Translations under genes and position numbers: made by a program
The notes under the pieces: generated by a model
What the model was told of the DNA's origin: nothing
The model's input: the letters and a program-made list of their open reading frames with translations, nothing else
Databases searched by the model: none
DNA from: Pseudomonadota bacterium
Lineage (GTDB): Bacteria > Pseudomonadota > Gammaproteobacteria > CALCKW01
Length of the DNA stretch: 64,000 nt
Direction of reading: 5' to 3'
Assembly: GCA_039196715.1 (NCBI GenBank)
Contig: JBCCUP010000001.1
Location: forward strand, 62,001-126,000
Part shown: piece after piece, positions 1 through 64,000 of the stretch
How positions within the stretch are numbered: position 1 is the stretch's first letter
Layout of the letters: each line of letters starts with the position of its first letter

Positions 1-952
1 GCCAGGCCACCGGGTACGCACGTCCGTCTGGCGCGCGCCAGTGTCTGAGCGGTTCGAGTTCGAAATCCGACGCCGAGAGATGGCGAGCCTGCCCGTGCGC
101 GTCGGTCACGGTGCCCGAACTCGCCGGGTGGGCTGTCCCCCCACTCTCGCGCAACTGGTACAACATCAGATCGCTGCCGGAATCGAGTTGCAGCGAAAAC
201 CAGTCCCAACCCACGGTGCCGTCGGCCAAGGCGCTCGTGCTCCACTCGCGATCCAGCCAGGACGACCCCGTGACAGACACACGCCGGCCGTCGACGGTCA
301 CGCTGCCAGACGTGCGCAGGCGGGTGGCAGAGTAGTAGTAAGAGGCGTTGCCAACGGCCCCGCCCTTGTGGCTGAGCCCCGCCTCGCCGTTCAACACCAG
401 GGGTTTGTCCGGTGCCACGGTCACGTCGATCGAGAAGCTGTCACCGGCCGCCCGAAGCCGCCAGGGGAAACCGCCGTCACCGGGGCCGGACACCAGGCTC
501 CAATCGCCAATTGCGACCGTGAACGGCGCGTCGAATTGCCCTGCCAACCCGGCGGCACCTCGGGAAAAGCGCGTGGCGTGGTGATGTGCGTCCGCATCGA
601 CGTCGGTCAGCGCCGCGTGGCCCATCCACACCGCGTTGGTGGCAAAGTCGGACCGCGACGCCGGGGGCTCCGGCGCCAACTGGTTGCGAAACCACGTGAT
701 CTGGTAGCCAAAGGCCTGGCCCTCGGGGTCGACCAGGTTGCCCACGATGTACCACCACTCGTTCTGAAACCCCGGGTGTGCGCGGTGGTCCGCCGGGAAG
801 CGGAACGCGCGCGACCGGTCGGCGCGAGCGAAGCCCGGTTGCGCCTGACCACCAAGCACCCCCTCGACGGCCAATCCCCCCTCGTCCTCGGCAGGCCGGC
901 CACACGACACCACGCACACGACAGTCAGGGCGATGAACCACCTCCGCGTCAT
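1..952 (-). CDS. AttH/CrtC-like lipocalin-fold lipoprotein (3' end cut by window)
   Basis: About 317 codons are visible before the left edge; family members are usually near 350-370 residues, so the C-terminus is missing. The N-terminus has a short hydrophobic stretch followed by a lipobox-like VVSC, suggesting an outer- or inner-membrane lipoprotein. The conserved FPxDH...HPGFQNEWWYIVGNL block and the late DFELEPL..W...DGRAYPVAW block are typical of the carotenoid 1,2-hydratase/AttH (lipocalin-like) family. The ATG overlaps the stop codon of the ABC permease gene (ATGA), so it is translated with that exporter; this trio (ATPase, permease, AttH protein) recurs in proteobacteria. The transported substrate is unknown. 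Confidence 0.85.
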   Translation of the reverse strand, partial: MTRRWFIALTVVCVVSCGRPAEDEGGLAVEGVLGGQAQPGFARADRSRAFRFPADHRAHPGFQNEWWYIVGNLVDPEGQAFGYQITWFRNQLAPEPPASRSDFATNAVWMGHAALTDVDADAHHHATRFSRGAAGLAGQFDAPFTVAIGDWSLVSGPGDGGFPWRLRAAGDSFSIDVTVAPDKPLVLNGEAGLSHKGGAVGNASYYYSATRLRTSGSVTVDGRRVSVTGSSWLDREWSTSALADGTVGWDWFSLQLDSGSDLMLYQLRESGGTAHPASSGTVTDAHGQARHLSASDFELEPLRHWRAPDGRAYPVAW

Positions 953-3474
953 ACCCGTGTCACCGTGCCGAGCCGTGGCGCTTGGCGCTGCCGGGCCGGC
1001 ATCACGGCCGCGGCGATCGCAGCGAGCGGTCCGAGCAGACCGACAGAGAAAAAGACGCTCGCACGAAAGTGCAGGTCGATACTCCAGCCGAACGCGCGGG
1101 TGTTGATCACGTCGGTCAGGACCCACGCCAATGCCGCCCCCAGCGGCAGGGCGAACAACGCCGCCAGACAGCCGAGCACCGCAGCGAGGCCGAACAGCAA
1201 ACCCTGGAGCTGTCGCGGTGTCAGGCCAACGGCTCGCATGATCGCGAACTCGCCCTGCCGCTCCATCAGGACGGCGGTCAACGCGCCGAACACCCCCAGC
1301 ACGGCGACAACCGTCACCAGCAGAGTGATGACGTCCGTGATCGCGAATGTGCGGTCGAACACAGCCAACGACTGGGTGCGGATGGCCTCGCTGTCGGTGA
1401 CCCTGTACGGCGTCCGGAAGCGGGACGCGAGCGCCTCGGTTGCGGCGAACACCGCCGCCTTGTCGGCACTGTCGGACAACGCGAGGCCCACGCTGTTGAA
1501 CCCGCGCGCGTCGCCCGCGCGCTGCGCCAGGCGGTGCCCCAGGGCCATGACCCCCTGGCTGCTGCTGTAGTCGCGGTAGACGCCAAGCACCCGCGATTCG
1601 GCGTCCCCGTGTGACCAGGTCACGCGCACAGCATCACCCGGGCTCAGGCTCAAGCGGCGGGCCAGCGGCTCCGACACCAACACGCCCTCACCGGCTTCAA
1701 AGGCGTCGAACAGCGTCGACGTTGCCGTCGAGCGCATCGGAAAGCCGCGCACACTGTGCGCACCCGGCTGGATCACCAGCAACTCCGTGTCCAAGGCGTT
1801 GACGCGCGCACGCAGGCGCCGACCCGCGCTGATCGACGCCACGCCGGGCACCGCAGCCAGGGCCGCTTGCTGGTCGGGCCCGACCGGCTGGGCGCCCTCG
1901 TCCCGCACCGGTGTCACATACAAGTCGCTGCTCAGGGTCTGTTCGAGCCAGGTGTCAACACTGGCCCGAAAGGCACCTACCATGCTTGCAATACCCATCA
2001 CCGCCGCCAACGCAAGCGCCAGCGCGGACACGGCCAGCGCCGTCCTCGAGAGCGATTGCCGCACCGTGGTCAGTATCAGTCGAAGCTGCACGCCGCGCGT
2101 GCGCAACGCCGGCGCAACCACGATGAGCAGGCCATGGATCAACGACGGCACCACCGCACCGTAGCCGATCACCACGCAGAAGAGCCCGAGGTAGGCGCCG
2201 ACAATGCCGTCCCCGAGCACGACGATGGCGGCACCGCAGCCCATCAAACCGAGGCCGAGCAGGGTAGCCCCGACAAACCGCGGCGATTCGGCCGTGGCGG
2301 GCAACGCCTGCCGGATCAACGCGGTTGGGTCGGTGAGGGCCGCTTCACGCGCCGGGCCCAGCGCGGCACAGCACACCGAGAACATCGTGACGCCGAAGGC
2401 GATCAGAAACTGGGCCGGTGCGAGCAGGAGCCGCGGGGCGGAGTCGCCGCGGTAGATGTCGACGAACACGCGGTCGAGCAAGCCGAGCACGCCTGTCGCC
2501 AGGGCAACGCCGAGCACGAGGCCGAGCACGGCACCGAGCATCCCCAGCACCACCGCCTCGAACAGCAGCAGCGCGAAGAGCTGTCCCCGGGTCGCGCCGA
2601 TGAGGCGCGCCGCACCCAACGTCCGACGCCGCCGCAGCACCAGAAACACGAGCGTGTTGTAGACGAGGAAGGCGCCCACCAGCACGGTCAGCAGACTCAT
2701 TGCACGCACACTGATTCGAAAGGCGCGGGTCACATTCTCGAACTGCACGCGTGACTGACCGAGTGACACCAGTTGCAACTCGGGTGCAAGGCGGCGTTGC
2801 AGCGTACGCGCCTGGTCGTCGGACAGGCTCAGTGACACGGCCTCAAAGCTGCCGTCACCGCCTGACAGGGACTGCACCAGCGACACGTCGGCTATGCCGG
2901 CACGCACCAGACCCGGGGCGTCGAACAGGGTGTCGACCTGCAAGGCGTGGCGCCGGTCGCCGAGCCGGAAATCCAACGTGTCACCGACCTGCACACCAAA
3001 CGCTTTTGCGAGGTCATCGGAGAGCGCCACAACCGGCGCCCCGCCCAGCCACTGCGCCAGGGCATCGGCGGACAGCGGCTGCCGGCCTCCGTCCGCGGCC
3101 GGCAAGGGCTGCAACAACGGCATGGCGGCGTGCAGGCTCATCTCACCCACGCGCTGACCGCCCCGGTAGACCGTGCCGCTCACCTGCAACTCTGGCCAAA
3201 CACGCGACACCCCGTGTTCGCGCACCAGCGTGGTCAGTACCGGCGCCGGCACCGCGCCACGACGCGAGATCACGCGGTGTGTGGCGTTCGGGCTCAGCGC
3301 CGTGATGGCCTGGTCGAACGCCTGCAGTGCACTCTGGTTGGCGAGGCCCACGGCGACGACGATGGCCGCACCCAGCGCCACGGACACCAACGCAAGGCAC
3401 GCCTGCCACGGGTGTTGCGCGTAAAACCGCAAGCTGCTGCGCACCAACGCCAGGGGCAACAAGGCTCTCACCAC
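949..3474 (-). CDS. ABC transporter permease, FtsX/MacB fold (841 aa)
   Basis: Large inner-membrane permease. An N-terminal transmembrane helix (about residues 15-45) is followed by a periplasmic domain, then an FtsX-like block of three helices (about 260-390), further helices (about 400-500), a second periplasmic domain, and a final FtsX block (about 715-835). This doubled FtsX layout is usual for 800-residue permeases of the LolCDE/MacB superfamily that move lipids or lipoproteins out of the inner membrane. It overlaps the upstream ATPase gene by 7 bp and the downstream AttH-like gene by 4 bp, so all three form one operon. Cargo cannot be read from the sequence. Confidence 0.9.
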   Translation of the reverse strand: MVRALLPLALVRSSLRFYAQHPWQACLALVSVALGAAIVVAVGLANQSALQAFDQAITALSPNATHRVISRRGAVPAPVLTTLVREHGVSRVWPELQVSGTVYRGGQRVGEMSLHAAMPLLQPLPAADGGRQPLSADALAQWLGGAPVVALSDDLAKAFGVQVGDTLDFRLGDRRHALQVDTLFDAPGLVRAGIADVSLVQSLSGGDGSFEAVSLSLSDDQARTLQRRLAPELQLVSLGQSRVQFENVTRAFRISVRAMSLLTVLVGAFLVYNTLVFLVLRRRRTLGAARLIGATRGQLFALLLFEAVVLGMLGAVLGLVLGVALATGVLGLLDRVFVDIYRGDSAPRLLLAPAQFLIAFGVTMFSVCCAALGPAREAALTDPTALIRQALPATAESPRFVGATLLGLGLMGCGAAIVVLGDGIVGAYLGLFCVVIGYGAVVPSLIHGLLIVVAPALRTRGVQLRLILTTVRQSLSRTALAVSALALALAAVMGIASMVGAFRASVDTWLEQTLSSDLYVTPVRDEGAQPVGPDQQAALAAVPGVASISAGRRLRARVNALDTELLVIQPGAHSVRGFPMRSTATSTLFDAFEAGEGVLVSEPLARRLSLSPGDAVRVTWSHGDAESRVLGVYRDYSSSQGVMALGHRLAQRAGDARGFNSVGLALSDSADKAAVFAATEALASRFRTPYRVTDSEAIRTQSLAVFDRTFAITDVITLLVTVVAVLGVFGALTAVLMERQGEFAIMRAVGLTPRQLQGLLFGLAAVLGCLAALFALPLGAALAWVLTDVINTRAFGWSIDLHFRASVFFSVGLLGPLAAIAAAVMPARQRQAPRLGTVTRV

Positions 3475-4184
3475 GCGGTCTGCCCCGCCGGCAGTCCCTC
3501 GATCAGGTGGCCGTCGTGCACCGTGACCACCCGGTCGGCGCGGGCCGCCACGGCCGCACTGTGCGTGGCCACGACCACACAGCGCGCCTCGCCGCGCGCG
3601 ATCGCGAACACGGCGTTGAGCACCTGCTCGGCACTTTGTACATCGAGTGAACCGGTCGGTTCGTCCGCCAGCACCACGTTCGGGTTGCAGGCCAGTGCCC
3701 GGGCAATACCCGCGCGCTGCTGTTCTCCGCCGGACACCTGGTCGGGAAACCGCGCGGCCAGCGCGCCGATGCCGAGGTCGGCCAGCCGGGCCTGCGCCGT
3801 CCTCAACGCCGACGCGCGCGCCTGGCCCTGCAGCTCCAGCGGCAGGGCCACGTTTTCGACGAGCGTCAGGGTCGGCAGCAGGCAGAACTGTTGGTACACG
3901 AAGCCAATCCGATCGCGCCGTGCCCGGGTGACCTCGGGCTCGTTCAGCGTGTGCATCGCGGTGTCACCAACCCGAACCTCACCGCTGTCGGGTCGCAGCA
4001 AGCCCGCGGTGAGTTGGAGCAGGGTCGATTTGCCGGAACCGCTGCGCCCGAGCAAGGCGACACACTCGCCCGACCCGACGGACAACGTGACGCCCTCGAG
4101 CAGGGGGGTGTCCGCGGCGTGCCGATAGCAGACTGCACGCAAACTCAACACCGAAGCCGCTTCCACCGTGATGACCCGCCCCAA
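3468..4184 (-). CDS. ABC transporter ATP-binding protein, LolD/MacB type (238 aa)
   Basis: Complete nucleotide-binding subunit: Walker A GRSGSGKST at about residues 46-54, a Q-loop near YQQF, the signature VSGGEQQR, and Walker B VVLADEPTGSLD. DEPTGSLD is characteristic of the LolD/MacB/FtsE branch. It powers the FtsX-type permease encoded immediately downstream (7 bp overlap). The ATG at 4184 is the first in-frame start before the divergent gene cluster on the plus strand. Codon use is like the neighbours. Confidence 0.93.
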   Translation of the reverse strand: MGRVITVEAASVLSLRAVCYRHAADTPLLEGVTLSVGSGECVALLGRSGSGKSTLLQLTAGLLRPDSGEVRVGDTAMHTLNEPEVTRARRDRIGFVYQQFCLLPTLTLVENVALPLELQGQARASALRTAQARLADLGIGALAARFPDQVSGGEQQRAGIARALACNPNVVLADEPTGSLDVQSAEQVLNAVFAIARGEARCVVVATHSAAVAARADRVVTVHDGHLIEGLPAGQTAW

Positions 4185-4322
4185 TTGAATTATTCAGCCT
4201 CGTCGCCGCTGAAGAGACCAGGAGACGGCGCCCGGGTTCGACCGCGCGCCAGAAAAACCGAGCCGGCTTGGAACACAGTGCTGCAGACCCTGACCCGCTA
4301 TTTTCGCCGATCGCTGGTGGTG

Positions 4323-5558
4323 ATGACCCCGACGCCCACCGTGGCGTCCCTCGTGGGCGCGCCGTCACCGGTGCAGGCCTACCCGTTCACGGTGGAGTCA
4401 GCCCGGCAACGGTGCACCTTCAACGGCACGGTGGCAATCAGTCAGGTCGTGCAACTGCTCGGGCTGCGCGAGGGCGACCGCGTGTTGCTGCCAGCCTACG
4501 TGTGCGGCTCGGAGCTCGGCCCCTTCGAACACGCCGGCTGCGTGTTGGCATTCTACCGCGTGCACCCGAACCTCCAAATCGATCTGGCCGACCTCGAACG
4601 CGCGCTCGAGACCCCGACACGGGCCGTGTTGCTCACGCACTACTTCGGCTTTCCGCAACGTGACACGGCCCGGGCCCGCGCGCTGTGCGATGCCGCCGGT
4701 GCCGCCTTGATCGAGGATTGTGCGCACGCGCTCTTCTCGACGGACGGCGCAGCACCGGTCGGGCAAATCGGCGACTACGCGGTGTTCAGCCCGCGAAAAT
4801 CCCTGCCGCTGGCCGACGGTGGCCTGGTGGTGGGTCGACAGGCCCTGGCCGACACCCCGGCGTGGCCCGCTCGGCGCCCGCCGCTGTTGCCCACACTTGA
4901 TCGCGTGGTGTACGGACTGCAACAGTCCGCGCGGGCAGTGCCCGGCGCAGGCGGCGGCGGTCGGCTGGCGATTGCGGCCCTGTTGCCCTTCGCGGTTGCG
5001 ATCAAGGCTTTGCGGCGGCTCGTCCGCCTACCCGATTGGGCCTGGGCAACCGCGGATGTCGAGGGCCCGGCAGCGGTGCCGTTCTACCCCTGTCGGATGT
5101 CCTGGTACGGCGCGCGGGCGCTGCGTCGGGTCGACGCCTCGAGTGTGGTCACCGCCCGTCGACGGCATTACCGGCAGTGGGCTCGTGCGCTGGCCGACGT
5201 CGACGGTGTGTCGCTGCTGTTCGACACCCTGCCCGACGGGGTCTGCCCGCTCTACTGTCCGATTCTCGTCGACGCCCCCGACGCGCTCGTCGCCAACCTG
5301 GCCGCCGACGACGTCGAAGTGTTTCGCTGGTGGCCGCACCTGCACCCGGCGATCGCGTGGGCGGAGCACCCGGCACTGGTCGCGCTCAAGGCGCGCTCGG
5401 TTGCCCTGCCGGTTCATCAGCAGCTCACACCCGAGCAGATCGACGTCCTGGCGGCCCGACTGCGCGCCGCCGTCAGCGAGACGGCCAATGCGGCAGTCAA
5501 CGACGTTCACACCGACACCCACGTGTCGGACACCCCCGAGGCACGACGGGCGTGGTAG
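4323..5558 (+). CDS. DegT/DnrJ/EryC1-like PLP aminotransferase (411 aa)
   Basis: Fold-type I PLP enzyme of the sugar aminotransferase family. It shows the NGTVAI phosphate-binding stretch (about residue 35), PAYVCGSE, the LIEDCAHA block carrying the PLP-binding Asp (D132), and FSPRKSLPLADGG with the probable Schiff-base lysine at K159. Such enzymes make amino sugars for surface glycans. The ATG at 4323 is chosen because the paralogue at 7168 has the same MTP[AT]P start motif; GTG at 4278 is an in-frame alternative. Its end overlaps the flippase gene by 7 bp. The DegT-flippase pair is repeated at 7168-9953. Substrate unknown. Confidence 0.82.
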   Translation: MTPTPTVASLVGAPSPVQAYPFTVESARQRCTFNGTVAISQVVQLLGLREGDRVLLPAYVCGSELGPFEHAGCVLAFYRVHPNLQIDLADLERALETPTRAVLLTHYFGFPQRDTARARALCDAAGAALIEDCAHALFSTDGAAPVGQIGDYAVFSPRKSLPLADGGLVVGRQALADTPAWPARRPPLLPTLDRVVYGLQQSARAVPGAGGGGRLAIAALLPFAVAIKALRRLVRLPDWAWATADVEGPAAVPFYPCRMSWYGARALRRVDASSVVTARRRHYRQWARALADVDGVSLLFDTLPDGVCPLYCPILVDAPDALVANLAADDVEVFRWWPHLHPAIAWAEHPALVALKARSVALPVHQQLTPEQIDVLAARLRAAVSETANAAVNDVHTDTHVSDTPEARRAW

Positions 5559-7036
5559 CGGTCGTCCGGCACTTCCGCAACTACCTGTCCGCCGGGCTGA
5601 TCGGCAGCCTGATCGGCCTGGTGAGCTTCCCCTTGCTCACGCGGTCGCTGAGCGTCGAGGAGTACGGCTGGCTGGGTCTGGTGTCCGCGACTCTGACGGT
5701 GTTCATCAGCTTCGGCAAATTCGGCATTCAGTCCGCGCTGCTGCGCTTCTTCAGTGAGGCGCGCGCACAGAGCGCCGAGGCGCTGACAACGCTGCTGTCC
5801 AGTATTGCAGGCCTGGCAATTCTGCTGTCAGTCCTGTCGCTCGCCGTCTGGCTGATCTACAGCACCTGGATCGTACCCGGACTGCCCGACGGCGAGATGA
5901 TGCGACGCCTCTACTACATCGCAGCTGCGCTGGTGCCCATCAAGATCCTCTTCAGCATCACCACCAGCGTCATGAAAGCCGACGAAAAAAGCGGGTTCCT
6001 CGGCACCGTGACCGTGAGTGAGAAGGCCGCGAAGCTGTTGCTGATCGTGTTGATCATCTACACCGTCGGTGCCACCGCAGAATGGGTCATGGCGTCCACC
6101 GTCCTGGTGGAGCTCGTCATCCTGGCCTGGGTGATGCGCCGCGGCAGCCACTACCTCGGCGGTTCGCGCCCGCGTCTGTCGGTTCCCGTACTGACGCCGC
6201 TCGTCGCGTTCGGCCTGCCGGCCATGGCCGGGGAGATGGTGGCCGTGGCGCTCGAAGTGGGCGACCGCTACGTCATCCAGGCCTTCATGGGCGGCGAGGC
6301 CCTGGGCCAGTACGCGGCCTCCGTCAACATCAGCATGTACCTCGAATGGGTGCTGATCCTGGCCTTGCAGAGCGCCATCGTGCCCTACTACGTGCGCCTC
6401 TACGAGGAGCGCGGCCGTGCGGAGACGCTGCGCTTCCTGAACGGCGCATTCGAGGTGTACGCCGCAGTGGCGCTCGGTGTGTTCGCGGTATTCAGCGCTG
6501 CGGCACCGTCGTTGATCATGCTGCTCGCGGGCGAGCGCTACGCGCCGGGTGTCATCGTCATCCCGTGGTTCGCTGCCGCGTTCGTGCTGCTCGGGTCGGT
6601 GTCGATCGCCGCGGCGGGCATCTACATCGACAAGCGCCCGCGAGCACTCGCGAAATGGGTGTTGGTCGCCTTCGTGACCAACGTCAGCCTCAACATCCTG
6701 ACCGTGCCGATCTGGGGTCTGCAGGCCGCCGCCGTGACCACCTTCGTGTCGATGAACGTGCAGTGTCTGGGCGTCTACTGGGAAGCGCACCGCACGATGC
6801 CGGTCAAGCCGCCGCTGGCGGTGGGCGCCATCAGCGTCTTTGCGGCACTGCTGGCGCTGTTTGCGAGCCGTCAGCTGCCGGCGGCCGGGCATTTCACCGA
6901 CATGGTTCTGCGCGGCACCGCTGCGACGCTGCTGTACGCACTGACCGTGCTGGCGCTGAGTCCGACACTGCGACGCACCGCGTTCGAACGCGTGCAGGCC
7001 TGGCGCACCCAGCAGGTGAACCGACGCGCAACCTGA
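5552..7036 (+). CDS. Wzx-like polysaccharide flippase, MOP superfamily, copy 1 (494 aa)
   Basis: Multi-pass inner-membrane protein with about 12-14 hydrophobic segments. It begins with an N-terminal HFRNYLSAGLIGSLIGL helix and the FPLLTRSLSVEEYG motif typical of Wzx/O-antigen flippases. GTG at 5552 is chosen because it overlaps the preceding stop and because copy 2 starts at the equivalent position (GTG-L-K-HFRNY). It is expected to flip a lipid-linked glycan or related lipid across the inner membrane. It is clearly paralogous to the protein at 8496, sharing long identical stretches around residues 10-60 and 330-370. No glycosyltransferase or polymerase gene is present nearby. Confidence 0.87.
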   Translation: MVAVVRHFRNYLSAGLIGSLIGLVSFPLLTRSLSVEEYGWLGLVSATLTVFISFGKFGIQSALLRFFSEARAQSAEALTTLLSSIAGLAILLSVLSLAVWLIYSTWIVPGLPDGEMMRRLYYIAAALVPIKILFSITTSVMKADEKSGFLGTVTVSEKAAKLLLIVLIIYTVGATAEWVMASTVLVELVILAWVMRRGSHYLGGSRPRLSVPVLTPLVAFGLPAMAGEMVAVALEVGDRYVIQAFMGGEALGQYAASVNISMYLEWVLILALQSAIVPYYVRLYEERGRAETLRFLNGAFEVYAAVALGVFAVFSAAAPSLIMLLAGERYAPGVIVIPWFAAAFVLLGSVSIAAAGIYIDKRPRALAKWVLVAFVTNVSLNILTVPIWGLQAAAVTTFVSMNVQCLGVYWEAHRTMPVKPPLAVGAISVFAALLALFASRQLPAAGHFTDMVLRGTAATLLYALTVLALSPTLRRTAFERVQAWRTQQVNRRAT

Positions 7037-7167
7037 CCGGCCGGCTGCACCGGCGAGCCGCGACGACCCGCACGCGCCGACCCTGAATTTTTCTGCTCGC
7101 CCGCCGCTGCACTCGGAAGTGTGCTCAGCGCACCACCCACGCCAGCCACGCCACGGAGCGTCCGGAC

Positions 7168-8376
7168 ATGCCCACGCGCGCCCACGCGAAAACGCCACCA
7201 GAAACGCCCTCCGTCGCCATGACCCCCGCGCCACACCTGGCTCACTGGCGGGCCAGGCCCGGCGCGGTGGAGCGCTATCCGTTGACCGTGCCGTCCGCCT
7301 ACCGGTGTGACACGTTCACGGACCAGGCCGCAGTGGCCCGCTTGATCGAGGTCCTGGCGTTGAAGCCGGACGACCGCGTGCTGCTGCCGGTGTTGCAGTT
7401 CGAGCGCCAGTTCGACGCGTTGATTGCACGGTCGTGCGAACGCGCCATCTACGCCGTCGACGCGCAGATGCAAGTCGACCTCGCCGACTTCGAAGCCAAG
7501 TTGATCCGCGGCGCCCAGGCGGCAGTCGTATCGCACTACTTCGGCTTGCCGCAACGGGCGATGCGTGCCATCGCCGCGCTTTGTCAGCGCCACGGCGCGG
7601 CGTTGATCGAGGACTGCACACAGTCCATGTTTTCATCGGTTGACGGCGTGCCCACCGGCCAGTTCGGTGACTACGCGTTGTTCAGCCCGCACCGCGTACT
7701 GCCGGTGCTCGAAGGCGGCCTGTTGGTGTCACGCACCGAACTGCCGGTCGACACCGAGACGCGCGAACCCTCGCTGCTGCCCACCCTGGCGCACTACGCC
7801 GAGCGGGCGTTGCGTGCTGACGTTCCGGAACACACTGGCCCACGCTGGATGCACAGCACCGCCCTGCACCTTGCAGCGCGCATCGAGGCCACCGTCAACG
7901 CCCTCTGGCCCGGCGAGTCGAATCCCTGGTGTGTGACACCAACGGCGGCGGAAGCCCACTCACCCAAGCCGCCGTTCAGCGTCTCGGCCGTGGCCCGCGC
8001 TGCGCTCGAGCGGGCCAACGCAAACGAGATCGTGGACGCCCGTCGCGCGCATTTTGCGCGCTGGCTCGACTGCCTGCGCCACCACGACCGGTTCGAGCCA
8101 CTCGTCGACGAACTGCCAGACGGGGTCAACCCCTTGTACTTTCCCGTATTGACTGACGCGCCCGAAAGCGTCGTTACTGGGCTTGCCGAGCTCGACATCG
8201 AAGCGCGCAGCTGGCCGCGCCCGTTGCTCGAGGTCGCCGGGCTCACGCCGCGCCCCGAGTGGGACAAATTCGCCCGTATTGTCGCGCTTCCGATACATCA
8301 GCAGTTGACCGGCGCGTGTATTTCCCACGTGTCAGACAACTTGCCGGGGCACGAGGGCTATACTGACGCAGCTTGA
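7168..8376 (+). CDS. DegT-like protein lacking the PLP lysine (402 aa), probable pseudoenzyme
   Basis: Paralogue of the protein at 4323: it shares SHYFGLPQRA, AALIEDC, GQFGDYALFSP and the C-terminal ALPIHQQL region. The position of the Schiff-base lysine is arginine (R176 in FSPHRVLPVLEGG), and the NGT phosphate-binding motif is replaced by TDQ. These are direct sequence observations; loss of aminotransferase activity is inferred. The ATG at 7168 has GGAG nine bases upstream; ATG at 7219 would align with the start of copy 1. The reading frame is intact and coding-like, so the gene is maintained rather than decaying. It could act as a scaffold, regulator or binding partner of copy 1. Confidence 0.8.
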   Translation: MPTRAHAKTPPETPSVAMTPAPHLAHWRARPGAVERYPLTVPSAYRCDTFTDQAAVARLIEVLALKPDDRVLLPVLQFERQFDALIARSCERAIYAVDAQMQVDLADFEAKLIRGAQAAVVSHYFGLPQRAMRAIAALCQRHGAALIEDCTQSMFSSVDGVPTGQFGDYALFSPHRVLPVLEGGLLVSRTELPVDTETREPSLLPTLAHYAERALRADVPEHTGPRWMHSTALHLAARIEATVNALWPGESNPWCVTPTAAEAHSPKPPFSVSAVARAALERANANEIVDARRAHFARWLDCLRHHDRFEPLVDELPDGVNPLYFPVLTDAPESVVTGLAELDIEARSWPRPLLEVAGLTPRPEWDKFARIVALPIHQQLTGACISHVSDNLPGHEGYTDAA

Positions 8377-8495
8377 GTCAGGCAGGGTCCGGGCAAAACC
8401 AAGTTGTACAATTTTCCCAGGGCAAGCACGCCGGCAGTTCGCGGCCGCGTTGGCCCGCATCGAACGAGCTGATGTAGAAGGCCGCCAAACAAGCT

Positions 8496-9953
8496 GTGTT
8501 AAAGCACTTCAGAAACTACGCCTCAGCGGGGTTGATCGGCAGCCTGATCGGGTTGGTCACCTTCCCGTTGCTGACCCGCAACCTGAGCGTCGACGCCTAC
8601 GGCTGGCTCGGGCTGGTGTCGGTCACGGTGACGGTCTTCATCGGCATCGGCAAACTCGGCATGCAGACGGCGATGCTGCGCTTTTTCGGCGAGGCGCGCG
8701 CGCAGGGCGAACGGCAGCTCGCCGACCTCATGGGCACCATGGCCGGGGCCACCCTGTTGTTGGCTGGCGCGAGCCTGGTGCTGTGGTTGCTGTACACCGC
8801 ATTCGTGGTGCCGCTGCTGCCCGATGGCCAGACAGCCGTGCCGCTGTTCTACGTCGCGGCCGCCCTGGTGCCAATCAAGGTGGTGTTCAGCATTGCCAGC
8901 AGCGTGCTCAAGGCCGATCAGCGCAGCGGTGTGCTGGGCACGCTCACGATCATTGAAAAAGCCCTGAAGCTCAGTTTCATTGTCCTGATTGTCACCGCGC
9001 TCGGCGTCAGCAGCGAGAAGGTGATGGCCTCGACCGTGGTCGTCGAACTCATCACGCTGCTGCTGGTGTTGTACCTCGGCCGACAGTACTTGCGCGATGC
9101 GCAACCGCACCTCTCGCGGTCGAAGATGAAGCCACTGATCGCCTTCGGCCTGCCGGCGATGACGGCCGAACTGATCACCGTGCTGTTGGAGACCGGCGAC
9201 CGCTACGTGGTGCAGGCGTATCTCGGCAGCGTCGAACTCGGCCACTACTCGGCTGCTGTGAACATCTGCCTGTACCTCGAGTTCGTGCTGATCCTCTCGC
9301 TTCAGAGCGCGATCGTGCCGCACTACGTCAAGCTGTTCGAAGAGCGCGGTCGCGAGGCCACCCTCGCCTTCCTGAACACGACCCTGCGCTACTACTTCGC
9401 GGTCGCACTGGGCATCTTCGCCGTGTTCTCGGCCACGGCGCCTGTGCTGCTGATCCTGCTCGCCGGTGAGCGCTACGAGCCCGGCGTGGTGGTCATCATC
9501 TGGTTCGCAGCCGGTTTTGTCGCGCTCGGCTCCGTGTCGATCGCGGCCGCCGGGATCTACATCGACAAACGCACACGCGCCCTGGTCCGATGGGGCGCCG
9601 TGGCTTTCGTGGTCAACATCACCCTGAACGTGCTGCTGGTGCCGGTTTTCGGCCTGATCGCGGCCGGTATATCCACCTTCGTTGCCTTGTCGATTCAGTG
9701 CCTTGGCGTCTACCGAGAGGGCTACAGGACCCTGCCGGTTGCCCCACCCCTGGCCACCGTGGGCGTGTGCCTGATCGCGGCCCTGGCCGCCTTGCTCGCC
9801 GCGACGTCGGTCCAGCAGGGGTACGGACTCGGTGATCTGTTTGCCGTCGGCACGGTGTCCACGCTGACCTACGTGGTCGTGCTGCTCACCCTCAGCGGGC
9901 AGCTCCGATCGGACTTCATCGGCTACCTCAGAGGCCGTCTCGGCGCCGCCTAG
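8496..9953 (+). CDS. Wzx-like polysaccharide flippase, copy 2 (485 aa)
   Basis: Same architecture as the protein at 5552: N-terminal HFRNYASAGLIGSLIGL, FPLLTRNLSVDAYGWLG, and about 12-14 membrane segments through to LLAGERYEPGVVVI and IAAAGIYIDKR near the C-terminal third. GTG at 8496 gives the matching N-terminus. A 119-bp gap with no gene separates it from the DegT-like gene upstream. Having two flippases, each paired with a DegT-like protein, suggests duplication of a two-gene module with possible divergence of the flipped substrate. Confidence 0.87.
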   Translation: MLKHFRNYASAGLIGSLIGLVTFPLLTRNLSVDAYGWLGLVSVTVTVFIGIGKLGMQTAMLRFFGEARAQGERQLADLMGTMAGATLLLAGASLVLWLLYTAFVVPLLPDGQTAVPLFYVAAALVPIKVVFSIASSVLKADQRSGVLGTLTIIEKALKLSFIVLIVTALGVSSEKVMASTVVVELITLLLVLYLGRQYLRDAQPHLSRSKMKPLIAFGLPAMTAELITVLLETGDRYVVQAYLGSVELGHYSAAVNICLYLEFVLILSLQSAIVPHYVKLFEERGREATLAFLNTTLRYYFAVALGIFAVFSATAPVLLILLAGERYEPGVVVIIWFAAGFVALGSVSIAAAGIYIDKRTRALVRWGAVAFVVNITLNVLLVPVFGLIAAGISTFVALSIQCLGVYREGYRTLPVAPPLATVGVCLIAALAALLAATSVQQGYGLGDLFAVGTVSTLTYVVVLLTLSGQLRSDFIGYLRGRLGAA

Positions 9954-9969
9954 CGCCGGTTTCACCGGG

Positions 9970-9986
9970 GCCGCTTTGCGAGCGGC
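9970..9986. repeat. GC-rich hairpin after flippase 2
   Basis: A six-base perfect inverted repeat (GCCGCT / AGCGGC) with a five-base loop lies 16 bp downstream of the flippase stop. There is no T-run, so it is not a convincing intrinsic terminator. It may be a weak transcript-end or stabilising structure in the 184-bp gap before the aminotransferase gene. Confidence 0.3.
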
Positions 9987-10137
9987 TCGAGGCGCACGCC
10001 GCCCGGTGTGTGATCCCGTTCTCAAAATACGCCTTACAAGCTCAATACCATCGCGGACGGTGCCGCTAGCCCCATTGTCTGCGTGGAACCGAGCTTCGCA
10101 GTGCATTTCTCAACAGCCACAACAGTGCGGAGCCAGT

Positions 10138-11406
10138 ATGGAGAGCATTGCTCGCTTAGAGTCCGAGGTCAGGGGGTACGTGAGGTCCTTTCCGACCGTG
10201 TTCACGCAATCGCGCAACGCCCACCTGTGGGACGAGCAGGGCCGGCAGTACATTGATTTCTTTGCCGGTGCCGGAACGCTCAACTACGGCCACAATCACC
10301 CGCGCATCAAGGCCGCTCTGCTCGACCATATCCAGCAGGACGGTGTGTTGCACGGGCTCGACCTCGCCACAAGCGCCAAGATCCGCTTTCTCGAGACCTT
10401 CGAATCGGTCATTCTTCGGCCCCGCCAGCTCGACTACCGCTTGCAGTTCACCGGACCGACCGGGACCAACGCGATCGAGGCCGCCATCAAGGTGGCGCGC
10501 AAGGCCAAGTCGCGCTCGCACGTGGTGGCGTTCACGAACGCCTACCACGGCCACAGCCTCGGTGCCCTGGCTCTGACCGGTAACCGCCGGTACCACAACG
10601 AGCACTACGGTTCGCACAACAACGTCAGCCACCTGCCCTTTGACGGCTACTTCGGACCGGGGACAGACACTGCGGCGCAACTGCGTGCGCTGTTGCAGGA
10701 CGGCAGCAGCGGCCTGCCGATCCCGGCTGCGATCGTGCTGGAGACGATCCAGGCCGAAGGCGGGATCAACGTGGCTTCCGACGATTGGTTGCGGGCCATC
10801 CGCGCCCTGTGCAACGACTTCGACATCGCACTGATCATCGACGACATCCAGGTTGGCAACGGCCGCACCGGGACCTTCTTCAGCTTCGAGTCCGCGGGCA
10901 TCCGACCGGACATCGTCTGCCTGTCGAAGGCGATCGGCGGCGGCCTGCCGATGTCGGTCGTGCTGATCGATCCGGCCCTCGACGTGTGGCAGCCGGGCGA
11001 GCACACAGGCACCTTCCGCGGTAACCAATTGGCCTTCGTCGCCGCGAGCGCCGCGCTGCCTCTGTGGCGCGAAGACACCTTTGCACACCAGCTCAAGCGC
11101 AACGCCACCTCGGTGGAGACCCGCCTGAACGCCCTGGCCCAACAGCACGACCTGCCTCCGGCGCGGGGCCGCGGGATGATCTGGGGTCTGTGTCTGCCCA
11201 GCCAGGCCGCGGCGGACGCGGTGACGCAGGCGTGTTTCGAACACGGCCTGATCATTGAAACGGCTGGCGCCGAGGGGAACGTGCTGAAATTCCTTGCGCC
11301 GCTGACCATCGAACACGACACGCTCGCGCGCGGACTCGAGATCCTCGAATACGCGCTGCAACAGTGTGCGCCCATCCACGACGACAAGCGGGTTGCCATA
11401 CCGTGA
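10138..11406 (+). CDS. Class III aminotransferase, EctB/diaminobutyrate-type (422 aa)
   Basis: PLP enzyme of the omega-aminotransferase family. Motifs: FAGAGTLNYGHNHP near residue 42, the GPTGTNAIEAA cofactor pocket (about 106), NAYHGHSLGAL, IIDDIQVGNGRTGTFFSFE carrying the PLP-binding Asp, and CLSKAIGGGLPM with the Schiff-base lysine K264. This pattern matches L-2,4-diaminobutyrate:2-oxoglutarate transaminases (EctB/Dat), which convert aspartate semialdehyde to diaminobutyrate. No ectA or ectC neighbour is seen, so ectoine synthesis is unlikely. The next gene (GTGA overlap) encodes an amino-acid-type adenylation protein, suggesting that the diamino acid made here is activated there. ATG at 10138 has GGAG just upstream. 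Confidence 0.85.
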   Translation: MESIARLESEVRGYVRSFPTVFTQSRNAHLWDEQGRQYIDFFAGAGTLNYGHNHPRIKAALLDHIQQDGVLHGLDLATSAKIRFLETFESVILRPRQLDYRLQFTGPTGTNAIEAAIKVARKAKSRSHVVAFTNAYHGHSLGALALTGNRRYHNEHYGSHNNVSHLPFDGYFGPGTDTAAQLRALLQDGSSGLPIPAAIVLETIQAEGGINVASDDWLRAIRALCNDFDIALIIDDIQVGNGRTGTFFSFESAGIRPDIVCLSKAIGGGLPMSVVLIDPALDVWQPGEHTGTFRGNQLAFVAASAALPLWREDTFAHQLKRNATSVETRLNALAQQHDLPPARGRGMIWGLCLPSQAAADAVTQACFEHGLIIETAGAEGNVLKFLAPLTIEHDTLARGLEILEYALQQCAPIHDDKRVAIP

Positions 11407-14024
11407 CTGGTCCGGCCCATCAACACGGCATCGTTGATGACACGGTTCTTGCCGCGTTCGCGCGGCGCGTCGCGCTGGACGGCGCCAAGCCGGCCGTCGA
11501 GCACGACGGGCGTGCACTGAGCTACAGCGAGCTGGATCGCTACGCCGCCGACATTGCCGTTCGCCTCACCGAGCTCGGCGTTGGCGAAAACCACACCGTG
11601 GGCCTCTGTCTGTCGCATTCGCTGCACGCCGTTGCCGCCATGCTGGCCTGCCTGAAAGTGCAAGCCGTCTTTGTGCCCCTCGACCCGCAGAATCCCGAGG
11701 ACAGGACCCGCTACATGGTGGACGATGCGGGCGTCTCCTCGGTGTTGTGCACCGAGGATACGCACAAGACGGTAGCCGCCGTCGGCTTGCCCGCGGTCGT
11801 GTTGCTCGACGACGGCATCCGGTTCTCCGACGCACACCACGCCACCGACACCGACCCGGACGCCCGCGCGTACGTGATGTACACCTCCGGCTCCACCGGC
11901 CAGCCAAAGGGCGTGCAGATCAGTCACCGTGCACTGATCAGTTACTGCAAGGCTGACGCGACGGTCTACGCACTCGAGGCGAGCGACCGGACGCTGCAGT
12001 TCTCGACGCTGAGCTTCGACATCGCGATCGAGGAGATCTTTCCACCGCTGTGCACTGGCGGCACCGTTGTCATGCGACCGAGCGAGCGCAGTGAGGCGCA
12101 CGTCGAGCTCAGTGAAATCGTCGAGACCCACGCCATCAGCTGCCTGCACATCGCGACCGGCTACTGGCACGAGTGGGTTGACCTGATGGCCGCTTTCGCC
12201 CAGCGGGTGCCGGCCTCGGTCCGCCTGATGGTGGTCACCGGTGAGAAGGTGTCGGTCGAGCACTACAAACGCTGGCGGAGCCTGAGCGACCACGACACGC
12301 TCTGGGTCAACGCCTACGGGCCCACTGAGACCACCGTGTCGGCCACGGCGTTCGTGCCGGGGGCCGATTGGGACGGCAGCGACCTGCCGATCGGCAAGCC
12401 GCTGCCCGGCTACAGCGCGTACATCCTCGACGCCGCTGGCCACGACGTGACACCCGGCGAAACCGGCGAGCTGCTGATCGGTGGACCGGCTCTGGCGGAC
12501 GGGTACCTGAACAAGAGCGAGCAGACACAGGCCGCCTTCGTTCGCCATCCGCACAGGCCCGAATTGCCGTTGTATCGCACCGGCGACCTGGCCCGCTGGC
12601 TGCCGAGCGGTGACATCGCATTCGCCGGTCGCATCGATCATCAAATCAAGGTCGGCTCCTACCGCGTCGAACCGGGGGAAATCGAAAACACGCTGAACGC
12701 CCAACCGGGCGTGCTCGAATCGCTGGTTGTGCCGCTGTCGGTTGACGGCCGCAACCGCCTGTTAGCCTACGTGGCAACGGGTCCGGTGTCGCTGGATCTC
12801 GACACGCTGGCCATCAACCTGCGGCACGCCTTGCCCGACTACATGGTGCCGAACCACTTCGTCACCCTCGCGCGCTTCGAGAAAACCGTCAACGGCAAGG
12901 TCGACCGCGCAAGACTGCCCGACCCGGCGACTGCACGCTCGCCGAAACGCGCTGACTACGTTGCCCCGATCAACGCCACCGAGTCGGCATTGCAAACCAT
13001 CTGGCAGGCGGTCCTGGACGTGCCCGATATCGGCGTCGAGGACAGTTTCTTTGCCCTCGGTGGCGACTCACTGACCGCAACGCGGGTGATCGCGAAGATG
13101 CAGTCTGCTCTCGGCAAGACGCTGTCGTCGCGCGATTTCTTCTATCTCGAAACCATCAAGATGATGGCCGGGCAACTCGACGGGAAATCGGTGCCACGCA
13201 TCGTCCCGTCGCCAGTCTCGGCTTTCATCAACACGAACGGGCGGCAGCTCTACTCCGTCCTGCAAAAATCCAAGCCCAACACCAATCGGCGCCATGGCGT
13301 GTTGTTGGTGCCGCCGCTTGGCAACGAGCAACGGCGCATTCAGCGCCCGCTTCGTAACGTCATGCAGCACTTTTCGCGCGCCGGTTACACCCTGATGCGC
13401 TTTGACTGGACCGGCACCGGAAACTCCAGCGGTGACGCCGCTGACCTCGCCTCTCTCGACCCCTGGTACGCCGACCTTGTCGACAGCGCACAGGCACTGG
13501 CAGAGCACTGCAACCAGATTGACATCGTCGCCTTTCGCGTCGGCGCACTGCTGGCCTCGCATGTGGACTTTGACTCGCTGCCGATTCGGCACACCGTCTA
13601 CTGCGAGCCGGTGCTCAATGGCGCCGACTGGCTGGCCGGTCAGGAACGCCTGCAACACGACATCCTTGCAGACACCTACCGCTTCCTGCGACCGCGGGCG
13701 GTCAGGCCGGCCCGGCTGCGCGAGTACTCCGGCCTGGAGATGGGTGAGGCACTGCACACTGCGTTGCAGACCGCACGGTTCCGACCGCGCGCGGCCGGCG
13801 CCGATGGCCGCGGCACCGAGAGCCTCATCCTGCCGGCGGGCTCAGCGACCGACGGTCTGGTCGGCTACGGGCTCCACACCACGGACGACGACAACGTGTG
13901 GTACCACCACCGCAAGACCAACGCCGACATGCAGCTCAACCACACGGCACGCCTGGTCGCCGAACTGATCGACGTCCCCGCTGCACCCGGCCACGAGACG
14001 GAGCAACGTGACCATGCAGCCTGA
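11403..14024 (+). CDS. Adenylation-carrier protein fused to hydrolase-like domain (873 aa)
   Basis: Three domains. An AMP-forming adenylation domain spans about residues 15-510: YTSGSTGQPKG at 160, FDIAIEEI at 205, AYGPTE at 304, YRTGDLAR at 391 and NGKVDR with K499. A carrier domain (about 525-595) has ALGGDSLTA, with S556 as phosphopantetheine site. An alpha/beta-hydrolase-like domain (about 630-870) has the nucleophile-elbow serine replaced by R712 (AFRVG). By eye the binding-pocket code is roughly D-I-E-H-V-T-A-V-S-K; the retained Asp fits an alpha-amino acid. The domain set recalls the acyl-ligase and hydrolase-2 genes of exosortase-A-associated exopolysaccharide loci. It overlaps the EctB-like gene by 4 bp and the next hydrolase by 11 bp. 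No condensation domain is present. Confidence 0.85.
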   Translation: MTGPAHQHGIVDDTVLAAFARRVALDGAKPAVEHDGRALSYSELDRYAADIAVRLTELGVGENHTVGLCLSHSLHAVAAMLACLKVQAVFVPLDPQNPEDRTRYMVDDAGVSSVLCTEDTHKTVAAVGLPAVVLLDDGIRFSDAHHATDTDPDARAYVMYTSGSTGQPKGVQISHRALISYCKADATVYALEASDRTLQFSTLSFDIAIEEIFPPLCTGGTVVMRPSERSEAHVELSEIVETHAISCLHIATGYWHEWVDLMAAFAQRVPASVRLMVVTGEKVSVEHYKRWRSLSDHDTLWVNAYGPTETTVSATAFVPGADWDGSDLPIGKPLPGYSAYILDAAGHDVTPGETGELLIGGPALADGYLNKSEQTQAAFVRHPHRPELPLYRTGDLARWLPSGDIAFAGRIDHQIKVGSYRVEPGEIENTLNAQPGVLESLVVPLSVDGRNRLLAYVATGPVSLDLDTLAINLRHALPDYMVPNHFVTLARFEKTVNGKVDRARLPDPATARSPKRADYVAPINATESALQTIWQAVLDVPDIGVEDSFFALGGDSLTATRVIAKMQSALGKTLSSRDFFYLETIKMMAGQLDGKSVPRIVPSPVSAFINTNGRQLYSVLQKSKPNTNRRHGVLLVPPLGNEQRRIQRPLRNVMQHFSRAGYTLMRFDWTGTGNSSGDAADLASLDPWYADLVDSAQALAEHCNQIDIVAFRVGALLASHVDFDSLPIRHTVYCEPVLNGADWLAGQERLQHDILADTYRFLRPRAVRPARLREYSGLEMGEALHTALQTARFRPRAAGADGRGTESLILPAGSATDGLVGYGLHTTDDDNVWYHHRKTNADMQLNHTARLVAELIDVPAAPGHETEQRDHAA

Positions 14025-14898
14025 GATCGCACGCACCACGACGCCGCACGGCCTCGAACACACGTGCACTTTCGGGTCGGATGCACGGCTCAACGGCGTG
14101 TACACACCGCCGGTGTGTGGCGACGTCATCCTGCCTTGTGCGCTGTTTCTGACCGCCGGTCTGCTGCACCACGTCGGTCCGCACCGCTTCTACGTGGAGA
14201 TGGCCCGAGACCTCGCCGAGGTCGGTGCAGCCAGCCTGCGCTTCGACCTCGCCGGTGTCGGTGACAGCGAAACACGCAGCAGCGGATCGAGCTACGCGCA
14301 GCGCTCGGTCGAGGACGTGCGCTCGGCGATGAATCACCTGCAACGCGAGTACGGCCACAGCCAATTCGTGTTGATCGGCCTGTGCTCCGGCGCCGACGAT
14401 GCCCTGGCCACCGCGCAACAGGACAGCCGCGTCGCCGGCGCTGTCATGCTCAACGGCTACGCCTACCGCGCCGGTCAGTTTCACTGGTACCGCGCGTGGA
14501 ATTTCTTCGTGCCACGGCTGTTCATGTGGCAAAAATGGCAGAACCGCTACAACAAGCTCATGGGCCGAGCGCCGACCGACGCCTACGCCGCCGCGTCCAA
14601 CAGCCTGGACGACGACTACCGCTACATTCCGCCCCAGACAGAAACCGCGGACAATATCAACAGCCTGACCCGTCAGGGCACTCAGCTGTTGTTCATCTAC
14701 ACCGGCAGCGAACACGAGGACTACACCTACAAGGGGCAGTTCTTCGACATGTTCCCGGATGCGCGTGACAACCTGCGGGTCCGCGAGGCCTACCTCAAGG
14801 AGGCGGACCACACCCTTGTCTTGAAGAGCGACCGTAATACACTGTCGAATTGGATTCGCAGCTGGTACGCCGGCGTGCCATTCGAACGGAAACACTAG
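14014..14898 (+). CDS. Alpha/beta hydrolase with GxCxG nucleophile elbow (294 aa)
   Basis: Hydrolase fold with the oxyanion-side motif FLTAGLLHHVGPHRFY, LRFDLAGVGDSE, and the elbow GLCSGAD (residues 122-128), which makes C124 (GxCxG) the likely nucleophile. The late EADHTLVL probably supplies the catalytic histidine. It resembles the hydrolase-1 family of exosortase-A exopolysaccharide loci. Two starts are possible: ATG 14014 (GGAG ten bases upstream) and GTG 14008. It is translationally coupled to the adenylation fusion protein and could release or transfer its carrier-bound product. Substrate unknown. Confidence 0.8.
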   Translation: MQPEIARTTTPHGLEHTCTFGSDARLNGVYTPPVCGDVILPCALFLTAGLLHHVGPHRFYVEMARDLAEVGAASLRFDLAGVGDSETRSSGSSYAQRSVEDVRSAMNHLQREYGHSQFVLIGLCSGADDALATAQQDSRVAGAVMLNGYAYRAGQFHWYRAWNFFVPRLFMWQKWQNRYNKLMGRAPTDAYAAASNSLDDDYRYIPPQTETADNINSLTRQGTQLLFIYTGSEHEDYTYKGQFFDMFPDARDNLRVREAYLKEADHTLVLKSDRNTLSNWIRSWYAGVPFERKH

Positions 14899-14902
14899 CT
14901 CC

Positions 14903-15856
14903 GTGATCACCCCGAAGGTCATCAAAACACTGCTGACACAGCCGGTCGTGCACAACACGGTGTTGCCGTTCCTGCGCGCGCCCGGAGTGCGTGTGCTGAT
15001 GTACCACCGAATCGGCCGCCTGGGCAGCGAGTTCGAGGGCCTGAACATCGATGTGTTTCGCGACCACGTCGCCTGGCTCGCGACACGGTACACCCCGATT
15101 CGGCCACACGAGCTCGCCGACCCGAAGCACCAGACGCGGTCCAAGCGGCCTGCAGTGCTGTTGACCTTCGATGACGGCTACACCGACTTCTACGCCAACG
15201 CCTACCCGATCCTGCGGGAGTTCAATGTACCGGCGCTGGTCTTTCTGCCCACCGAAGCGGTGTCCGACGGTGGGACGATCTGGCCCGAACGGCTCCAATG
15301 CTGGATCAACCGGGCGCGCGCTGCGGGTGCCTACGGGGCGCTGGCCGACCTGTTCAAGCCTCAGTACGGCGACCTGATCATCAAGAACCGCCAAGTGCTG
15401 AAGTCGATGCCCGACGACGAGCGCCGCGTGATCCTGGACACCATACGCACCACACTGGATTCATTGGGCGTCGACACACACGTCGAACGGCAGATGATGA
15501 CCTGGAGCCAGATCAACAGCACACGACCGTTCATCGAGTACGGCGCACACACCCACACGCACCCGATCGTCGCGCGCATGTCACCTGCCGAATTCCAGGC
15601 CGACATGCAACGCAACTGCGAGCACCTCGAACGCGGCCTGGGCGAACGGCCCACCACCTTCGCCTGGCCCAATGGCCGCTGGGAAGACTTTTCGGAATCG
15701 GCCCTGGAGACGGTCAAGTCGTTCGGGTTCACGCAGATTTACACGACGGTCGAGGGGGTCAACCGCGGCCAGTTCAACCCGGACGAAATCCGCCGGCTCC
15801 CAACCATCACACCGGACGCCACGAGCCTCAACGCGCTGATGACGCGCGCGTCCTGA
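14903..15856 (+). CDS. Polysaccharide deacetylase, NodB domain (317 aa)
   Basis: The NodB homology core is visible: VLMYHRIG near residue 32, LLTFDDGYTDFY with the metal/catalytic Asp pair (about 85-96), VFLPTEAV, and a C-terminal GAHTHTHPI block with the HxxxxH-like metal site. These enzymes remove N- or O-acetyl groups from glycans. GTG at 14903 lies 4 bp after the hydrolase stop, so it is the last gene of the surface-glycan cluster. No signal peptide is evident, which favours a cytoplasmic or membrane-proximal role. Confidence 0.87.
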   Translation: MITPKVIKTLLTQPVVHNTVLPFLRAPGVRVLMYHRIGRLGSEFEGLNIDVFRDHVAWLATRYTPIRPHELADPKHQTRSKRPAVLLTFDDGYTDFYANAYPILREFNVPALVFLPTEAVSDGGTIWPERLQCWINRARAAGAYGALADLFKPQYGDLIIKNRQVLKSMPDDERRVILDTIRTTLDSLGVDTHVERQMMTWSQINSTRPFIEYGAHTHTHPIVARMSPAEFQADMQRNCEHLERGLGERPTTFAWPNGRWEDFSESALETVKSFGFTQIYTTVEGVNRGQFNPDEIRRLPTITPDATSLNALMTRAS

Positions 15857-16078
15857 CGCGGCGCGCCGCCGCACCCGCTCGTCCCGTTTTCCCGCGACAG
15901 CGCTGCCTGCCAACGCCCCGGCCCACGCATCGATGGGCCCGAGGCAGCCAGTGCTCAGGTAATTGGCACCTGATGCCGCTAGTACACAAAGCACCGCAGC
16001 ATCGGGCCGTTGCGCCGGGCTGCTTTGCGTGCACACGCACCGTGCACGGCGACAGATGCGGTCGAGGAGGACCCCAAC

Positions 16079-17011
16079 GTGAGCGACAAAAAAGAGATTC
16101 TGCTGGACTCGGGCACCAATGAAATGGAGGCCCTGATCTTCCGCCTCAAGGGACAGGAATACGGCGTCAACGTCGCGAAGATACACGAACTGATTACCCC
16201 GCCCGTGACCCGAGCCTTGCCCGGCAGCTCGAACTCGGTCATCGGGGTGTTCCGCCTGCGTGACGAGAACATCGCACTGGTCGACCTCGCCTACCACCTC
16301 AACCCCGACGAGGGCCGGCTGGACGGTGGCAACACGGTCATCATCACGGCCTTCAACGAGAAGAAGACGGCGTTTCTCGTCGACTCCGCTGACCATATCG
16401 AACGGGTGAGCTGGGACCAGATCGTGCCCCCGGCAGACGGCCTGGTGTCCGAGGGTGCCATCACCGGCATCCTGCAGTTGACCGACCGCATCGTACCAAT
16501 GCTCGACTTCGAAGCGATCCAGGGTGAGATCGTCGGGCGCCAGTGGGGTGAACAAGAGGCCGAGAAAGTGGCTCACTGCAAAGAACGCGAGAACCTGAGC
16601 GTCTACGTGGTCGACGACAGCTCCGTCGTGCGCAAGTCGCTCTACATGATCCTCGAGGATTCCGGCGTCGGCCAGATCACGATGTTCAACAACGGCGAGG
16701 AAGCCTGGCGCTCGGTCTGCCAGGCCGCCGAGACCAGAATGCTGCCGAACATCCTGATCAGCGACATCGAAATGCCGCAGATGGACGGCTTCACCCTGAC
16801 CCGCAAGATCAAGGAAACCCCGGCCATGCGCAACATGCCGGTCATCCTGTTCAGCTCCATCGTCAGCCAGGATTCGCTGCACAAGGGCTACCAGGTGGGT
16901 GCGGATGCACAGCTGTCCAAGGCCGACCTGTCGAAGCTGATTCCGACACTCGACGCGATGCTCGAAGAGACGAACGGCCTCAACTCGACCGCCGAGATCA
17001 AGATCGGCTGA
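16079..17011 (+). CDS. cheV: Chemotaxis coupling protein CheV (CheW + receiver, 310 aa)
   Basis: A CheW-like domain (about residues 15-165) couples chemoreceptors to CheA. A response-regulator receiver domain follows (about 172-300) with acidic pair D179/D180, phosphoacceptor D229 in LISDIEMPQMDG, and conserved K281. This two-domain layout and the length are those of CheV. GTG at 16079 has a strong GAGGAGG eight bases upstream. No other chemotaxis gene lies in the window, so it is an orphan cheV working with components encoded elsewhere. The 222 bp before it hold no gene I can see. Confidence 0.93.
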   Translation: MSDKKEILLDSGTNEMEALIFRLKGQEYGVNVAKIHELITPPVTRALPGSSNSVIGVFRLRDENIALVDLAYHLNPDEGRLDGGNTVIITAFNEKKTAFLVDSADHIERVSWDQIVPPADGLVSEGAITGILQLTDRIVPMLDFEAIQGEIVGRQWGEQEAEKVAHCKERENLSVYVVDDSSVVRKSLYMILEDSGVGQITMFNNGEEAWRSVCQAAETRMLPNILISDIEMPQMDGFTLTRKIKETPAMRNMPVILFSSIVSQDSLHKGYQVGADAQLSKADLSKLIPTLDAMLEETNGLNSTAEIKIG

Positions 17012-17179
17012 TCCACACCCTGCCGATCCCGCGCTGCCAACCACGCTGACGCCCGAGTCGGCGCGCACGGCCCATCGGCTGGGCCCTCACGGTGTCGGCA
17101 CCCTGCCGGGACACCACGGAAGGCTGGCACCGCCCGAGCGCTCGGGTCACAATCGCCCTCCGCAACCGGAGGGAACGCC

Positions 17180-17701
17180 ATGATCGACCACGTCCTGTTG
17201 ACCCTGGCCGGATCCGACAGGCCGGGTCTCGTGCGCACCGTCGCCGACCGGGTCTCCGAACTCGGTGGCAGTTGGCACCGCAGTCGCCTGGCTCACCTCG
17301 GTGGGTGTTTTGCAGGGGTTGTCGAGATCCGACTGCCGAGCGAGCGTCGCGAAGCGCTTTCGGCGGCGCTCGATGCCCTCGGTGAAACGGGTCTCAGCGT
17401 CAACCTGCACGCGGCTGCGCCGCCCGCAGCCGAGCCGGAACGGGCCCGGGAGCGCGCCCACCTGGCCGTGGTCGCCAACGACCGACCCGGAATCATCGCC
17501 GCGATCAGCCAGGCACTCGCCTTGCATGGGGTCAATGTGGAGGAGCTGCAAAGCGACGTCGACGATGCCCCGATGGCATCCGGTCCGTTGTTCCGTGCCG
17601 AAATCGATGTGTCCTGCGACCACCGAGACCAGCTGGAACAGGCGCGTGCCGAAATCGAATCGCTGGCACACGACCTCATGATCGACCTGTCGGAGGCCTG
17701 A
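17180..17701 (+). CDS. Double-ACT-domain protein, GcvR-like regulator (173 aa)
   Basis: Two ACT domains in tandem: the first opens with LLTLAGSDRPGLVRTVADRV (about residues 6-25), the second with LAVVANDRPGIIAAISQAL (about 95-113). The DRPG turn is the usual amino-acid-sensing ACT signature. Length and layout match the GcvR family, which represses the glycine cleavage system through GcvA, although no gcv gene is nearby. ATG at 17180 follows CGGAGGGAACGCC, a good ribosome-binding site. Function beyond amino-acid sensing is inferred. Confidence 0.8.
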   Translation: MIDHVLLTLAGSDRPGLVRTVADRVSELGGSWHRSRLAHLGGCFAGVVEIRLPSERREALSAALDALGETGLSVNLHAAAPPAAEPERARERAHLAVVANDRPGIIAAISQALALHGVNVEELQSDVDDAPMASGPLFRAEIDVSCDHRDQLEQARAEIESLAHDLMIDLSEA

Positions 17702-17739
17702 CACCGTGTCAGGCGGGCCGACTTTGTCAGCCGGCCGCC

Positions 17740-18141
17740 ATGGAACAACACGCCCTCAAACTGTTCAACCTGTACGCCCACTTCCCGGTGGTGCTGATGG
17801 GTGCGTACGTGTTGACACTGTTCTTGCCGCTGTCCGCGTCGCGTTTCTTTGCCTCGCTCATCGGCGTGGCCATCACCTGGGGTCTGTTCAAACACTTCGA
17901 CGCCAACCTGCAATGGTGGGTCGACACCTGGGCACACACCGCCTTCGTGCCCTCGATGACGGCCCCCGAGGGCCTGGAGTACCTCATGCGTGAGGCCTAC
18001 ATGCGCGGGTTCTTCACCTGCCTGTGCTGGGTGTTGGGCGGGCTGCTGATTTTCGTGCCGCTGGCGGCCAACAGCTACGTGCAGTCCGCGGTTGCCATGC
18101 GCTCGCGGGTCTCGGCCAAGGGGCCGGTCTCGCCGCTCTGA
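17740..18141 (+). CDS. Small membrane protein of unknown function (133 aa)
   Basis: Not recognised. It has hydrophobic segments at about residues 15-32, 34-50 and 90-115, so probably three membrane spans, with a short basic tail (RSRVSAKG). An aromatic stretch (LQWWVDTWAHTAF) sits between spans two and three. It begins 38 bp after the ACT-domain gene and may share its transcript; it ends facing nudE with a 42-bp gap. Codon use looks normal. Confidence 0.7.
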   Translation: MEQHALKLFNLYAHFPVVLMGAYVLTLFLPLSASRFFASLIGVAITWGLFKHFDANLQWWVDTWAHTAFVPSMTAPEGLEYLMREAYMRGFFTCLCWVLGGLLIFVPLAANSYVQSAVAMRSRVSAKGPVSPL

Positions 18142-18183
18142 GCGACTGCCCTGCCGCCCGGACCGCCGTTGCGGCCTCGCCCA

Positions 18184-18732
18184 TTACCGCCCAGACCAGC
18201 GACGCTGCGCCAACACCAGCGCGGCCAGGCTGCGCGCCTCGGTGAAATCGTCGCGCGCCGCCAGCGCGGGCCAGTCGTCGAGTGGCCAGGGCACCACCTC
18301 GAGCGGCTCGTGCTCATCGCCCTCGGCGCTCGCGGGGTACAGGTCGGTCGCCATCACCATGTGGGTGCGGTGGCTCATCATGGCCGGCGCCAGGCTCATG
18401 ATCTTCAGGAGTGTCAGCGTGTGCGCAGCAAAGCCGACCTCCTCCATGAGTTCGCGGTTGGCCGCCGCCAACGCCGTTTCACCGGGCTCGATGCCGCCCT
18501 TGGGCAACACCAACTCGTAGGCGTCCGGGCCCACCTGGTATTCACGAATCAGCAACACGCGCCCGTCGTCGAGGATGGGCACCACGATGACACCACCGAC
18601 CAACTGACTGCGGGCGCGCTCGTACTGTGCGCGGTTGCCGTTGGAAAACAGGAGGTCAACCGTCTCGAGGCTGAACAACCGGCTGCGCGCGATCTCCGTG
18701 ACGGCGGTGATCTCGGGTTTTTGCGCGGCCAC
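18184..18732 (-). CDS. nudE: ADP compounds hydrolase NudE, Nudix family (182 aa)
   Basis: The complete Nudix box (GG-x5-E-x7-REL-x-EE-x-G) lies at residues 79-101. Other NudE-like blocks are [22 protein letters not shown] and [20 protein letters not shown]. NudE hydrolyses ADP-ribose, NADH and diadenosine compounds. It starts 2 bp after yejF, so it is probably transcribed with the peptide importer, though no functional link is obvious. Confidence 0.9.
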
Positions 18733-18734
18733 GG

Positions 18735-20357
18735 CTAGACGCTCACGTCCGCCACGGCACGGTCCCGCTCGGTGGCGGCGGCGAGCAGACGCTGCGTGTA
18801 GGCTTCGACAGGCCGCGTGAAAATGGTTTCGGTGTCGCCCTGCTCGACGACACGCCCCGCTCGCATGACCAGGACGCGGTGGCTGATCGCGCGCACGACC
18901 TTGAGGTCGTGGCTGATGAAGAGATAGGCGAGGTTGTGCCGCTGTTGCAATGCACGCAGGAGTTCAAGCACCTGCGCCTGCACAGAGCGGTCGAGTGCCG
19001 ACGTCGGCTCGTCGAGCACCAGCAGGTGCGGCTGCAGGACCAACGCCCGCGCAATCGCGATGCGCTGACGTTGACCACCGGAGAACTCGTGCGGGTATCG
19101 GTCGCGCACGGCCGGGTCGAGCTCGACTTCGGTCAGGGCCTCGGCGACCCGGGCGTCACGTGCGTCCGGGTCGAGAGCGGCCGCGTGCACGGCGAGGCCC
19201 TCGCCCACGATCTGGGCCACGCTCATGCGCGGGCTCAATGCGCCGAAGGGGTCCTGAAACACCATTTGCATGCGCTGGCGAAGCGGTCTCAGTGCCGACT
19301 GCGACCGCGATTCGATGGCCTCGCCCTCGAACAGCACACGACCTGATTGAAACGGCACCAGGCGCAGCAGGCACTGCGCCAGCGTGCTCTTGCCCGACCC
19401 GCTTTCGCCGACAATTCCGAGCGTCTCGCCCTGCCTGACCTGCAAACTGACCTGGTCAACCGCCTGCAGGCTGGCGCGCGGTCGACCGAGCAACGAACGC
19501 CGAAGCACGAAGCGGGTGTTCATGCGCTCGCAACTCAGCACCGGTTCGGCGTCAATCGGCACCGGGGCAGGCGATCCCGAGGGCTCGGCGTCGACGAGGT
19601 GTCGCGTGTAGGCGTGTTGCGGCGAACCGAACACCGCAACCGTGTCACCGTGCTCGACAATGGTCCCGTCGCGCATCACGGCGGTTTTCGCCGCCATGTG
19701 CCGCACCACACCAAGGTCGTGGCTGATCAACAGGATGGCCATGCCGAGCTCGGCTTGCAGTGACCGCAGCAACTCGAGAATCTGCGATTCGACCGTCACG
19801 TCGAGGGCCGTCGTCGGCTCATCAGCGATCAGCAAGCGCGGTGTGTTGGCCAGTGCCATGGCGATCATCACCCGTTGTCGCTGGCCCCCCGACAGTTCAT
19901 GCGGGTAGCTGCCGAGTCGCTCGGATGCATTCTCGATCCCCACGCGGTCGAGCAACTCGAGCGTGCGCGCACGCGCGCGCCGTGCACTCAGGCGCTGGTG
20001 TAGCACCAGCGTTTCAGCAACCTGTTTTTCCACCGTGTGCAACGGATTCAACGCGGTCATCGGCTCCTGGAACACCATGCCGATCCCCCCGCCCCGAAGC
20101 TGCTGCAGCGCTTCGCCCTGCAGTCCGCCGATGGGCATGCCTTCGAACCGCATGCGCTCGCATCGCACCTGCGCTGACTCGGGCAGCAGTTGCAACACAG
20201 CACGTGCAGTCACGGATTTGCCCGAGCCGCTCTCGCCCACGAAGGCGACGGTTTCGCCCTCGGCAATCGACAGGTCAACCCCGCGCACCGCCTCGACCGG
20301 CCCACCGTGGGTCGCGAACGACACCGACAGGCCGGCGATCTCAAGCACGCGGCTCAC
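18735..20357 (-). CDS. yejF: YejF: fused double ATPase of peptide ABC importer (540 aa)
   Basis: Two complete nucleotide-binding domains on one chain: Walker [10 protein letters not shown] occurs twice (about residues 37 and 320), with signatures LSGGQRQRV and FSGGQRQRI and Walker [13 protein letters not shown] and [12 protein letters not shown]. Each carries the oligopeptide-type C-terminal extension. Length (about 530-540) and fusion are characteristic of YejF, which energises YejABEF import of peptides and peptide-nucleotide antibiotics (microcin C type). GTG at 20357 overlaps the yejE stop (GTGA); longer in-frame openings upstream lie inside yejE. Confidence 0.93.
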
Positions 20358-21400
20358 AGCGTCACCTTGCGGGGATCGAAGGCATCGCGGACGGCCTCGC
20401 CGACGAAGACGAGGAGCGACAGCATCAACGCGATGGTGACGAAACCCGTGATACCGAGCCACGGAGCCTGCAGGTTGTTCTTGCCCTGGTTGAGCAACTC
20501 GCCGAGCGACGCAGACCCGGGCGGCAGGCCGAAACCGAGGAAATCCAGGCTGGTCAACGTGGTGATCGAGCCGATCAGAATGAACGGCATGAAAGTCATC
20601 GTGGCCACCATCGCGTTCGGCAGCACGTGACGCCACATGATCAGACGGTCGGGCACGCCGAGTGCGCGTGCCGCCTTGACGTAGTCGAAATTGCGCACAC
20701 GCAGAAACTCCGCTCGAACCACACCGACCAATTGCGTCCAGGCGAACAACGTCATGATGATCAACAGCGACCAGAACCCGGGTTGGATCACGGCGGCCAT
20801 GATGATCAACATGTAGAGCTGTGGCATGCCTTGCCAGATCTCCACCAGACGCTGCCCGTAGAGGTCCACGCGACCGCCGAAGTACCCCTGCACCGCGCCG
20901 ATTCCCACCCCGATCAGCGAACTCGCCAGGGTCAGGGCGAGGCCGAAGAGCACCGAGATGCGAAAGCCGTAGATCACCCGCGCCAGGACGTCGCGCCCCT
21001 GGTCGTCGGTGCCGAGCCAGTGTCGAGCCGAGGGCGCGGTCGGCGGTGATCCCGGGTTTTCGTAGTCGATGGTGTCGTAGCTGAACGGAATCGGGGCAAA
21101 CAGCATCCAGCCTTTGGCCTCGATCAGCTCCACCACGTAGGGGTCGCGGTAATCCGCCTCGGCCTCGAACTCACCGCCAAAGCGCGTCTCGGTGTAGAAG
21201 CGGAACGCCGGGGCCAGGTACTCCCCGTCGAAGCGCACCAGAAGGGGTTTGTCGTTGGCCACCAGTTCAGCGCAGAGCGAGACCACGAACAACGCGAAAA
21301 AGAGTCGAAGGGACCACCGTCCCCGCGCGTTGGCAGCGAACACGTCCAGACGACGGGCCGTGATCGGGTCTCGCCGCCACCGCTGGTAGGCGGCGCGCAT
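20354..21400 (-). CDS. yejE: YejE: inner permease of peptide ABC importer (348 aa)
   Basis: Binding-protein-dependent permease. One N-terminal span (about residues 30-50) is followed by a long periplasmic loop containing RFDGEYLAPAFRFYTET and GSPPTAPSARHWLGTDDQGRD, then about five spans with the EAA loop (AARALGVPDRLIMWRHVLPNA). The HWLGTDDQGRD motif is common to DppC/YejE. It overlaps yejB by 1 bp and yejF by 4 bp. Confidence 0.93.
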   Translation of the reverse strand: MRAAYQRWRRDPITARRLDVFAANARGRWSLRLFFALFVVSLCAELVANDKPLLVRFDGEYLAPAFRFYTETRFGGEFEAEADYRDPYVVELIEAKGWMLFAPIPFSYDTIDYENPGSPPTAPSARHWLGTDDQGRDVLARVIYGFRISVLFGLALTLASSLIGVGIGAVQGYFGGRVDLYGQRLVEIWQGMPQLYMLIIMAAVIQPGFWSLLIIMTLFAWTQLVGVVRAEFLRVRNFDYVKAARALGVPDRLIMWRHVLPNAMVATMTFMPFILIGSITTLTSLDFLGFGLPPGSASLGELLNQGKNNLQAPWLGITGFVTIALMLSLLVFVGEAVRDAFDPRKVTL

Positions 21401-22482
21401 CAGCCGCGCGCCTCGAAGTCGATGCGCGGGTCGACCCAGTGGTACACCAGATCACCGACGAGCTGCATCACCAGCGCGAGCAAGGTGAAGATATACAAGG
21501 TAGCGAAGATCACGGGGTAGTCACGTTCGATCGCGGCCTCGAATCCGAGCAGGCCCAAGCCATCGAGCGAGAAGATCACCTCGATCAACAGACTCGAGGT
21601 AAACAGGATGCCGATGAACGCGCTCGGGAAACCGGCAATCACGATCAGCATGGCGTTGCGGAACACGTGGCCGTAGAGCACGCGTCGGTCGCTCAGGCCC
21701 TTGGCACGCGCGGTCTCCACGTACTGCAGGCGAATCTGATCGAGAAACGCGTTCTTCGTGAGCAAGGTGAGGCCGGCGAAGCCGCCGATGACCATCGAGG
21801 TGACAGGCAACACCAGGTGCCAGAAATAGTCGCCGATCTGCTGCAGTGTGCTGAGCTCGTCGAAGTTGTCCGATGTCAGCCCGCGCAGCGGGAACAGGTC
21901 CCAGTAGCGGCCGCCGGCGAAGAACACGATCAACAGCACCGCAAACAGAAAACCCGGAATCGCATTGCCGACAACCACGGCGAAGCTGGTCCAACTGTCA
22001 AACCGGCTGCCGTCGCGCACAGCCTTGGCGATGCCGAGCGGAATCGAAATGAGGTAGGTCAGCAATGTGGTCCAGAGGCCGAGCGACACCGACACCGGCA
22101 GTTTCTCGATCACCAGATCGACCACGGCGATGTCGCGGTAGTAGCTTTCGCCGAAATCGAAGCGCAGGTAGTCGCGAACCATGATGGCGAAGCGTTCGTA
22201 CGCGGGCTTGTCGAAGCCGTACTGCTTCTCGATCTCGGCAATGATGTCCGGGCGCAGCCCGTCCGCGCCACGGTACTGGCTGTTTGCCGTGGCGCTGGCT
22301 GCGGCGCCGCCGTCGCCACCGCTGACCCGCGCCGTGGCGCCCGCCGCCTGGCCCTGCAACTCGGCAAGCACCTGCTCGACCGGGCCACCGGGTGCGAACT
22401 GGATGATCACGAAATTGAGCAACAGGATGCCGAAGAGTGTCGGCACGATCAGCGCGAGTCGGCGAAGGACGTAGGTGAACAT
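21400..22482 (-). CDS. yejB: YejB: inner permease of peptide ABC importer (360 aa)
   Basis: DppB-type permease: N-terminal span ([22 protein letters not shown]), the [10 protein letters not shown] motif near residue 30, a variable low-complexity loop (about 45-70), then five spans and the EAA motif ([23 protein letters not shown]). It is the first of the compact yejBEF trio. Unlike a standard yejABEF operon, it is separated from its yejA genes by the HTTM-DCC and LysE-type genes, with an 85-bp gap upstream. Confidence 0.93.
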
Positions 22483-22567
22483 GCAGCGGCCGGTTCACGG
22501 AGCAATCGAGGTCAGACCCAAGGGTAGCCTACGATCGGCGCAGACGGTGAGCCGACCCACGCGGGAT

Positions 22568-24397
22568 TCAGGGCGAGCAGTCTTGCTCCCAGACCCGTTT
22601 CGCGGTGTCGCGCCGCGGCCGTGTGCCGTCCATCGACGGGGTGATGCTGCGCACGCGAAAGACAGCGATGCGGTCGAGCGATGTGCCCTCGTGCTGATGC
22701 CACTGGCGACAGACGAAAGCGCCGAAGGCCCTGCTCACCGCATCGGGCGGCCGCGCGTGCACACGCTCCTTGAGTTTGCGCCAGCGGTTGTTGTCGATGT
22801 CGCGGTAGCGCGCCACGTCGAAGGCCAAACTCGGCTCGTGCCGGGTGCGGTGCCAGGCGTCCACGGCCGTGCCGTCCGGCCGGAAGCCCACCACTTCCAT
22901 CCGCTCACTCGAGCGCCGCGGCACAGGCGCAAACATGTCCCAGCGTTGATCCAGACCCACCTGTGCGAGCGACTGATCCACGGCCGCCAGACCAAGCGCG
23001 CGGTATGCCGGCAAGCCCGTGACATTGTGGAAGGTGATCGCACACAGCAACGCGAAGGCGAGGACCTCAGCCGCCACCGCGGGTTGCAGCGCCTGCACGC
23101 GCCACGGCAGCAGCACATCGGTGACCTGGCCCATGCGTCCCCGGTTGTCAGCGACCCAGTGGTAGACCACGTCCACGCACCGGGCGCACCACCGGCGATC
23201 GAGCAACCAGGCGGCTGGCCAGGCCCAGACGCTCAGACGAACCAGCAGGCGCAACCCGCCACCGTGGCGGTGAAGACGGCCCTCGGCGTCGGTCACGACC
23301 CAGGTGTTCTCACGCTGCATCGCCGCGAACACGTCCTCGCGGCTCTGCGCGCGCAGGATGGGCACCGTGCGCGGCAGGAAGAAGGCACGCAACACCAGGC
23401 ACATCTTCAGGCAGAACACACAGTCGCCGTCGTACCACATCACCACGCGGGCGCGGGCAGCCTGCCCCGGCACGCGATCGAGCGCTCGCCAGAGTGCACC
23501 GGGCAAGAGCAGGCTCAACGCGACAAAGTCGATCAGCGGAAACAGACCGATGCGCAGAAACACTGCAAAACTCAGGTGCAACGACGCCAGCAACGCCAAG
23601 CCGACCAACCGTGCAGGCGTCGAAAACACCGGACTCAATACCAACAGCGGTGCGAGTAGCTCCACCCACCAGACGTAGTGGGTACCGAAACTGATCAACG
23701 CCGGCCAGTCACGCAACCAGACGCCCGCGGTGCGGGCGTAGTCCTCGAGGTGCACGGCGTACCACGCGGCATCGCCGTCCGCATGCCAGCTCGCCCCGTC
23801 CTTCAAAAAAGCCGTGAAGACATACAGGTAGAGAACCTGCAAGACGACCGCGACCGACAGCACCGAGAACCAATCGTGATGGCTCGGCTGCGCCGGCCCG
23901 CCGCTGAGGTTCGGTCCGGCGCGCAGCGCCGGCGTCAACGCCGCGTCCACTGCAAAGCGGGCCCCAATCGGCAAGAGGAACGCAAAAAACAGCAGGATCA
24001 CCAGGAGATCATCACCGCCTTGCCCGAGCAACGGGTTGCGGTGCTGTACCGACACCACCAACGCCCAACACACGAAGGCCGCCAGCTGGCTGCGGTAGCC
24101 CACCAGCATCGCGATGGCCGCCAGACCCGTGAGACCGAAGAGCAGGACTTGCAACCCTGTCCCACCCGACAGGGCGTGTACGGAGAGGAGCTGAACACCG
24201 AGGTCGTCGCGCAGCGCGGTCACAGGGAGCACACCCGCGTCCGTGTAGTGGGCCACCAGGTCACCTGCCCGGTAGGCGGTGTCGACCAACACGGCGATGG
24301 CAAGGCCGATACGGAACAACGCGACCGAACGCAGATCGAGGGCAAACACACGCTCGAGTGCCTGGCGAAGCGGGTTCAGCGGTGCGCCTGCAGCCAC
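22568..24397 (-). CDS. HTTM-domain membrane protein fused to DCC (DUF393) domain (609 aa)
   Basis: The N-terminal half (about residues 10-290) has about six or more spans and the HTTM/vitamin-K-gamma-carboxylase-like signature (LRSVALFRIGLAIAVLVDT, HYTDAGVLP). A DCC/DUF393 domain follows (about 300-400) with the YDGDCVFC CxxC motif, a redox-type active site. The remaining C-terminal part contains further spans and a polar tail (QRWDMFAPVPRR). GTG at 24397 follows AGGA seven bases upstream; larger frames upstream overlap the lysE-type gene. It lies between yejA and yejB on the same strand. Function is unknown. Confidence 0.8.
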   Translation of the reverse strand: MAAGAPLNPLRQALERVFALDLRSVALFRIGLAIAVLVDTAYRAGDLVAHYTDAGVLPVTALRDDLGVQLLSVHALSGGTGLQVLLFGLTGLAAIAMLVGYRSQLAAFVCWALVVSVQHRNPLLGQGGDDLLVILLFFAFLLPIGARFAVDAALTPALRAGPNLSGGPAQPSHHDWFSVLSVAVVLQVLYLYVFTAFLKDGASWHADGDAAWYAVHLEDYARTAGVWLRDWPALISFGTHYVWWVELLAPLLVLSPVFSTPARLVGLALLASLHLSFAVFLRIGLFPLIDFVALSLLLPGALWRALDRVPGQAARARVVMWYDGDCVFCLKMCLVLRAFFLPRTVPILRAQSREDVFAAMQRENTWVVTDAEGRLHRHGGGLRLLVRLSVWAWPAAWLLDRRWCARCVDVVYHWVADNRGRMGQVTDVLLPWRVQALQPAVAAEVLAFALLCAITFHNVTGLPAYRALGLAAVDQSLAQVGLDQRWDMFAPVPRRSSERMEVVGFRPDGTAVDAWHRTRHEPSLAFDVARYRDIDNNRWRKLKERVHARPPDAVSRAFGAFVCRQWHQHEGTSLDRIAVFRVRSITPSMDGTRPRRDTAKRVWEQDCSP

Positions 24398-24449
24398 GGG
24401 GGTGTCCTGTGCGGTGAGACCAAGAGCATGGCAGCTCTTGCAAAGACTG

Positions 24450-25091
24450 TCAGAGCACGGTGTGGCGGAGTGCCAGGAAGGCCGCCAGGCACGCCAGCGC
24501 CGCCGCACTGGCACGTTGCGTGGCGCGCCACCGCGCGCGGTCTCGCAGCGCCCGCGACAACCGCGTGGCAAGCAGCGCCTGCGCCACTGAAACGGTGGTG
24601 CCAGTGACGAGAAACGCCGCCCCCAGCAGCAGGTAGGGCGCGGGCGTGTCGAGACGCTCGGCGGTGACAAACTGCGGCAGGAAGGCGAGAAAGAACAACC
24701 CCACCTTGGGGTTGAGCAGGTTGGTCAGCAGCGCTTCTCCGAAGCAGCGGCCCAGTGAGCCAGGCCGCAACGGCCCTGTGGGTGCAAGCGGCGCGTCGGC
24801 ACGACGCCACGTCACACCCGCGAGCACCGCTAGCCACACGGCGCCGAGGAGCTGCACACCGACGGCCACGCCAGGCACCAGCCACAAGGCGCCGGTCAGC
24901 CCGAATGCCACGAGCAGACAGTGTATCGCCGTGCCCGCCGAGATGCCGAGCGCCGAGGCGAGGCCGGCCGCACGACCGGCGGCCACCGCCCGCGAGACCA
25001 CAAAGACCGTGTCGACCCCGGGTGTGAGGTTGAGCAGCAGCGCGCTCGCGACGAACACACCCATCCCGTCAACCCCCCAGGATGCCAGCAC
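24450..25091 (-). CDS. LysE/RhtB-family amino-acid exporter (213 aa)
   Basis: About six hydrophobic segments. N-terminal LLLNLTPGVDTVFVVSRAVAAGRAAGLASALGIS carries the LysE-family NxTPGPD-like signature (here NLTPGVD), and the mid-protein block NLLNPKVGLFFLAFLPQF is the other family hallmark. It exports amino acids or analogues. It starts 6 bp after the second yejA gene, so it probably shares the peptide-import transcript. A plausible role is relief of amino-acid excess from imported peptides. Confidence 0.9.
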   Translation of the reverse strand: MLASWGVDGMGVFVASALLLNLTPGVDTVFVVSRAVAAGRAAGLASALGISAGTAIHCLLVAFGLTGALWLVPGVAVGVQLLGAVWLAVLAGVTWRRADAPLAPTGPLRPGSLGRCFGEALLTNLLNPKVGLFFLAFLPQFVTAERLDTPAPYLLLGAAFLVTGTTVSVAQALLATRLSRALRDRARWRATQRASAAALACLAAFLALRHTVL

Positions 25092-25097
25092 CGTGCG

Positions 25098-26927
25098 TCA
25101 GTTCGACAGTGCAGTGTCCAGCGTCGGGTCCACCCACCAGGTGGACAACCACCCGACCGCAATCGAGGGCGGCGTCGCAGGCCGGCCGAAGCGGTTGCGC
25201 CAGGCGATGAACTGCCGATCGCGGAAGTAGGTTGGCACGGCGTAGTGGTTCCACAACAGCACGCGGTCGAGCGCGCGCGTGGTGGCCCGCAAGGTGTCCT
25301 TGTCCGTCGCGTCGACAATACGCTCGATCAGGTTGTCCACCGCCGGGTTGCGGATGCTCGAAGCGTTGCCCCCCGGGGTGTCGGCGGTGCGTGAGTGGAA
25401 ATAGCTGAACAACAGCTGATCGGGCGGCGGGTAGAAATAGTAGCCGCCCACCCAGAGGTCGAATTCCTTCTGTTGAATGCTCGACTGCCATTGCGCGGCA
25501 TCGATCAGACGGATGCCAGCGTCGATCCCCACCGACGCGAGCGCATCGAGGAAGGGTGCGGCCAGGCGCACGCGTTCGGCGCGCGCGGTCATCAACTGCA
25601 CGCTGAGCTGCTCACCGGCGCTGTTGACCATGCGGCCGTCGCGCTGTTCCCACCCGGCCGCCTTCAACAAACGCACCGCATGACGTTTGCCGCGGCGGTC
25701 GCGCCCGCTGCCGTCGGTCACGTTGGGCTCGAACACGGTATCGAATACAGCTGACGGCACCTGGTCGCGCAGCGGCTCGAGGACCGCCAGCTCGGCGTCG
25801 TCGGGCAAACCGGACGACGCGTACTCGGTGTTGGTGAAATAGCTCTTGATCCGCGAAAACTGCCCGAACAACAAGGTCCGTTGCAACGCTTCGAAATCGT
25901 AGAGCGTGGCGATCGCCTCGCGCACGCGGCGGTCATGGAAAGCCGGCCGCTCGAGGTTGAAGAAGTACCCCATCATGCCCGACGGCAACCTCGACACCCG
26001 TGATTCGCGCTGTATGTCACCCCGCTCGATCAGCGGAAAATCGTATTCCTGCTCCCACCGCTTGACGCTGAACTCGTCCCGGAAATCGACCTTGCCAGCC
26101 TTGAACGCTTCGAAGGCAGCAGTCGCGTCCTTGTAATAATCCACCACGATCTCACCGAGGTGGTACAGACCCTTGGCCACCGGCAGCTCACTCGCCCAGT
26201 AGTCCTCGACGCGCTCGTAGACGATCTGCCGACCGCCGTCGACCGAGGCAATGCGGTAGGGACCACTCGCCAGCGGCGGTTCGAGCGTCGCACGGGTGAT
26301 GTCACGGCTGGACCAGTAGTGCACGGGCAACGGCGAGGAATCGGCGGCGACCATGACGGGCTTCATGCTGCCGGTGGTCGTGAAGTGGTATTTCACTCGA
26401 CGCGCATCCAGCGCTTCGGCGCGCTCCACCTGATCGTAGGCCGCTTTGATGAACGGACGGGCGTGGGTCTTGATGGTGTCGAGCGCAAACACGAAATCCG
26501 CGGCCACGATCGGCGCACCGTCGTGGTAGCGGGCCTCGTCGCGAATCGTGAACACCGCCCAACTGAGGTCGTCGGGCACCTCAACCGACTCGGCGATCAG
26601 GCCGTAGCGTGACTCGAACTCCTCGCCGTAGTCGAGGTAGGTCCCGCGCAAGCCCGACTTGGTCATCAGGGAGTCGGTGGTCAGGCCGATGGTCGAGGGC
26701 CAGCGACCTTTCAGCACGTAGTAGTTCAGCGTGTCGAAGTTGTCGACTTCAGCGAGCGTCACCCGCCCGCCTTTCGGTGCATCGGGGTTGGCATACGGCC
26801 AGTGCGTCATGCCCTCGTCAAAGCGGGGCTCACCGTATTCCGCAATCGCCCAGCGGGTGGTCGTCTCGGCCGCGAAAACCGGTATTGACACCAACAGCGT
26901 CGCGCAAATCGCCCAGCAGCGCATCAC
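25098..26927 (-). CDS. yejA: YejA-like periplasmic peptide-binding protein, copy 2 (609 aa)
   Basis: Solute-binding protein family 5. A signal peptide (about residues 1-19, ending VFAAE) precedes the mature chain WAIAEYGEPRF...HWPYANPDAPKGGRVTLAEV, which is typical of YejA. Further markers are YLDYGEEFESRYGLIAESVEVPDD, RYHDGAPIVAADFVF and the C-terminal WNHYAVPTYFRDR. Length near 600 fits YejA rather than OppA. Its ATG overlaps the stop of copy 1 (ATGA). Tandem copies may widen the range of peptides delivered to YejBEF. Confidence 0.92.
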   Translation of the reverse strand: MMRCWAICATLLVSIPVFAAETTTRWAIAEYGEPRFDEGMTHWPYANPDAPKGGRVTLAEVDNFDTLNYYVLKGRWPSTIGLTTDSLMTKSGLRGTYLDYGEEFESRYGLIAESVEVPDDLSWAVFTIRDEARYHDGAPIVAADFVFALDTIKTHARPFIKAAYDQVERAEALDARRVKYHFTTTGSMKPVMVAADSSPLPVHYWSSRDITRATLEPPLASGPYRIASVDGGRQIVYERVEDYWASELPVAKGLYHLGEIVVDYYKDATAAFEAFKAGKVDFRDEFSVKRWEQEYDFPLIERGDIQRESRVSRLPSGMMGYFFNLERPAFHDRRVREAIATLYDFEALQRTLLFGQFSRIKSYFTNTEYASSGLPDDAELAVLEPLRDQVPSAVFDTVFEPNVTDGSGRDRRGKRHAVRLLKAAGWEQRDGRMVNSAGEQLSVQLMTARAERVRLAAPFLDALASVGIDAGIRLIDAAQWQSSIQQKEFDLWVGGYYFYPPPDQLLFSYFHSRTADTPGGNASSIRNPAVDNLIERIVDATDKDTLRATTRALDRVLLWNHYAVPTYFRDRQFIAWRNRFGRPATPPSIAVGWLSTWWVDPTLDTALSN

Positions 26928-28735
26928 CGCGCCTCCAACTCGGCCGCCTTGTCAGCGTCCAACCACCAACTGCTGGTGACTCCGAGCGCGTAGCGCGGTG
27001 AGGCCTCCGGCCGGGCGAACTTGTCCCACCAGGCCACCCAGGAGGTGGGTCGGTAGTACAGCGGAATCGAGTAGTGGTTCCACAGCAACACGCGGTCGAG
27101 CGCGTGCGCCGCCGCAAAGATCTCATCCTGGGTTCGCGCCGCCACCACGTCGTCGATCAGCGCATCGACCACCGGGTTGGTGATCGCACTGGTGTTGGCG
27201 CCGCGCTCGAGTGCCGACGCGGTGCCGTACTGGCTTTTCAGTTCATTGCCGGGCGGCACGACGAAGGGTTTGCCCACCGCGAGCGCATCGAACTGCTTTT
27301 CGCGCGCGCGCTCGCGCCACTGGGCCGAGTCAACGATGCGCAGGCTGGCATCGATACCGAGGCCCTTGAGCGTGTCGAGGTACTGGCTGACAAACTTTTC
27401 GACCTCCGGCCAGGCCGTCATGATCTCGATGCTGAACACCGCGCCGTCAGCGTTGACCAACTTGCCGTCTTTCTGTGTCCAGCCGGCCGATTGAAAGAGT
27501 CTGAGGGCCGCCCGCTTCTGCCGCCGGTCGCGCCCGGTGCCGTCGGTCACGGGCAACGCAAACGGCTCGGAGAACAGGGCTTCGGGCAAGGCATCCCGAT
27601 GCGGCTCCAGCAAGGCCAGTTCGGCCCCGGTTGGCACCCCGCTGGACTCGTAACCCGCGCCGTTGAAGTAATTGCTCAAGCGCCGAAACTTGCCGTACAG
27701 CACGGTGCGCTGGAGTGTTTCGAAGTCGAACAGACGCACCAGTGCTTCGCGCACGGCGAGGGGTGCGAACTTCTCGTTGGACATGTTGAAGTAGAAGCCG
27801 AACAGCCCACGCGGCGTTTCGATCGGCACCTCGTCGAGCAACACACGCCCGTCCTCGACTTGTGGCAGATCGTATTCGGAGACCCACCGTTTCGCGCTGG
27901 ACTCGGCGCGAAAATCGATCTTGCCGGCCTTGAAAGCCTCGAACATGGCGGTCTCGTCGCGGTAGAAGTCGTACTGGATCTCGTCGAAATTGTGCAGGCC
28001 CGCCTTTAACGGCAGCCCCGCTGCCCAGTAGTCCGCCACACGCTCGTACACGATGGAGCGGCCAGCATCGACGCGCTTGATTCGGTAGGGTCCGCTGGTC
28101 TTGGGCGGTTCAAGGGTGGTCGCCGTGATGTCGCGGCTCTCCCAGAAGTCCTTGGGCAGCGGCGACATGCTGGCGGCGCGGATGATCGGCTTGGTGCTGC
28201 CCGTGGTGTTGAAGTGCACCTTGAGCGTGCGGTCGTCGAGCGCCTCGGCGTGGCTCAGGTCCTCGTACAAGGACTTGATCCAGGGCCGACCGTGTTCTTT
28301 CTTCGCCTCAAGCGAGTAGACGAAATCGGCCGCCACGATCGGCGAGCCATCGTGGTAGCGCGCTTCCTCGCGCAGGTAAAAGACCGCGTGGCTTTTGTCC
28401 TCGGGATACTCGACTGACTCCGCGATGACGCCGTAGTAGGCGTCCACCTCGTTGTCGTTGGATTCCATGAGGCTGTCATAAATCAATGAGATGCTGCTGG
28501 GCCAATCCCCTTTGGCGACGTGGAAGTTGAGCGTGTCGAAGGTGCCGAACTCCCCCAGCGTGATGCGCCCCCCTTTTGGCGCGTCCGGGTTGGCGTAGGG
28601 CAAGTGCGCTGGTCCGTGCGCGTACAGCGGTTCGGCGAATTCGGACAGCGCCCACGTGCGTGTGGTGTCGGCCAGGGCCGGGGCCGCGGCCACAGCGACC
28701 GTGGCGGCAAGAAGCAGGTGACTGAACAAGCGCAT
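26924..28735 (-). CDS. yejA: YejA-like periplasmic peptide-binding protein, copy 1 (603 aa)
   Basis: Family 5 binding protein with a clear signal peptide (about residues 1-22, cleaved near ALADT). Mature-chain blocks run parallel to copy 2: LPYANPDAPKGGRITLGEF, YGVIAESVEYPEDKS, ARYHDGSPIVAADFVY, TKPIIRAASMSPLPKDFW and LLWNHYSIPLYYRP. ATG at 28735 starts a proper signal peptide; upstream in-frame sequence does not look coding. It is the first gene of the yej run and diverges from the PadR gene across a 191-bp regulatory gap. Confidence 0.92.
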   Translation of the reverse strand: MRLFSHLLLAATVAVAAAPALADTTRTWALSEFAEPLYAHGPAHLPYANPDAPKGGRITLGEFGTFDTLNFHVAKGDWPSSISLIYDSLMESNDNEVDAYYGVIAESVEYPEDKSHAVFYLREEARYHDGSPIVAADFVYSLEAKKEHGRPWIKSLYEDLSHAEALDDRTLKVHFNTTGSTKPIIRAASMSPLPKDFWESRDITATTLEPPKTSGPYRIKRVDAGRSIVYERVADYWAAGLPLKAGLHNFDEIQYDFYRDETAMFEAFKAGKIDFRAESSAKRWVSEYDLPQVEDGRVLLDEVPIETPRGLFGFYFNMSNEKFAPLAVREALVRLFDFETLQRTVLYGKFRRLSNYFNGAGYESSGVPTGAELALLEPHRDALPEALFSEPFALPVTDGTGRDRRQKRAALRLFQSAGWTQKDGKLVNADGAVFSIEIMTAWPEVEKFVSQYLDTLKGLGIDASLRIVDSAQWRERAREKQFDALAVGKPFVVPPGNELKSQYGTASALERGANTSAITNPVVDALIDDVVAARTQDEIFAAAHALDRVLLWNHYSIPLYYRPTSWVAWWDKFARPEASPRYALGVTSSWWLDADKAAELEAR

Positions 28736-28892
28736 ACGGGTTCCAGTGATCGGATTTGGGGGCACGCGGTCAAGGGTAGCAAGGCGGTGTCGACCGGCAC
28801 CCCTGAGACGGTCTGAACCGGCGCACAGTTCACGCCAACTGCGGCCAGGCCGCCCACACGGCCATCGACAGGCTCTCAACGGTGCTCTATCC

Positions 28893-28913
28893 TATATCTA
28901 TCCGATATATATC
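28893..28913. promoter_or_regulatory. Candidate PadR operator: AT-rich palindromes upstream of padR
   Basis: TATATC-TATCC-GATATA (28893-28909) is an inverted repeat with six-base arms. It overlaps a second perfect palindrome, GATATATATC (28904-28913). They end 13 bp before the PadR-family start codon in an otherwise GC-rich region. PadR proteins usually bind AT-rich dyads containing ATAT-type half-sites and repress their own operons, so autoregulation of padR and the RND pump is inferred. The gap is shared with the divergent yejA promoter. Confidence 0.55.
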
Positions 28914-28926
28914 TATTCGAACAAGC

Positions 28927-29493
28927 ATGAACATCAAGCACCTCTGCCTTGCCGTCTTGCACGTCGGCGATGCCAGTGGCTACGAGATCCGAAAGGTGCT
29001 CGCCGAGGAGCTGGCCAACTTTCAGGAGGTCTCTTTTGGCGCGCTCTACCCGGCACTCCGGAAACTGGTCGACGAGGGCCTTGCCACGAACCGCACGGTG
29101 GCGCAATCCGGCGTGCCGGACAAAAAGGTGTATGCCATCACCGATGCGGGCCGCGCGCAGTTCATCGACACGCTGTCAGAGGCCCCGGCCAACCACCAGA
29201 TTCGCTCGACCTTTCTGATGCAACTCGTCTTCGCCGACGTGCTCGCCCCGGAGCGCCTTCGCGCCCTGATGCAGGAGCGCCTGGACGCGTTCGAGCGCGA
29301 TCTGGCCAAGATCGACGAATTCGTTGATTGCAGCGACCAGTTCAGCCGCGAAAGCCGCGAACGCGTCGCGCGCTTTTGCAGTGGTGCGCTCCGCACCCAC
29401 TGCGCCACCTTGCGTGATGAAATCGCGCGCCTCGACTCACCTGAAAACACACCACACAACCGACCTGACGGACCTGTCTCATGCGCTGGCTGA
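28927..29493 (+). CDS. PadR-family transcriptional regulator (188 aa)
   Basis: N-terminal winged helix (about residues 1-85): LCLAVLHVGDASGYEIRKVL, then FGALYPALRKLVDEGL and KKVYAITDAGRAQF, the classic PadR pattern. A C-terminal helical dimerisation part (about 95-175, Vir/AphA-like) follows. ATG at 28927 fits the family N-terminus (MNIKHLCLAVL). The end overlaps the RND adaptor gene by 13 bp, so regulator and pump form one operon, as expected for a ligand-responsive efflux repressor. Confidence 0.92.
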   Translation: MNIKHLCLAVLHVGDASGYEIRKVLAEELANFQEVSFGALYPALRKLVDEGLATNRTVAQSGVPDKKVYAITDAGRAQFIDTLSEAPANHQIRSTFLMQLVFADVLAPERLRALMQERLDAFERDLAKIDEFVDCSDQFSRESRERVARFCSGALRTHCATLRDEIARLDSPENTPHNRPDGPVSCAG

Positions 29494-30563
29494 CCGATCG
29501 CCCGTACCTGATCTCCATCTTCATCCTGATCGCCGTGGCGCTCTGGATGTTCCTGCCCAAGCCCGAGGAAGACACGGCGGCCACGGCGGCATCAGCCCGG
29601 CCGCTGCAAAAAGTGCAAGTGCGGCAGATGACGGCAGATGCCACCGAGCTCAACCTCGCCTTCACCGGCCGCACACGCCCGTTGCAGGAGGCCCGCATTG
29701 CGGCCGAAGTCGGTGGCCAGATCATCGAGATCGGTGCAGAACGTGGCAGTCGCGTCACAGCCGGTGCGGTGATCGCCTCCCTCGACCAAGGCACCCTCAA
29801 CGAGCAACTCTCGAGCGCGAAGGCCGACTTCAACGTCGCGCGGGCAGACTACCAGGCCAAGACCAAACTGGCCCAACAGGGGTTGAACAGCAGCATTGTC
29901 CAGGCCCAGGCTGGTGCCGCGTTGTCGGCCGCCCAGGCACGCGTCGCTGAACTCGAACGCACACTTGAGAAGCTCGAAGTGCGTGCGCCTTTCACCGGTA
30001 TCCTCGCCGATCGGCGTATCGAGCAAGGTGATTTCGTCGATCAAGGCCACGTGGTTGCCGACCTGCTCAACGTCGACACGTTGGTCGTGGAGGGCAGCAT
30101 ACCGGAGACAATGATCGGCAAATTGCAACTCGGAAAATCGGCCTCCGTGTCATTGATCGGCGGCGAAACCCGGGAGGGCCAGGTGCGTTACATCTCACCC
30201 GTGGCCGATCAGCAAACGCGCATGTTCACCGTCGAAATCGAAGTCGACAATGTCGACGGCGCCATGCCCGCCGGCATGACCGCCGAGGTGACCGTACCGC
30301 TCGGCACGATTGCCGCGTACAAACTCAGCCCGGCACTGCTCACCCTGAGCGCCGGCGGCGAGATCCTGGTCGCCGGCGTGTCGGACCAGGATACGGTCGA
30401 GCTGTACACCGTCGAGATCGTGCGTGCCGAATCCGACGGGCTCTGGCTGAGCGGCATCCCGGAGAACGCGCGCGTCATCACGCTCGGCCAGGGTTTTGTG
30501 CACGAGGGCGACCCGGTTGAGGCCATCGACGAAGCCGACGCGTCAGCCAGCACCACCAACTGA
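29481..30563 (+). CDS. RND efflux periplasmic adaptor, MFP/HlyD family (360 aa)
   Basis: N-terminal membrane anchor (about residues 9-26), then a lipoyl-like half (RPLQEARIAAEVGGQIIEIGAERGSRVTAG), a short coiled-coil hairpin (about 92-155) and the second lipoyl half (VRAPFTGILADRRIEQGDFV), followed by beta-barrel and membrane-proximal domains. It bridges the RND pump to an outer-membrane channel, which is not encoded here. The RND gene starts 9 bp downstream. Confidence 0.93.
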   Translation: MRWLTDRPYLISIFILIAVALWMFLPKPEEDTAATAASARPLQKVQVRQMTADATELNLAFTGRTRPLQEARIAAEVGGQIIEIGAERGSRVTAGAVIASLDQGTLNEQLSSAKADFNVARADYQAKTKLAQQGLNSSIVQAQAGAALSAAQARVAELERTLEKLEVRAPFTGILADRRIEQGDFVDQGHVVADLLNVDTLVVEGSIPETMIGKLQLGKSASVSLIGGETREGQVRYISPVADQQTRMFTVEIEVDNVDGAMPAGMTAEVTVPLGTIAAYKLSPALLTLSAGGEILVAGVSDQDTVELYTVEIVRAESDGLWLSGIPENARVITLGQGFVHEGDPVEAIDEADASASTTN

Positions 30564-30572
30564 GGATACGCC

Positions 30573-33500
30573 GTGAACGCTTTAATCAACGCCGCCGTCG
30601 ATCACAGCCGAACCGTTCTGATGGTGCTCACGCTGTTGCTGATCACCGGGACGGTCTCGTACCTGTCGATCCCCAAGGAAGCCAATCCGGATATCGACAT
30701 TCCGATCATTTACACGCACACGGGTCTCGAGGGCATATCGCCGGAAGACGCCGAGCGCATGCTCGTCAAGCCGATCGAGAAGGAGCTTGAATCGATCGAA
30801 GGCGTGAAGAAACTCAACTCCAGTGCCTACGAGGGTGGGGCCTCGGTCACGCTGGAGTTCGACGCCGGTTTCGACGCCGACGCAGCGCTCACCGAAGTGC
30901 GAGAGCAAGTCGACAAGGCCAAATCCAACCTGCCCGACGAAGCCGATGACCCGATCGTGGAGGAGGTCAACCTGTCGGAGTTCCCGGTGCTCGTTGTCTC
31001 GCTCTCCGGTGCGGTACCGGAGCGTGCACTCTATGCCATTGCCGACCGACTGCAGGACGCAGTTGAAGCCTTGCCGGGCGTGCTCGAGGCGCCGATCAAC
31101 GGCAAGCGCGAGGAGATGGTTGAAATCCTCATCGACCCGCTCGTACTCGAGAGCTACGGCATCAACGAAGCCGAGTTGTTCAACACGGTGTCGCGCAACA
31201 ACCGCCTGGTCGCCGCCGGGGTACTCGACTCCGGCGCGGGCCGGTTTCCGCTCAAGGTGCCGGGCGTGGTCGAGAACGCGTCCGAGCTGTTCTCGCTGCC
31301 GATCAAGTCGGTTAACGGTCAGGTGGTGCGCTTCGAAGACATCAGCGAGATCCGCCGCATCTACAAGGACTCGGACAGTTTCGCCCGCATGGGCGGTGAG
31401 GCCGCCGTCACGCTGGACATCAAGAAGCGGGTCGGCGAGAACATCATCGACACCATCGACGCGGTCAAGGCCGTGGTCGAGGAGCAAAGCGCGTTCTGGC
31501 CGGTTGGGCTGACAGTCAACTTCTACGGTGACCAGAGCCAGGACGTGCGCGACATGTTGCTCGACCTGCAAAACAACGTGCTCTCGGCTGTTCTGCTGGT
31601 CGTCGTGGTCGTCATCGCCGCACTGGGCTTGCGCACTGCGGGGCTCGTCGCGGTCGCGATTCCCGGATCGTTCATGATCGGCATCCTGGTGCTTTCGACG
31701 CTCGGGCTGACGGTCAACATCGTTGTGTTGTTCTCGTTGATCATGTCGGTCGGTATGCTGGTTGACGGCGCCATCGTGGTCACCGAGTTTGCCGATCGCC
31801 GCATGGCCGACAAGGTGCCCCGGCGCGAAGCCTACCGACAGGCGGCGCAACGCATGGCCTGGCCGATCATCGCCTCGACGGCGACAACCCTCGCGGTGTT
31901 CCTGCCGCTGCTGTTTTGGCCCGGCATCGTCGGCCAATTCATGAAATACCTGCCGATCACGCTGATTGCCACCCTGAGTGCATCGCTGATGATGGCGCTG
32001 ATCTTTGTGCCCACACTCGGCGGCTTGATTGGCAAACCCGGTCCGAGATCTGACGCCGCTACAGCCAATCTGGTCGCGGCTGAAACGGGCGACATGCGGG
32101 AGCTCACCGGCTTCACAGGCCGTTACGTGGCTTTCCTCGCCTGGGCAATCCGCTTTCCACTGCAGATTCTTTTCCTGGTCATCGCGCTGTTGATCGCGAT
32201 CTTCACGTTCTACGGCGAGTTCGGCCGCGGGACCGAGTTCTTCCCCGAGGTCGAACCCAAGCAAGCCAACATCGCCGTGCTCGCACGCGGCGACCTCGCG
32301 GTGCGCGAACGCGATCAACTGCTGCGCAAGGTCGAACGCGAGGTGCTGAAAATCCCCGAATTCAAGACCGCCTACGCCCGCACCAATGTCGACGGTACCG
32401 ACAAGATCGGCACGATTTCAGTGGAGTTCCACGATTGGGACAAACGCGAGCGCCGAGCCGATGTGGTGCTTGACGATGTCCGCCACCTCAACGAGGTGAT
32501 CCCGGGCATTCTGATTGAAGTCCAGAAAATGGGCGAGGGCCCGGGCGGTGACCAGAAGCCGATCCAGGTCGCGTTCGCCTCTAACGACAACGCCCTCGCC
32601 TCCAAGGCGGCCGACCGCTTGCACCAGTGGATGCTGGACGAAGGCGGCTACGTCGACATCGAGGACAGCTTGCCGCTGCCGGGGCTCGAGTGGAACGTGC
32701 GCGTCGACCGCGAAGAGGCTGGCCGCTTTGGCGCAGACGTCGCCCTGATCGGCACCTTCGTCCAACTGATCACCAACGGCGTCAAGCTCTCTACGTACCG
32801 ACCGGACGACAGCGACGAAGAGCTGGACATCCGAGCCCGCTTCCCCGCAGACAAGCGGCAACTTTCCCAACTGCAGGACCTTCGGGTCGCCGGCGCCAAC
32901 GGCTACGTGCCGATCGGCAACTTCACGACGATCGAGCCGAGCCAGAAAGTCAGCACCCTGCGTCGGCTCGATGGCCAGAGCGTGCACCGCGTGAAAGCGG
33001 CTGTCACGCCGCGCGAGGGCGAAGACGTGGTCAACCTCGGTCAATTGGCAAACCAGCGCCTGCAGGAAATGAAGGACGCGGCCGAGGAGTTCGGCATCGA
33101 CCCCCGTGTCGAGGTGATTTTCGAGGGCCAGGACGCCGACCAAGCGGAGGCACAGACCTTTCTGGGCAACGCATTCGGTGTGGCGCTGTTCATCATGGCG
33201 ATCATTCTGGTCACCCAGTTCAACAGCTTCTACCAGGCGTTTCTGGTGCTGACGGCGGTGATCCTGTCTGTCGGTGGGGTGCTGATCGGGCTGATGGTCA
33301 CGCAGCAGCCCTTCGGCATCATCATGAGCGGTGTGGGCGTGATCTCGCTGGCGGGTATCGTGGTGAACAACAACATCGTCCTCATCGACACCTTCAACGT
33401 GATTCGACGCGAGGGCGCAGATGTCGGCATTGCCGTTCTGCGCACGGGCGCGCAGCGTCTGCGACCCGTTTTGCTGACCACGGTGACCACGATACTCGGC

Positions 33501-33761
33501 CTGATGCCGATGGTGCTGAAAATGAACATCGACCTGTTCGGCCGTGAAATCAGTTTCGGCGCGCCCTCGACGCAATGGTGGTCTCAGCTCGCCACCGCGG
33601 TGGCCGGCGGTCTCGCCTTCGCGACCATCCTGACGCTCGTGCTCACCCCGTGCCTGCTGGCGATGACAGGCCGCTACGGCCCGATGTTCGCCTCGGCCGG
33701 GCGCGCCGTCGCAAGCGCAGCCGGCAAACGCGACAAGGCACCCACCCAACCCGCCGGCTGA
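30573..33761 (+). CDS. RND-family efflux permease, HAE1-like (1062 aa)
   Basis: Full-length RND transporter with twelve predicted spans in two halves and large periplasmic loops after TM1 and TM7. N-terminal LSIPKEANPDIDIPIIYTHTGLEGISPEDAERMLVKPIE is typical of proton-driven drug/lipid pumps. TM4 carries GMLVDGAIVVTEFADRR, with the Asp used in proton relay. C-terminal half: VGVISLAGIVVNNNIVLIDTF. GTG at 30573 follows GAGGA. It is regulated with padR and the adaptor. The substrate cannot be predicted. Confidence 0.95.
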   Translation: MNALINAAVDHSRTVLMVLTLLLITGTVSYLSIPKEANPDIDIPIIYTHTGLEGISPEDAERMLVKPIEKELESIEGVKKLNSSAYEGGASVTLEFDAGFDADAALTEVREQVDKAKSNLPDEADDPIVEEVNLSEFPVLVVSLSGAVPERALYAIADRLQDAVEALPGVLEAPINGKREEMVEILIDPLVLESYGINEAELFNTVSRNNRLVAAGVLDSGAGRFPLKVPGVVENASELFSLPIKSVNGQVVRFEDISEIRRIYKDSDSFARMGGEAAVTLDIKKRVGENIIDTIDAVKAVVEEQSAFWPVGLTVNFYGDQSQDVRDMLLDLQNNVLSAVLLVVVVVIAALGLRTAGLVAVAIPGSFMIGILVLSTLGLTVNIVVLFSLIMSVGMLVDGAIVVTEFADRRMADKVPRREAYRQAAQRMAWPIIASTATTLAVFLPLLFWPGIVGQFMKYLPITLIATLSASLMMALIFVPTLGGLIGKPGPRSDAATANLVAAETGDMRELTGFTGRYVAFLAWAIRFPLQILFLVIALLIAIFTFYGEFGRGTEFFPEVEPKQANIAVLARGDLAVRERDQLLRKVEREVLKIPEFKTAYARTNVDGTDKIGTISVEFHDWDKRERRADVVLDDVRHLNEVIPGILIEVQKMGEGPGGDQKPIQVAFASNDNALASKAADRLHQWMLDEGGYVDIEDSLPLPGLEWNVRVDREEAGRFGADVALIGTFVQLITNGVKLSTYRPDDSDEELDIRARFPADKRQLSQLQDLRVAGANGYVPIGNFTTIEPSQKVSTLRRLDGQSVHRVKAAVTPREGEDVVNLGQLANQRLQEMKDAAEEFGIDPRVEVIFEGQDADQAEAQTFLGNAFGVALFIMAIILVTQFNSFYQAFLVLTAVILSVGGVLIGLMVTQQPFGIIMSGVGVISLAGIVVNNNIVLIDTFNVIRREGADVGIAVLRTGAQRLRPVLLTTVTTILGLMPMVLKMNIDLFGREISFGAPSTQWWSQLATAVAGGLAFATILTLVLTPCLLAMTGRYGPMFASAGRAVASAAGKRDKAPTQPAG

Positions 33762-33832
33762 GCTCGGCGGCGGTCTCGGGGCGCGTCGGATCGCGGCGAC
33801 AACGTGCGTCCCGGCGGCACCGGACGCGTGCC

Positions 33833-34264
33833 TCAGGGGTCGCTGTCGGCGACTGGCGTCTGGCGCTCTGCTGCGGCCGGCTGCACTTGAGCGGCCGGGG
33901 GAACCTGCCAGAGCATCTTGATCGACGTCGTCATCGCCATGAAACAGAGCACCCAGAACACGATGGGCGCCGCACCACCCTTGAATCGCAGCCCTCCCAC
34001 GCCAAACTCGAGCGGCCCGTGTGACATCCGCAACACCAGCGTGATGAACAGCGCCGCGAGTCCCGCCATCGGCATGCCGACCACGACCGGAAACTGCTCG
34101 CGAAAGAGATCCTCCCAAAAGGTCTCTTCGGGCTCACTGAAGGTAAACAGTCGGTAGAGGGTCGCCACGGCGAAGCCCGTCAGGACCACCACCACAACCC
34201 AGCTCATGACCCGCTGCAGCACGGTGGCCGGTGCGTCAGCCGGCGGTGTGTGATCGCTGTCCAC
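33833..34264 (-). CDS. Small membrane protein of unknown function (143 aa)
   Basis: Not recognised. Three hydrophobic segments are visible: about residues 20-37 (VMSWVVVVVLTGFAVATLY), 58-78 (VVVGMPMAGLAALFITLVL) and 97-116 (IVFWVLCFMAMTTSIKML). The tail is Ala/Gln/Pro-rich. GTG at 34264 is chosen because GGGAGGG lies nine bases upstream; upstream in-frame sequence is Arg/Pro-rich and does not look coding. It stands alone, converging on the RND gene. Confidence 0.65.
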   Translation of the reverse strand: MDSDHTPPADAPATVLQRVMSWVVVVVLTGFAVATLYRLFTFSEPEETFWEDLFREQFPVVVGMPMAGLAALFITLVLRMSHGPLEFGVGGLRFKGGAAPIVFWVLCFMAMTTSIKMLWQVPPAAQVQPAAAERQTPVADSDP

Positions 34265-34597
34265 GGTGTCGAGCCCTCCCTTGTCGTGGCGTGTCGCGGG
34301 CGCCGGCCTGCGTGGTCGCCCGCTGCACAACTGCCAGTGTAGCTGCTCTGCGCCTGCCGACCTCGGTCACGTCACGGCGCCAGCGCCCGGGTGAAAGGCG
34401 CCGTCGCACCGCCGCTTCGCGCACTTGAGTCCCCGCATTTGGTGCCGATACACCAAAAGTAGCGTGCCACGCGCACCGCCGACCTGCCGCCACCCGACCC
34501 GAGATCCGGGTGCTGCGTCTGCCGTTTGCGGGTCGGGTGCGGTGTGCACACGCCATCCACGTCTTGAGGGGCACGCCGAGCGCGAAGGAAACCGGGT
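34265..34597. other. 333-bp divergent intergenic region with two inverted repeats
   Basis: No gene is seen here. It contains the dyad TTTGGTG-N6-CACCAAA (34438-34457) and a longer stem: CACCCGACCC at 34491-34500 pairs perfectly with GGGTCGGGTG at 34530-34539 across a 29-base loop. The second could form a hairpin in the 5' leader of the DUF6502 gene, whose GTG start has AAGGAA just upstream. Confidence 0.6.
34438..34457. promoter_or_regulatory. Candidate operator dyad TTTGGTG-N6-CACCAAA
   Basis: Perfect seven-base arms with a six-base spacer in the gap between the small membrane protein (minus) and the DUF6502 gene (plus). Spacing and symmetry fit a dimeric helix-turn-helix binding site. The binding protein is unknown; the DUF6502 protein itself has a putative helix-turn-helix and is one candidate. 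Confidence 0.45.
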
Positions 34598-35431
34598 GTG
34601 ACGGAATCGACAAGCTCTTCCGAACCAGATGCACTGCTGACGGCGCTGCAGAAGCTGCTGCGTCCGCTGGTGCGCCTGCTGTTGCGCAACGGCATCAGCT
34701 TGTCCGACTTCACCGAGATCGCACGCGAGGTGTACGTCAAGGTTGCGCACGACGAGTTCCGCATGCCGGGCCGCAAACAATCGTTGTCGCACGTGGCAGT
34801 GTTGACCGGCGTGCACCGCCGCGAAGTCAAGAAGATCCTCAACCAGGCACCGCTCGACGAAAGCTACCCGTTCAAGCACAACCGCGCGGCGCGGGTCATC
34901 AACGCCTGGCGCACCGACCCGCAGTACAGCCGCTTCAACAAGCCACTGCCGCTCGACGTCAAGACCGACTTCGCCACACTGGTCTCACTGCACGGCGGTG
35001 ACGTCACACCCCGCACGATCCTGCAGGAGCTTGAGCGTGTGGGCGCGGTCTACCAGAAGAACAACACCGTCTCGCTGATGGTCGACGCCTACACACCGAC
35101 CAGCGGCAGCCGAGAGCTGCTGGAGGTGTTCGGTGACAGCGCAGCCGACCTGCTGGCCACGATGGAACACAACCTGGTCTGCCCGACCGACCAGCGCCGG
35201 CTGCAGCTCAGCGTGGTGCACAACAACCTGCCAGACGACGTGCTCGACGACATCGAGGTCGTCAGTCAGGACCGGGCACTGGTGTTTCTGAACGCGTTGA
35301 ACGAGTTCATGGCCACCCAGGACCGCGACAGCAACCCGAACATCAAGGGCACCGGCCGCAACCGCGCCGGGGTCGGCGTGTATTTCTTCAAACACCCGGT
35401 GTCGGACAATGACGGGGAGGCAGGCGAATGA
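34598..35431 (+). CDS. DUF6502-family protein, putative HTH (277 aa)
   Basis: It resembles DUF6502 proteins of gammaproteobacteria: N-terminal LQKLLRPLVRLLLRNGISLSDFTEIAREVYVKVA, then LSHVAVLTGVHRREVKKIL, a likely helix-turn-helix (about residues 65-85), followed by AARVINAWRTDPQYSR. Its role is not established; the HTH suggests DNA binding. GTG at 34598 is preceded by AAGGAA. The stop overlaps the start of the lipoprotein gene (ATGA), so the two are translationally coupled. Confidence 0.82.
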   Translation: MTESTSSSEPDALLTALQKLLRPLVRLLLRNGISLSDFTEIAREVYVKVAHDEFRMPGRKQSLSHVAVLTGVHRREVKKILNQAPLDESYPFKHNRAARVINAWRTDPQYSRFNKPLPLDVKTDFATLVSLHGGDVTPRTILQELERVGAVYQKNNTVSLMVDAYTPTSGSRELLEVFGDSAADLLATMEHNLVCPTDQRRLQLSVVHNNLPDDVLDDIEVVSQDRALVFLNALNEFMATQDRDSNPNIKGTGRNRAGVGVYFFKHPVSDNDGEAGE

Positions 35432-36846
35432 CTGCCCTGTCCCGCGCACGTCGCGCCCTCGGCCGCACACTGGCGGTGACCGCCCTCGCAGCCCCGGTGC
35501 TGGTGTCGTGCATGGACGGCGGCATGGTCGGCACAGGATCAGGGCCATCCTCCGAGGTGCTGATCGCCCGCTCACTGCCAACCGCCGTGGCGCCCGATAT
35601 CCCCCGCGCTGCATTGCAACAACTCGAAAACGACGACTCAAGCGCGGACGGCCTCAACAACCGATCGATCAGCTGGACCAGCACGGAGCTGTTCAACGAC
35701 ATCTACCACGCCGAGCAGGACCTGCTCGAGCTGTTTGCACTGTTCAACGCGGTCATCGACACCCTGGACAGACACTGCCCGGCCGGTCCGACCACCGCAC
35801 CCTGCACGATTCCAGCCGGTCAGCTCAGGAGCACCTACACCCAGGACCTGATCGACGACCTGATCGCCGAGCGCTTGTCGTCCGCGATGGTGACGCAGAT
35901 GAGCGCCGCGGAGCTGACGCGTCAGGTTGCGAATCTGAATGCGGAGTACGACGCGAAGCGCGGCCAGGTGGTGCGATTCGGTGAGACGACGATCTCGCAC
36001 CCGGCTGCGGAAACCCACCGCATCTCGACGAGCGTCGCCAGCATGTTTGGCGGCAACCCCGTCAAGATCAAATGGTCCGAGCTCGAGGGCTGGGTGGAAG
36101 TGCGCTACATCAGTGTCAAGAAGTCGGGCACAACACAGGTGAATTTTCGCTTCGAGAACCACGCCGACCACACCTGGCTCACGCGCACCGAGGTGTCGAG
36201 CAACCCGAATACGGATCTCGAGAGCAGCATCACGGTGTTCTCGCGCCGCGAGGAGACCTCAACACTGTTGTGGAGCGGACACCTGCTCGGCGTGCAGGAC
36301 GAGTACGGCATTGGCTACCTGTCGATGAAGGGCCGCGCCGACATGCTCGGTGCCTACACCCTGAGCCGCCTGCACTCGCCACACGGCACCGACGCCACGC
36401 GCCTCATCGACCGCGAAGTCACGCGAAACGACGACGGGCGCGTGCTGGCAAAACGCTACTGCACCGGACAGATGAACTCGCCGTTGTGTCTCGACCTGAC
36501 CTATCCGTCAGCGGGTCGACAACGCGTGCAAGACAGCGACCACTACATCAACTTCGACACACAGAGCACCGACTTTCTGCCGGACCTGCACGTCACGAAG
36601 TGGCAGGTCTTCGGGCTGCCACGCGACACCTGGCGGTTCGCCGTGTACGAGGCAGGCGTCGCAGACCCGAGCGAGTCGAACCCCTTGTGCCGCGGCTACC
36701 GCATAGGCCAGACCAAGGCCTTCCTGCACTGCGCAAGTGCGGAGTCCCTGCTCCACGGCGATGCGCTGCAGTTCTTCGATGTCGTGGTCAATGGCCAGGG
36801 ACAGCAGTTCATCCGCATCCCCGGCGCCTGGCTCGAGCCACGTTAG
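35428..36846 (+). CDS. Putative lipoprotein of unknown function (472 aa)
   Basis: The signal sequence ends in a lipobox-like VLVSC near residue 28, giving a mature N-terminus CMDGGMVGTGSG, a Gly/Ser-rich linker that suggests surface or periplasmic anchoring. The remainder is soluble, with scattered Cys residues and no motif I recognise. Coupling to the DUF6502 gene suggests a joint function. The 3' end overlaps the convergent M20 gene by 4 bp. Confidence 0.75.
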   Translation: MTALSRARRALGRTLAVTALAAPVLVSCMDGGMVGTGSGPSSEVLIARSLPTAVAPDIPRAALQQLENDDSSADGLNNRSISWTSTELFNDIYHAEQDLLELFALFNAVIDTLDRHCPAGPTTAPCTIPAGQLRSTYTQDLIDDLIAERLSSAMVTQMSAAELTRQVANLNAEYDAKRGQVVRFGETTISHPAAETHRISTSVASMFGGNPVKIKWSELEGWVEVRYISVKKSGTTQVNFRFENHADHTWLTRTEVSSNPNTDLESSITVFSRREETSTLLWSGHLLGVQDEYGIGYLSMKGRADMLGAYTLSRLHSPHGTDATRLIDREVTRNDDGRVLAKRYCTGQMNSPLCLDLTYPSAGRQRVQDSDHYINFDTQSTDFLPDLHVTKWQVFGLPRDTWRFAVYEAGVADPSESNPLCRGYRIGQTKAFLHCASAESLLHGDALQFFDVVVNGQGQQFIRIPGAWLEPR

Positions 36847-38255
36847 CGACCGCTGGCAGCAGCGCCCCGTGAGCGCAACAGGGACGCAGGACCCTCGTGC
36901 GAGCCGATATCGTAATACAAGCCAGACATCATCTGCAGCCCCTCATCCAACAGGGACACCGGCACGTGCTCGTTCGGGGCGTGCTGTGAGCAACCGCGGT
37001 AGGAGTGCGGAATCCAGACGGTCGGCAAGCCGGCAAATAGCGCGTTGGGCAAGGACCCACCGAGGTTCGGCAGCACGTGCACGGTCTTGCCTGTCGTGCG
37101 CTCAAGGGACTGGGTGACAACGCGGACCCAGGGGTTGTCCGGGTCGACCCGAGTCGCATCGAAGCGAACGCCCTCGCAGGCTGAGACGGTCACGTCCGTG
37201 AAGCCCTGTTCGGCGAGGTGCGCCCGCAACGCCGGCAACACGGCATCCGGATCGGTGCCGACCACAAAGCGCAACTGGCAGACCGCCCTGGCCTCACCCG
37301 CGATTGCGTTCTGAGGCGCATCCGGCGAGCCGCTGAGCAACGAGAGCACGGCGAACGCATTCCAGCCGAACACCCGTTCGGCAGGCGTCAGCGACGCGTC
37401 ACCCCAGTCCTCGTCGATGTCAGGCCCGTCCGGCAGCGCGAGGGGCAGGTCCGCGAGCGCGCGGCGCACCGACGGAGTCAAGCTGGTCGCCTGCCAGCCT
37501 GACACCGCGATCTGCCCGGACGCCGAGCACACGCTGGCGATCGCGTTGGCCAACACGATCGCCGGGTCCCGAAGCAGCCCACCCCAGTTTCCGGAGTGGT
37601 GGGCCCCGTCACGCAGCCGTACGCCGATCTCGAAGTTGATGCAGCCACGTGAACCGAGGAACACGGTGGGTGTGTCCGGTTGCAAGCGTGGTCCATCCGA
37701 GGCAATCAGCACGTCGGCCTCGAGCCACTGCGGGTTGTCACGCAGAAACACGTCCAGACCCGGCGACCCCACCTCCTCGCCCATTTCGAACAGCAGACTC
37801 GCGTTGAATCCGAGCGACCCGCGCGTCTGCAGGACGGCCTCGAGCGCCGTCAGGTTGACCAGGTGCTGGCCCTTGTTGTCAGCGACACCACGACCGTAGA
37901 GCCGATCGCCCTCGCGGGCGCAACGAAAGGGGTGCAGTCCCGCTCGCCAGACCTCGGCCTGCCCGTTGACCACATCGCCGTGGGCGTAGCCCAGCACGCG
38001 CGTGTACCCCGGCTGCTCGATCCGCGCCGCCGTCAGCAGCGGCGGCGCACCCGGCACCGGGTTGTCGTGGACTGTGCACTCGAACCCGAGGCGATCGAGC
38101 CGAGGTATCACCGCGTCGCCGAGGTAGGCGCGCAGTGCATCCGTGTTGCCATGCCGTTGACTCTCTGTCGCATGCGACACGAGGGTCGCGAGCTCGGCTT
38201 CGAAGGCACCCGACGTCAGGCGCGCGCGTGCCCAGTCGACGGCGTGCTCACGCAC
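36843..38255 (-). CDS. M20-family zinc metallohydrolase (470 aa)
   Basis: Dipeptidase/deacylase of the M20 clan. Metal-binding blocks: LGYAHGDVV (His), YGRGVADNKGQ (bridging Asp), FEMGEEVGSPG (Glu pair), SDGPRL, and a C-terminal HSYRGCSQHAPNEH. Several GTG starts are possible (38270, 38264, 38255); 38255 has GGTGAG ten bases upstream and overlaps the flavoprotein gene by 8 bp. As the last gene of the amine-utilisation run it may hydrolyse an N-acyl or dipeptide form of an amine or amino acid; the substrate is not shown by sequence. Confidence 0.87.
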   Translation of the reverse strand: MREHAVDWARARLTSGAFEAELATLVSHATESQRHGNTDALRAYLGDAVIPRLDRLGFECTVHDNPVPGAPPLLTAARIEQPGYTRVLGYAHGDVVNGQAEVWRAGLHPFRCAREGDRLYGRGVADNKGQHLVNLTALEAVLQTRGSLGFNASLLFEMGEEVGSPGLDVFLRDNPQWLEADVLIASDGPRLQPDTPTVFLGSRGCINFEIGVRLRDGAHHSGNWGGLLRDPAIVLANAIASVCSASGQIAVSGWQATSLTPSVRRALADLPLALPDGPDIDEDWGDASLTPAERVFGWNAFAVLSLLSGSPDAPQNAIAGEARAVCQLRFVVGTDPDAVLPALRAHLAEQGFTDVTVSACEGVRFDATRVDPDNPWVRVVTQSLERTTGKTVHVLPNLGGSLPNALFAGLPTVWIPHSYRGCSQHAPNEHVPVSLLDEGLQMMSGLYYDIGSHEGPASLLRSRGAAASGR

Positions 38256-40374
38256 TGGGCGCACGCTCACCGAGACGCCACGACGCCCCGTCGCCGACAT
38301 CGTCGGACAAGGCCGCCAGTTCTCGCTTGAACACCGGCTCGTCCGACCGCGGAGGGCCATCGAGTTCACGCGCGTAGCGGTGACCGGCATAGGTGGCCCA
38401 GGCGATCGGGCCGGGCGCGTCAGCGTCGCCAATCGCGGCAACCCCGCGAACACCGTGGTCGGCCCACGCCGACTGATGCTCGAGCAGCGCGCGGTACAAG
38501 GTGTCTTCCGGCGTGCGTGAGGCCACCACCACCACCGCATCGCACTCAAGGTGCCGGTCGGCACCGCCGAACACGCAACCGCTGACACACGCGCCGGTCG
38601 CAATCGACTTCACCCCCCGGTTCAGCACCACCTCGACGCCGAGCTGGACCAGCCGACTGTGAATCGTGCTCTGCTCGAGTGTGTTGAACGTCCACTCGGA
38701 CACGCGCGGCGCGGGCGTCACGAGTGTCACGGTGCAGCCTCGCTGCACGAGCCACTCGGCCAGCACGCCACCCATGTAGAAATGGTCGTCGTCATAGAGC
38801 ACCACGTGTCCGCCGGGGGGGCAGCGGCCGGCCATCAGGTCATCGGGCGTGTACAGCGGCATGGCCGGGTCGATGGGCGGCGCCACCAGGTGTTCGCGCG
38901 ACACGGCATCCCGTCGCCAGTGGCTGCCCGTGGCGATGCAGACCTGCTCGAACCCGAATTCCAGCACGTGCTCGGCCGTCAGCGCACTGGCGAGGTAGGT
39001 CTCTACGTTGGCCCGCTGCGACAGTTGATAGCTGCGGTAATCCGCGACCCGACCCCATGCAGACAACCCGGGCAATTGCCGTTCGCGCGCGACGCGCCCG
39101 CCGAGCGTCTCCCCCGCTTCAGCGAGCGCAACATCGTAGCCACGCACGGCGAGTGCGCGCGCCGCCTCCAGCCCGGCCGGTCCGCCACCCACGACCAGCA
39201 CGGACCGCGACGCGCCCTTGGCGTTCATCCGCTCCGGGTGCCAACCCTTGCGCCACTCTTCCATGAAGGTCGGGTTCTGTGTGCACCGGCTCGGTGACAT
39301 GGTCATGTCGCCGGTGATACAGATGTTGCACCCAATGCATTCGCGGATGTCTTCGATGCGGCCGGTTTCGATTTTCCTGGGCAGAAAGGGGTCGGCGATC
39401 GAGGGCCGGGCACACCCGATGAAGTCCAGGGTGCCGGACCGAATCTGTTTCACCATGACATCCGGGGAGGTAAAGCGACCCACGCCGACCACGGGTTTGC
39501 TGGTCAGGGCGCGGATGCCGGCGACCAGATCCTGCTGTGCGGCTTCTTCCTTGAAGCGCGACGGGCCTGAACAGTCCTCCCAGGTGCCGTGCGCGAGGTC
39601 CCAGAGGTCCGGCAAGTCGTGGTGCATGGCAACGTAGTCACGCACCTCGGCGTTGCTGAATCCCAGCTCACCGAGGTTTTCATCGAGCGACACCCGCAGC
39701 GTGATCCCCATGGTGTCACCCACGGCCTCACGAATCGACGACACCACCTCGCGCACGAAGCGCGACCGGTTTTCGAGCGACCCCCCGTATTCGTCTGCAC
39801 GCTGGTTGGTCGCACGAGACAGAAAGTGCTGAAAAATACCAAAACCGTGGGCACCGTAGAGGCAGATCAGGTCGAAGCCCGCGCGTTGCGCCCGCCTGGC
39901 GGCGTTGACGAACCAGCGACGCAGGTCGGCAATCTCGGATTTGCGCAGCGCGCGCGCCTGCACCGGGTCATTGGTGAAGGTCAGAATGGGACCCGGCGAC
40001 ACCGCCAACGGCACTTCCCGCGTGTAGAGGTTCGGGCCGTTGATGCCCGAGTACGCGAGCTGTATGCCGGCGAGTGCGCCGTGTCGTTTCATGCTGTCCG
40101 CCATGCGGCTCAGCATCGGGATGTCCCGGTCATCCCACAGGCGCAGCTCGATGAACGGCGTGATTTCCGAACTCTGGTGCATCTCGCACTGCTCGGTGAA
40201 CACGACGCCCCAACCGCCCTCCGATTTGATCTCCCGCATCGCCGCCGCGGCAGAGGGGTCACGGTAGCCGCCGCCATTGCAGTGGGGCACCTGATAGAAC
40301 CGGTTCTTCGCCGTCACCGGCCCGATCGAGACAGGCTCGAACAGCACGTCATACCGCGGATCTCGCATTGTCAT
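38248..40374 (-). CDS. Trimethylamine/histamine dehydrogenase-type FMN-FeS flavoprotein (708 aa)
   Basis: Old-yellow-enzyme TIM barrel (about residues 1-340), a 4Fe-4S cluster (C346, C349, C352, C364) and an FAD/ADP-binding C-terminal half (VLVVGGGPAGLEAARAL at about 390), as in trimethylamine dehydrogenase. C32 in VPHCNGGG matches the cysteine that binds FMN covalently, and YGAH (Y173, H176) is kept. The substrate cage differs: Q62 replaces the TMADH tyrosine, W265 is kept, and D356 replaces a tryptophan. This Gln/Trp/Asp set is the one I recall for histamine dehydrogenase. The physiological substrate is inferred. It lies next to polyamine genes and overlaps the M20 gene. Confidence 0.87.
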   Translation of the reverse strand: MTMRDPRYDVLFEPVSIGPVTAKNRFYQVPHCNGGGYRDPSAAAAMREIKSEGGWGVVFTEQCEMHQSSEITPFIELRLWDDRDIPMLSRMADSMKRHGALAGIQLAYSGINGPNLYTREVPLAVSPGPILTFTNDPVQARALRKSEIADLRRWFVNAARRAQRAGFDLICLYGAHGFGIFQHFLSRATNQRADEYGGSLENRSRFVREVVSSIREAVGDTMGITLRVSLDENLGELGFSNAEVRDYVAMHHDLPDLWDLAHGTWEDCSGPSRFKEEAAQQDLVAGIRALTSKPVVGVGRFTSPDVMVKQIRSGTLDFIGCARPSIADPFLPRKIETGRIEDIRECIGCNICITGDMTMSPSRCTQNPTFMEEWRKGWHPERMNAKGASRSVLVVGGGPAGLEAARALAVRGYDVALAEAGETLGGRVARERQLPGLSAWGRVADYRSYQLSQRANVETYLASALTAEHVLEFGFEQVCIATGSHWRRDAVSREHLVAPPIDPAMPLYTPDDLMAGRCPPGGHVVLYDDDHFYMGGVLAEWLVQRGCTVTLVTPAPRVSEWTFNTLEQSTIHSRLVQLGVEVVLNRGVKSIATGACVSGCVFGGADRHLECDAVVVVASRTPEDTLYRALLEHQSAWADHGVRGVAAIGDADAPGPIAWATYAGHRYARELDGPPRSDEPVFKRELAALSDDVGDGASWRLGERAPSA

Positions 40375-40407
40375 CTGCTCCCGTGTGTCGGGTCTGCCAC
40401 CGCTCGA

Positions 40408-41070
40408 CTACAGCGGCGGCACGTGGCACGCACCCGTGCGGTACTGAAACACCCAGAAATGCTCCAACTCACGCCACACGGTGTGCGAGGCCAGGCCCTC
40501 GAGGGCGTCGAGCATTTCATCGGGCCGCGGAAAATTTTTCAACACTTGGTGTTCGCTGCCATCGGGCAAGGTGCGTGTGTGCCAACCGTCACCGACATCG
40601 TCCACCCGGTTGATGGGTTGGCAGGCGCCCGGCAGATTGTCGACAAACACCACCGGCGAGCCGGGCGCGAGCGCGGCATCGAGCCCGCGGCAGAACGCGC
40701 GACGGCGCGCCCTCGGCACATGCGAGAACCAGAAGCCGACAAAGGCCGCATCGAAACCGCCGAGGGTGTCGAGGGCATAGGCATCGTGCAGCGCAGTCTG
40801 CACGTGATCGCCAAGCGCGCGCGCCTCGAGCCGTGCCAGGGGTTCAGCAGAGGCGTCCACGGCAAGCACCGACGACGCCTCGCGCGCAATGCCTGCAGTC
40901 CAGAAGCCGGTGCCCGCGGCGACGTCCAACACGTGGCGCGCCGTGAACACGCGCGGGATGAACTGAGTCAACCAGCGGAGGTCGGCCTGGCGTTCCGGCA
41001 CCGTGTAGACGTCATCATAGTGTGGCGCGCGTGCCGCATAGTACGCCAGCATGCCGTGATCAGCGGTCAT
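40408..41070 (-). CDS. SAM-dependent methyltransferase, class I (220 aa)
   Basis: Rossmann methyltransferase: motif I VLDVAAGTGFW at about residue 45, acidic motif VLAVDASAEPL, post-motif AAFVGFWFSHVP and FVDNLPG. N-terminal YYAARAPHYDDVY is common in small-molecule methyltransferases. ATG at 41070 lies 22 bp after the amidase stop. Within an amine-catabolic run it could methylate an amine or carboxylate, but nothing in the sequence identifies the substrate. Confidence 0.85.
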   Translation of the reverse strand: MTADHGMLAYYAARAPHYDDVYTVPERQADLRWLTQFIPRVFTARHVLDVAAGTGFWTAGIAREASSVLAVDASAEPLARLEARALGDHVQTALHDAYALDTLGGFDAAFVGFWFSHVPRARRRAFCRGLDAALAPGSPVVFVDNLPGACQPINRVDDVGDGWHTRTLPDGSEHQVLKNFPRPDEMLDALEGLASHTVWRELEHFWVFQYRTGACHVPPL

Positions 41071-41092
41071 TCGCGCCTGCTGCCACACCGCG

Positions 41093-41968
41093 TCACGCGA
41101 CGCCGCCGTCGAGGGTTTGCAAGGCGTGATACAACTCCGGTCGACGGTCACGAAACACGCCCCAACTGCCCCGGGTTGCGGCGATGCTGTCGAGGTCGAC
41201 GGTGGCGGTGACCAGCCCGTCGGCTTCGCGGCCAGCACGCGCCAGCACCTGACCGTCCCAGTTGGCAACGAAGGAACTGCCGTAAAAGGTGACGTCCCTG
41301 CCGTCCTGGCTCTCACTGCCGACGCGGTTGCTCGCAACCAGCGGCATGAGGTTAGCAGCCGCGTGGCCGCACATCGCCGCTTGCCAGTGCGGCTGGCTGT
41401 CGTAGTCTGGCGCCGGGGGCTCGGAGCCGATGGCGGTGGGGTACAACAGGACTTCGGCACCCATCAGGGCCATCGCCCGAGCACACTCGGGAAACCACTG
41501 GTCCCAGCAGATGCCGACCCCGATCGTGCCCACCGCGGTCGGCCAAACCTTGAAACCGGTGTCACCCGGGGAGAAATAGAACTTCTCCTGGTAACCCGGG
41601 CCGTCGGGTATGTGGGACTTGCGGTACGTGCCCAGCACCGAGCCGTCTGCATCGACGATGGCGACGCTGTTGAAGTGCGACTGACCGGCCCGCTCGAAGA
41701 AGCTGATCGGCAACACCACACCGAGCTCGCGTGCGAGGTCGGCAAAGCGGGCAATGACCGGGTGGCCAGCTGCGGGCAACGCGCCGCCGAAATGGACCGG
41801 GTCCTGTCGCTTGCAGAAATACGGCGCCGAGAACAGCTCCTGCAACAAAACCAGCCCCGCCCCGCTCGCGGCGGCGTCACGCACCAGGGCCTCGGCGCGG
41901 TCGAGGTTGTCAGCCGGCGTGTCCACACAGGCAAATTGCGTGGCGGCAAGGGTCAGGTGTCGAGGCAC
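41093..41968 (-). CDS. aguB: N-carbamoylputrescine amidase AguB (291 aa)
   Basis: Nitrilase-superfamily amidase with the Glu-Lys-Cys triad visible: LLQELFSAPYFC (Glu, about residue 43), YRKSHIPDGPGYQEKFYFSPGD (Lys) and GVGICWDQWFPE (Cys). The ELFxxPYFC and HIPDGPGYxEKxYF blocks are those of AguB, which converts N-carbamoylputrescine to putrescine, CO2 and ammonia in the agmatine pathway. Agmatine deiminase (aguA) is not in the window. It sits 92 bp downstream of the PotD gene. Confidence 0.9.
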   Translation of the reverse strand: MPRHLTLAATQFACVDTPADNLDRAEALVRDAAASGAGLVLLQELFSAPYFCKRQDPVHFGGALPAAGHPVIARFADLARELGVVLPISFFERAGQSHFNSVAIVDADGSVLGTYRKSHIPDGPGYQEKFYFSPGDTGFKVWPTAVGTIGVGICWDQWFPECARAMALMGAEVLLYPTAIGSEPPAPDYDSQPHWQAAMCGHAAANLMPLVASNRVGSESQDGRDVTFYGSSFVANWDGQVLARAGREADGLVTATVDLDSIAATRGSWGVFRDRRPELYHALQTLDGGVA

Positions 41969-42016
41969 AATGCAACTCCGTGTGGTCGCGGTTCTGCGTG
42001 TGGGTCACTCCGCGAA

Positions 42017-42050
42017 GCGGCCCCTGGGTCGTTGGCTGACCCGGGGCCGC
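42017..42050 (-). other. Strong GC-rich hairpin at the 3' end of potD
   Basis: GCGGCCCC-T-GGGTC pairs with GACCC-GGGGCCGC around a seven-base loop (one bulged base), 11 bp downstream of the potD stop. No T-run follows, so it is not a standard intrinsic terminator. A stabilising or attenuating mRNA structure after the binding-protein gene of an import operon would be typical. Confidence 0.55.
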
Positions 42051-42060
42051 CCGCGAGGGC

Positions 42061-43104
42061 TTACTTGCGCAACCGCGTCCAGATCGCGTCGTAGACTTCC
42101 TGGGTCGCCTGGTCACAGACCTCGACGAACGCGCCCGGCGCCGAGCCAGCCGGCGGCACGGATTCGGGCGACGTGCGCAGCGCCTCGTCGAGCAACTCGA
42201 CCGCACCGGTGACACCGGTCATGTACTGGGCAAAGTTGCTGACCGCAGCGATGTTTTCCGGCTCGAGCAGGAAATCCATGAACTTCAGTGCGTTCTCGCG
42301 GTTCGGCGCGTCCTTGAGCAACACGACGTTGTCCATCCACACGACGTGACCCTGTTTGGGGTAGGCGTATTCGATGTTTGCGCCCTCGGCCCGGCCCTTC
42401 GCCGAGAAACCGTTCCAGATCATGCCGACGGCGGCGTCGCCCGACACCAACACGTCTTTGGCGACATCCGAACCGAATGACGCCCAGTGCGCCTTCGCGC
42501 CCTGCAACAGACCGTCAAGTGCCTTGAGCTGGTCTCGGTCGGTCGAGCACTGCGGTATGCCGAGGTGCATCGACGCCATCGCCATGACTTCACCCTGGCT
42601 GTCAAGCACGTTGATTTTGCCCTTCACCGCGTCGGGCGGATCGAACAACATGGCGGTGTCGTTGATGTCACCGCCGTAGACATCGCGGTTGACCGAAAAG
42701 CTGGTCGAGCCCCACTGGTAGGGGATCGAGTGCTGGCGCATCGGGTCGAAGCTCACGTCCGCCCACTGCGGCTCGATGTTGCCCTTGTTGGCCAGCTCAC
42801 CCTCACCAATGGTGTCGAGCAGGCCCTCGTCGGCCATGATCTTGACCATGTAGTCACCCGGCACGGCGACGTCGTAGCTGCCCATCTTGCCGGCCTTGAG
42901 TGACGCGAGCAGCGCTTCGTTGGAGTCGTAGGTGTCCATGGTCACCTCGACGTCGTGCTCGGCGGCAAACTTGTCGAGAAGCTCCTGTGGAATGTATTCG
43001 AACCAGTGGTAGATCGAGAGTGAGCCGGCAGCCTGTGCAGGCGCCACACCGAGCGCTGCTGTCAGGGCGATTGCAACACCGGATTTCAAAAGTGTCCTCT
43101 TCAT
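42061..43104 (-). CDS. potD: PotD/PotF-like polyamine-binding protein (347 aa)
   Basis: Periplasmic binding protein with a signal peptide (about residues 1-23, ending AQAAG). The mature start LSIYHWFEYIPQELLDKFA, then YDSNEALLASLKAG and YDVAVPGDYMV, are hallmarks of spermidine/putrescine-binding proteins. Later blocks VPYQWG-like (IPYQWGSTSFSV) and LLKDAPNRENALKFMDFLL fit PotD/PotF. ATG at 43104 follows AAAGGAG. It is the last of the potABCD set (34 bp after potC). Ligand preference (putrescine, spermidine or other) is not resolved. Confidence 0.92.
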   Translation of the reverse strand: MKRTLLKSGVAIALTAALGVAPAQAAGSLSIYHWFEYIPQELLDKFAAEHDVEVTMDTYDSNEALLASLKAGKMGSYDVAVPGDYMVKIMADEGLLDTIGEGELANKGNIEPQWADVSFDPMRQHSIPYQWGSTSFSVNRDVYGGDINDTAMLFDPPDAVKGKINVLDSQGEVMAMASMHLGIPQCSTDRDQLKALDGLLQGAKAHWASFGSDVAKDVLVSGDAAVGMIWNGFSAKGRAEGANIEYAYPKQGHVVWMDNVVLLKDAPNRENALKFMDFLLEPENIAAVSNFAQYMTGVTGAVELLDEALRTSPESVPPAGSAPGAFVEVCDQATQEVYDAIWTRLRK

Positions 43105-43138
43105 CGTGCGTGTCTCCTTTGTCGTGGACTGTGTGAGG

Positions 43139-43954
43139 TCAATTCGAGGCGGACGCCTCACCGCGGCGGCCTATCCACCACGAGGCTGTCACCAGCAACA
43201 CCGACACGCACAACAGCAGTGTCGACAATGCCATGATATCGGGCTTGATGCCCTGTTTCACCGCGCCGAAGATGGCCGTGGGAAGCGTTTCGACCCCCGC
43301 ACCCTTGACGAAATTCGTGATGATGAAATCGTCCAGCGAGATGATGAAGGCAAGCAGAAAGCCCGACACCACCCCGGGCATCATCATCGGCCAGAGTACG
43401 AATCGAAAGGTTTGCCAGCGGGTGGCGTAGAGGTCCTGCGCAGCTTCATCAAAATGCGCTTCGATGCCTTGCAGACGCGAACTGATCGGCAAGTAGGCAA
43501 AGGGGATGCAGAAGACGATGTGTGCCACCAGGATGGAGGCGTAGCCGAGCACAAAGCCGATGCTGGAAAAGAACACCAGCGTGGCCACCGCCGTGACAAT
43601 CTCCGGCACCATGATCGGCATGCTGATCAGGCCGAAGGTCGCCGTGCGCAGCCGGAACGCCCCACCGCGCACCATCGCAAGCGCGGCACAGGTGGCGATG
43701 ACTGTGGCCGTAGTCGCGGCGATCACCGCAATCGTCAGGGAATTCCAGGCGGCCGCCTTGAACTTCGGGGCTTCGGTGCCCTGAAACACCTCGACATACC
43801 ACCGCAGACTGAAGCCGCCCCAGATCGTGATGGAGCGTGATTCGTTGAAGCTGTACACCATGACCACCAACAGGGGCAGGTACAACACCAACAGACAGAC
43901 CACCGCCAGAAAACCAAAGCCTGGCACATGGCGCACATCATGGTTGCGGCTCAC
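43139..43954 (-). CDS. potC: PotC-like polyamine ABC permease (271 aa)
   Basis: Six-span permease with [24 protein letters not shown] near the start, a PotC signature, and the EAA loop [25 protein letters not shown]. The C-terminal [19 protein letters not shown] is also diagnostic. GTG at 43954 overlaps the potB stop (GTGA); longer upstream frames overlap potB and are not coding. Confidence 0.93.
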
Positions 43955-44877
43955 GTAGCCCCCCGGGGTGCCCTGCCCTGGCCACGCGCAAACGCGAGCA
44001 GCACGAGCAACACGATGGTCAGGAGGATCATCGACACCGCCGCGCCAAACGGCCAGTTGCCCGCATTGCCCTTGAATTGCTCTTCGATCAGAGAGCCGAT
44101 CATGAAGTTCTTGGCCCCGCCGAGCAGGTCCGGCGCGAGAAAGGCACCGAGGCTCGGCACGAACACCAGGATGCAACCGGCCACGATGCCAGGCTTCACA
44201 CTCGGTATGACCACGCGGAACAAAATACGCGGCCGGCTCGCATAGAGGTCTGCAGCGGCTTCGGAGAGACTGAAGTTGTAGCGCTCGACCGACGCGTAAA
44301 TCGGCAGCACCATGAACGGGAGATAGGAGTAGAACAACCCGAGTTGCACCGCGAAGTTGGTGTTGATCAACGCCAGGGGTGAGTCGATCAGGCCGATCGC
44401 CAACAACGCTTCGTTCAGCGGCCCGCTGTCCCGGATGAGAAATTTCATGGACACCGTGCGGATCAGCAGATTGACCCAATACGGCACGGTGACGAGAAAC
44501 AGCCAGGCCGTGCGCTGGGACGCCGGGCGCGTGGCAATGAAATAGGCGGTCGGGAACCCGATGAGCAAACACAGGGCGGTGGCTGCAAGCGCCTGCCCGA
44601 TCGACCTCAGGAAGATCACGATGTAGGTCCACTCCACCCGAGGGGGTTCATCGCCGAACAGGCCGCGATCGAGGAAGAACTGATCGTAGGACGCAATCGA
44701 AAATTCCCAGATCACACCGCCGCGGAACTCCTTGGTCAGAAAGGAGTACACCAACATCACCAAGACCGGTATGAGCATGAACACCAGCAACACGAACCAG
44801 CCCGGTGCCAGCAGCCGCGCGCGCGCCGGTGCGTAGCTGTTGCAGACGACGCCGTCGACGCCGGTCGCACCCGCCAT
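43951..44877 (-). CDS. potB: PotB-like polyamine ABC permease (308 aa)
   Basis: Six-span permease: [22 protein letters not shown], then [26 protein letters not shown] and the EAA loop [27 protein letters not shown]. The ATG at 44877 directly abuts the potA stop (TGATG). The set potA-potB-potC-potD is complete and in the usual order. Confidence 0.93.
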
Positions 44878-45932
44878 CAGTCGACCAACCTCACGGCTCC
44901 GTCGTTCGGTCGCACCGTGACCGAACTGCCGACAACAAGGTGGGCTGTGCCCTGCGTTGAGGGCGGTATCCGGACCTGCAGTGTCACACCGGAGTCGAGT
45001 TCGATACCGAGTTCGAGGCTGTTGCCAAGGTAACTCGACTGGGACACGGTGCCGCACCAGCCGGCGTTGGCGTCGTGACCGTCGACAACCCGCAATTGCT
45101 CCGGCCTAACCGAGGCGTGAACGGATTCACCGCCGGGCGTGCCGGCGGCACCGAACACGAAGGCTGTCCCGGGCAAGCGCCAACCACCGTCCACCGGCTC
45201 CACGGCAATCACGTTACTCTGCCCGATGAAGTCGGCGACGAAAGCGTTGACCGGCTCGTCGTAGATCGACTGCGGCGTGCCGATCTGTTGAATCCGACCA
45301 CCGGACATCACGGCAATGCGATCGGACATTGCCAGCGCTTCCTCCTGGTCGTGCGTGACAAACACGAACGTGATGCCGGACTGTTGTTGCAGTTGCTTGA
45401 GTTCGCCACGCATCGCCTGCCGGAGTTTGAGATCCAGTGCCGAGAGCGGCTCGTCGAGCAGCAGCACTTGCGGCTCGGGCGCCATCGCGCGCGCGAGCGC
45501 GACGCGCTGTTGCTGGCCACCCGAGAGTTGTGCGGGGCGACGGTCACCGAGGTCGCTGAGCTTGACCATATCGAGCATGGCCTCAACGCGCTGCAGCGAT
45601 CGCTTAGCTTCCCAGCCGAGCATCTGCAGCCCGAATCCGATGTTCTCCCGCACGCTGAGGTGGGGAAACAACGCGTAGTGCTGGAACACCGTGTTGACCG
45701 GCCGCTTGGCTGGCGGCAACGCCGAGAGGTCATCGCCTCGCAGGCTGATGTGCCCGGCGCTGAGCGACTCGAAGCCCGCGATCAGGCGCAACAGGGTTGT
45801 CTTGCCGCAGCCCGATGGCCCAAGCAAGGTGAAGAACTCGCGATCCCGGATGTCGAAGGAGAGGCCGTGTAATGCACGGGTGTCCCCGTAGTCCTTGACC
45901 ACCTCGTCAAAGTGAAGCGTAGTCTCAGACAC
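44877..45932 (-). CDS. potA: PotA-like polyamine ABC ATPase (351 aa)
   Basis: ATPase with Walker A LGPSGCGKTTLL, the NTVFQHYALFPHLSV Q-loop, signature LSGGQQQRVALARAM, Walker B LLLDEPLSALD and a C-terminal TOBE domain (about residues 270-350). GTG at 45932 has GGGAG seven bases upstream; GTG at 45968, overlapping the CDGSH stop, would add twelve unconserved residues. It drives uptake through PotBC. Confidence 0.92.
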   Translation of the reverse strand: MSETTLHFDEVVKDYGDTRALHGLSFDIRDREFFTLLGPSGCGKTTLLRLIAGFESLSAGHISLRGDDLSALPPAKRPVNTVFQHYALFPHLSVRENIGFGLQMLGWEAKRSLQRVEAMLDMVKLSDLGDRRPAQLSGGQQQRVALARAMAPEPQVLLLDEPLSALDLKLRQAMRGELKQLQQQSGITFVFVTHDQEEALAMSDRIAVMSGGRIQQIGTPQSIYDEPVNAFVADFIGQSNVIAVEPVDGGWRLPGTAFVFGAAGTPGGESVHASVRPEQLRVVDGHDANAGWCGTVSQSSYLGNSLELGIELDSGVTLQVRIPPSTQGTAHLVVGSSVTVRPNDGAVRLVD

Positions 45933-45964
45933 CCCGTGCTCCCATGTCCCGTGGCCCGTCGCTG

Positions 45965-46204
45965 TCACAACGCAGTGCGCGAGCCGTCACACAAGGGCGT
46001 CCTGGTCGTCGCCTTGCACCCGCAGAAGAACACCTGACTCGAGCTCAGCGCCGTGTACGTGAGGTGTGCGATGTCCGACCCTTTGTGGCTGCCATCGCAA
46101 AACGGCTGCTCGCCCGACTTGCTGCACGCACACCAGAAACGGCTCCTGCCCTGCTCGACATCGACGCCGCTCGGCGCGGACTGGGGGACGTCTGGGTCTG
46201 TCAT
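45965..46204 (-). CDS. CDGSH-type iron-sulfur protein, two motifs (79 aa)
   Basis: Small protein with a canonical CDGSH [2Fe-2S] site (CACSKSGEQPFCDGSH) and a second site, CGCKATTRTPLCDGSR, in which the cluster-ligand histidine is arginine. Two-motif CDGSH proteins of about 80 residues are common in bacteria; roles in redox or cluster transfer are proposed. The ATG at 46204 follows GGGAG. It lies between the deacetylase and potA in the amine operon. Confidence 0.87.
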   Translation of the reverse strand: MTDPDVPQSAPSGVDVEQGRSRFWCACSKSGEQPFCDGSHKGSDIAHLTYTALSSSQVFFCGCKATTRTPLCDGSRTAL

Positions 46205-46279
46205 CTCGTGCTCCCGGAGTGAGGGGCCCAACCGGCCACGGGTTGGCGCTGGTCGTCGCCCGTGCCAGCCGACACAGCG

Positions 46280-47374
<1,095 letters not shown>

Positions 47375-47545
47375 CGGACCGCGTCTCGCTTGAGGGTGCC
47401 TGCCGCTCATTATTCATGGGCCAATCACGGCCCTGCAAGCGCTGTCCGGGACCTGAGTGCGGTGCACTCACCGGGTGCACCTGTGCACCGACAGGGTGCC
47501 CGGCGCCCGCACCCGAACCGACGCCATCCGACGAGCACGTACCGC

Positions 47546-48703
47546 ATGACCACAGCCACCGAGGCCTTGTTAGAAACACTGATCGCATTCCCGACGGTGA
47601 GTCGAGACTCGAACCTCGCACTGATCGACTGGTGCGAATCGCTGTTACAGGCGTGCGGCGCACGCACACAACGTGTCTACAACGCCGAGCGCAGCAAGGC
47701 GAACCTCTTCGCCACGCTCGGTCCGGAGGACAAAGCCGGCGTGATGCTGTCCGGCCACACGGACGTCGTGCCCGTCGATGGCCAAGACTGGCAGCACCCG
47801 GCTTTCCGGCTCACGGACGATGGCACCCACCTCTACGGCCGCGGCACCTGCGACATGAAGGGCTTCATCGCCTGCGCGCTGAACGCGGCCCGGGCAGCGG
47901 CCGATATCGAACTGAAAACGCCCTTGCACATCGCCCTGTCATACGATGAAGAGGTGGGTTGCATCGGCGTGCGCCGACTCATCGATGTGATGGCCGACGC
48001 GCCACAGCACCCGCGACTGTGCATTGTCGGCGAACCCACCTCGATGAACATCGCCACCGGGCACAAAGGCAAGGTGGCGCTGCGGGCAACGTGCACGGGG
48101 CGCGCGGGCCATTCAGCGCTGGCACCGAACGCGCTGAACGCCATCCACCTCGCGACCGACCTCGTCGAGCTGATTCGCGCCGAACAAGCCCGGATTGTCG
48201 CCGACGGCGCGCGCGACCCAGCCTACGATGTGCCGTACACGACGCTCCACGTCGGCGTTCTGCAAGGCGGTACCGCGCTCAACATCGTGCCGCACGAGGC
48301 CACGGTGGACTTCGAGATTCGCAACCTCGCCAGCGACGATCCAGCGGTGATCCTGCAGCGGCTTCGCGCTGCGTGCGACACGCTGGTTGCCGCGCACCAG
48401 ACACGTTTCCCCGAAGCGGCTATCGACATCGTCGAACGCTTCAGCTACCCGGGCCTCAACACCGCGCCCGACAGCGAAGCCGTGGCACTGGTCAAGTCGC
48501 TGACCGACGGCAACCGCGACATCAAGGTGGCGTTTGGCACCGAGGGCGGCCTGTTCAGCGAAGCACTCGGCATCGACACCGTGATCTGCGGGCCCGGATC
48601 GATGGACCAGGGGCACAAACCCGACGAGTTCGTCAGCAAGTCTCAGCTCGCGCGCTGCGATGAGATGATGTCCAGACTGCTCGAGCTGCTGCGCACCCAC
48701 TGA
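47546..48703 (+). CDS. argE: Acetylornithine deacetylase-like M20 enzyme (385 aa)
   Basis: M20 zinc enzyme with metal motifs LSGHTDVVP, YGRGTCDMKGF, SYDEEVGCIG and VGEPTSM, plus the dimerisation domain containing GRAGHSA. The length and the CDMKGF/EVGCIG pair match ArgE, which releases ornithine from N-acetylornithine. ATG at 47546 follows a GC-rich gap divergent from the HDAC-fold gene; a longer upstream frame overlaps that gene and is not coding. Ornithine is the putrescine precursor, which fits the neighbourhood. Confidence 0.87.
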   Translation: MTTATEALLETLIAFPTVSRDSNLALIDWCESLLQACGARTQRVYNAERSKANLFATLGPEDKAGVMLSGHTDVVPVDGQDWQHPAFRLTDDGTHLYGRGTCDMKGFIACALNAARAAADIELKTPLHIALSYDEEVGCIGVRRLIDVMADAPQHPRLCIVGEPTSMNIATGHKGKVALRATCTGRAGHSALAPNALNAIHLATDLVELIRAEQARIVADGARDPAYDVPYTTLHVGVLQGGTALNIVPHEATVDFEIRNLASDDPAVILQRLRAACDTLVAAHQTRFPEAAIDIVERFSYPGLNTAPDSEAVALVKSLTDGNRDIKVAFGTEGGLFSEALGIDTVICGPGSMDQGHKPDEFVSKSQLARCDEMMSRLLELLRTH

Positions 48704-48722
48704 GCCTCGACGTGCAGCAACC

Positions 48723-49865
48723 TCAGGCCTGCAAGGCGTCGCGGTACCAGCGGTGGAACTCGCTGATGCAGCCTTCGAGATCCGGTGGCGCAAGCGGGCC
48801 GGGTTTGTACATCGCTGACTGCAATCCCTGTTGCAACCTGGCCAGGACGGCATGGTCCTCGGCATTGATGTCCTGCCACTTGCTGACCCGCTCCCGACGC
48901 TCGCGCGCGCTGAGTTTGGCTTCGAAACTCGACAGGCCCCAGCGCACCCGAACACGGTCTGCCGATGCCGGTTGCAACATCAGGAAAGCCAGTGTATCCG
49001 CCGACACCGACGCGACCATGCTGGGGTACACACAGAACAGCCTGGATTGCTTGCGTTCGTCATCAGACAATGCAGCTGAGCCGCGTTTTCGCGCCGGTGC
49101 CGTCTTGGCATAGTGTGCCGTGTAACTGGTGAAGTGCTTGCCACTGACATCGATTCGGCTCAACGCACTGGGTGTCAGAGGGTGCAGCGTCTCGGGGTGC
49201 ACCACGGACAGGTGGTAGGCGTCCATGAAATTCTCGACAAGACACTTCCAATTGCAAGGCCACTCCTCTTCAAACACGTCTATGAGGTGGAAGCCGTCCA
49301 TCGCGTAGGGTGCAATGCTCTGATCCAGCCTGCGCAACACCGGCGGCTTCGCGTTTGCACTGGGGTTGGCAAACACAAAGCCACCCCAGCACCAGGTCTG
49401 AAATTGGGTCAAGGCGCACGCGTCAAAGTCGACCCATTCGCGCATCAGGGGCGCACCGATCAACCGACCGTCGAGGTCATAGGCCCAGGCGTGGTACGGG
49501 CAACTCAGGCGCCTCGACACGCCGCTGCCCTCGGCCAGCAACATACCGCGGTGACGACACACGTTGGACAGCACACGCACCTTGCCACCGCGATCCCGCA
49601 CCACCACCACGGGCTCCTCGTGCAGATGCGTCGCGAGGAAGCTGCCTGCAACGGGCACCTCATCCTCCCGGCACAGCGCGGTCCAGCCCCGCGCGAACAC
49701 GGAGCGACGCTCGGCCGTCATGATCGCCTCGTCGGTGTAGTGTTCTGCCGCGAGCCCAGCGGTGCCGGTTTTCGCCGGTCGCCGAGTGGGCCGCTGCGAC
49801 GGTCTGCGCGCCTGATCCGATCGCCGATCGACGTTGTGCGCCTGCGCGTATTCGTTGACCTTCAT
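48723..49865 (-). CDS. Rieske oxygenase large subunit, aromatic-ring-hydroxylating type (380 aa)
   Basis: An N-terminal Rieske [2Fe-2S] domain has C103-x-H105 (NVCRHRG) and C122-x2-H125 (SCPYHAWAY). The catalytic domain carries the iron-binding ENFMDAYHLSVVHPETL block. Such proteins hydroxylate aromatics or N-demethylate quaternary amines. The N-terminal 35 residues are basic and low-complexity. ATG at 49865 follows GGGGGA. It lies 18 bp after the DUF1028 gene and converges on argE. No ferredoxin or reductase is adjacent. Confidence 0.88.
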   Translation of the reverse strand: MKVNEYAQAHNVDRRSDQARRPSQRPTRRPAKTGTAGLAAEHYTDEAIMTAERRSVFARGWTALCREDEVPVAGSFLATHLHEEPVVVVRDRGGKVRVLSNVCRHRGMLLAEGSGVSRRLSCPYHAWAYDLDGRLIGAPLMREWVDFDACALTQFQTWCWGGFVFANPSANAKPPVLRRLDQSIAPYAMDGFHLIDVFEEEWPCNWKCLVENFMDAYHLSVVHPETLHPLTPSALSRIDVSGKHFTSYTAHYAKTAPARKRGSAALSDDERKQSRLFCVYPSMVASVSADTLAFLMLQPASADRVRVRWGLSSFEAKLSARERRERVSKWQDINAEDHAVLARLQQGLQSAMYKPGPLAPPDLEGCISEFHRWYRDALQA

Positions 49866-49883
49866 CGGCTGTTCCCCCACCGC

Positions 49884-50558
49884 TCACTCATCGCCGGCGA
49901 CGCCGTAGCTCGGCGCGGCGGACGGGTCGAGCGCCCGTGTCACGTAATCCTCGAGCTGGGGCTGGTAGTGCTGCCAGAGCGCGTGCAGTTCGGCGATCGG
50001 GTCGCCGTCAGACCAATCCACGCGCAAGTCTGCCACCGGCCAGGGGACCTCGCGGACCAGTTTCAGCCCGGCGGAGTGCACCGGGCCCGCTTCACCGCCG
50101 GCGTCGCGCCCGGCCGCCAGCGCCTGCAACAGTCGGTCACCGAGGTGGCCTGCGCTGCCGACGAACGCATCGACCATGGCTTGCGGCACCGACGGGTTGG
50201 CGAGCAGGTTGCCACCGCAGACCACGTGGTCCGCGCGAGCCTCGCTCCAGGTGCCCAGGGCGTTGGCACCGGAATGGGCCGCAGACCGCCCAGCTGCGTC
50301 GACCACCAATACCTGGCGGTAGGCCATGTGCGGTGCCGTGCGCGCGAGGATGGCGACGGCCTCGGTACTCGTCGCCCCTTGGGACAACAGGGCCAACGCA
50401 CGCACCCCGAGCCGCGGGTCGGTGACATTCTGGGACGCCACGGCACCCACGCCCGCCTGGGCGTAGGCGCAGCGCGCTGCCACCGCCGGAGAACTGGACG
50501 TGATCGCCAGCCCGAGCATGCCGGTTTCGTGGCATCGAGCCACGATGGAGAAGGTCAT
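49884..50558 (-). CDS. DUF1028 Ntn-hydrolase-like protein (224 aa)
   Basis: N-terminal TFSIVARCHETGMLGLAITSSSPAVAARC is the hallmark of the DUF1028 family, related to Ntn-type peptidases. Further matches are VGAVASQNVTDPRLG and VCGGNLLANPSVPQAMVDAF. The function is not established; relatives often sit in catabolic loci. It is probably transcribed with the Rieske gene 18 bp downstream. Confidence 0.85.
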   Translation of the reverse strand: MTFSIVARCHETGMLGLAITSSSPAVAARCAYAQAGVGAVASQNVTDPRLGVRALALLSQGATSTEAVAILARTAPHMAYRQVLVVDAAGRSAAHSGANALGTWSEARADHVVCGGNLLANPSVPQAMVDAFVGSAGHLGDRLLQALAAGRDAGGEAGPVHSAGLKLVREVPWPVADLRVDWSDGDPIAELHALWQHYQPQLEDYVTRALDPSAAPSYGVAGDE

Positions 50559-50678
50559 GTCTCAATCCTGCCACCGCAATGCCGCGAGTGTACTGAAGCT
50601 CGTGTCTCGCTGGCCAGAGCCTGGCCAACGAGGTGCGGCATAATGCACGCAGCCGCCCTGACGCCGCGCTGATGCGGG

Positions 50679-51380
50679 TCAGACCGAGCGCGTCAGGCCG
50701 CCGTCCACACGCAGGTTCTGCCCCGTGATGTAGCTCGATTTCGCTGACGCGAGAAACACCACGGCCTCGGAGAGCTCGCGCACTTGCGCGTACCGGCCGG
50801 CCGGGATGCGCGCCACGCGATCGGGTTTTTCCGGCAGGCTGTCGATAAAGCCCGGCAAGACGTTGTTCATGCGCACGCCGTGCACGGCGAACTGGTCGGC
50901 GAACTGTTTGGCGTAGCTCGCCAGTGCGGCCCGGAACACCGCAGACGTCGGAAAATCGGGGTCGGGTTCGAACGCGGCAAAGGTGCTGACGTTGACAATA
51001 CTGCCACCGCCTTGCGCCTGCATCAGCGGGCCGAGATGCCGCGCCGCCCGCACGACGTTCAGCAGGTAGGTGTCCATGCCGGATTGCCAGTCGGCATCCG
51101 ACAGGGCGAGCAAGGGCCCCTTCGGTCCGTGGCCGGTGCAGTTGACAGCCGCGTCCAGCCGCCCGAAATGGGCGTGGGTGCCGCTGACGCAGGCCTCGAT
51201 GTCAGTGTCGTTCAGGTTCGAGCCGGTGAAACCGATCCCGCCCAGCGCGGTGCCGAGTGCTTCACCCTTGCCGCTCGAGGACATCACGGCGATGTCGAAG
51301 CCGTTCTCGGTCAGACACCGAGCGGCGTCCGCGCCAATCCCACTGCCGCCGCCAATCACCAAGGCCACGGGTTTGCTCAT
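50679..51380 (-). CDS. Short-chain dehydrogenase-like protein with altered catalytic residues (233 aa)
   Basis: A Rossmann nucleotide site is present ([15 protein letters not shown], residues 6-20), as are the catalytic Ser (VNVST, S132) and the C-terminal [11 protein letters not shown]. The usual Tyr-x3-Lys is replaced: aligned positions are S146 and R150 (TSAVFRAAL). Activity is therefore uncertain. ATG at 51380 follows GGGAGGG. It forms a minus-strand pair with the sugar kinase 49 bp upstream. Confidence 0.82.
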
Positions 51381-51429
51381 GGTCCCTCCCCCTCCGCATC
51401 GTGCTGGACACAGGGTAGGCGAAAGCCCG

Positions 51430-52395
51430 TCACGCGTCGCGGCCGTCGAGCAGGTCGGGCAGCACCAGATCGGTCGGCACGACGGCACCGCGCGCCTGGA
51501 CCACTTGCCTCGCCAGGGCATGCCCGGCCGCCAGGCACGTCGACGCTGGCGCGCCGACGGCGTGCGCGGCCAACCAGCCGGCATTGAAACTGTCGCCCGC
51601 GGCAGTGGTGTCGACCACCCGAGGCGCCTCGGCGTGCACCGCGGTCGGGTCGCCGCACGGGTCCAGGTCGCACGGGCCAGCTGCACCGCGTTTCAGCGCG
51701 CCGGTGGTCACACCTGACGCGTGCAACCGTGCGACGACCGCATCCTCGTCGTCATCGCCGAAGAGCGCCATTTCATCGTCGACCGAGGGCAGTGCGATGT
51801 CCACAGCGGCCCACATCGCCGACATCGCTTCCTGGGCGACGCGGCGCGAGGGCCAGAGCCGTGGGCGGTAGTTGCTGTCGAAGGCCACGCGGGTGCCGCG
51901 CTGACGGGCGGCCGAAAGCGTGTCGAGCAGCGCTGCGCGCACGTCAGGCGCGAGCACCGCGAGGCTGATACCGGAGAGATAGATCAGATCAAACGCGTGC
52001 AGGCACGACACGTCGACGTCGGCTGGCGCCTGAAACAGCGAGCGTACTGCCGAGGCGCTGCGCCAGTAACTGAATCGCCGCTCGCCCTCCGAATCGGTCT
52101 CGATCGCGTAGAGGCCCGGCGCCGCACCGCGCCGCCGTTCGACATAGTCGGTGCCCAGGCCGTGCTGCCGCATGCGCTGCAGGATGCGCTCGCTCATGTG
52201 GTCGTCGCCGAGCGCGGTCACGTAACTGAGCGCCGTGTCCGAGCGCTGCCCGTCGAGTTCACGGCGCAGGTACACTGCGGTGTTGAAGGTGTCACCAGCC
52301 ACGCCAACCGCGGCGGTGTCGGCCGTCTGCAGCGCGAGTTCGATCATGACCTCGCCCAGACAGCCAATGTGTCGAATCGGCTTGTAATCCGTCAT
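51430..52395 (-). CDS. kdgK: PfkB-family sugar kinase, 2-keto-3-deoxygluconate kinase-like (321 aa)
   Basis: Ribokinase-fold kinase: N-terminal [19 protein letters not shown]-like ([11 protein letters not shown]), [27 protein letters not shown] and the PfkB active-site signature [21 protein letters not shown] is typical of KDG kinases. It would phosphorylate the 2-keto-3-deoxy acid made by the dehydratase on the other strand. Longer upstream in-frame openings overlap that gene. Confidence 0.85.
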
Positions 52396-52503
52396 GACCT
52401 GCTTCGTTGGGCCCGCGGCCGCTTGCACCACAATGGACTTTATCGTACTACCAAAATCAGCATTTGATCGGGAAATAAGGTAGCCTTTACCAGAACCCGT
52501 AAA

Positions 52504-52518
52504 TTTGGTCTGACCAAA
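52504..52518. promoter_or_regulatory. FadR/FCD-type operator palindrome TTTGGTC-T-GACCAAA
   Basis: A perfect 15-bp dyad containing TGGTCnGACCA, the core recognised by FadR-type GntR proteins. It lies in the 123-bp divergent gap between the kinase and dehydratase genes, ending directly before the dehydratase ATG (52519). The surrounding AT-rich sequence suits two promoters. The GntR/FCD regulator at 55469, last in the dehydratase operon, is the obvious candidate to bind it and repress both arms. Confidence 0.7.
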
Positions 52519-53631
52519 ATGCCGTGCGATACCCGCGCTGTCATCCGGGACGTGGCCGTTGCACGCCACTGCCTGCCGCTCGATGAGGTCCTCGCCGATG
52601 CGAAGCACGGCGATCACACCCACTTCGAGCTCATCACCGTGACCCTGACGTTGTCCGACGGTCGCGTGGGCACGGGTTACACCTACACGGGTGGCCGCGG
52701 CGGACGCGCCATCGCCAGCCTGATCGAACACGACGTGGTCGGCCAGCTGCTGGGCCAACCCGCTGAACCGGTCGAGGCGATCCACGACGCCCTGCAATGG
52801 TACCTTCACTACGTCGGTCGCGGTGGCATCGTGTCCTTCGCGGTGTCCGCCGTGGACATCGCGCTGTGGGACCTCAAGTGCAAACGCCTGGCGCAACCGC
52901 TGTGGCAGGTCGCGGGCGGCGCCGCCGACCGCTGCCACGCCTACTGCGGCGGCATCGACCTCAACTTCCCGCTGGACAAGCTCCTGGCCCAAACCGAGGG
53001 CTACCTTGCACGCGGTTTCGATGCGGTCAAGATCAAGGTTGGCCAGCCGGAACTGGCTGACGACGTCCGTCGCGTTGCAGCGGTCCGCGAGCTGCTCGGT
53101 GCGTCGCGCGCGCTGATGGTCGACGCCAACTACGCGCTCAGCGTCGACCAGGCCATTGACGCCGCCCACGCCTTCGCAGCACACGATATCCTCTGGTTTG
53201 AAGAGCCGACAATACCGGACGACTACCTCGGCTACCGGCGGATCACCGAGGCCACCGGCGTGCCGCTGGCCATGGGTGAAAACCTGCACACCGTGCACGA
53301 GTTCGAGTACGCGTTTCGCGATGCCAGCCTGGCGTACATCCAGCCTGACGCCTCGAACTGCGGCGGCATCACCGGGTGGTTGCGCGTGGCCGAGCGCGCC
53401 CGCGCCGCCGGGATCCCGGCGTGCAGCCACGGCATGCAGGAATTGCACGTCAGCCTCGTGTCAGCGCAGACCAACGCCGGCTGGCTCGAGGTCCACAGTT
53501 TCCCGATCGACCGCTACACCACGCGGCCGCTGGTAGTCGAGGACACGCTCGCCGTCGCGCCGAATGCACCCGGTATCGGCGTGACCTTCGATTGGGACGC
53601 ATTGCACGCCGCGCACGACCACACCGTTTGA
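52519..53631 (+). CDS. Enolase-superfamily sugar-acid dehydratase, MR/MLE subgroup (370 aa)
   Basis: Mandelate-racemase type barrel with base K171-x-K173 (VKIKVG), metal ligands D202, E228 and E254, and catalytic H304 (SHGMQELH). The Lys-His pair is typical of acid-sugar dehydratases or racemases. The neighbouring KDG-type kinase and sugar dehydrogenases support dehydration of an aldonic or aldaric acid. ATG 52519 directly abuts the operator palindrome, so there is no room for a normal ribosome-binding site; GTG at 52552 is an alternative. Confidence 0.87.
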
Positions 53632-53661
53632 TCGCCACGACACCATTCAGGGCCAGAAACC

Positions 53662-54699
53662 ATGTCATCGACCATCCAGGCCGCCTTCTACCGCGGCAAC
53701 CGCCAGTTCGAAGTGAGCACACGCACGTTGCCGGCACTCGCCGATGGCCACGTCGCCGTGCGCGTGGCCTACTGCGGCATCTGCGGCACGGACATGCACG
53801 TCTACCACGGCAACATGGACGCGCGGGTCGGTTTTGAACGCGTCATCGGCCACGAAATGTCCGGCACCGTGGACGCGGTTGGTGACGGTGTCACGAGCGT
53901 CAACGTGGGCGACACCGTTGTCGTCAGGCCGCTGGCCGCGTGCGGCGACTGTCCGGCGTGCCGCGCCGGGCATGCGCACATCTGCCACACGCTCGATTTT
54001 CTCGGCCTCGACACCGACGGCGCGATGCAGGAAATCTGGCAGGTACCTGCGCACACCCTGCACACATTGCCCGCATCGATGCGGCTCGACCACGCAGCGC
54101 TGATCGAGCCGCTGTCCGTCGCCTGCCACGACGTGCGGATGTCAGGCCTCACGGACGGCGAAACCGCACTGGTGATTGGCGGCGGCCCGATCGGTGTGCT
54201 GGTCGCATTGGTGGCACGCGAGAGCGGGGCCGCAGTGGTGGTGTCGGAAGTCAACCCGCACCGCCTGCAGATCGTCCAGTCACTGGGTTTTGACACCGTG
54301 GACCCATCCCGGGCGGATCTCGCCGCGGAAATCAACGCACGCACCGGTGACAAAGGCGCGGACGTCGTGTTCGAAGTCTCGGGTACGCAGCCGGGTGTCG
54401 ATGCAATGACCGCCTGTGCAGCGACGCGCGCGCGCATTGTCATGGTTGCCATCCACGCGAAGAAACCGGAAGTCGACCTCTTCCAGTTCTTCTGGCGCGA
54501 GCTGCAGTTGATTGGCGTGCGGGTGTACGAGCCCGAAGACTACGAACGCGCGATCGCGTTGCTTGCGGCGTCGCGCATTCCAGCCGACGATATCATCACG
54601 GACGTGAAGCCCCTGGCAGACATCCAGGCCGCCTTCGAGTCGCTCGACAGCAGCCCGACAGCGCTGAAGAGCCTGATCCAGATTCAGGAGACCGTGTGA
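53662..54699 (+). CDS. Zinc-dependent alcohol/polyol dehydrogenase (345 aa)
   Basis: MDR-family dehydrogenase: catalytic zinc site C38 (YCGICGTD) with GHE (H64, E65), structural zinc lobe C94, C97, C100 and C108, and a Rossmann motif (VIGGGPIGVLVA). It resembles sorbitol, galactitol and threonine dehydrogenases. In this locus it probably oxidises a sugar or sugar acid hydroxyl. It lies 30 bp after the dehydratase and overlaps the following SDR by 4 bp. Confidence 0.88.
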   Translation: MSSTIQAAFYRGNRQFEVSTRTLPALADGHVAVRVAYCGICGTDMHVYHGNMDARVGFERVIGHEMSGTVDAVGDGVTSVNVGDTVVVRPLAACGDCPACRAGHAHICHTLDFLGLDTDGAMQEIWQVPAHTLHTLPASMRLDHAALIEPLSVACHDVRMSGLTDGETALVIGGGPIGVLVALVARESGAAVVVSEVNPHRLQIVQSLGFDTVDPSRADLAAEINARTGDKGADVVFEVSGTQPGVDAMTACAATRARIVMVAIHAKKPEVDLFQFFWRELQLIGVRVYEPEDYERAIALLAASRIPADDIITDVKPLADIQAAFESLDSSPTALKSLIQIQETV

Positions 54700-55463
54700 A
54701 CAATCCGAACCCCTTCAGCCTCGACGGCAAGCTCGCCGTGGTCACCGGCGCCAAACGCGGCATCGGCCGCGGTATCGCTGAAGCCCTGGCGGCCGCTGGC
54801 GCGGACATCATCGGCGTCAGCGCGAGTCTGACGCCCGGCAGCGAGGTCGAGTCCGCTGTCACTGCGCTCGGGCGCACCTTCACGGCACACCAGTGCGACT
54901 TCCGTGACCGAGACGCCGTGCGCGCGTTGGCCGCCACCCTGGTGGCGACGGGACCGGCACCGGATATCCTGTTCAACAATGCCGGAACGATCGAGCGCAA
55001 ACCCGCAGCGGAGCACGACGATGCACTGTGGGATGCCGTGGTCGAGACAAACCTCAGTGCGCAGTTCGTGTTGAGCCGCGAAATCGGTCGCCACATGGTG
55101 GCGCGCGGCAGCGGGAAAATCGTCTTTACCGCGTCGTTGCTGACTTTCCAGGGCGGCATTACCGTGCCGGGCTACGCCGCGTCAAAAGGTGGCATCGGCC
55201 AGCTGACCAAGGCGCTGGCGAACGAGTGGGCACCGCACGGTGTCAACGTCAACGCCATTGCGCCGGGCTACATTGCCACCGACAACACCCAGGCACTGCG
55301 AGACGACCCAGTGCGCTCGAAAGCCATCCTGGATCGCATCCCCGCGGGCCGTTGGGGCCGTGTGGCCGACTTCGGCGGACCGGCCGTGTTCCTCGCTTCC
55401 GCCGCGTCGGACTACGTGCACGGCGAGATCCTCACGGTTGACGGCGGCTGGATGGGTCGCTGA
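54696..55463 (+). CDS. Short-chain dehydrogenase, KduD-like (255 aa)
   Basis: Classical SDR with all active-site parts: TGAKRGIGRGIAEAL, NNAG, Ser in FTASLL and the YAASKGG pair, ending AVFLASAASDYVHGEILTVDGGW. FSLDGKLAVVTGA and PGYIATDNTQALRDD resemble 2-deoxy-gluconate/gluconate dehydrogenases. GTG at 54696 overlaps the preceding stop. It is presumed to act in the sugar-acid pathway encoded around it. Confidence 0.88.
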   Translation: MNNPNPFSLDGKLAVVTGAKRGIGRGIAEALAAAGADIIGVSASLTPGSEVESAVTALGRTFTAHQCDFRDRDAVRALAATLVATGPAPDILFNNAGTIERKPAAEHDDALWDAVVETNLSAQFVLSREIGRHMVARGSGKIVFTASLLTFQGGITVPGYAASKGGIGQLTKALANEWAPHGVNVNAIAPGYIATDNTQALRDDPVRSKAILDRIPAGRWGRVADFGGPAVFLASAASDYVHGEILTVDGGWMGR

Positions 55464-55468
55464 TACGC

Positions 55469-56179
55469 ATGGACACACCCAACCGCGAAGGCCGCGCCGC
55501 CGACACCATAATTACGCGCATCGAGGCCGACATCGCTGAAGGCGTCCTCGCCGACGGCGACCCTCTGCCGTCCGAGCGCGCGCTGATGCAGCAGTTCGGT
55601 GCCTCCCGTTCGGTTGTGCGCGAGGCGATCACGGCCTTGACGCACCGTGGGCTCGTTCGGGCCTCACCCCGCCACCGACCGCGTGTGCAACGCGCCAACG
55701 CCGACGCGCTGCTCGCCACCACCGCCGCGGTGATGCATCAGCTGCTGGGCCAACCGGGCGGGGCTCAGAACGTCTACCAGGCACGCGTGTTCATCGAACG
55801 CGGATTGGTCAGGCAGGCCACTCTGTCTGCGAGCCACGAGGACCTGACCCAGTTGCGTACGGCCCTGGCTGCCAACCAGGATGCAATCGGTGACACCGCC
55901 CTCTTCTTTCAAACGGACATCGACTTCCACGGCGTGCTGTACGCCATCACCGGCAACCCGATCTTCACCGCGCTGCACCGCGGGCTGACGCAATGGCTGG
56001 AGCCTCATTGGTCCCGCATGCCTTGCGCGCCGGAGCACGACCAGGCCAACTACCTCGCACACGAGGCGATCTACACGGCCATCCTGCAGCGAAACCCGGA
56101 CGAAGCTGAGGCCGCCCTCACCGCACACCTGGACACGGCCTGGCGGCTCGTTCGGGAAACCATCGATTCACCGGATTGA
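55469..56179 (+). CDS. GntR-family regulator with FCD domain (236 aa)
   Basis: N-terminal winged helix (about residues 8-75): DTIITRIEADIAEGVLADGDPLPSERALMQQFGASRSVVREAI, the classical GntR pattern. A C-terminal FCD ligand domain (about 85-230) has metal-binding-type His residues (FHGVLY, LAHEAIY, LTAHLDTAW). It follows the SDR gene by 5 bp, so it is the last gene of the sugar-acid operon and the probable binder of the palindrome at 52504-52518. The ligand is likely a pathway intermediate. Confidence 0.92.
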   Translation: MDTPNREGRAADTIITRIEADIAEGVLADGDPLPSERALMQQFGASRSVVREAITALTHRGLVRASPRHRPRVQRANADALLATTAAVMHQLLGQPGGAQNVYQARVFIERGLVRQATLSASHEDLTQLRTALAANQDAIGDTALFFQTDIDFHGVLYAITGNPIFTALHRGLTQWLEPHWSRMPCAPEHDQANYLAHEAIYTAILQRNPDEAEAALTAHLDTAWRLVRETIDSPD

Positions 56180-56218
56180 TACGGCCACCGGCCGCGCCGT
56201 CGTCCACGGAGCTCGGTG

Positions 56219-56788
56219 CTAGAACGCGCGACCGAGCAAGGCGTCGCGGAAATCCGGACGCGACGTGGTTTCACCGAGCCAGATGTCGAAGAACGCCTGC
56301 GTGAACGCGGCGTCCTGAACCTCGCCAATCCGCTCGTCGCCGAAGAAGAACTCCGTGTGGCCGCGCGCATTCTTGATACCGGTGAGCTCGTCGCCCGATT
56401 CGACATCGGGGAAGATCGCACTGAGCGACGCCTCCCAGCGCTCCAGCGCCTGCGCGTCGCTGCGTGGGTGCGCCGCCATTTCTTCGATGGACGCTTCGAC
56501 AAGCTTGTCGCTGTTGAAGCGGCGGCGGTAAGACAGCGTCAGTGCGAACGGCCTGGCAGGGTCATACTCGCCATTGGGTGCGCGCAAGGTGGCGTCGAGC
56601 ACATCCCAGAACAGCACTTGCAAACTCGCTTGACCGACGACGTGGGCGTCGGGGAACACCGACGGCGCCGCGCGGTCACGGGCCTGCAGTGTGGTCGCGG
56701 TGGCACACACGGCAACTGCAAGCCCGGTCTGCAAAGCGCGTCTGCCCCACCGTTCGAGCTGCCTTTTCAACTTCTCAATACCGCCCAT
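56219..56788 (-). CDS. Putative exported chalcone-isomerase-like protein (189 aa)
   Basis: A possible signal sequence or anchor (about residues 12-33, LQTGLAVAVCATATTLQA) precedes a domain with VGQASLQVLFWDVLDATL, LTLSYRRRFNSDKLVEASIEEM and a late EVQDAAFTQAFFDIWLGETT, features of the bacterial chalcone-isomerase-like family. These proteins have no established enzyme activity. ATG at 56788 has GGGAG upstream. It stands alone, converging on the GntR gene. Confidence 0.68.
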   Translation of the reverse strand: MGGIEKLKRQLERWGRRALQTGLAVAVCATATTLQARDRAAPSVFPDAHVVGQASLQVLFWDVLDATLRAPNGEYDPARPFALTLSYRRRFNSDKLVEASIEEMAAHPRSDAQALERWEASLSAIFPDVESGDELTGIKNARGHTEFFFGDERIGEVQDAAFTQAFFDIWLGETTSRPDFRDALLGRAF

Positions 56789-56921
56789 GTGCTGTCTCCC
56801 GTGCGGGCGCTGTTTTGCCCGCATTAAGAGCTTACGACCAGATCGCGCAAAAGTATCGTAAAGATTTCTTCACAGGCCAGCGCGCGACAACCCGCGAATC
56901 GCGCTATTCGCGCGTTCCGAT

Positions 56922-57224
56922 TCACTCTCCGACGTAAGAACCGTCGGGCATCAATTTGCAGCGTTTACCAGCGTGGTACTTGCCATCCGGGCACAGCCGA
57001 CGGTGCTTGCCGCCGAGGTAACTGCCGTCCGGCGCGATCGAAATCGTGTCGCCACCAACGTAACTGCCATCCGGCGCGAGCCGCGCGGACTGGCCTCCCA
57101 CGTAGGTGCCATCGGGTGCCAGGTAGCACTGCGTGCCGGCGACGATGGTGCCGTCGGGGCACACCACGGCCAGCGCAGCCTGACTGCAGGCAAACAACAC
57201 GGCACTGCACAGAATTCGGGTCAT
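56922..57224 (-). CDS. Small exported protein made of PDG repeats (100 aa)
   Basis: A signal peptide (about residues 1-20) is followed by five full 14-residue repeats and one partial (from residue 22), consensus [AC]PDG[TS]YVGGxxxxL. Cys occurs in the first and fifth units. Tandem G-Y/V-GG turns suggest a short beta-roll or solenoid. Not recognised otherwise. ATG at 57224 has CTGGAGA upstream. It stands alone between the chalcone-isomerase-like gene and ridA. Confidence 0.75.
   Translation of the reverse strand: MTRILCSAVLFACSQAALAVVCPDGTIVAGTQCYLAPDGTYVGGQSARLAPDGSYVGGDTISIAPDGSYLGGKHRRLCPDGKYHAGKRCKLMPDGSYVGE
56925..57161 (-). repeat. Internal 42-bp coding repeats (PDG units)
   Basis: DNA encoding the five and a half 14-residue units of the small exported protein. 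Units two to four are most alike (APDG[TS]Y[VL]GG), suggesting recent expansion of the middle. Unit count may vary between strains. Confidence 0.7.
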
Positions 57225-57352
57225 CGAGGTCTCCAGAGGTGGCGTCAGCGCGGCCGGGGCAAGCGGCCCGGTGTTTCACACGCTATACGCACAGATCGTG
57301 ACAGGTTGTGCAGTTCATCACAGTTTTCTGCGTTGAGGCGCCACCGGGTGGC

Positions 57353-57766
57353 TCAGTCGGGTATCACGGCCGTCGCGTCGATTTCCACCAGCCACTCGGG
57401 TCGTGCCAGCGCGACCACCACCAGCCCCGTGCAGCACGGGTGAACACCCCGAATGTACTCACCCATCGTGCGGTAGACCGCTTCCCGGTGCCGCACGTCG
57501 GTGATGTACACCACCAGCTTGCAGAGGTCCTGGACCGTGCCACCGGCTTCGCCAATCAACTGAACGATGTTCTGCATGACCTTGTGCGTCTGTGCGACCG
57601 GGTCGTTGCTGGCCACGGACTCGGCCGTGTCCAGATCCTGCGGGCACTGCCCGCGCAGAAACACCGTCCGCCCGCGCGCCACCACGCCCTGACTGAGGTC
57701 ATTGTCGAGGTTCTGTTCCGGATAGGTGTCACGCGTGTTGAAGGGCCGCAGCCGTTCGTGGCTCAC
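57353..57766 (-). CDS. RidA/YjgF-family enamine deaminase-like protein (137 aa)
   Basis: The RidA fold is recognised by SQGVVARGRTVFLRGQ, DPVAQTHKVMQNIVQLIGEAGGTVQDLCKLVVYITDVRHR and the C-terminal ARPEWLVEIDATAV, which includes the Glu of the family active site. These proteins hydrolyse reactive enamines/imines or act in amine catabolic steps. GTG at 57766 overlaps the Rieske stop (GTGA), so the two proteins probably work in sequence. Confidence 0.88.
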   Translation of the reverse strand: MSHERLRPFNTRDTYPEQNLDNDLSQGVVARGRTVFLRGQCPQDLDTAESVASNDPVAQTHKVMQNIVQLIGEAGGTVQDLCKLVVYITDVRHREAVYRTMGEYIRGVHPCCTGLVVVALARPEWLVEIDATAVIPD

Positions 57767-58917
57767 GAGCGCACACCAACTGGCTGGTTCACACGACTCG
57801 CCAAATAATGGGCAAAGTCGTAATTCGGGCGCTCCAAATGCGACAGTGGGCCGGGGGCAGCATAGTCCGAGCACAGGCCACGATACACCTTCTCCGTGCA
57901 GCCACGGTCCTCGACATTGACCCGATCCAGCAAGTCCTTCAACTCGGCAAAATGCGCTTGGGCGTTGGGATCGTTAACGTAATCAGGCGACATACCACCC
58001 CCGAACGCAATGCGCACGCGTCCGACGCCCTCGGGGTGCAGCGAGAGGTACCAGAAATACCCGGGTGTCAGTGTGATCAGCAAACTCGGGTAGATCGCGA
58101 GCAGGTAGGTCATTCGCCGCCGTTCGCCTTGCAGGCGCTGGTTGTTGTCATGCGCCAAGGCGATCTGGAGTCGGTCATCCTTGAGAATCGTGTGGTAGTT
58201 GAACGCGCTCAAGCCTGGTGGGCAGACCATCTCATCGAGCTTGGACAGGCCGCCAATGGTCCCGGCGTGGCACACCGGCAGGTGGTAACTCTCCATGAAA
58301 TTTTCCGCCAACACCTTCCAGTTGGTGTCCCAGACGTGGGTTTCGAAGAAGGTTTCGACATAGGCACCCATGTCATAGTCGCCGACCAACGATTCCACTT
58401 CCGCGAGCGCCTCGGAAACCGGCAATGCGGCGGGGTTGAGCGATACCATGATCCAGCCCAGCCACTCTTCACAGCGCACGGCCGGCAGGGCCATGTCGGT
58501 CTTGCAGAAGGCGTGGTTCTGGCCCATGGCCGGTGCGCCGATCAGCTTGCCGTCGAGCCCGTAGGTCCAGGCATGATAGGGGCATGTGATTCGCCGCGTG
58601 TTGCCGCGGCCGTGCAACAAGGTCGACATGCGGTGTAGACAAACATTTGACAGGGCCCGGAGCTCGCCCGACTTGTCACGCAGCACAACCACAGGTTGCC
58701 CGGCCAGTTCGAGTGTCGTGTAGTCGCCGATCGAGGACAGCGCACTCGCACGCCCGGCGCAAAACCAGTCCTGTTTGAAAACGCTTTCGAGTTCCGCTTC
58801 GAGAAAGGCGTTGGACGTGTAAACCGAGGGCGGCATCGCGGACGCCCTGTCGAACGGTTTTGCAACGTTCGCGGCCAGTTGCGCGAAGGGGTCGTTTGCA
58901 GGCGTTGCAGATGTCAT
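57763..58917 (-). CDS. Rieske oxygenase large subunit (384 aa)
   Basis: Rieske cluster ligands C93-x-H95 (NVCLHRM) and C112-x2-H115 (TCPYHAWTY), and the catalytic iron block ENFMESYHLPVCHAGTI. It is related to, but clearly different from, the protein at 48723. Family relatives include oxygenases that demethylate quaternary amines such as choline or betaines. Pairing with RidA points to an amine-type product. It diverges from the AbrB-like gene across a 138-bp gap. Confidence 0.88.
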   Translation of the reverse strand: MTSATPANDPFAQLAANVAKPFDRASAMPPSVYTSNAFLEAELESVFKQDWFCAGRASALSSIGDYTTLELAGQPVVVLRDKSGELRALSNVCLHRMSTLLHGRGNTRRITCPYHAWTYGLDGKLIGAPAMGQNHAFCKTDMALPAVRCEEWLGWIMVSLNPAALPVSEALAEVESLVGDYDMGAYVETFFETHVWDTNWKVLAENFMESYHLPVCHAGTIGGLSKLDEMVCPPGLSAFNYHTILKDDRLQIALAHDNNQRLQGERRRMTYLLAIYPSLLITLTPGYFWYLSLHPEGVGRVRIAFGGGMSPDYVNDPNAQAHFAELKDLLDRVNVEDRGCTEKVYRGLCSDYAAPGPLSHLERPNYDFAHYLASRVNQPVGVRS

Positions 58918-59055
58918 GGCGCTGTCCTCTGTTCAACATCGCTACCGGGGCGCAGAATACCACCGACGTGGGGCACTGCCGAGCGGTCTGACCATTGGCA
59001 CGGCACGCGCACCGGCAGGCACCGACAACAGGGCAAACCAACGCCAGCATGGCAG

Positions 59056-60111
59056 ATGACAACTGAGCTGCACGGGGCATGGCCCTTCAGGGGCGCGGCC
59101 AAAACCGTGCTGATTGCCGGCATCGGGGCTGTTTTGGCCTCGGTACTCGACTTGCCGTTGCCGTTGCTGATCGGCCCATTGCTGATCTGCCTGGTGTGTG
59201 CCCTCGGCGGCATGCACCTCACCGGGCTGCCGCGCACTGCGGCGACCTTGCGCACTGTGCTCGGCGTCGCCGTCGGCGCAAGCATCACGCCGGCCGTGTT
59301 GCAGCAGGCTTCGGACTACGCGGCTTCGGTGGTTTTGGTGCTCGTGCTGACAGTCCTGATCGCTGCCGCCGGCGTGCCCTGGTTCCGCTGGCACGGCTTC
59401 GACCGCCCGACTGCGTTCTACGCGGCGATGCCCGGTGGGCTTCAGGACATGCTGTTGTTCGGTATCGAGGCCGGTGGCAACCCCCGCGCTCTGTCGCTCG
59501 CGCACGCCACCCGCCTCGCGGTCGTGGTTGCCACCCTGCCCTTTCTGCTTACCGGCCCTTTGGGTGTCGCGCTCGATCAGCCACCGGGCGCGCCCGCCAC
59601 CACGTTCACATTCGGTCAACTGGGCATCCTGCTCGCCTGCGCGCTCGGCGGCTGGTGGCTCGGCAAGCGGCTCGGCATGCCCGGTGCGACGATTCTCGGC
59701 CCTCTGGTGCTCACAGCCATCCTGTCGCTCGCAGGCGTGGTCGACCAACGTCCGCCGCGTGAGGCCATCCTCGCGGCCCAGTTCGTCATCGGCTTGAGCG
59801 TTGGCGTGCACTACGTCGGCATCACAGTGCGGGAACTTCGCCAGATCGTCAGTGCAGCGCTTGGCTATTGCCTGCTGTCGGCGGCGTTGACGGCCGGGGT
59901 CGTGCAGGTCGTGCTCGCGCACGGGCTCGCGCCGCTGCCGGATGCCCTGTTGGGCTTCTCGCCCGGTGGCCAGGCGGAAATGACCGTGCTGGCAATCGTC
60001 GCCGGTGCCGAGTTGAGCTACGTCGTCACCTTGCACCTGTCGCGAATCGTGCTCGTGATTGTCGGGGCGCCGGTGCTGCACCGCTGGCTGCACCCCGAGC
60101 GCAACAACTGA
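59056..60111 (+). CDS. AbrB-family membrane protein (351 aa)
   Basis: Ten or so hydrophobic segments arranged as two similar halves, each opening with a short loop such as LPLPLLIGPLLICLVCALGGMHL and LGMPGATILGPLVLTAIL. The repeated GP[LM] motifs, TFYAAMPGGLQDM and LLGFSPGGQAEMTVLAI, identify the AbrB (ammonia-monooxygenase-like) membrane family, whose transport function is unproven. ATG at 59056 follows the divergent gap shared with the Rieske gene. Confidence 0.85.
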   Translation: MTTELHGAWPFRGAAKTVLIAGIGAVLASVLDLPLPLLIGPLLICLVCALGGMHLTGLPRTAATLRTVLGVAVGASITPAVLQQASDYAASVVLVLVLTVLIAAAGVPWFRWHGFDRPTAFYAAMPGGLQDMLLFGIEAGGNPRALSLAHATRLAVVVATLPFLLTGPLGVALDQPPGAPATTFTFGQLGILLACALGGWWLGKRLGMPGATILGPLVLTAILSLAGVVDQRPPREAILAAQFVIGLSVGVHYVGITVRELRQIVSAALGYCLLSAALTAGVVQVVLAHGLAPLPDALLGFSPGGQAEMTVLAIVAGAELSYVVTLHLSRIVLVIVGAPVLHRWLHPERNN

Positions 60112-60122
60112 CCGGCTCGCAC

Positions 60123-60149
60123 AAAAAAAGGGCGCTCTGTCGAGCGCCC
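60123..60149 (-). terminator. Intrinsic terminator of the RAYT-like gene
   Basis: GGGCGCTC-TGTC-GAGCGCCC (60130-60149) forms an eight-base perfect stem. Read on the minus strand it is followed by seven T (60123-60129). It lies 24 bp past the RAYT stop, the correct geometry for a rho-independent terminator. For plus-strand transcripts from the AbrB gene it would lack a T-run. Confidence 0.88.
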
Positions 60150-60173
60150 TGGTTGTCGGCACTGCTCAGCGCC

Positions 60174-61106
60174 TTACTTCGCGAGCGCCTTGCGGTAGCC
60201 AGCGACCTTCTTGGCCAGCGCGCTGTCGCGCTCCAGACGGTCGCGGAAGTTGCGCAGGTTGCGGCTCATGGTCGTGAGATCACGGCCAAAGCGGTTGGAG
60301 ACGTCCGTCAGGGACGCGGACTCGAGCTCGACTGCGAGGTAGCTGATGATCTGACGAACCAGGCTCTCAGCCCGTGCGCGGCTCGGGTTCGCGAGCGCGG
60401 CCTCCTTGAGGCCCTCTTCCTTCAGAACGTGCTTGACCAGCTTGTCGAGGCTCACCGGCTTCGCTTTCTTGGCCGGTGCTTTGCGCACCTGCTTCTGGAA
60501 GGCCTTGTCGCCCAACACCGCACCGTCGTTGCCGCGCTCGAGGTCATCCCGAACGCCCTCGCCCGCGCCCTTTGCGAAGAACTCACCATAACGCTTGATG
60601 GCCGTCGGCTCGCGTTTGGCGAAGGTGTCGTACACGTCACCACGCGTCAGCCAATCCGATTTCGCTGTGCCGAGGTAGGCCTTGTGGCTGGACCACTTGA
60701 ACGTATCCGGCTTGCGCGATGCGCCGGTGCGCGCCGGAGAGTGGTGGATGTAACGCACCAACTCGGCCAGGTAGGATTTGGCGTCGACGAGGATCGCCTT
60801 GTAGCGACCGTGAAACAGCTGACCCTGGCTGTTTCGCGCGTTGTTGTAGTAACGCGTATAGCGGAACGACAGGTTCTGCATGATTTTCGACAAGCTGGTC
60901 TTGTCGACCTGGATCGCCAGGTGGAGACGGTCGGGCAGGAAGCAGTAGGCGTGCACTTTGTGGCCAAAGCGCTGTACTCCCTCGGCAACGAGGGCTTCGA
61001 GGTACTTGCGGTCTGCGTCGGTGCTGAAGATTTTCTTGCCGTTCTCGCCGTGCAACATCACGTGGTAGAGCGCACCAGGGACGTGGATTCGGGGTTTTCT
61101 GGCCAT
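60174..61106 (-). CDS. RAYT/IS200-like Y1 transposase homologue with altered HUH motif (310 aa)
   Basis: The N-terminal Y1-type domain (about residues 1-150) resembles REP-associated tyrosine transposases: GALYHVMLHGENGKKIF, HAYCFLPDRLHLAIQ and RYIHHSPARTG. The metal-binding HUH is changed to R-L-H (PDRLHL instead of PNHVHL), so nuclease activity is doubtful. A long basic linker leads to a C-terminal DnaA-like helix-turn-helix (SLTDVSNRFGRDLTTMSRNL). No inverted-repeat ends or target duplications were found, so it looks domesticated. Confidence 0.85.
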   Translation of the reverse strand: MARKPRIHVPGALYHVMLHGENGKKIFSTDADRKYLEALVAEGVQRFGHKVHAYCFLPDRLHLAIQVDKTSLSKIMQNLSFRYTRYYNNARNSQGQLFHGRYKAILVDAKSYLAELVRYIHHSPARTGASRKPDTFKWSSHKAYLGTAKSDWLTRGDVYDTFAKREPTAIKRYGEFFAKGAGEGVRDDLERGNDGAVLGDKAFQKQVRKAPAKKAKPVSLDKLVKHVLKEEGLKEAALANPSRARAESLVRQIISYLAVELESASLTDVSNRFGRDLTTMSRNLRNFRDRLERDSALAKKVAGYRKALAK

Positions 61107-61289
61107 GGGAGGAGCCTCTGAGATCTCGTTGGGAATTTGGGGGTAGTCCGTGGGCAGGTGCCGTGTGTACTAAGCCGCGCGGTGTGCGTACCCAGCTTGC
61201 ACAATATCGACCAACTCGCGTGTCGAGAGTTCCACGCCCTGAACTTATCAGTGCTGAAAGGATACTATACTGGCCCCACTCCGACCAGA

Positions 61290-61311
61290 AATATTCCAGA
61301 GCTGCAATATT
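61290..61311. repeat. 22-bp palindrome in the 248-bp gap upstream of the RAYT-like gene
   Basis: AATATTcCAG-ag-CTGcAATATT is symmetric except for one C/C pair. It lies in an AT-rich island between rsuA and the RAYT-like gene, near a TATAGT (minus strand) that could be a -10 box. It may be an operator or a binding site of the RAYT-like protein; no REP-type GTAG/GTTG signature is seen. Confidence 0.45.
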
Positions 61312-61354
61312 CAAGTTGTGCGCAGATTCAGCACTATGTTGCACAATCGCGCGG

Positions 61355-62086
61355 TTATTGCGGGTCACTCCGGGCTTGGCATGCCGCCTCATCGAGCCCT
61401 TCGGCTCGGCAGCGCTCGATCTCGGTCAGCTCACGCCACGCACCGGGCGCAAGACTGTCATCAAGTGCGAGCGCACCGACGGACAGCCGGTGCAGGCCGA
61501 CCACACGGTTGCCCACCGCCGCGAGCATCCGCTTGATCTGATGGTAGCGCCCCTCGTCGAGCGTGACGCGGAGGCTGTCGGGGCCGAGCGGCGTGACGTC
61601 GCAGGCCACGGCGAGGCGCCGCTCGCCGCGCAGTTGAACACCCGTGCACAAATGGTCGAGCATTTGGTCCGTCCAAGCGGCCGCCAGCGCCACACGGTAG
61701 ACCTTGGTGCTCCGCCCCGGCCGGCTGACCCGGTGGTTCCACTGTCCGTCGTCACTCAGCAGCAGCAAGCCTGTCGTGTCGATGTCCAGACGGCCGACAC
61801 ACTGCAAGCGCGCACCCGCCTGAATCGGTACACAGTTGAGCACGCTGCGCGGGTCGGCGTGTGCCGCTGTGCACACGGTGCCAACGGGTTTGTTCACCAT
61901 CAGGTAGCGCGGTCCCCGCAGCACGAGCACGGTACCGTCGAGGCTGACACAGTCGCCGTTCGACACGGGCTCGGCCGGGCGCGTGGCGACGGTGCCATTG
62001 CGTGTGACGCGACCGGCGCGAATCCAGGTGCGCACGGTGCTCCGGCTGTCACCGGTTGAACCGCACAGATACCGGTCGAGGCGCAT
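61355..62086 (-). CDS. rsuA: 16S rRNA pseudouridine synthase RsuA (243 aa)
   Basis: N-terminal S4 RNA-binding domain (about residues 1-50) followed by the catalytic fold: YLMVNKPVGTVC, and GRLDIDTTGLLLLSDDG with catalytic D101, then YRV and EGRYHQIKRMLAAVGNRVVGLHR. These are RsuA-type blocks; RsuA modifies U516 of 16S rRNA. The ATG at 62086 abuts the preceding gene's stop (TGATG). Confidence 0.9.
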   Translation of the reverse strand: MRLDRYLCGSTGDSRSTVRTWIRAGRVTRNGTVATRPAEPVSNGDCVSLDGTVLVLRGPRYLMVNKPVGTVCTAAHADPRSVLNCVPIQAGARLQCVGRLDIDTTGLLLLSDDGQWNHRVSRPGRSTKVYRVALAAAWTDQMLDHLCTGVQLRGERRLAVACDVTPLGPDSLRVTLDEGRYHQIKRMLAAVGNRVVGLHRLSVGALALDDSLAPGAWRELTEIERCRAEGLDEAACQARSDPQ

Positions 62087-62712
62087 CAATCGAGCTCGAC
62101 TCGCCCCTGATCGGTGCGGATTCGAGCGACAAGGCCCTGTGGTCCGTCCACAACCGTCACGGGTTCACCGGTCAGCAGCGCGGCGATCGGCGCGAGCCGG
62201 CCGCGCTCCGGCGTGTTCAGCCACAGCGCGTCGAGCGCGAGACCGAGCGGCGGCAGGACGTCGGTCGGGTGCGGCGGTTGCCACCAGATCAGGTGGGGAA
62301 CCGCACCGCCGTCGCACAGCCCGCTGTCCTCTGCGATGGCAAGGCGCCAGTGAAAATCCCCGCGCTGGACGGCAACGGGCTCCGCCAGGCCAGGACAGGC
62401 CGCCCAAACCCGCGCGACGTCATCGCCCGGGTCGACACGGGCAACCCAGGTCAGCAGACGGGGGCGCTCTGCGAGCCGGGCCTGCACGGCCGACTGCGAC
62501 AAGCCGAAGGGCGGGGTCTGAGCTGCACTCGCGCCCGGTTTGCATGCGATCAACTCAAGGTAACGGTGGCCATCGAGACGCCAGAGGCGGTTGTGCGTGC
62601 CGTACTGCAGGTGTTCACCGCCGCCCGAGGCCGCGACACCCAGTCGTTCAGCGAGCCAGGCTTCGCCCTGCACCAAGTCGGTGCACCCAACGACGAGGTG
62701 GTCAAGCCGCAT
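62086..62712 (-). CDS. Glyoxalase-like-domain (VOC fold) protein (208 aa)
   Basis: N-terminal LDHLVVGCTDLVQGEAWLAERLGV, GGGEHLQYGTHNRLWRL and YLELIA are typical of the Glyoxalase_3-like family in the vicinal-oxygen-chelate fold, with possible metal ligands His and Glu. The C-terminal half repeats the fold more weakly (RLAPIAALLTG). Substrate unknown. It directly follows the HDAC-fold gene without a gap. Confidence 0.82.
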   Translation of the reverse strand: MRLDHLVVGCTDLVQGEAWLAERLGVAASGGGEHLQYGTHNRLWRLDGHRYLELIACKPGASAAQTPPFGLSQSAVQARLAERPRLLTWVARVDPGDDVARVWAACPGLAEPVAVQRGDFHWRLAIAEDSGLCDGGAVPHLIWWQPPHPTDVLPPLGLALDALWLNTPERGRLAPIAALLTGEPVTVVDGPQGLVARIRTDQGRVELD

Positions 62713-63636
62713 TCAACGCTCCAGCAGCGTCTTGACGTGCGCGCTGGCAGAACGCCCCAACGCGGCGAGGTCGTACCCGCCCTCGAGCATCGACACGACC
62801 CGGCCACCTGCGTGTGCGTCGGCGAGGTCGAGCACCTGCCGCGTGATCCACGCGAAATCGTCTTCAACGAGATTCAGCGAGGCGAGCGGGTCGGCCCGGT
62901 GCGCGTCGAATCCGGCCGACACGATAATCAGTTCTGGCCGCTGCGCCTGAAGGACCGGCAACCAGTGTGCGCGCACCGCCTCGCGAAAAGCCGCACCGTC
63001 GCTGCCTGCGGCCAGCGGTGTGTTGACCCGCTGGCCGTCGATATTGTCGCGGTAATACCCCGGGTAGTGCGGATACTGAAAACTCGAGCAGAAGAGGATA
63101 CGCGGGTCGTGCTCGACCAGGTCTTCCGTGCCGTTGCCGTGGTGTACATCGAAGTCCACGATCGCCACCCGCTTCAGGCCGTGGACGTCGAGCGCGCGCT
63201 TGGCTGCAATGGCCACAGAGCCGAACAGGCAGAAGCCCATCGCCCGGGTGCGTTCAGCGTGGTGGCCGGGCGGGCGCACCGCGCAAAAGGCGGCATCAAC
63301 GTCGCCTGCGACCACCGCGTCAACCGCGTCGACGGCCGCACCGGCGGCGTGGCGCGCCGCGGTCAGCGAGTGGGCGTTGATCGTCGTGTCGGCGTCGAGC
63401 GCAACCCGGCCGCTGCGTGGCGAGGCTGCTTCGACCTGGTCGACGTAGTCGGCCGGGTGCGCGCGCTCGATGTCGGCACGCGCCGCCAGCGAGGGGGTGC
63501 GCACGTCGAGCTGTGCGTAGTGACCATCGCGCTTCAGGGCGTCGAGCACTGCAGCCAGGCGCGCCGGTTGCTCGGGATGGCCGGCACCCTGGTCGTGCTG
63601 CACACAGGCGTCGTGGTAGTAGAGCGCCGTGCTCAT
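62713..63636 (-). CDS. Histone-deacetylase-fold amidohydrolase (307 aa)
   Basis: HDAC/AcuC superfamily: N-terminal GHPEQPARLAAVLDAL, catalytic RPPGHHAE, zinc-ligand VAIVDFDVHHGNGTEDL and SAGFDAHRADPLASLNL, then MLEGGY. It is shorter than the acetylpolyamine-type homologue at 46280 and belongs to a different subgroup. ATG at 63636 overlaps the sufE stop and has GGAG upstream. Substrate unknown. Confidence 0.87.
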   Translation of the reverse strand: MSTALYYHDACVQHDQGAGHPEQPARLAAVLDALKRDGHYAQLDVRTPSLAARADIERAHPADYVDQVEAASPRSGRVALDADTTINAHSLTAARHAAGAAVDAVDAVVAGDVDAAFCAVRPPGHHAERTRAMGFCLFGSVAIAAKRALDVHGLKRVAIVDFDVHHGNGTEDLVEHDPRILFCSSFQYPHYPGYYRDNIDGQRVNTPLAAGSDGAAFREAVRAHWLPVLQAQRPELIIVSAGFDAHRADPLASLNLVEDDFAWITRQVLDLADAHAGGRVVSMLEGGYDLAALGRSASAHVKTLLER

Positions 63637-64000
63637 GCGGGTGTCTCCGCCGCGGCCACCATCCGCGCGACCATCGCACGCAAGCCGTTGCCGCGCGTCG
63701 GGCTCAGGTGATTGACCAGGTCCAGGGTCTCGAACCACGCCTCGATGTCGAAGTCAGCGATCTCCTCGGGCGTGCGGCCGTTGTAGGCACTGAGCACAAT
63801 GGCCGCCAGACCGCGCACGATGTGCGCGTCGGAATCGATCAGGTACCACACCCGGTTGTCGGCGTGCTGTGCCATCAACCAGACCTGGCTCTGGCACCCC
63901 CTGACCAGCCGGTCCTCGGTGCGGTCGGCCTCAGGCAACGGCACAAGCTGTTGACCGAGCTCGATCACGTAGCGGTAGCGGTCTTCCCAGTCATCGAGGA
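63633..64000 (-). CDS. sufE: SufE-type sulfur-transfer protein (5' end cut by window)
   Basis: About 122 codons visible; the N-terminus lies beyond the right edge. WEDRYRYVIELGQQLVPLP, RTEDRLVRGCQSQVWL with the sulfur-accepting Cys, and VRGLAAIVLSAYNG are SufE/CsdE hallmarks. It accepts sulfur from a SufS-type desulfurase for Fe-S cluster assembly. The GTG near 63968 is an internal codon, not the start. Confidence 0.9.
   Translation of the reverse strand, partial: LDDWEDRYRYVIELGQQLVPLPEADRTEDRLVRGCQSQVWLMAQHADNRVWYLIDSDAHIVRGLAAIVLSAYNGRTPEEIADFDIEAWFETLDLVNHLSPTRGNGLRAMVARMVAAAETPA

Follow-up and report, generated by a model that had tools for sequence, protein, structure and literature searches.

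Exosortase A (XrtA) EPS loci comprise an acyl-CoA ligase (TIGR03098), hydrolase 1 (TIGR03100) and hydrolase 2 (TIGR03101), and we are not aware of any activity measurement on a member of this hydrolase pair. The locus described here, located in a window of 64,000 nucleotides from a marine bacterium of the Granulosicoccaceae lineage, shares with the XrtA EPS loci an adjacent pair of alpha/beta hydrolases, in which the nucleophile position is occupied by Cys in hydrolase 1 and by Arg in hydrolase 2, and an adenylating enzyme in the same set. It differs from them in the lack of an exosortase, in sub-threshold family scores, in the presence of EctB, and in an amino-acid adenylation (A) domain fused to a carrier and a hydrolase 2-like domain. 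Its EctB meets the curated cut-off of the ectoine pathway enzyme (TIGR02407) but belongs to a separate clade, in a genome that lacks EctA and carries EctC on another contig. The fusion shares an amino-acid A domain above the cut-off and a GGDSL carrier with single-module NRPS-like proteins (A-T plus a C-terminal off-loading domain), but it has no condensation domain and ends in a pseudo-hydrolase instead of a serine thioesterase; a separate Cys enzyme likely provides catalysis in trans. NRPS clusters ending in the hydrolase pair, found in Gemmatimonadota, Planctomycetota, Myxococcota, Desulfoluna, and Gammaproteobacteria, resemble the locus in that the pair follows the last module, and some carry Wzx, Wzy, glycosyltransferase (GT), or NodB; unlike the locus, they are multi-module, with Ser-like and Gly-like codes, and have no linked EctB.

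The locus consists of eight genes on the plus strand (4323–15856, Table 1), whose families agree with those given in the first-pass annotation, and is flanked by a minus-strand ABC-type (LolD/MacB/FtsX) lipoprotein-release-like block and by a CheV-type gene. The tight overlaps reported in that annotation hold for only part of the run: DegT1/Wzx1, EctB/fusion, and fusion/Cys hydrolase overlap by 7, 4, and 11 bp, respectively, and a 4-bp gap separates the hydrolase from NodB, but gaps of more than 100 bp lie at the Wzx1–DegT2, DegT2–Wzx2, and Wzx2–EctB junctions. Scanning the locus for promoters and terminators gave results no better than shuffled sequence.

Table 1. Features of the locus, in window coordinates.
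Feature	Position	Strand	Evidence
DegT1, DegT/DnrJ/EryC1-type PLP enzyme	4323..5558	+	PF01041 E 1e-25; Schiff-base Lys (SPRKSLP)
Wzx1, polysaccharide flippase	5552..7036	+	PF01943 E 1.5e-20
DegT2, diverged second DegT	7219..8376 (in-frame alternative start 7168)	+	PF01041 E 2.5e-16
Wzx2, second flippase	8496..9953	+	PF01943 E 2e-22
EctB, diaminobutyrate--2-oxoglutarate transaminase (class-III aminotransferase)	10138..11406	+	TIGR02407 603 bits
Fusion: amino-acid adenylation + carrier (GGDSL) + alpha/beta-hydrolase-fold domain	11403..14024	+	TIGR01733, PF00550, PF13193
Pseudo-hydrolase domain at the C terminus of the fusion, paired with the Cys hydrolase	13206..14024	+	Arg at nucleophile elbow
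Cys hydrolase, GxCxG (GLCSGAD), distant hydr1_PEP relative	14014..14898	+	TIGR03100 69.6 bits
NodB-type polysaccharide deacetylase	14903..15856	+	PF01522 E 1.3e-21; motifs TFDDG and HTHTHP intact

The EctB exceeds the curated TIGR02407 cut-off (552.2 bits) and is the only protein in the window genome to do so. EctA was not found in this genome, and an orphan EctC lies on another contig (L120:9607–9993), without EctA or a linked EctB. Given this gene set, the EctB of the locus is not serving ectoine synthesis. In the phylogenetic tree, EctBs adjacent to a fusion and a Cys hydrolase formed a single clade (support 100/99), apart from the ectoine EctBs of the same class. Taken with the pocket code shared by the linked A domains, the clade and the genome content point to a dedicated supply and activation of diaminobutyrate (Dab).

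The A domain of the fusion scores 394 bits against TIGR01733 (cut-off 317), the mark of an amino-acid adenylation domain, and the carrier domain matches PF00550 (E 2e-14). The pocket residues, read from an alignment to 1AMU, give the code DIEHVTAVS. Every EctB-linked A domain carries the code D[IV]EH[VI]TAV[ST] at an overall identity of 47–61%, while the other NRPSs with a hydrolase pair carry Gly-like or Ser-like codes by our own reading. Glu239 of the code recurs in published Orn and Lys codes (PMC12283262), which counts toward the Dab reading. Related fusions without an adjacent EctB also keep the code, and of five such cases examined, three have an EctB-like protein encoded elsewhere in the genome; in G370 it lies on the contig of the fusion, and in G369 it is a weaker relative. 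The genome of L064, with the same code and no linked EctB, has a full ectABC plus aspartokinase set, while the genomes of L046 and L047 contain a related fusion and no EctB at the threshold used. The L064 locus itself (4344–10001, Granulosicoccaceae strain I2M11) encodes a two-module A-T-C-A-T-hydrolase protein, whose first code is the same and whose second is Gly-like, suggesting a putative Dab-Gly product. The code D[IV]EH[VI]TAV[ST] was not found in the searched papers, and the main text of an A-domain signature survey lists no code of the DIEHVTAVS type, so the substrate assignment rests on context. Judged from the context, Dab is likely the substrate; the context is strong, but it is not proof.

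The Cys hydrolase retains a conserved Cys126 and His268 (numbered from the GTG at 14008), whereas the C-terminal hydrolase domain of the fusion has an Arg at the nucleophile elbow that is invariant in the alignment. In the predicted single-chain structures (pLDDT 90 for the fusion and 89 for the Cys hydrolase), both hydrolase domains fold with confidence as alpha/beta hydrolases, with the Cys and the Arg placed directly after the elbow strand, and fold searches with both domains matched general alpha/beta hydrolases only. The Cys hydrolase and the Arg domain are encoded in one ORF in four loci (L045, L047, L055, and L091), an arrangement that speaks for a physical complex, although some of the cases may stem from sequencing errors where the genes overlap. 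Relatives of the Cys hydrolase were collected in a scan over one genome per species, which assigned the window organism to Granulosicoccaceae and yielded 80 loci that were then subjected to gene calling and BLAST. One search pattern contained GLCSGA, and Cys conservation in the loci fetched by it is therefore partly selected; it agrees with that in two other sequence sets not so selected. Among loci scoring above the TIGR03100 cut-off, Cys is present in hydrolase 1 and Arg in the adjacent hydrolase 2 at every site covered by the alignment. The window hydrolase falls below that cut-off (168 bits), and a TIGR03100 search of the window genome returned no match at the threshold used. The likeness to exosortase-A loci proposed in the first-pass annotation is thus sharpened to a Cys/Arg signature held in common with hydrolases 1 and 2, and this pairing makes it a real one despite the absence of an exosortase.

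Glycan-type genes lie near the hydrolase pair in about 28 of the 80 loci, against one match in a 187 kb control. The pair stands behind NRPS modules and next to Wzx, Wzy, GT, or NodB in L053, L062, L070, L074, and L087, and in many further loci its neighbors are Wzx, Wzy, or EPS export genes. What these contexts most simply share is a role in moving a group bound to a carrier, frequently onto a glycan. In a Gemmatimonadota locus (L070:1504–15561), NRPS, hydrolase pair, NodB, DegT, and Wzy form a single run that is likely a peptide-decorated glycan locus. In XrtA-type EPS loci of Luteibacter and Dyella (L114:4897–15061), sub-threshold relatives of hydrolases 2 and 1 lie between the export genes and GalE/Wzx. 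A further group, observed in several phyla, comprises NRPSs with Gly-like codes (DILQxGMxW type), some also with Ser-like codes, beside the Cys/Arg pair (L048, L049, L057, L062, L063, L069, L076, L079, L084, L086, L087, L092, and L107); no name was found for this family.

The EctB–fusion–Cys hydrolase adjacency, hereafter the trio, occurs in 16 loci of two phyla, the window included. These comprise three further Granulosicoccaceae loci (L040, L041, and L043), ten loci in Planctomycetota (L050, L051, L052, L055, L059, L061, L068, L072, L080, and L083, the last from Rubripirellula obstinata CECT 8602), L082, and L123/L042, which is divided between two contigs; one proteobacterium other than Granulosicoccaceae has the trio. 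The first-pass annotation had named a gene order not conserved in related genomes as grounds against its model; the order is conserved, far beyond chance. Directly downstream of the trio lie an aspartokinase in L050 and a phosphopantetheinyl transferase in L082. Together with the linkage across two phyla, the conserved code, the dedicated EctB, and the lack of EctA, these neighbors lend good support, by inference, to the earlier proposal that a diamino acid is activated here.

The remaining genes are less constant. L041, whose chromosomal position matches that of the window locus, has Wzx and NodB; L040 has NodB beside the trio, at a contig edge; L043 has DegT and Wzx beside the trio; and in L045 and L046 DegT is the sole add-on. 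The NodB genes of L040 and L041 are orthologues in the same place as that of the window. The ten Planctomycetota loci have no conserved neighbors, and no DegT, flippase, NodB, or other glycan gene was found alongside. Because the add-ons vary in Granulosicoccaceae and are missing from the Planctomycetota neighborhoods, the core consists of the trio, with DegT, flippase, and NodB as accessories of the Granulosicoccaceae versions.

The two DegT-flippase modules noted earlier are present as two gene pairs, but by alignment they are a diverged duplication whose second DegT lacks the PLP lysine. The PLP Lys of DegT1, expected of DegT sugar aminotransferases, aligns with the Lys of its relatives in L043, L045, and L046, which have the same MTP- start, whereas DegT2 has Arg (SPHRVLP) at this position. 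DegT2 is 39% identical to DegT1 and 26–29% identical to the other relatives; Wzx2 is 59% identical to Wzx1, which in turn shares 64% identity with the sole flippase of L041. DegT2 appears to be a decaying or repurposed duplicate, and the adjoining flippase copy is intact.

Building on the observed gene content, linkage, clade structure, active-site signatures, and pocket-code conservation, we propose that EctB would convert aspartate semialdehyde to L-2,4-diaminobutyrate, which the A domain of the fusion would adenylate and load onto the adjacent carrier domain. The Cys hydrolase, with Cys126 as the nucleophile and His268, would pair in a complex with the carrier-fused, non-catalytic Arg domain and move Dab from the thioester to an acceptor. 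In Granulosicoccaceae, the acceptor would most likely be a lipid-linked amino-sugar glycan built with the help of DegT1, flipped by Wzx, and trimmed by NodB. That the hydrolase pair performs the transfer is slightly favored, a glycan acceptor in the window organism is an evenly poised suggestion, and the whole chain, from synthesis and loading of Dab through transfer by the pair to a Granulosicoccaceae glycan, has about an even chance of being correct.

Several observations count against a glycan acceptor. No GT was found among the eight genes by Pfam, in keeping with the first-pass annotation, and no Wzy either; the contig has its nearest GT about 57 kb downstream, and GTs occur only elsewhere in the genome. 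The flippases are thus present without the glycosyltransferase and polymerase or ligase that accompany them in Wzx-dependent glycan loci. A GT group on contig C5 was inspected, and nothing connects it to the operon. The surface-glycan system proposed earlier is only partly supported: DegT, flippase, and NodB accompany the Granulosicoccaceae trio, but these genes vary there and the trio stands alone in Planctomycetota; the lack of EctB at the threshold used in the L046 and L047 genomes also counts against a Dab-glycan reading. A surface sugar is probably decorated by Dab in the window organism, and glycan decoration is the best reading rather than an established one, because the accessory genes are variable, are absent from the Planctomycetota cassettes, and have no GT near them.

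The chief counter-evidence to the glycan reading is the Planctomycetota trio standing alone, which would be explained just as well by a small molecule as the product or by a housekeeping acceptor. The trio may free a small soluble Dab product, such as a Dab-derived amide, gamma-lactam, or dipeptide, with the Granulosicoccaceae sugar genes being neighbors with a separate job. The single carrier module, the Cys nucleophile, and the ten Planctomycetota loci without conserved neighbors are consistent with such a product, and Cys-nucleophile thioesterases can form small rings, as in the obafluorin and sulfazecin pathways. However, the pair belongs to the S33-like family of XrtA EPS loci rather than to NRPS-type thioesterases, and genes for Wzx, Wzy, or EPS export lie next to it in numerous other loci, which makes a soluble product rather unlikely. 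It is quite improbable that the substrate of the A domain is a different basic amino acid (Orn, Lys, or Dap) and that EctB works as some other omega-transaminase. Glu239, frequent in published Orn and Lys codes (PMC12283262), is also compatible with Orn and Lys as substrates, and the code itself was not found in the searched literature, but the EctB score above the curated cut-off, the aspartokinase after the trio in L050, and the ectABC set in the L064 genome, where the code is the same and EctB is unlinked, all speak for Dab. Least probable is a reduced XrtA polysaccharide system from which the exosortase has disappeared. This explanation draws on the signature in common with hydrolases 1 and 2 and on the pair inside the XrtA-type loci of Luteibacter and Dyella, but it is disfavored: as the first-pass annotation had stated for the locus, no exosortase is present, and none (TIGR02602) was matched in the whole window genome, which is 96% complete; TIGR03100 and TIGR03098 scores at the locus are far below the cut-offs; and no Wza, Wzc, or tyrosine kinase gene lies at the locus or beside the Planctomycetota trio.

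Literature searches combining EctB with adenylation domains, or exosortase with NRPS, returned nothing on the trio operon. As far as these tools show, the component families are known, and the arrangement, the code, and the common Cys/Arg signature are undescribed. Extending transfer of Dab by the hydrolase pair to the pair as a whole, we tentatively suggest, at somewhat less than even confidence, that it may be a general carrier-to-acceptor (amino)acyl transferase across phyla that hangs amino acids or short peptides on glycans, of which exosortase-A hydrolases 1 and 2, the Gly-ending NRPS clusters, and the Dab cassette would be three versions. The NCBIfam names of exosortase-A hydrolases 1 and 2 are still placeholders, and the Cys/Arg signature, together with the natural fusion of a carrier to the Arg partner, gives them a concrete and testable role in off-loading from a carrier. 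From the trio one may further predict a Dab-adenylation code that is conserved and seemingly undescribed, as well as molecules decorated with Dab in Planctomycetota and marine Granulosicoccaceae.
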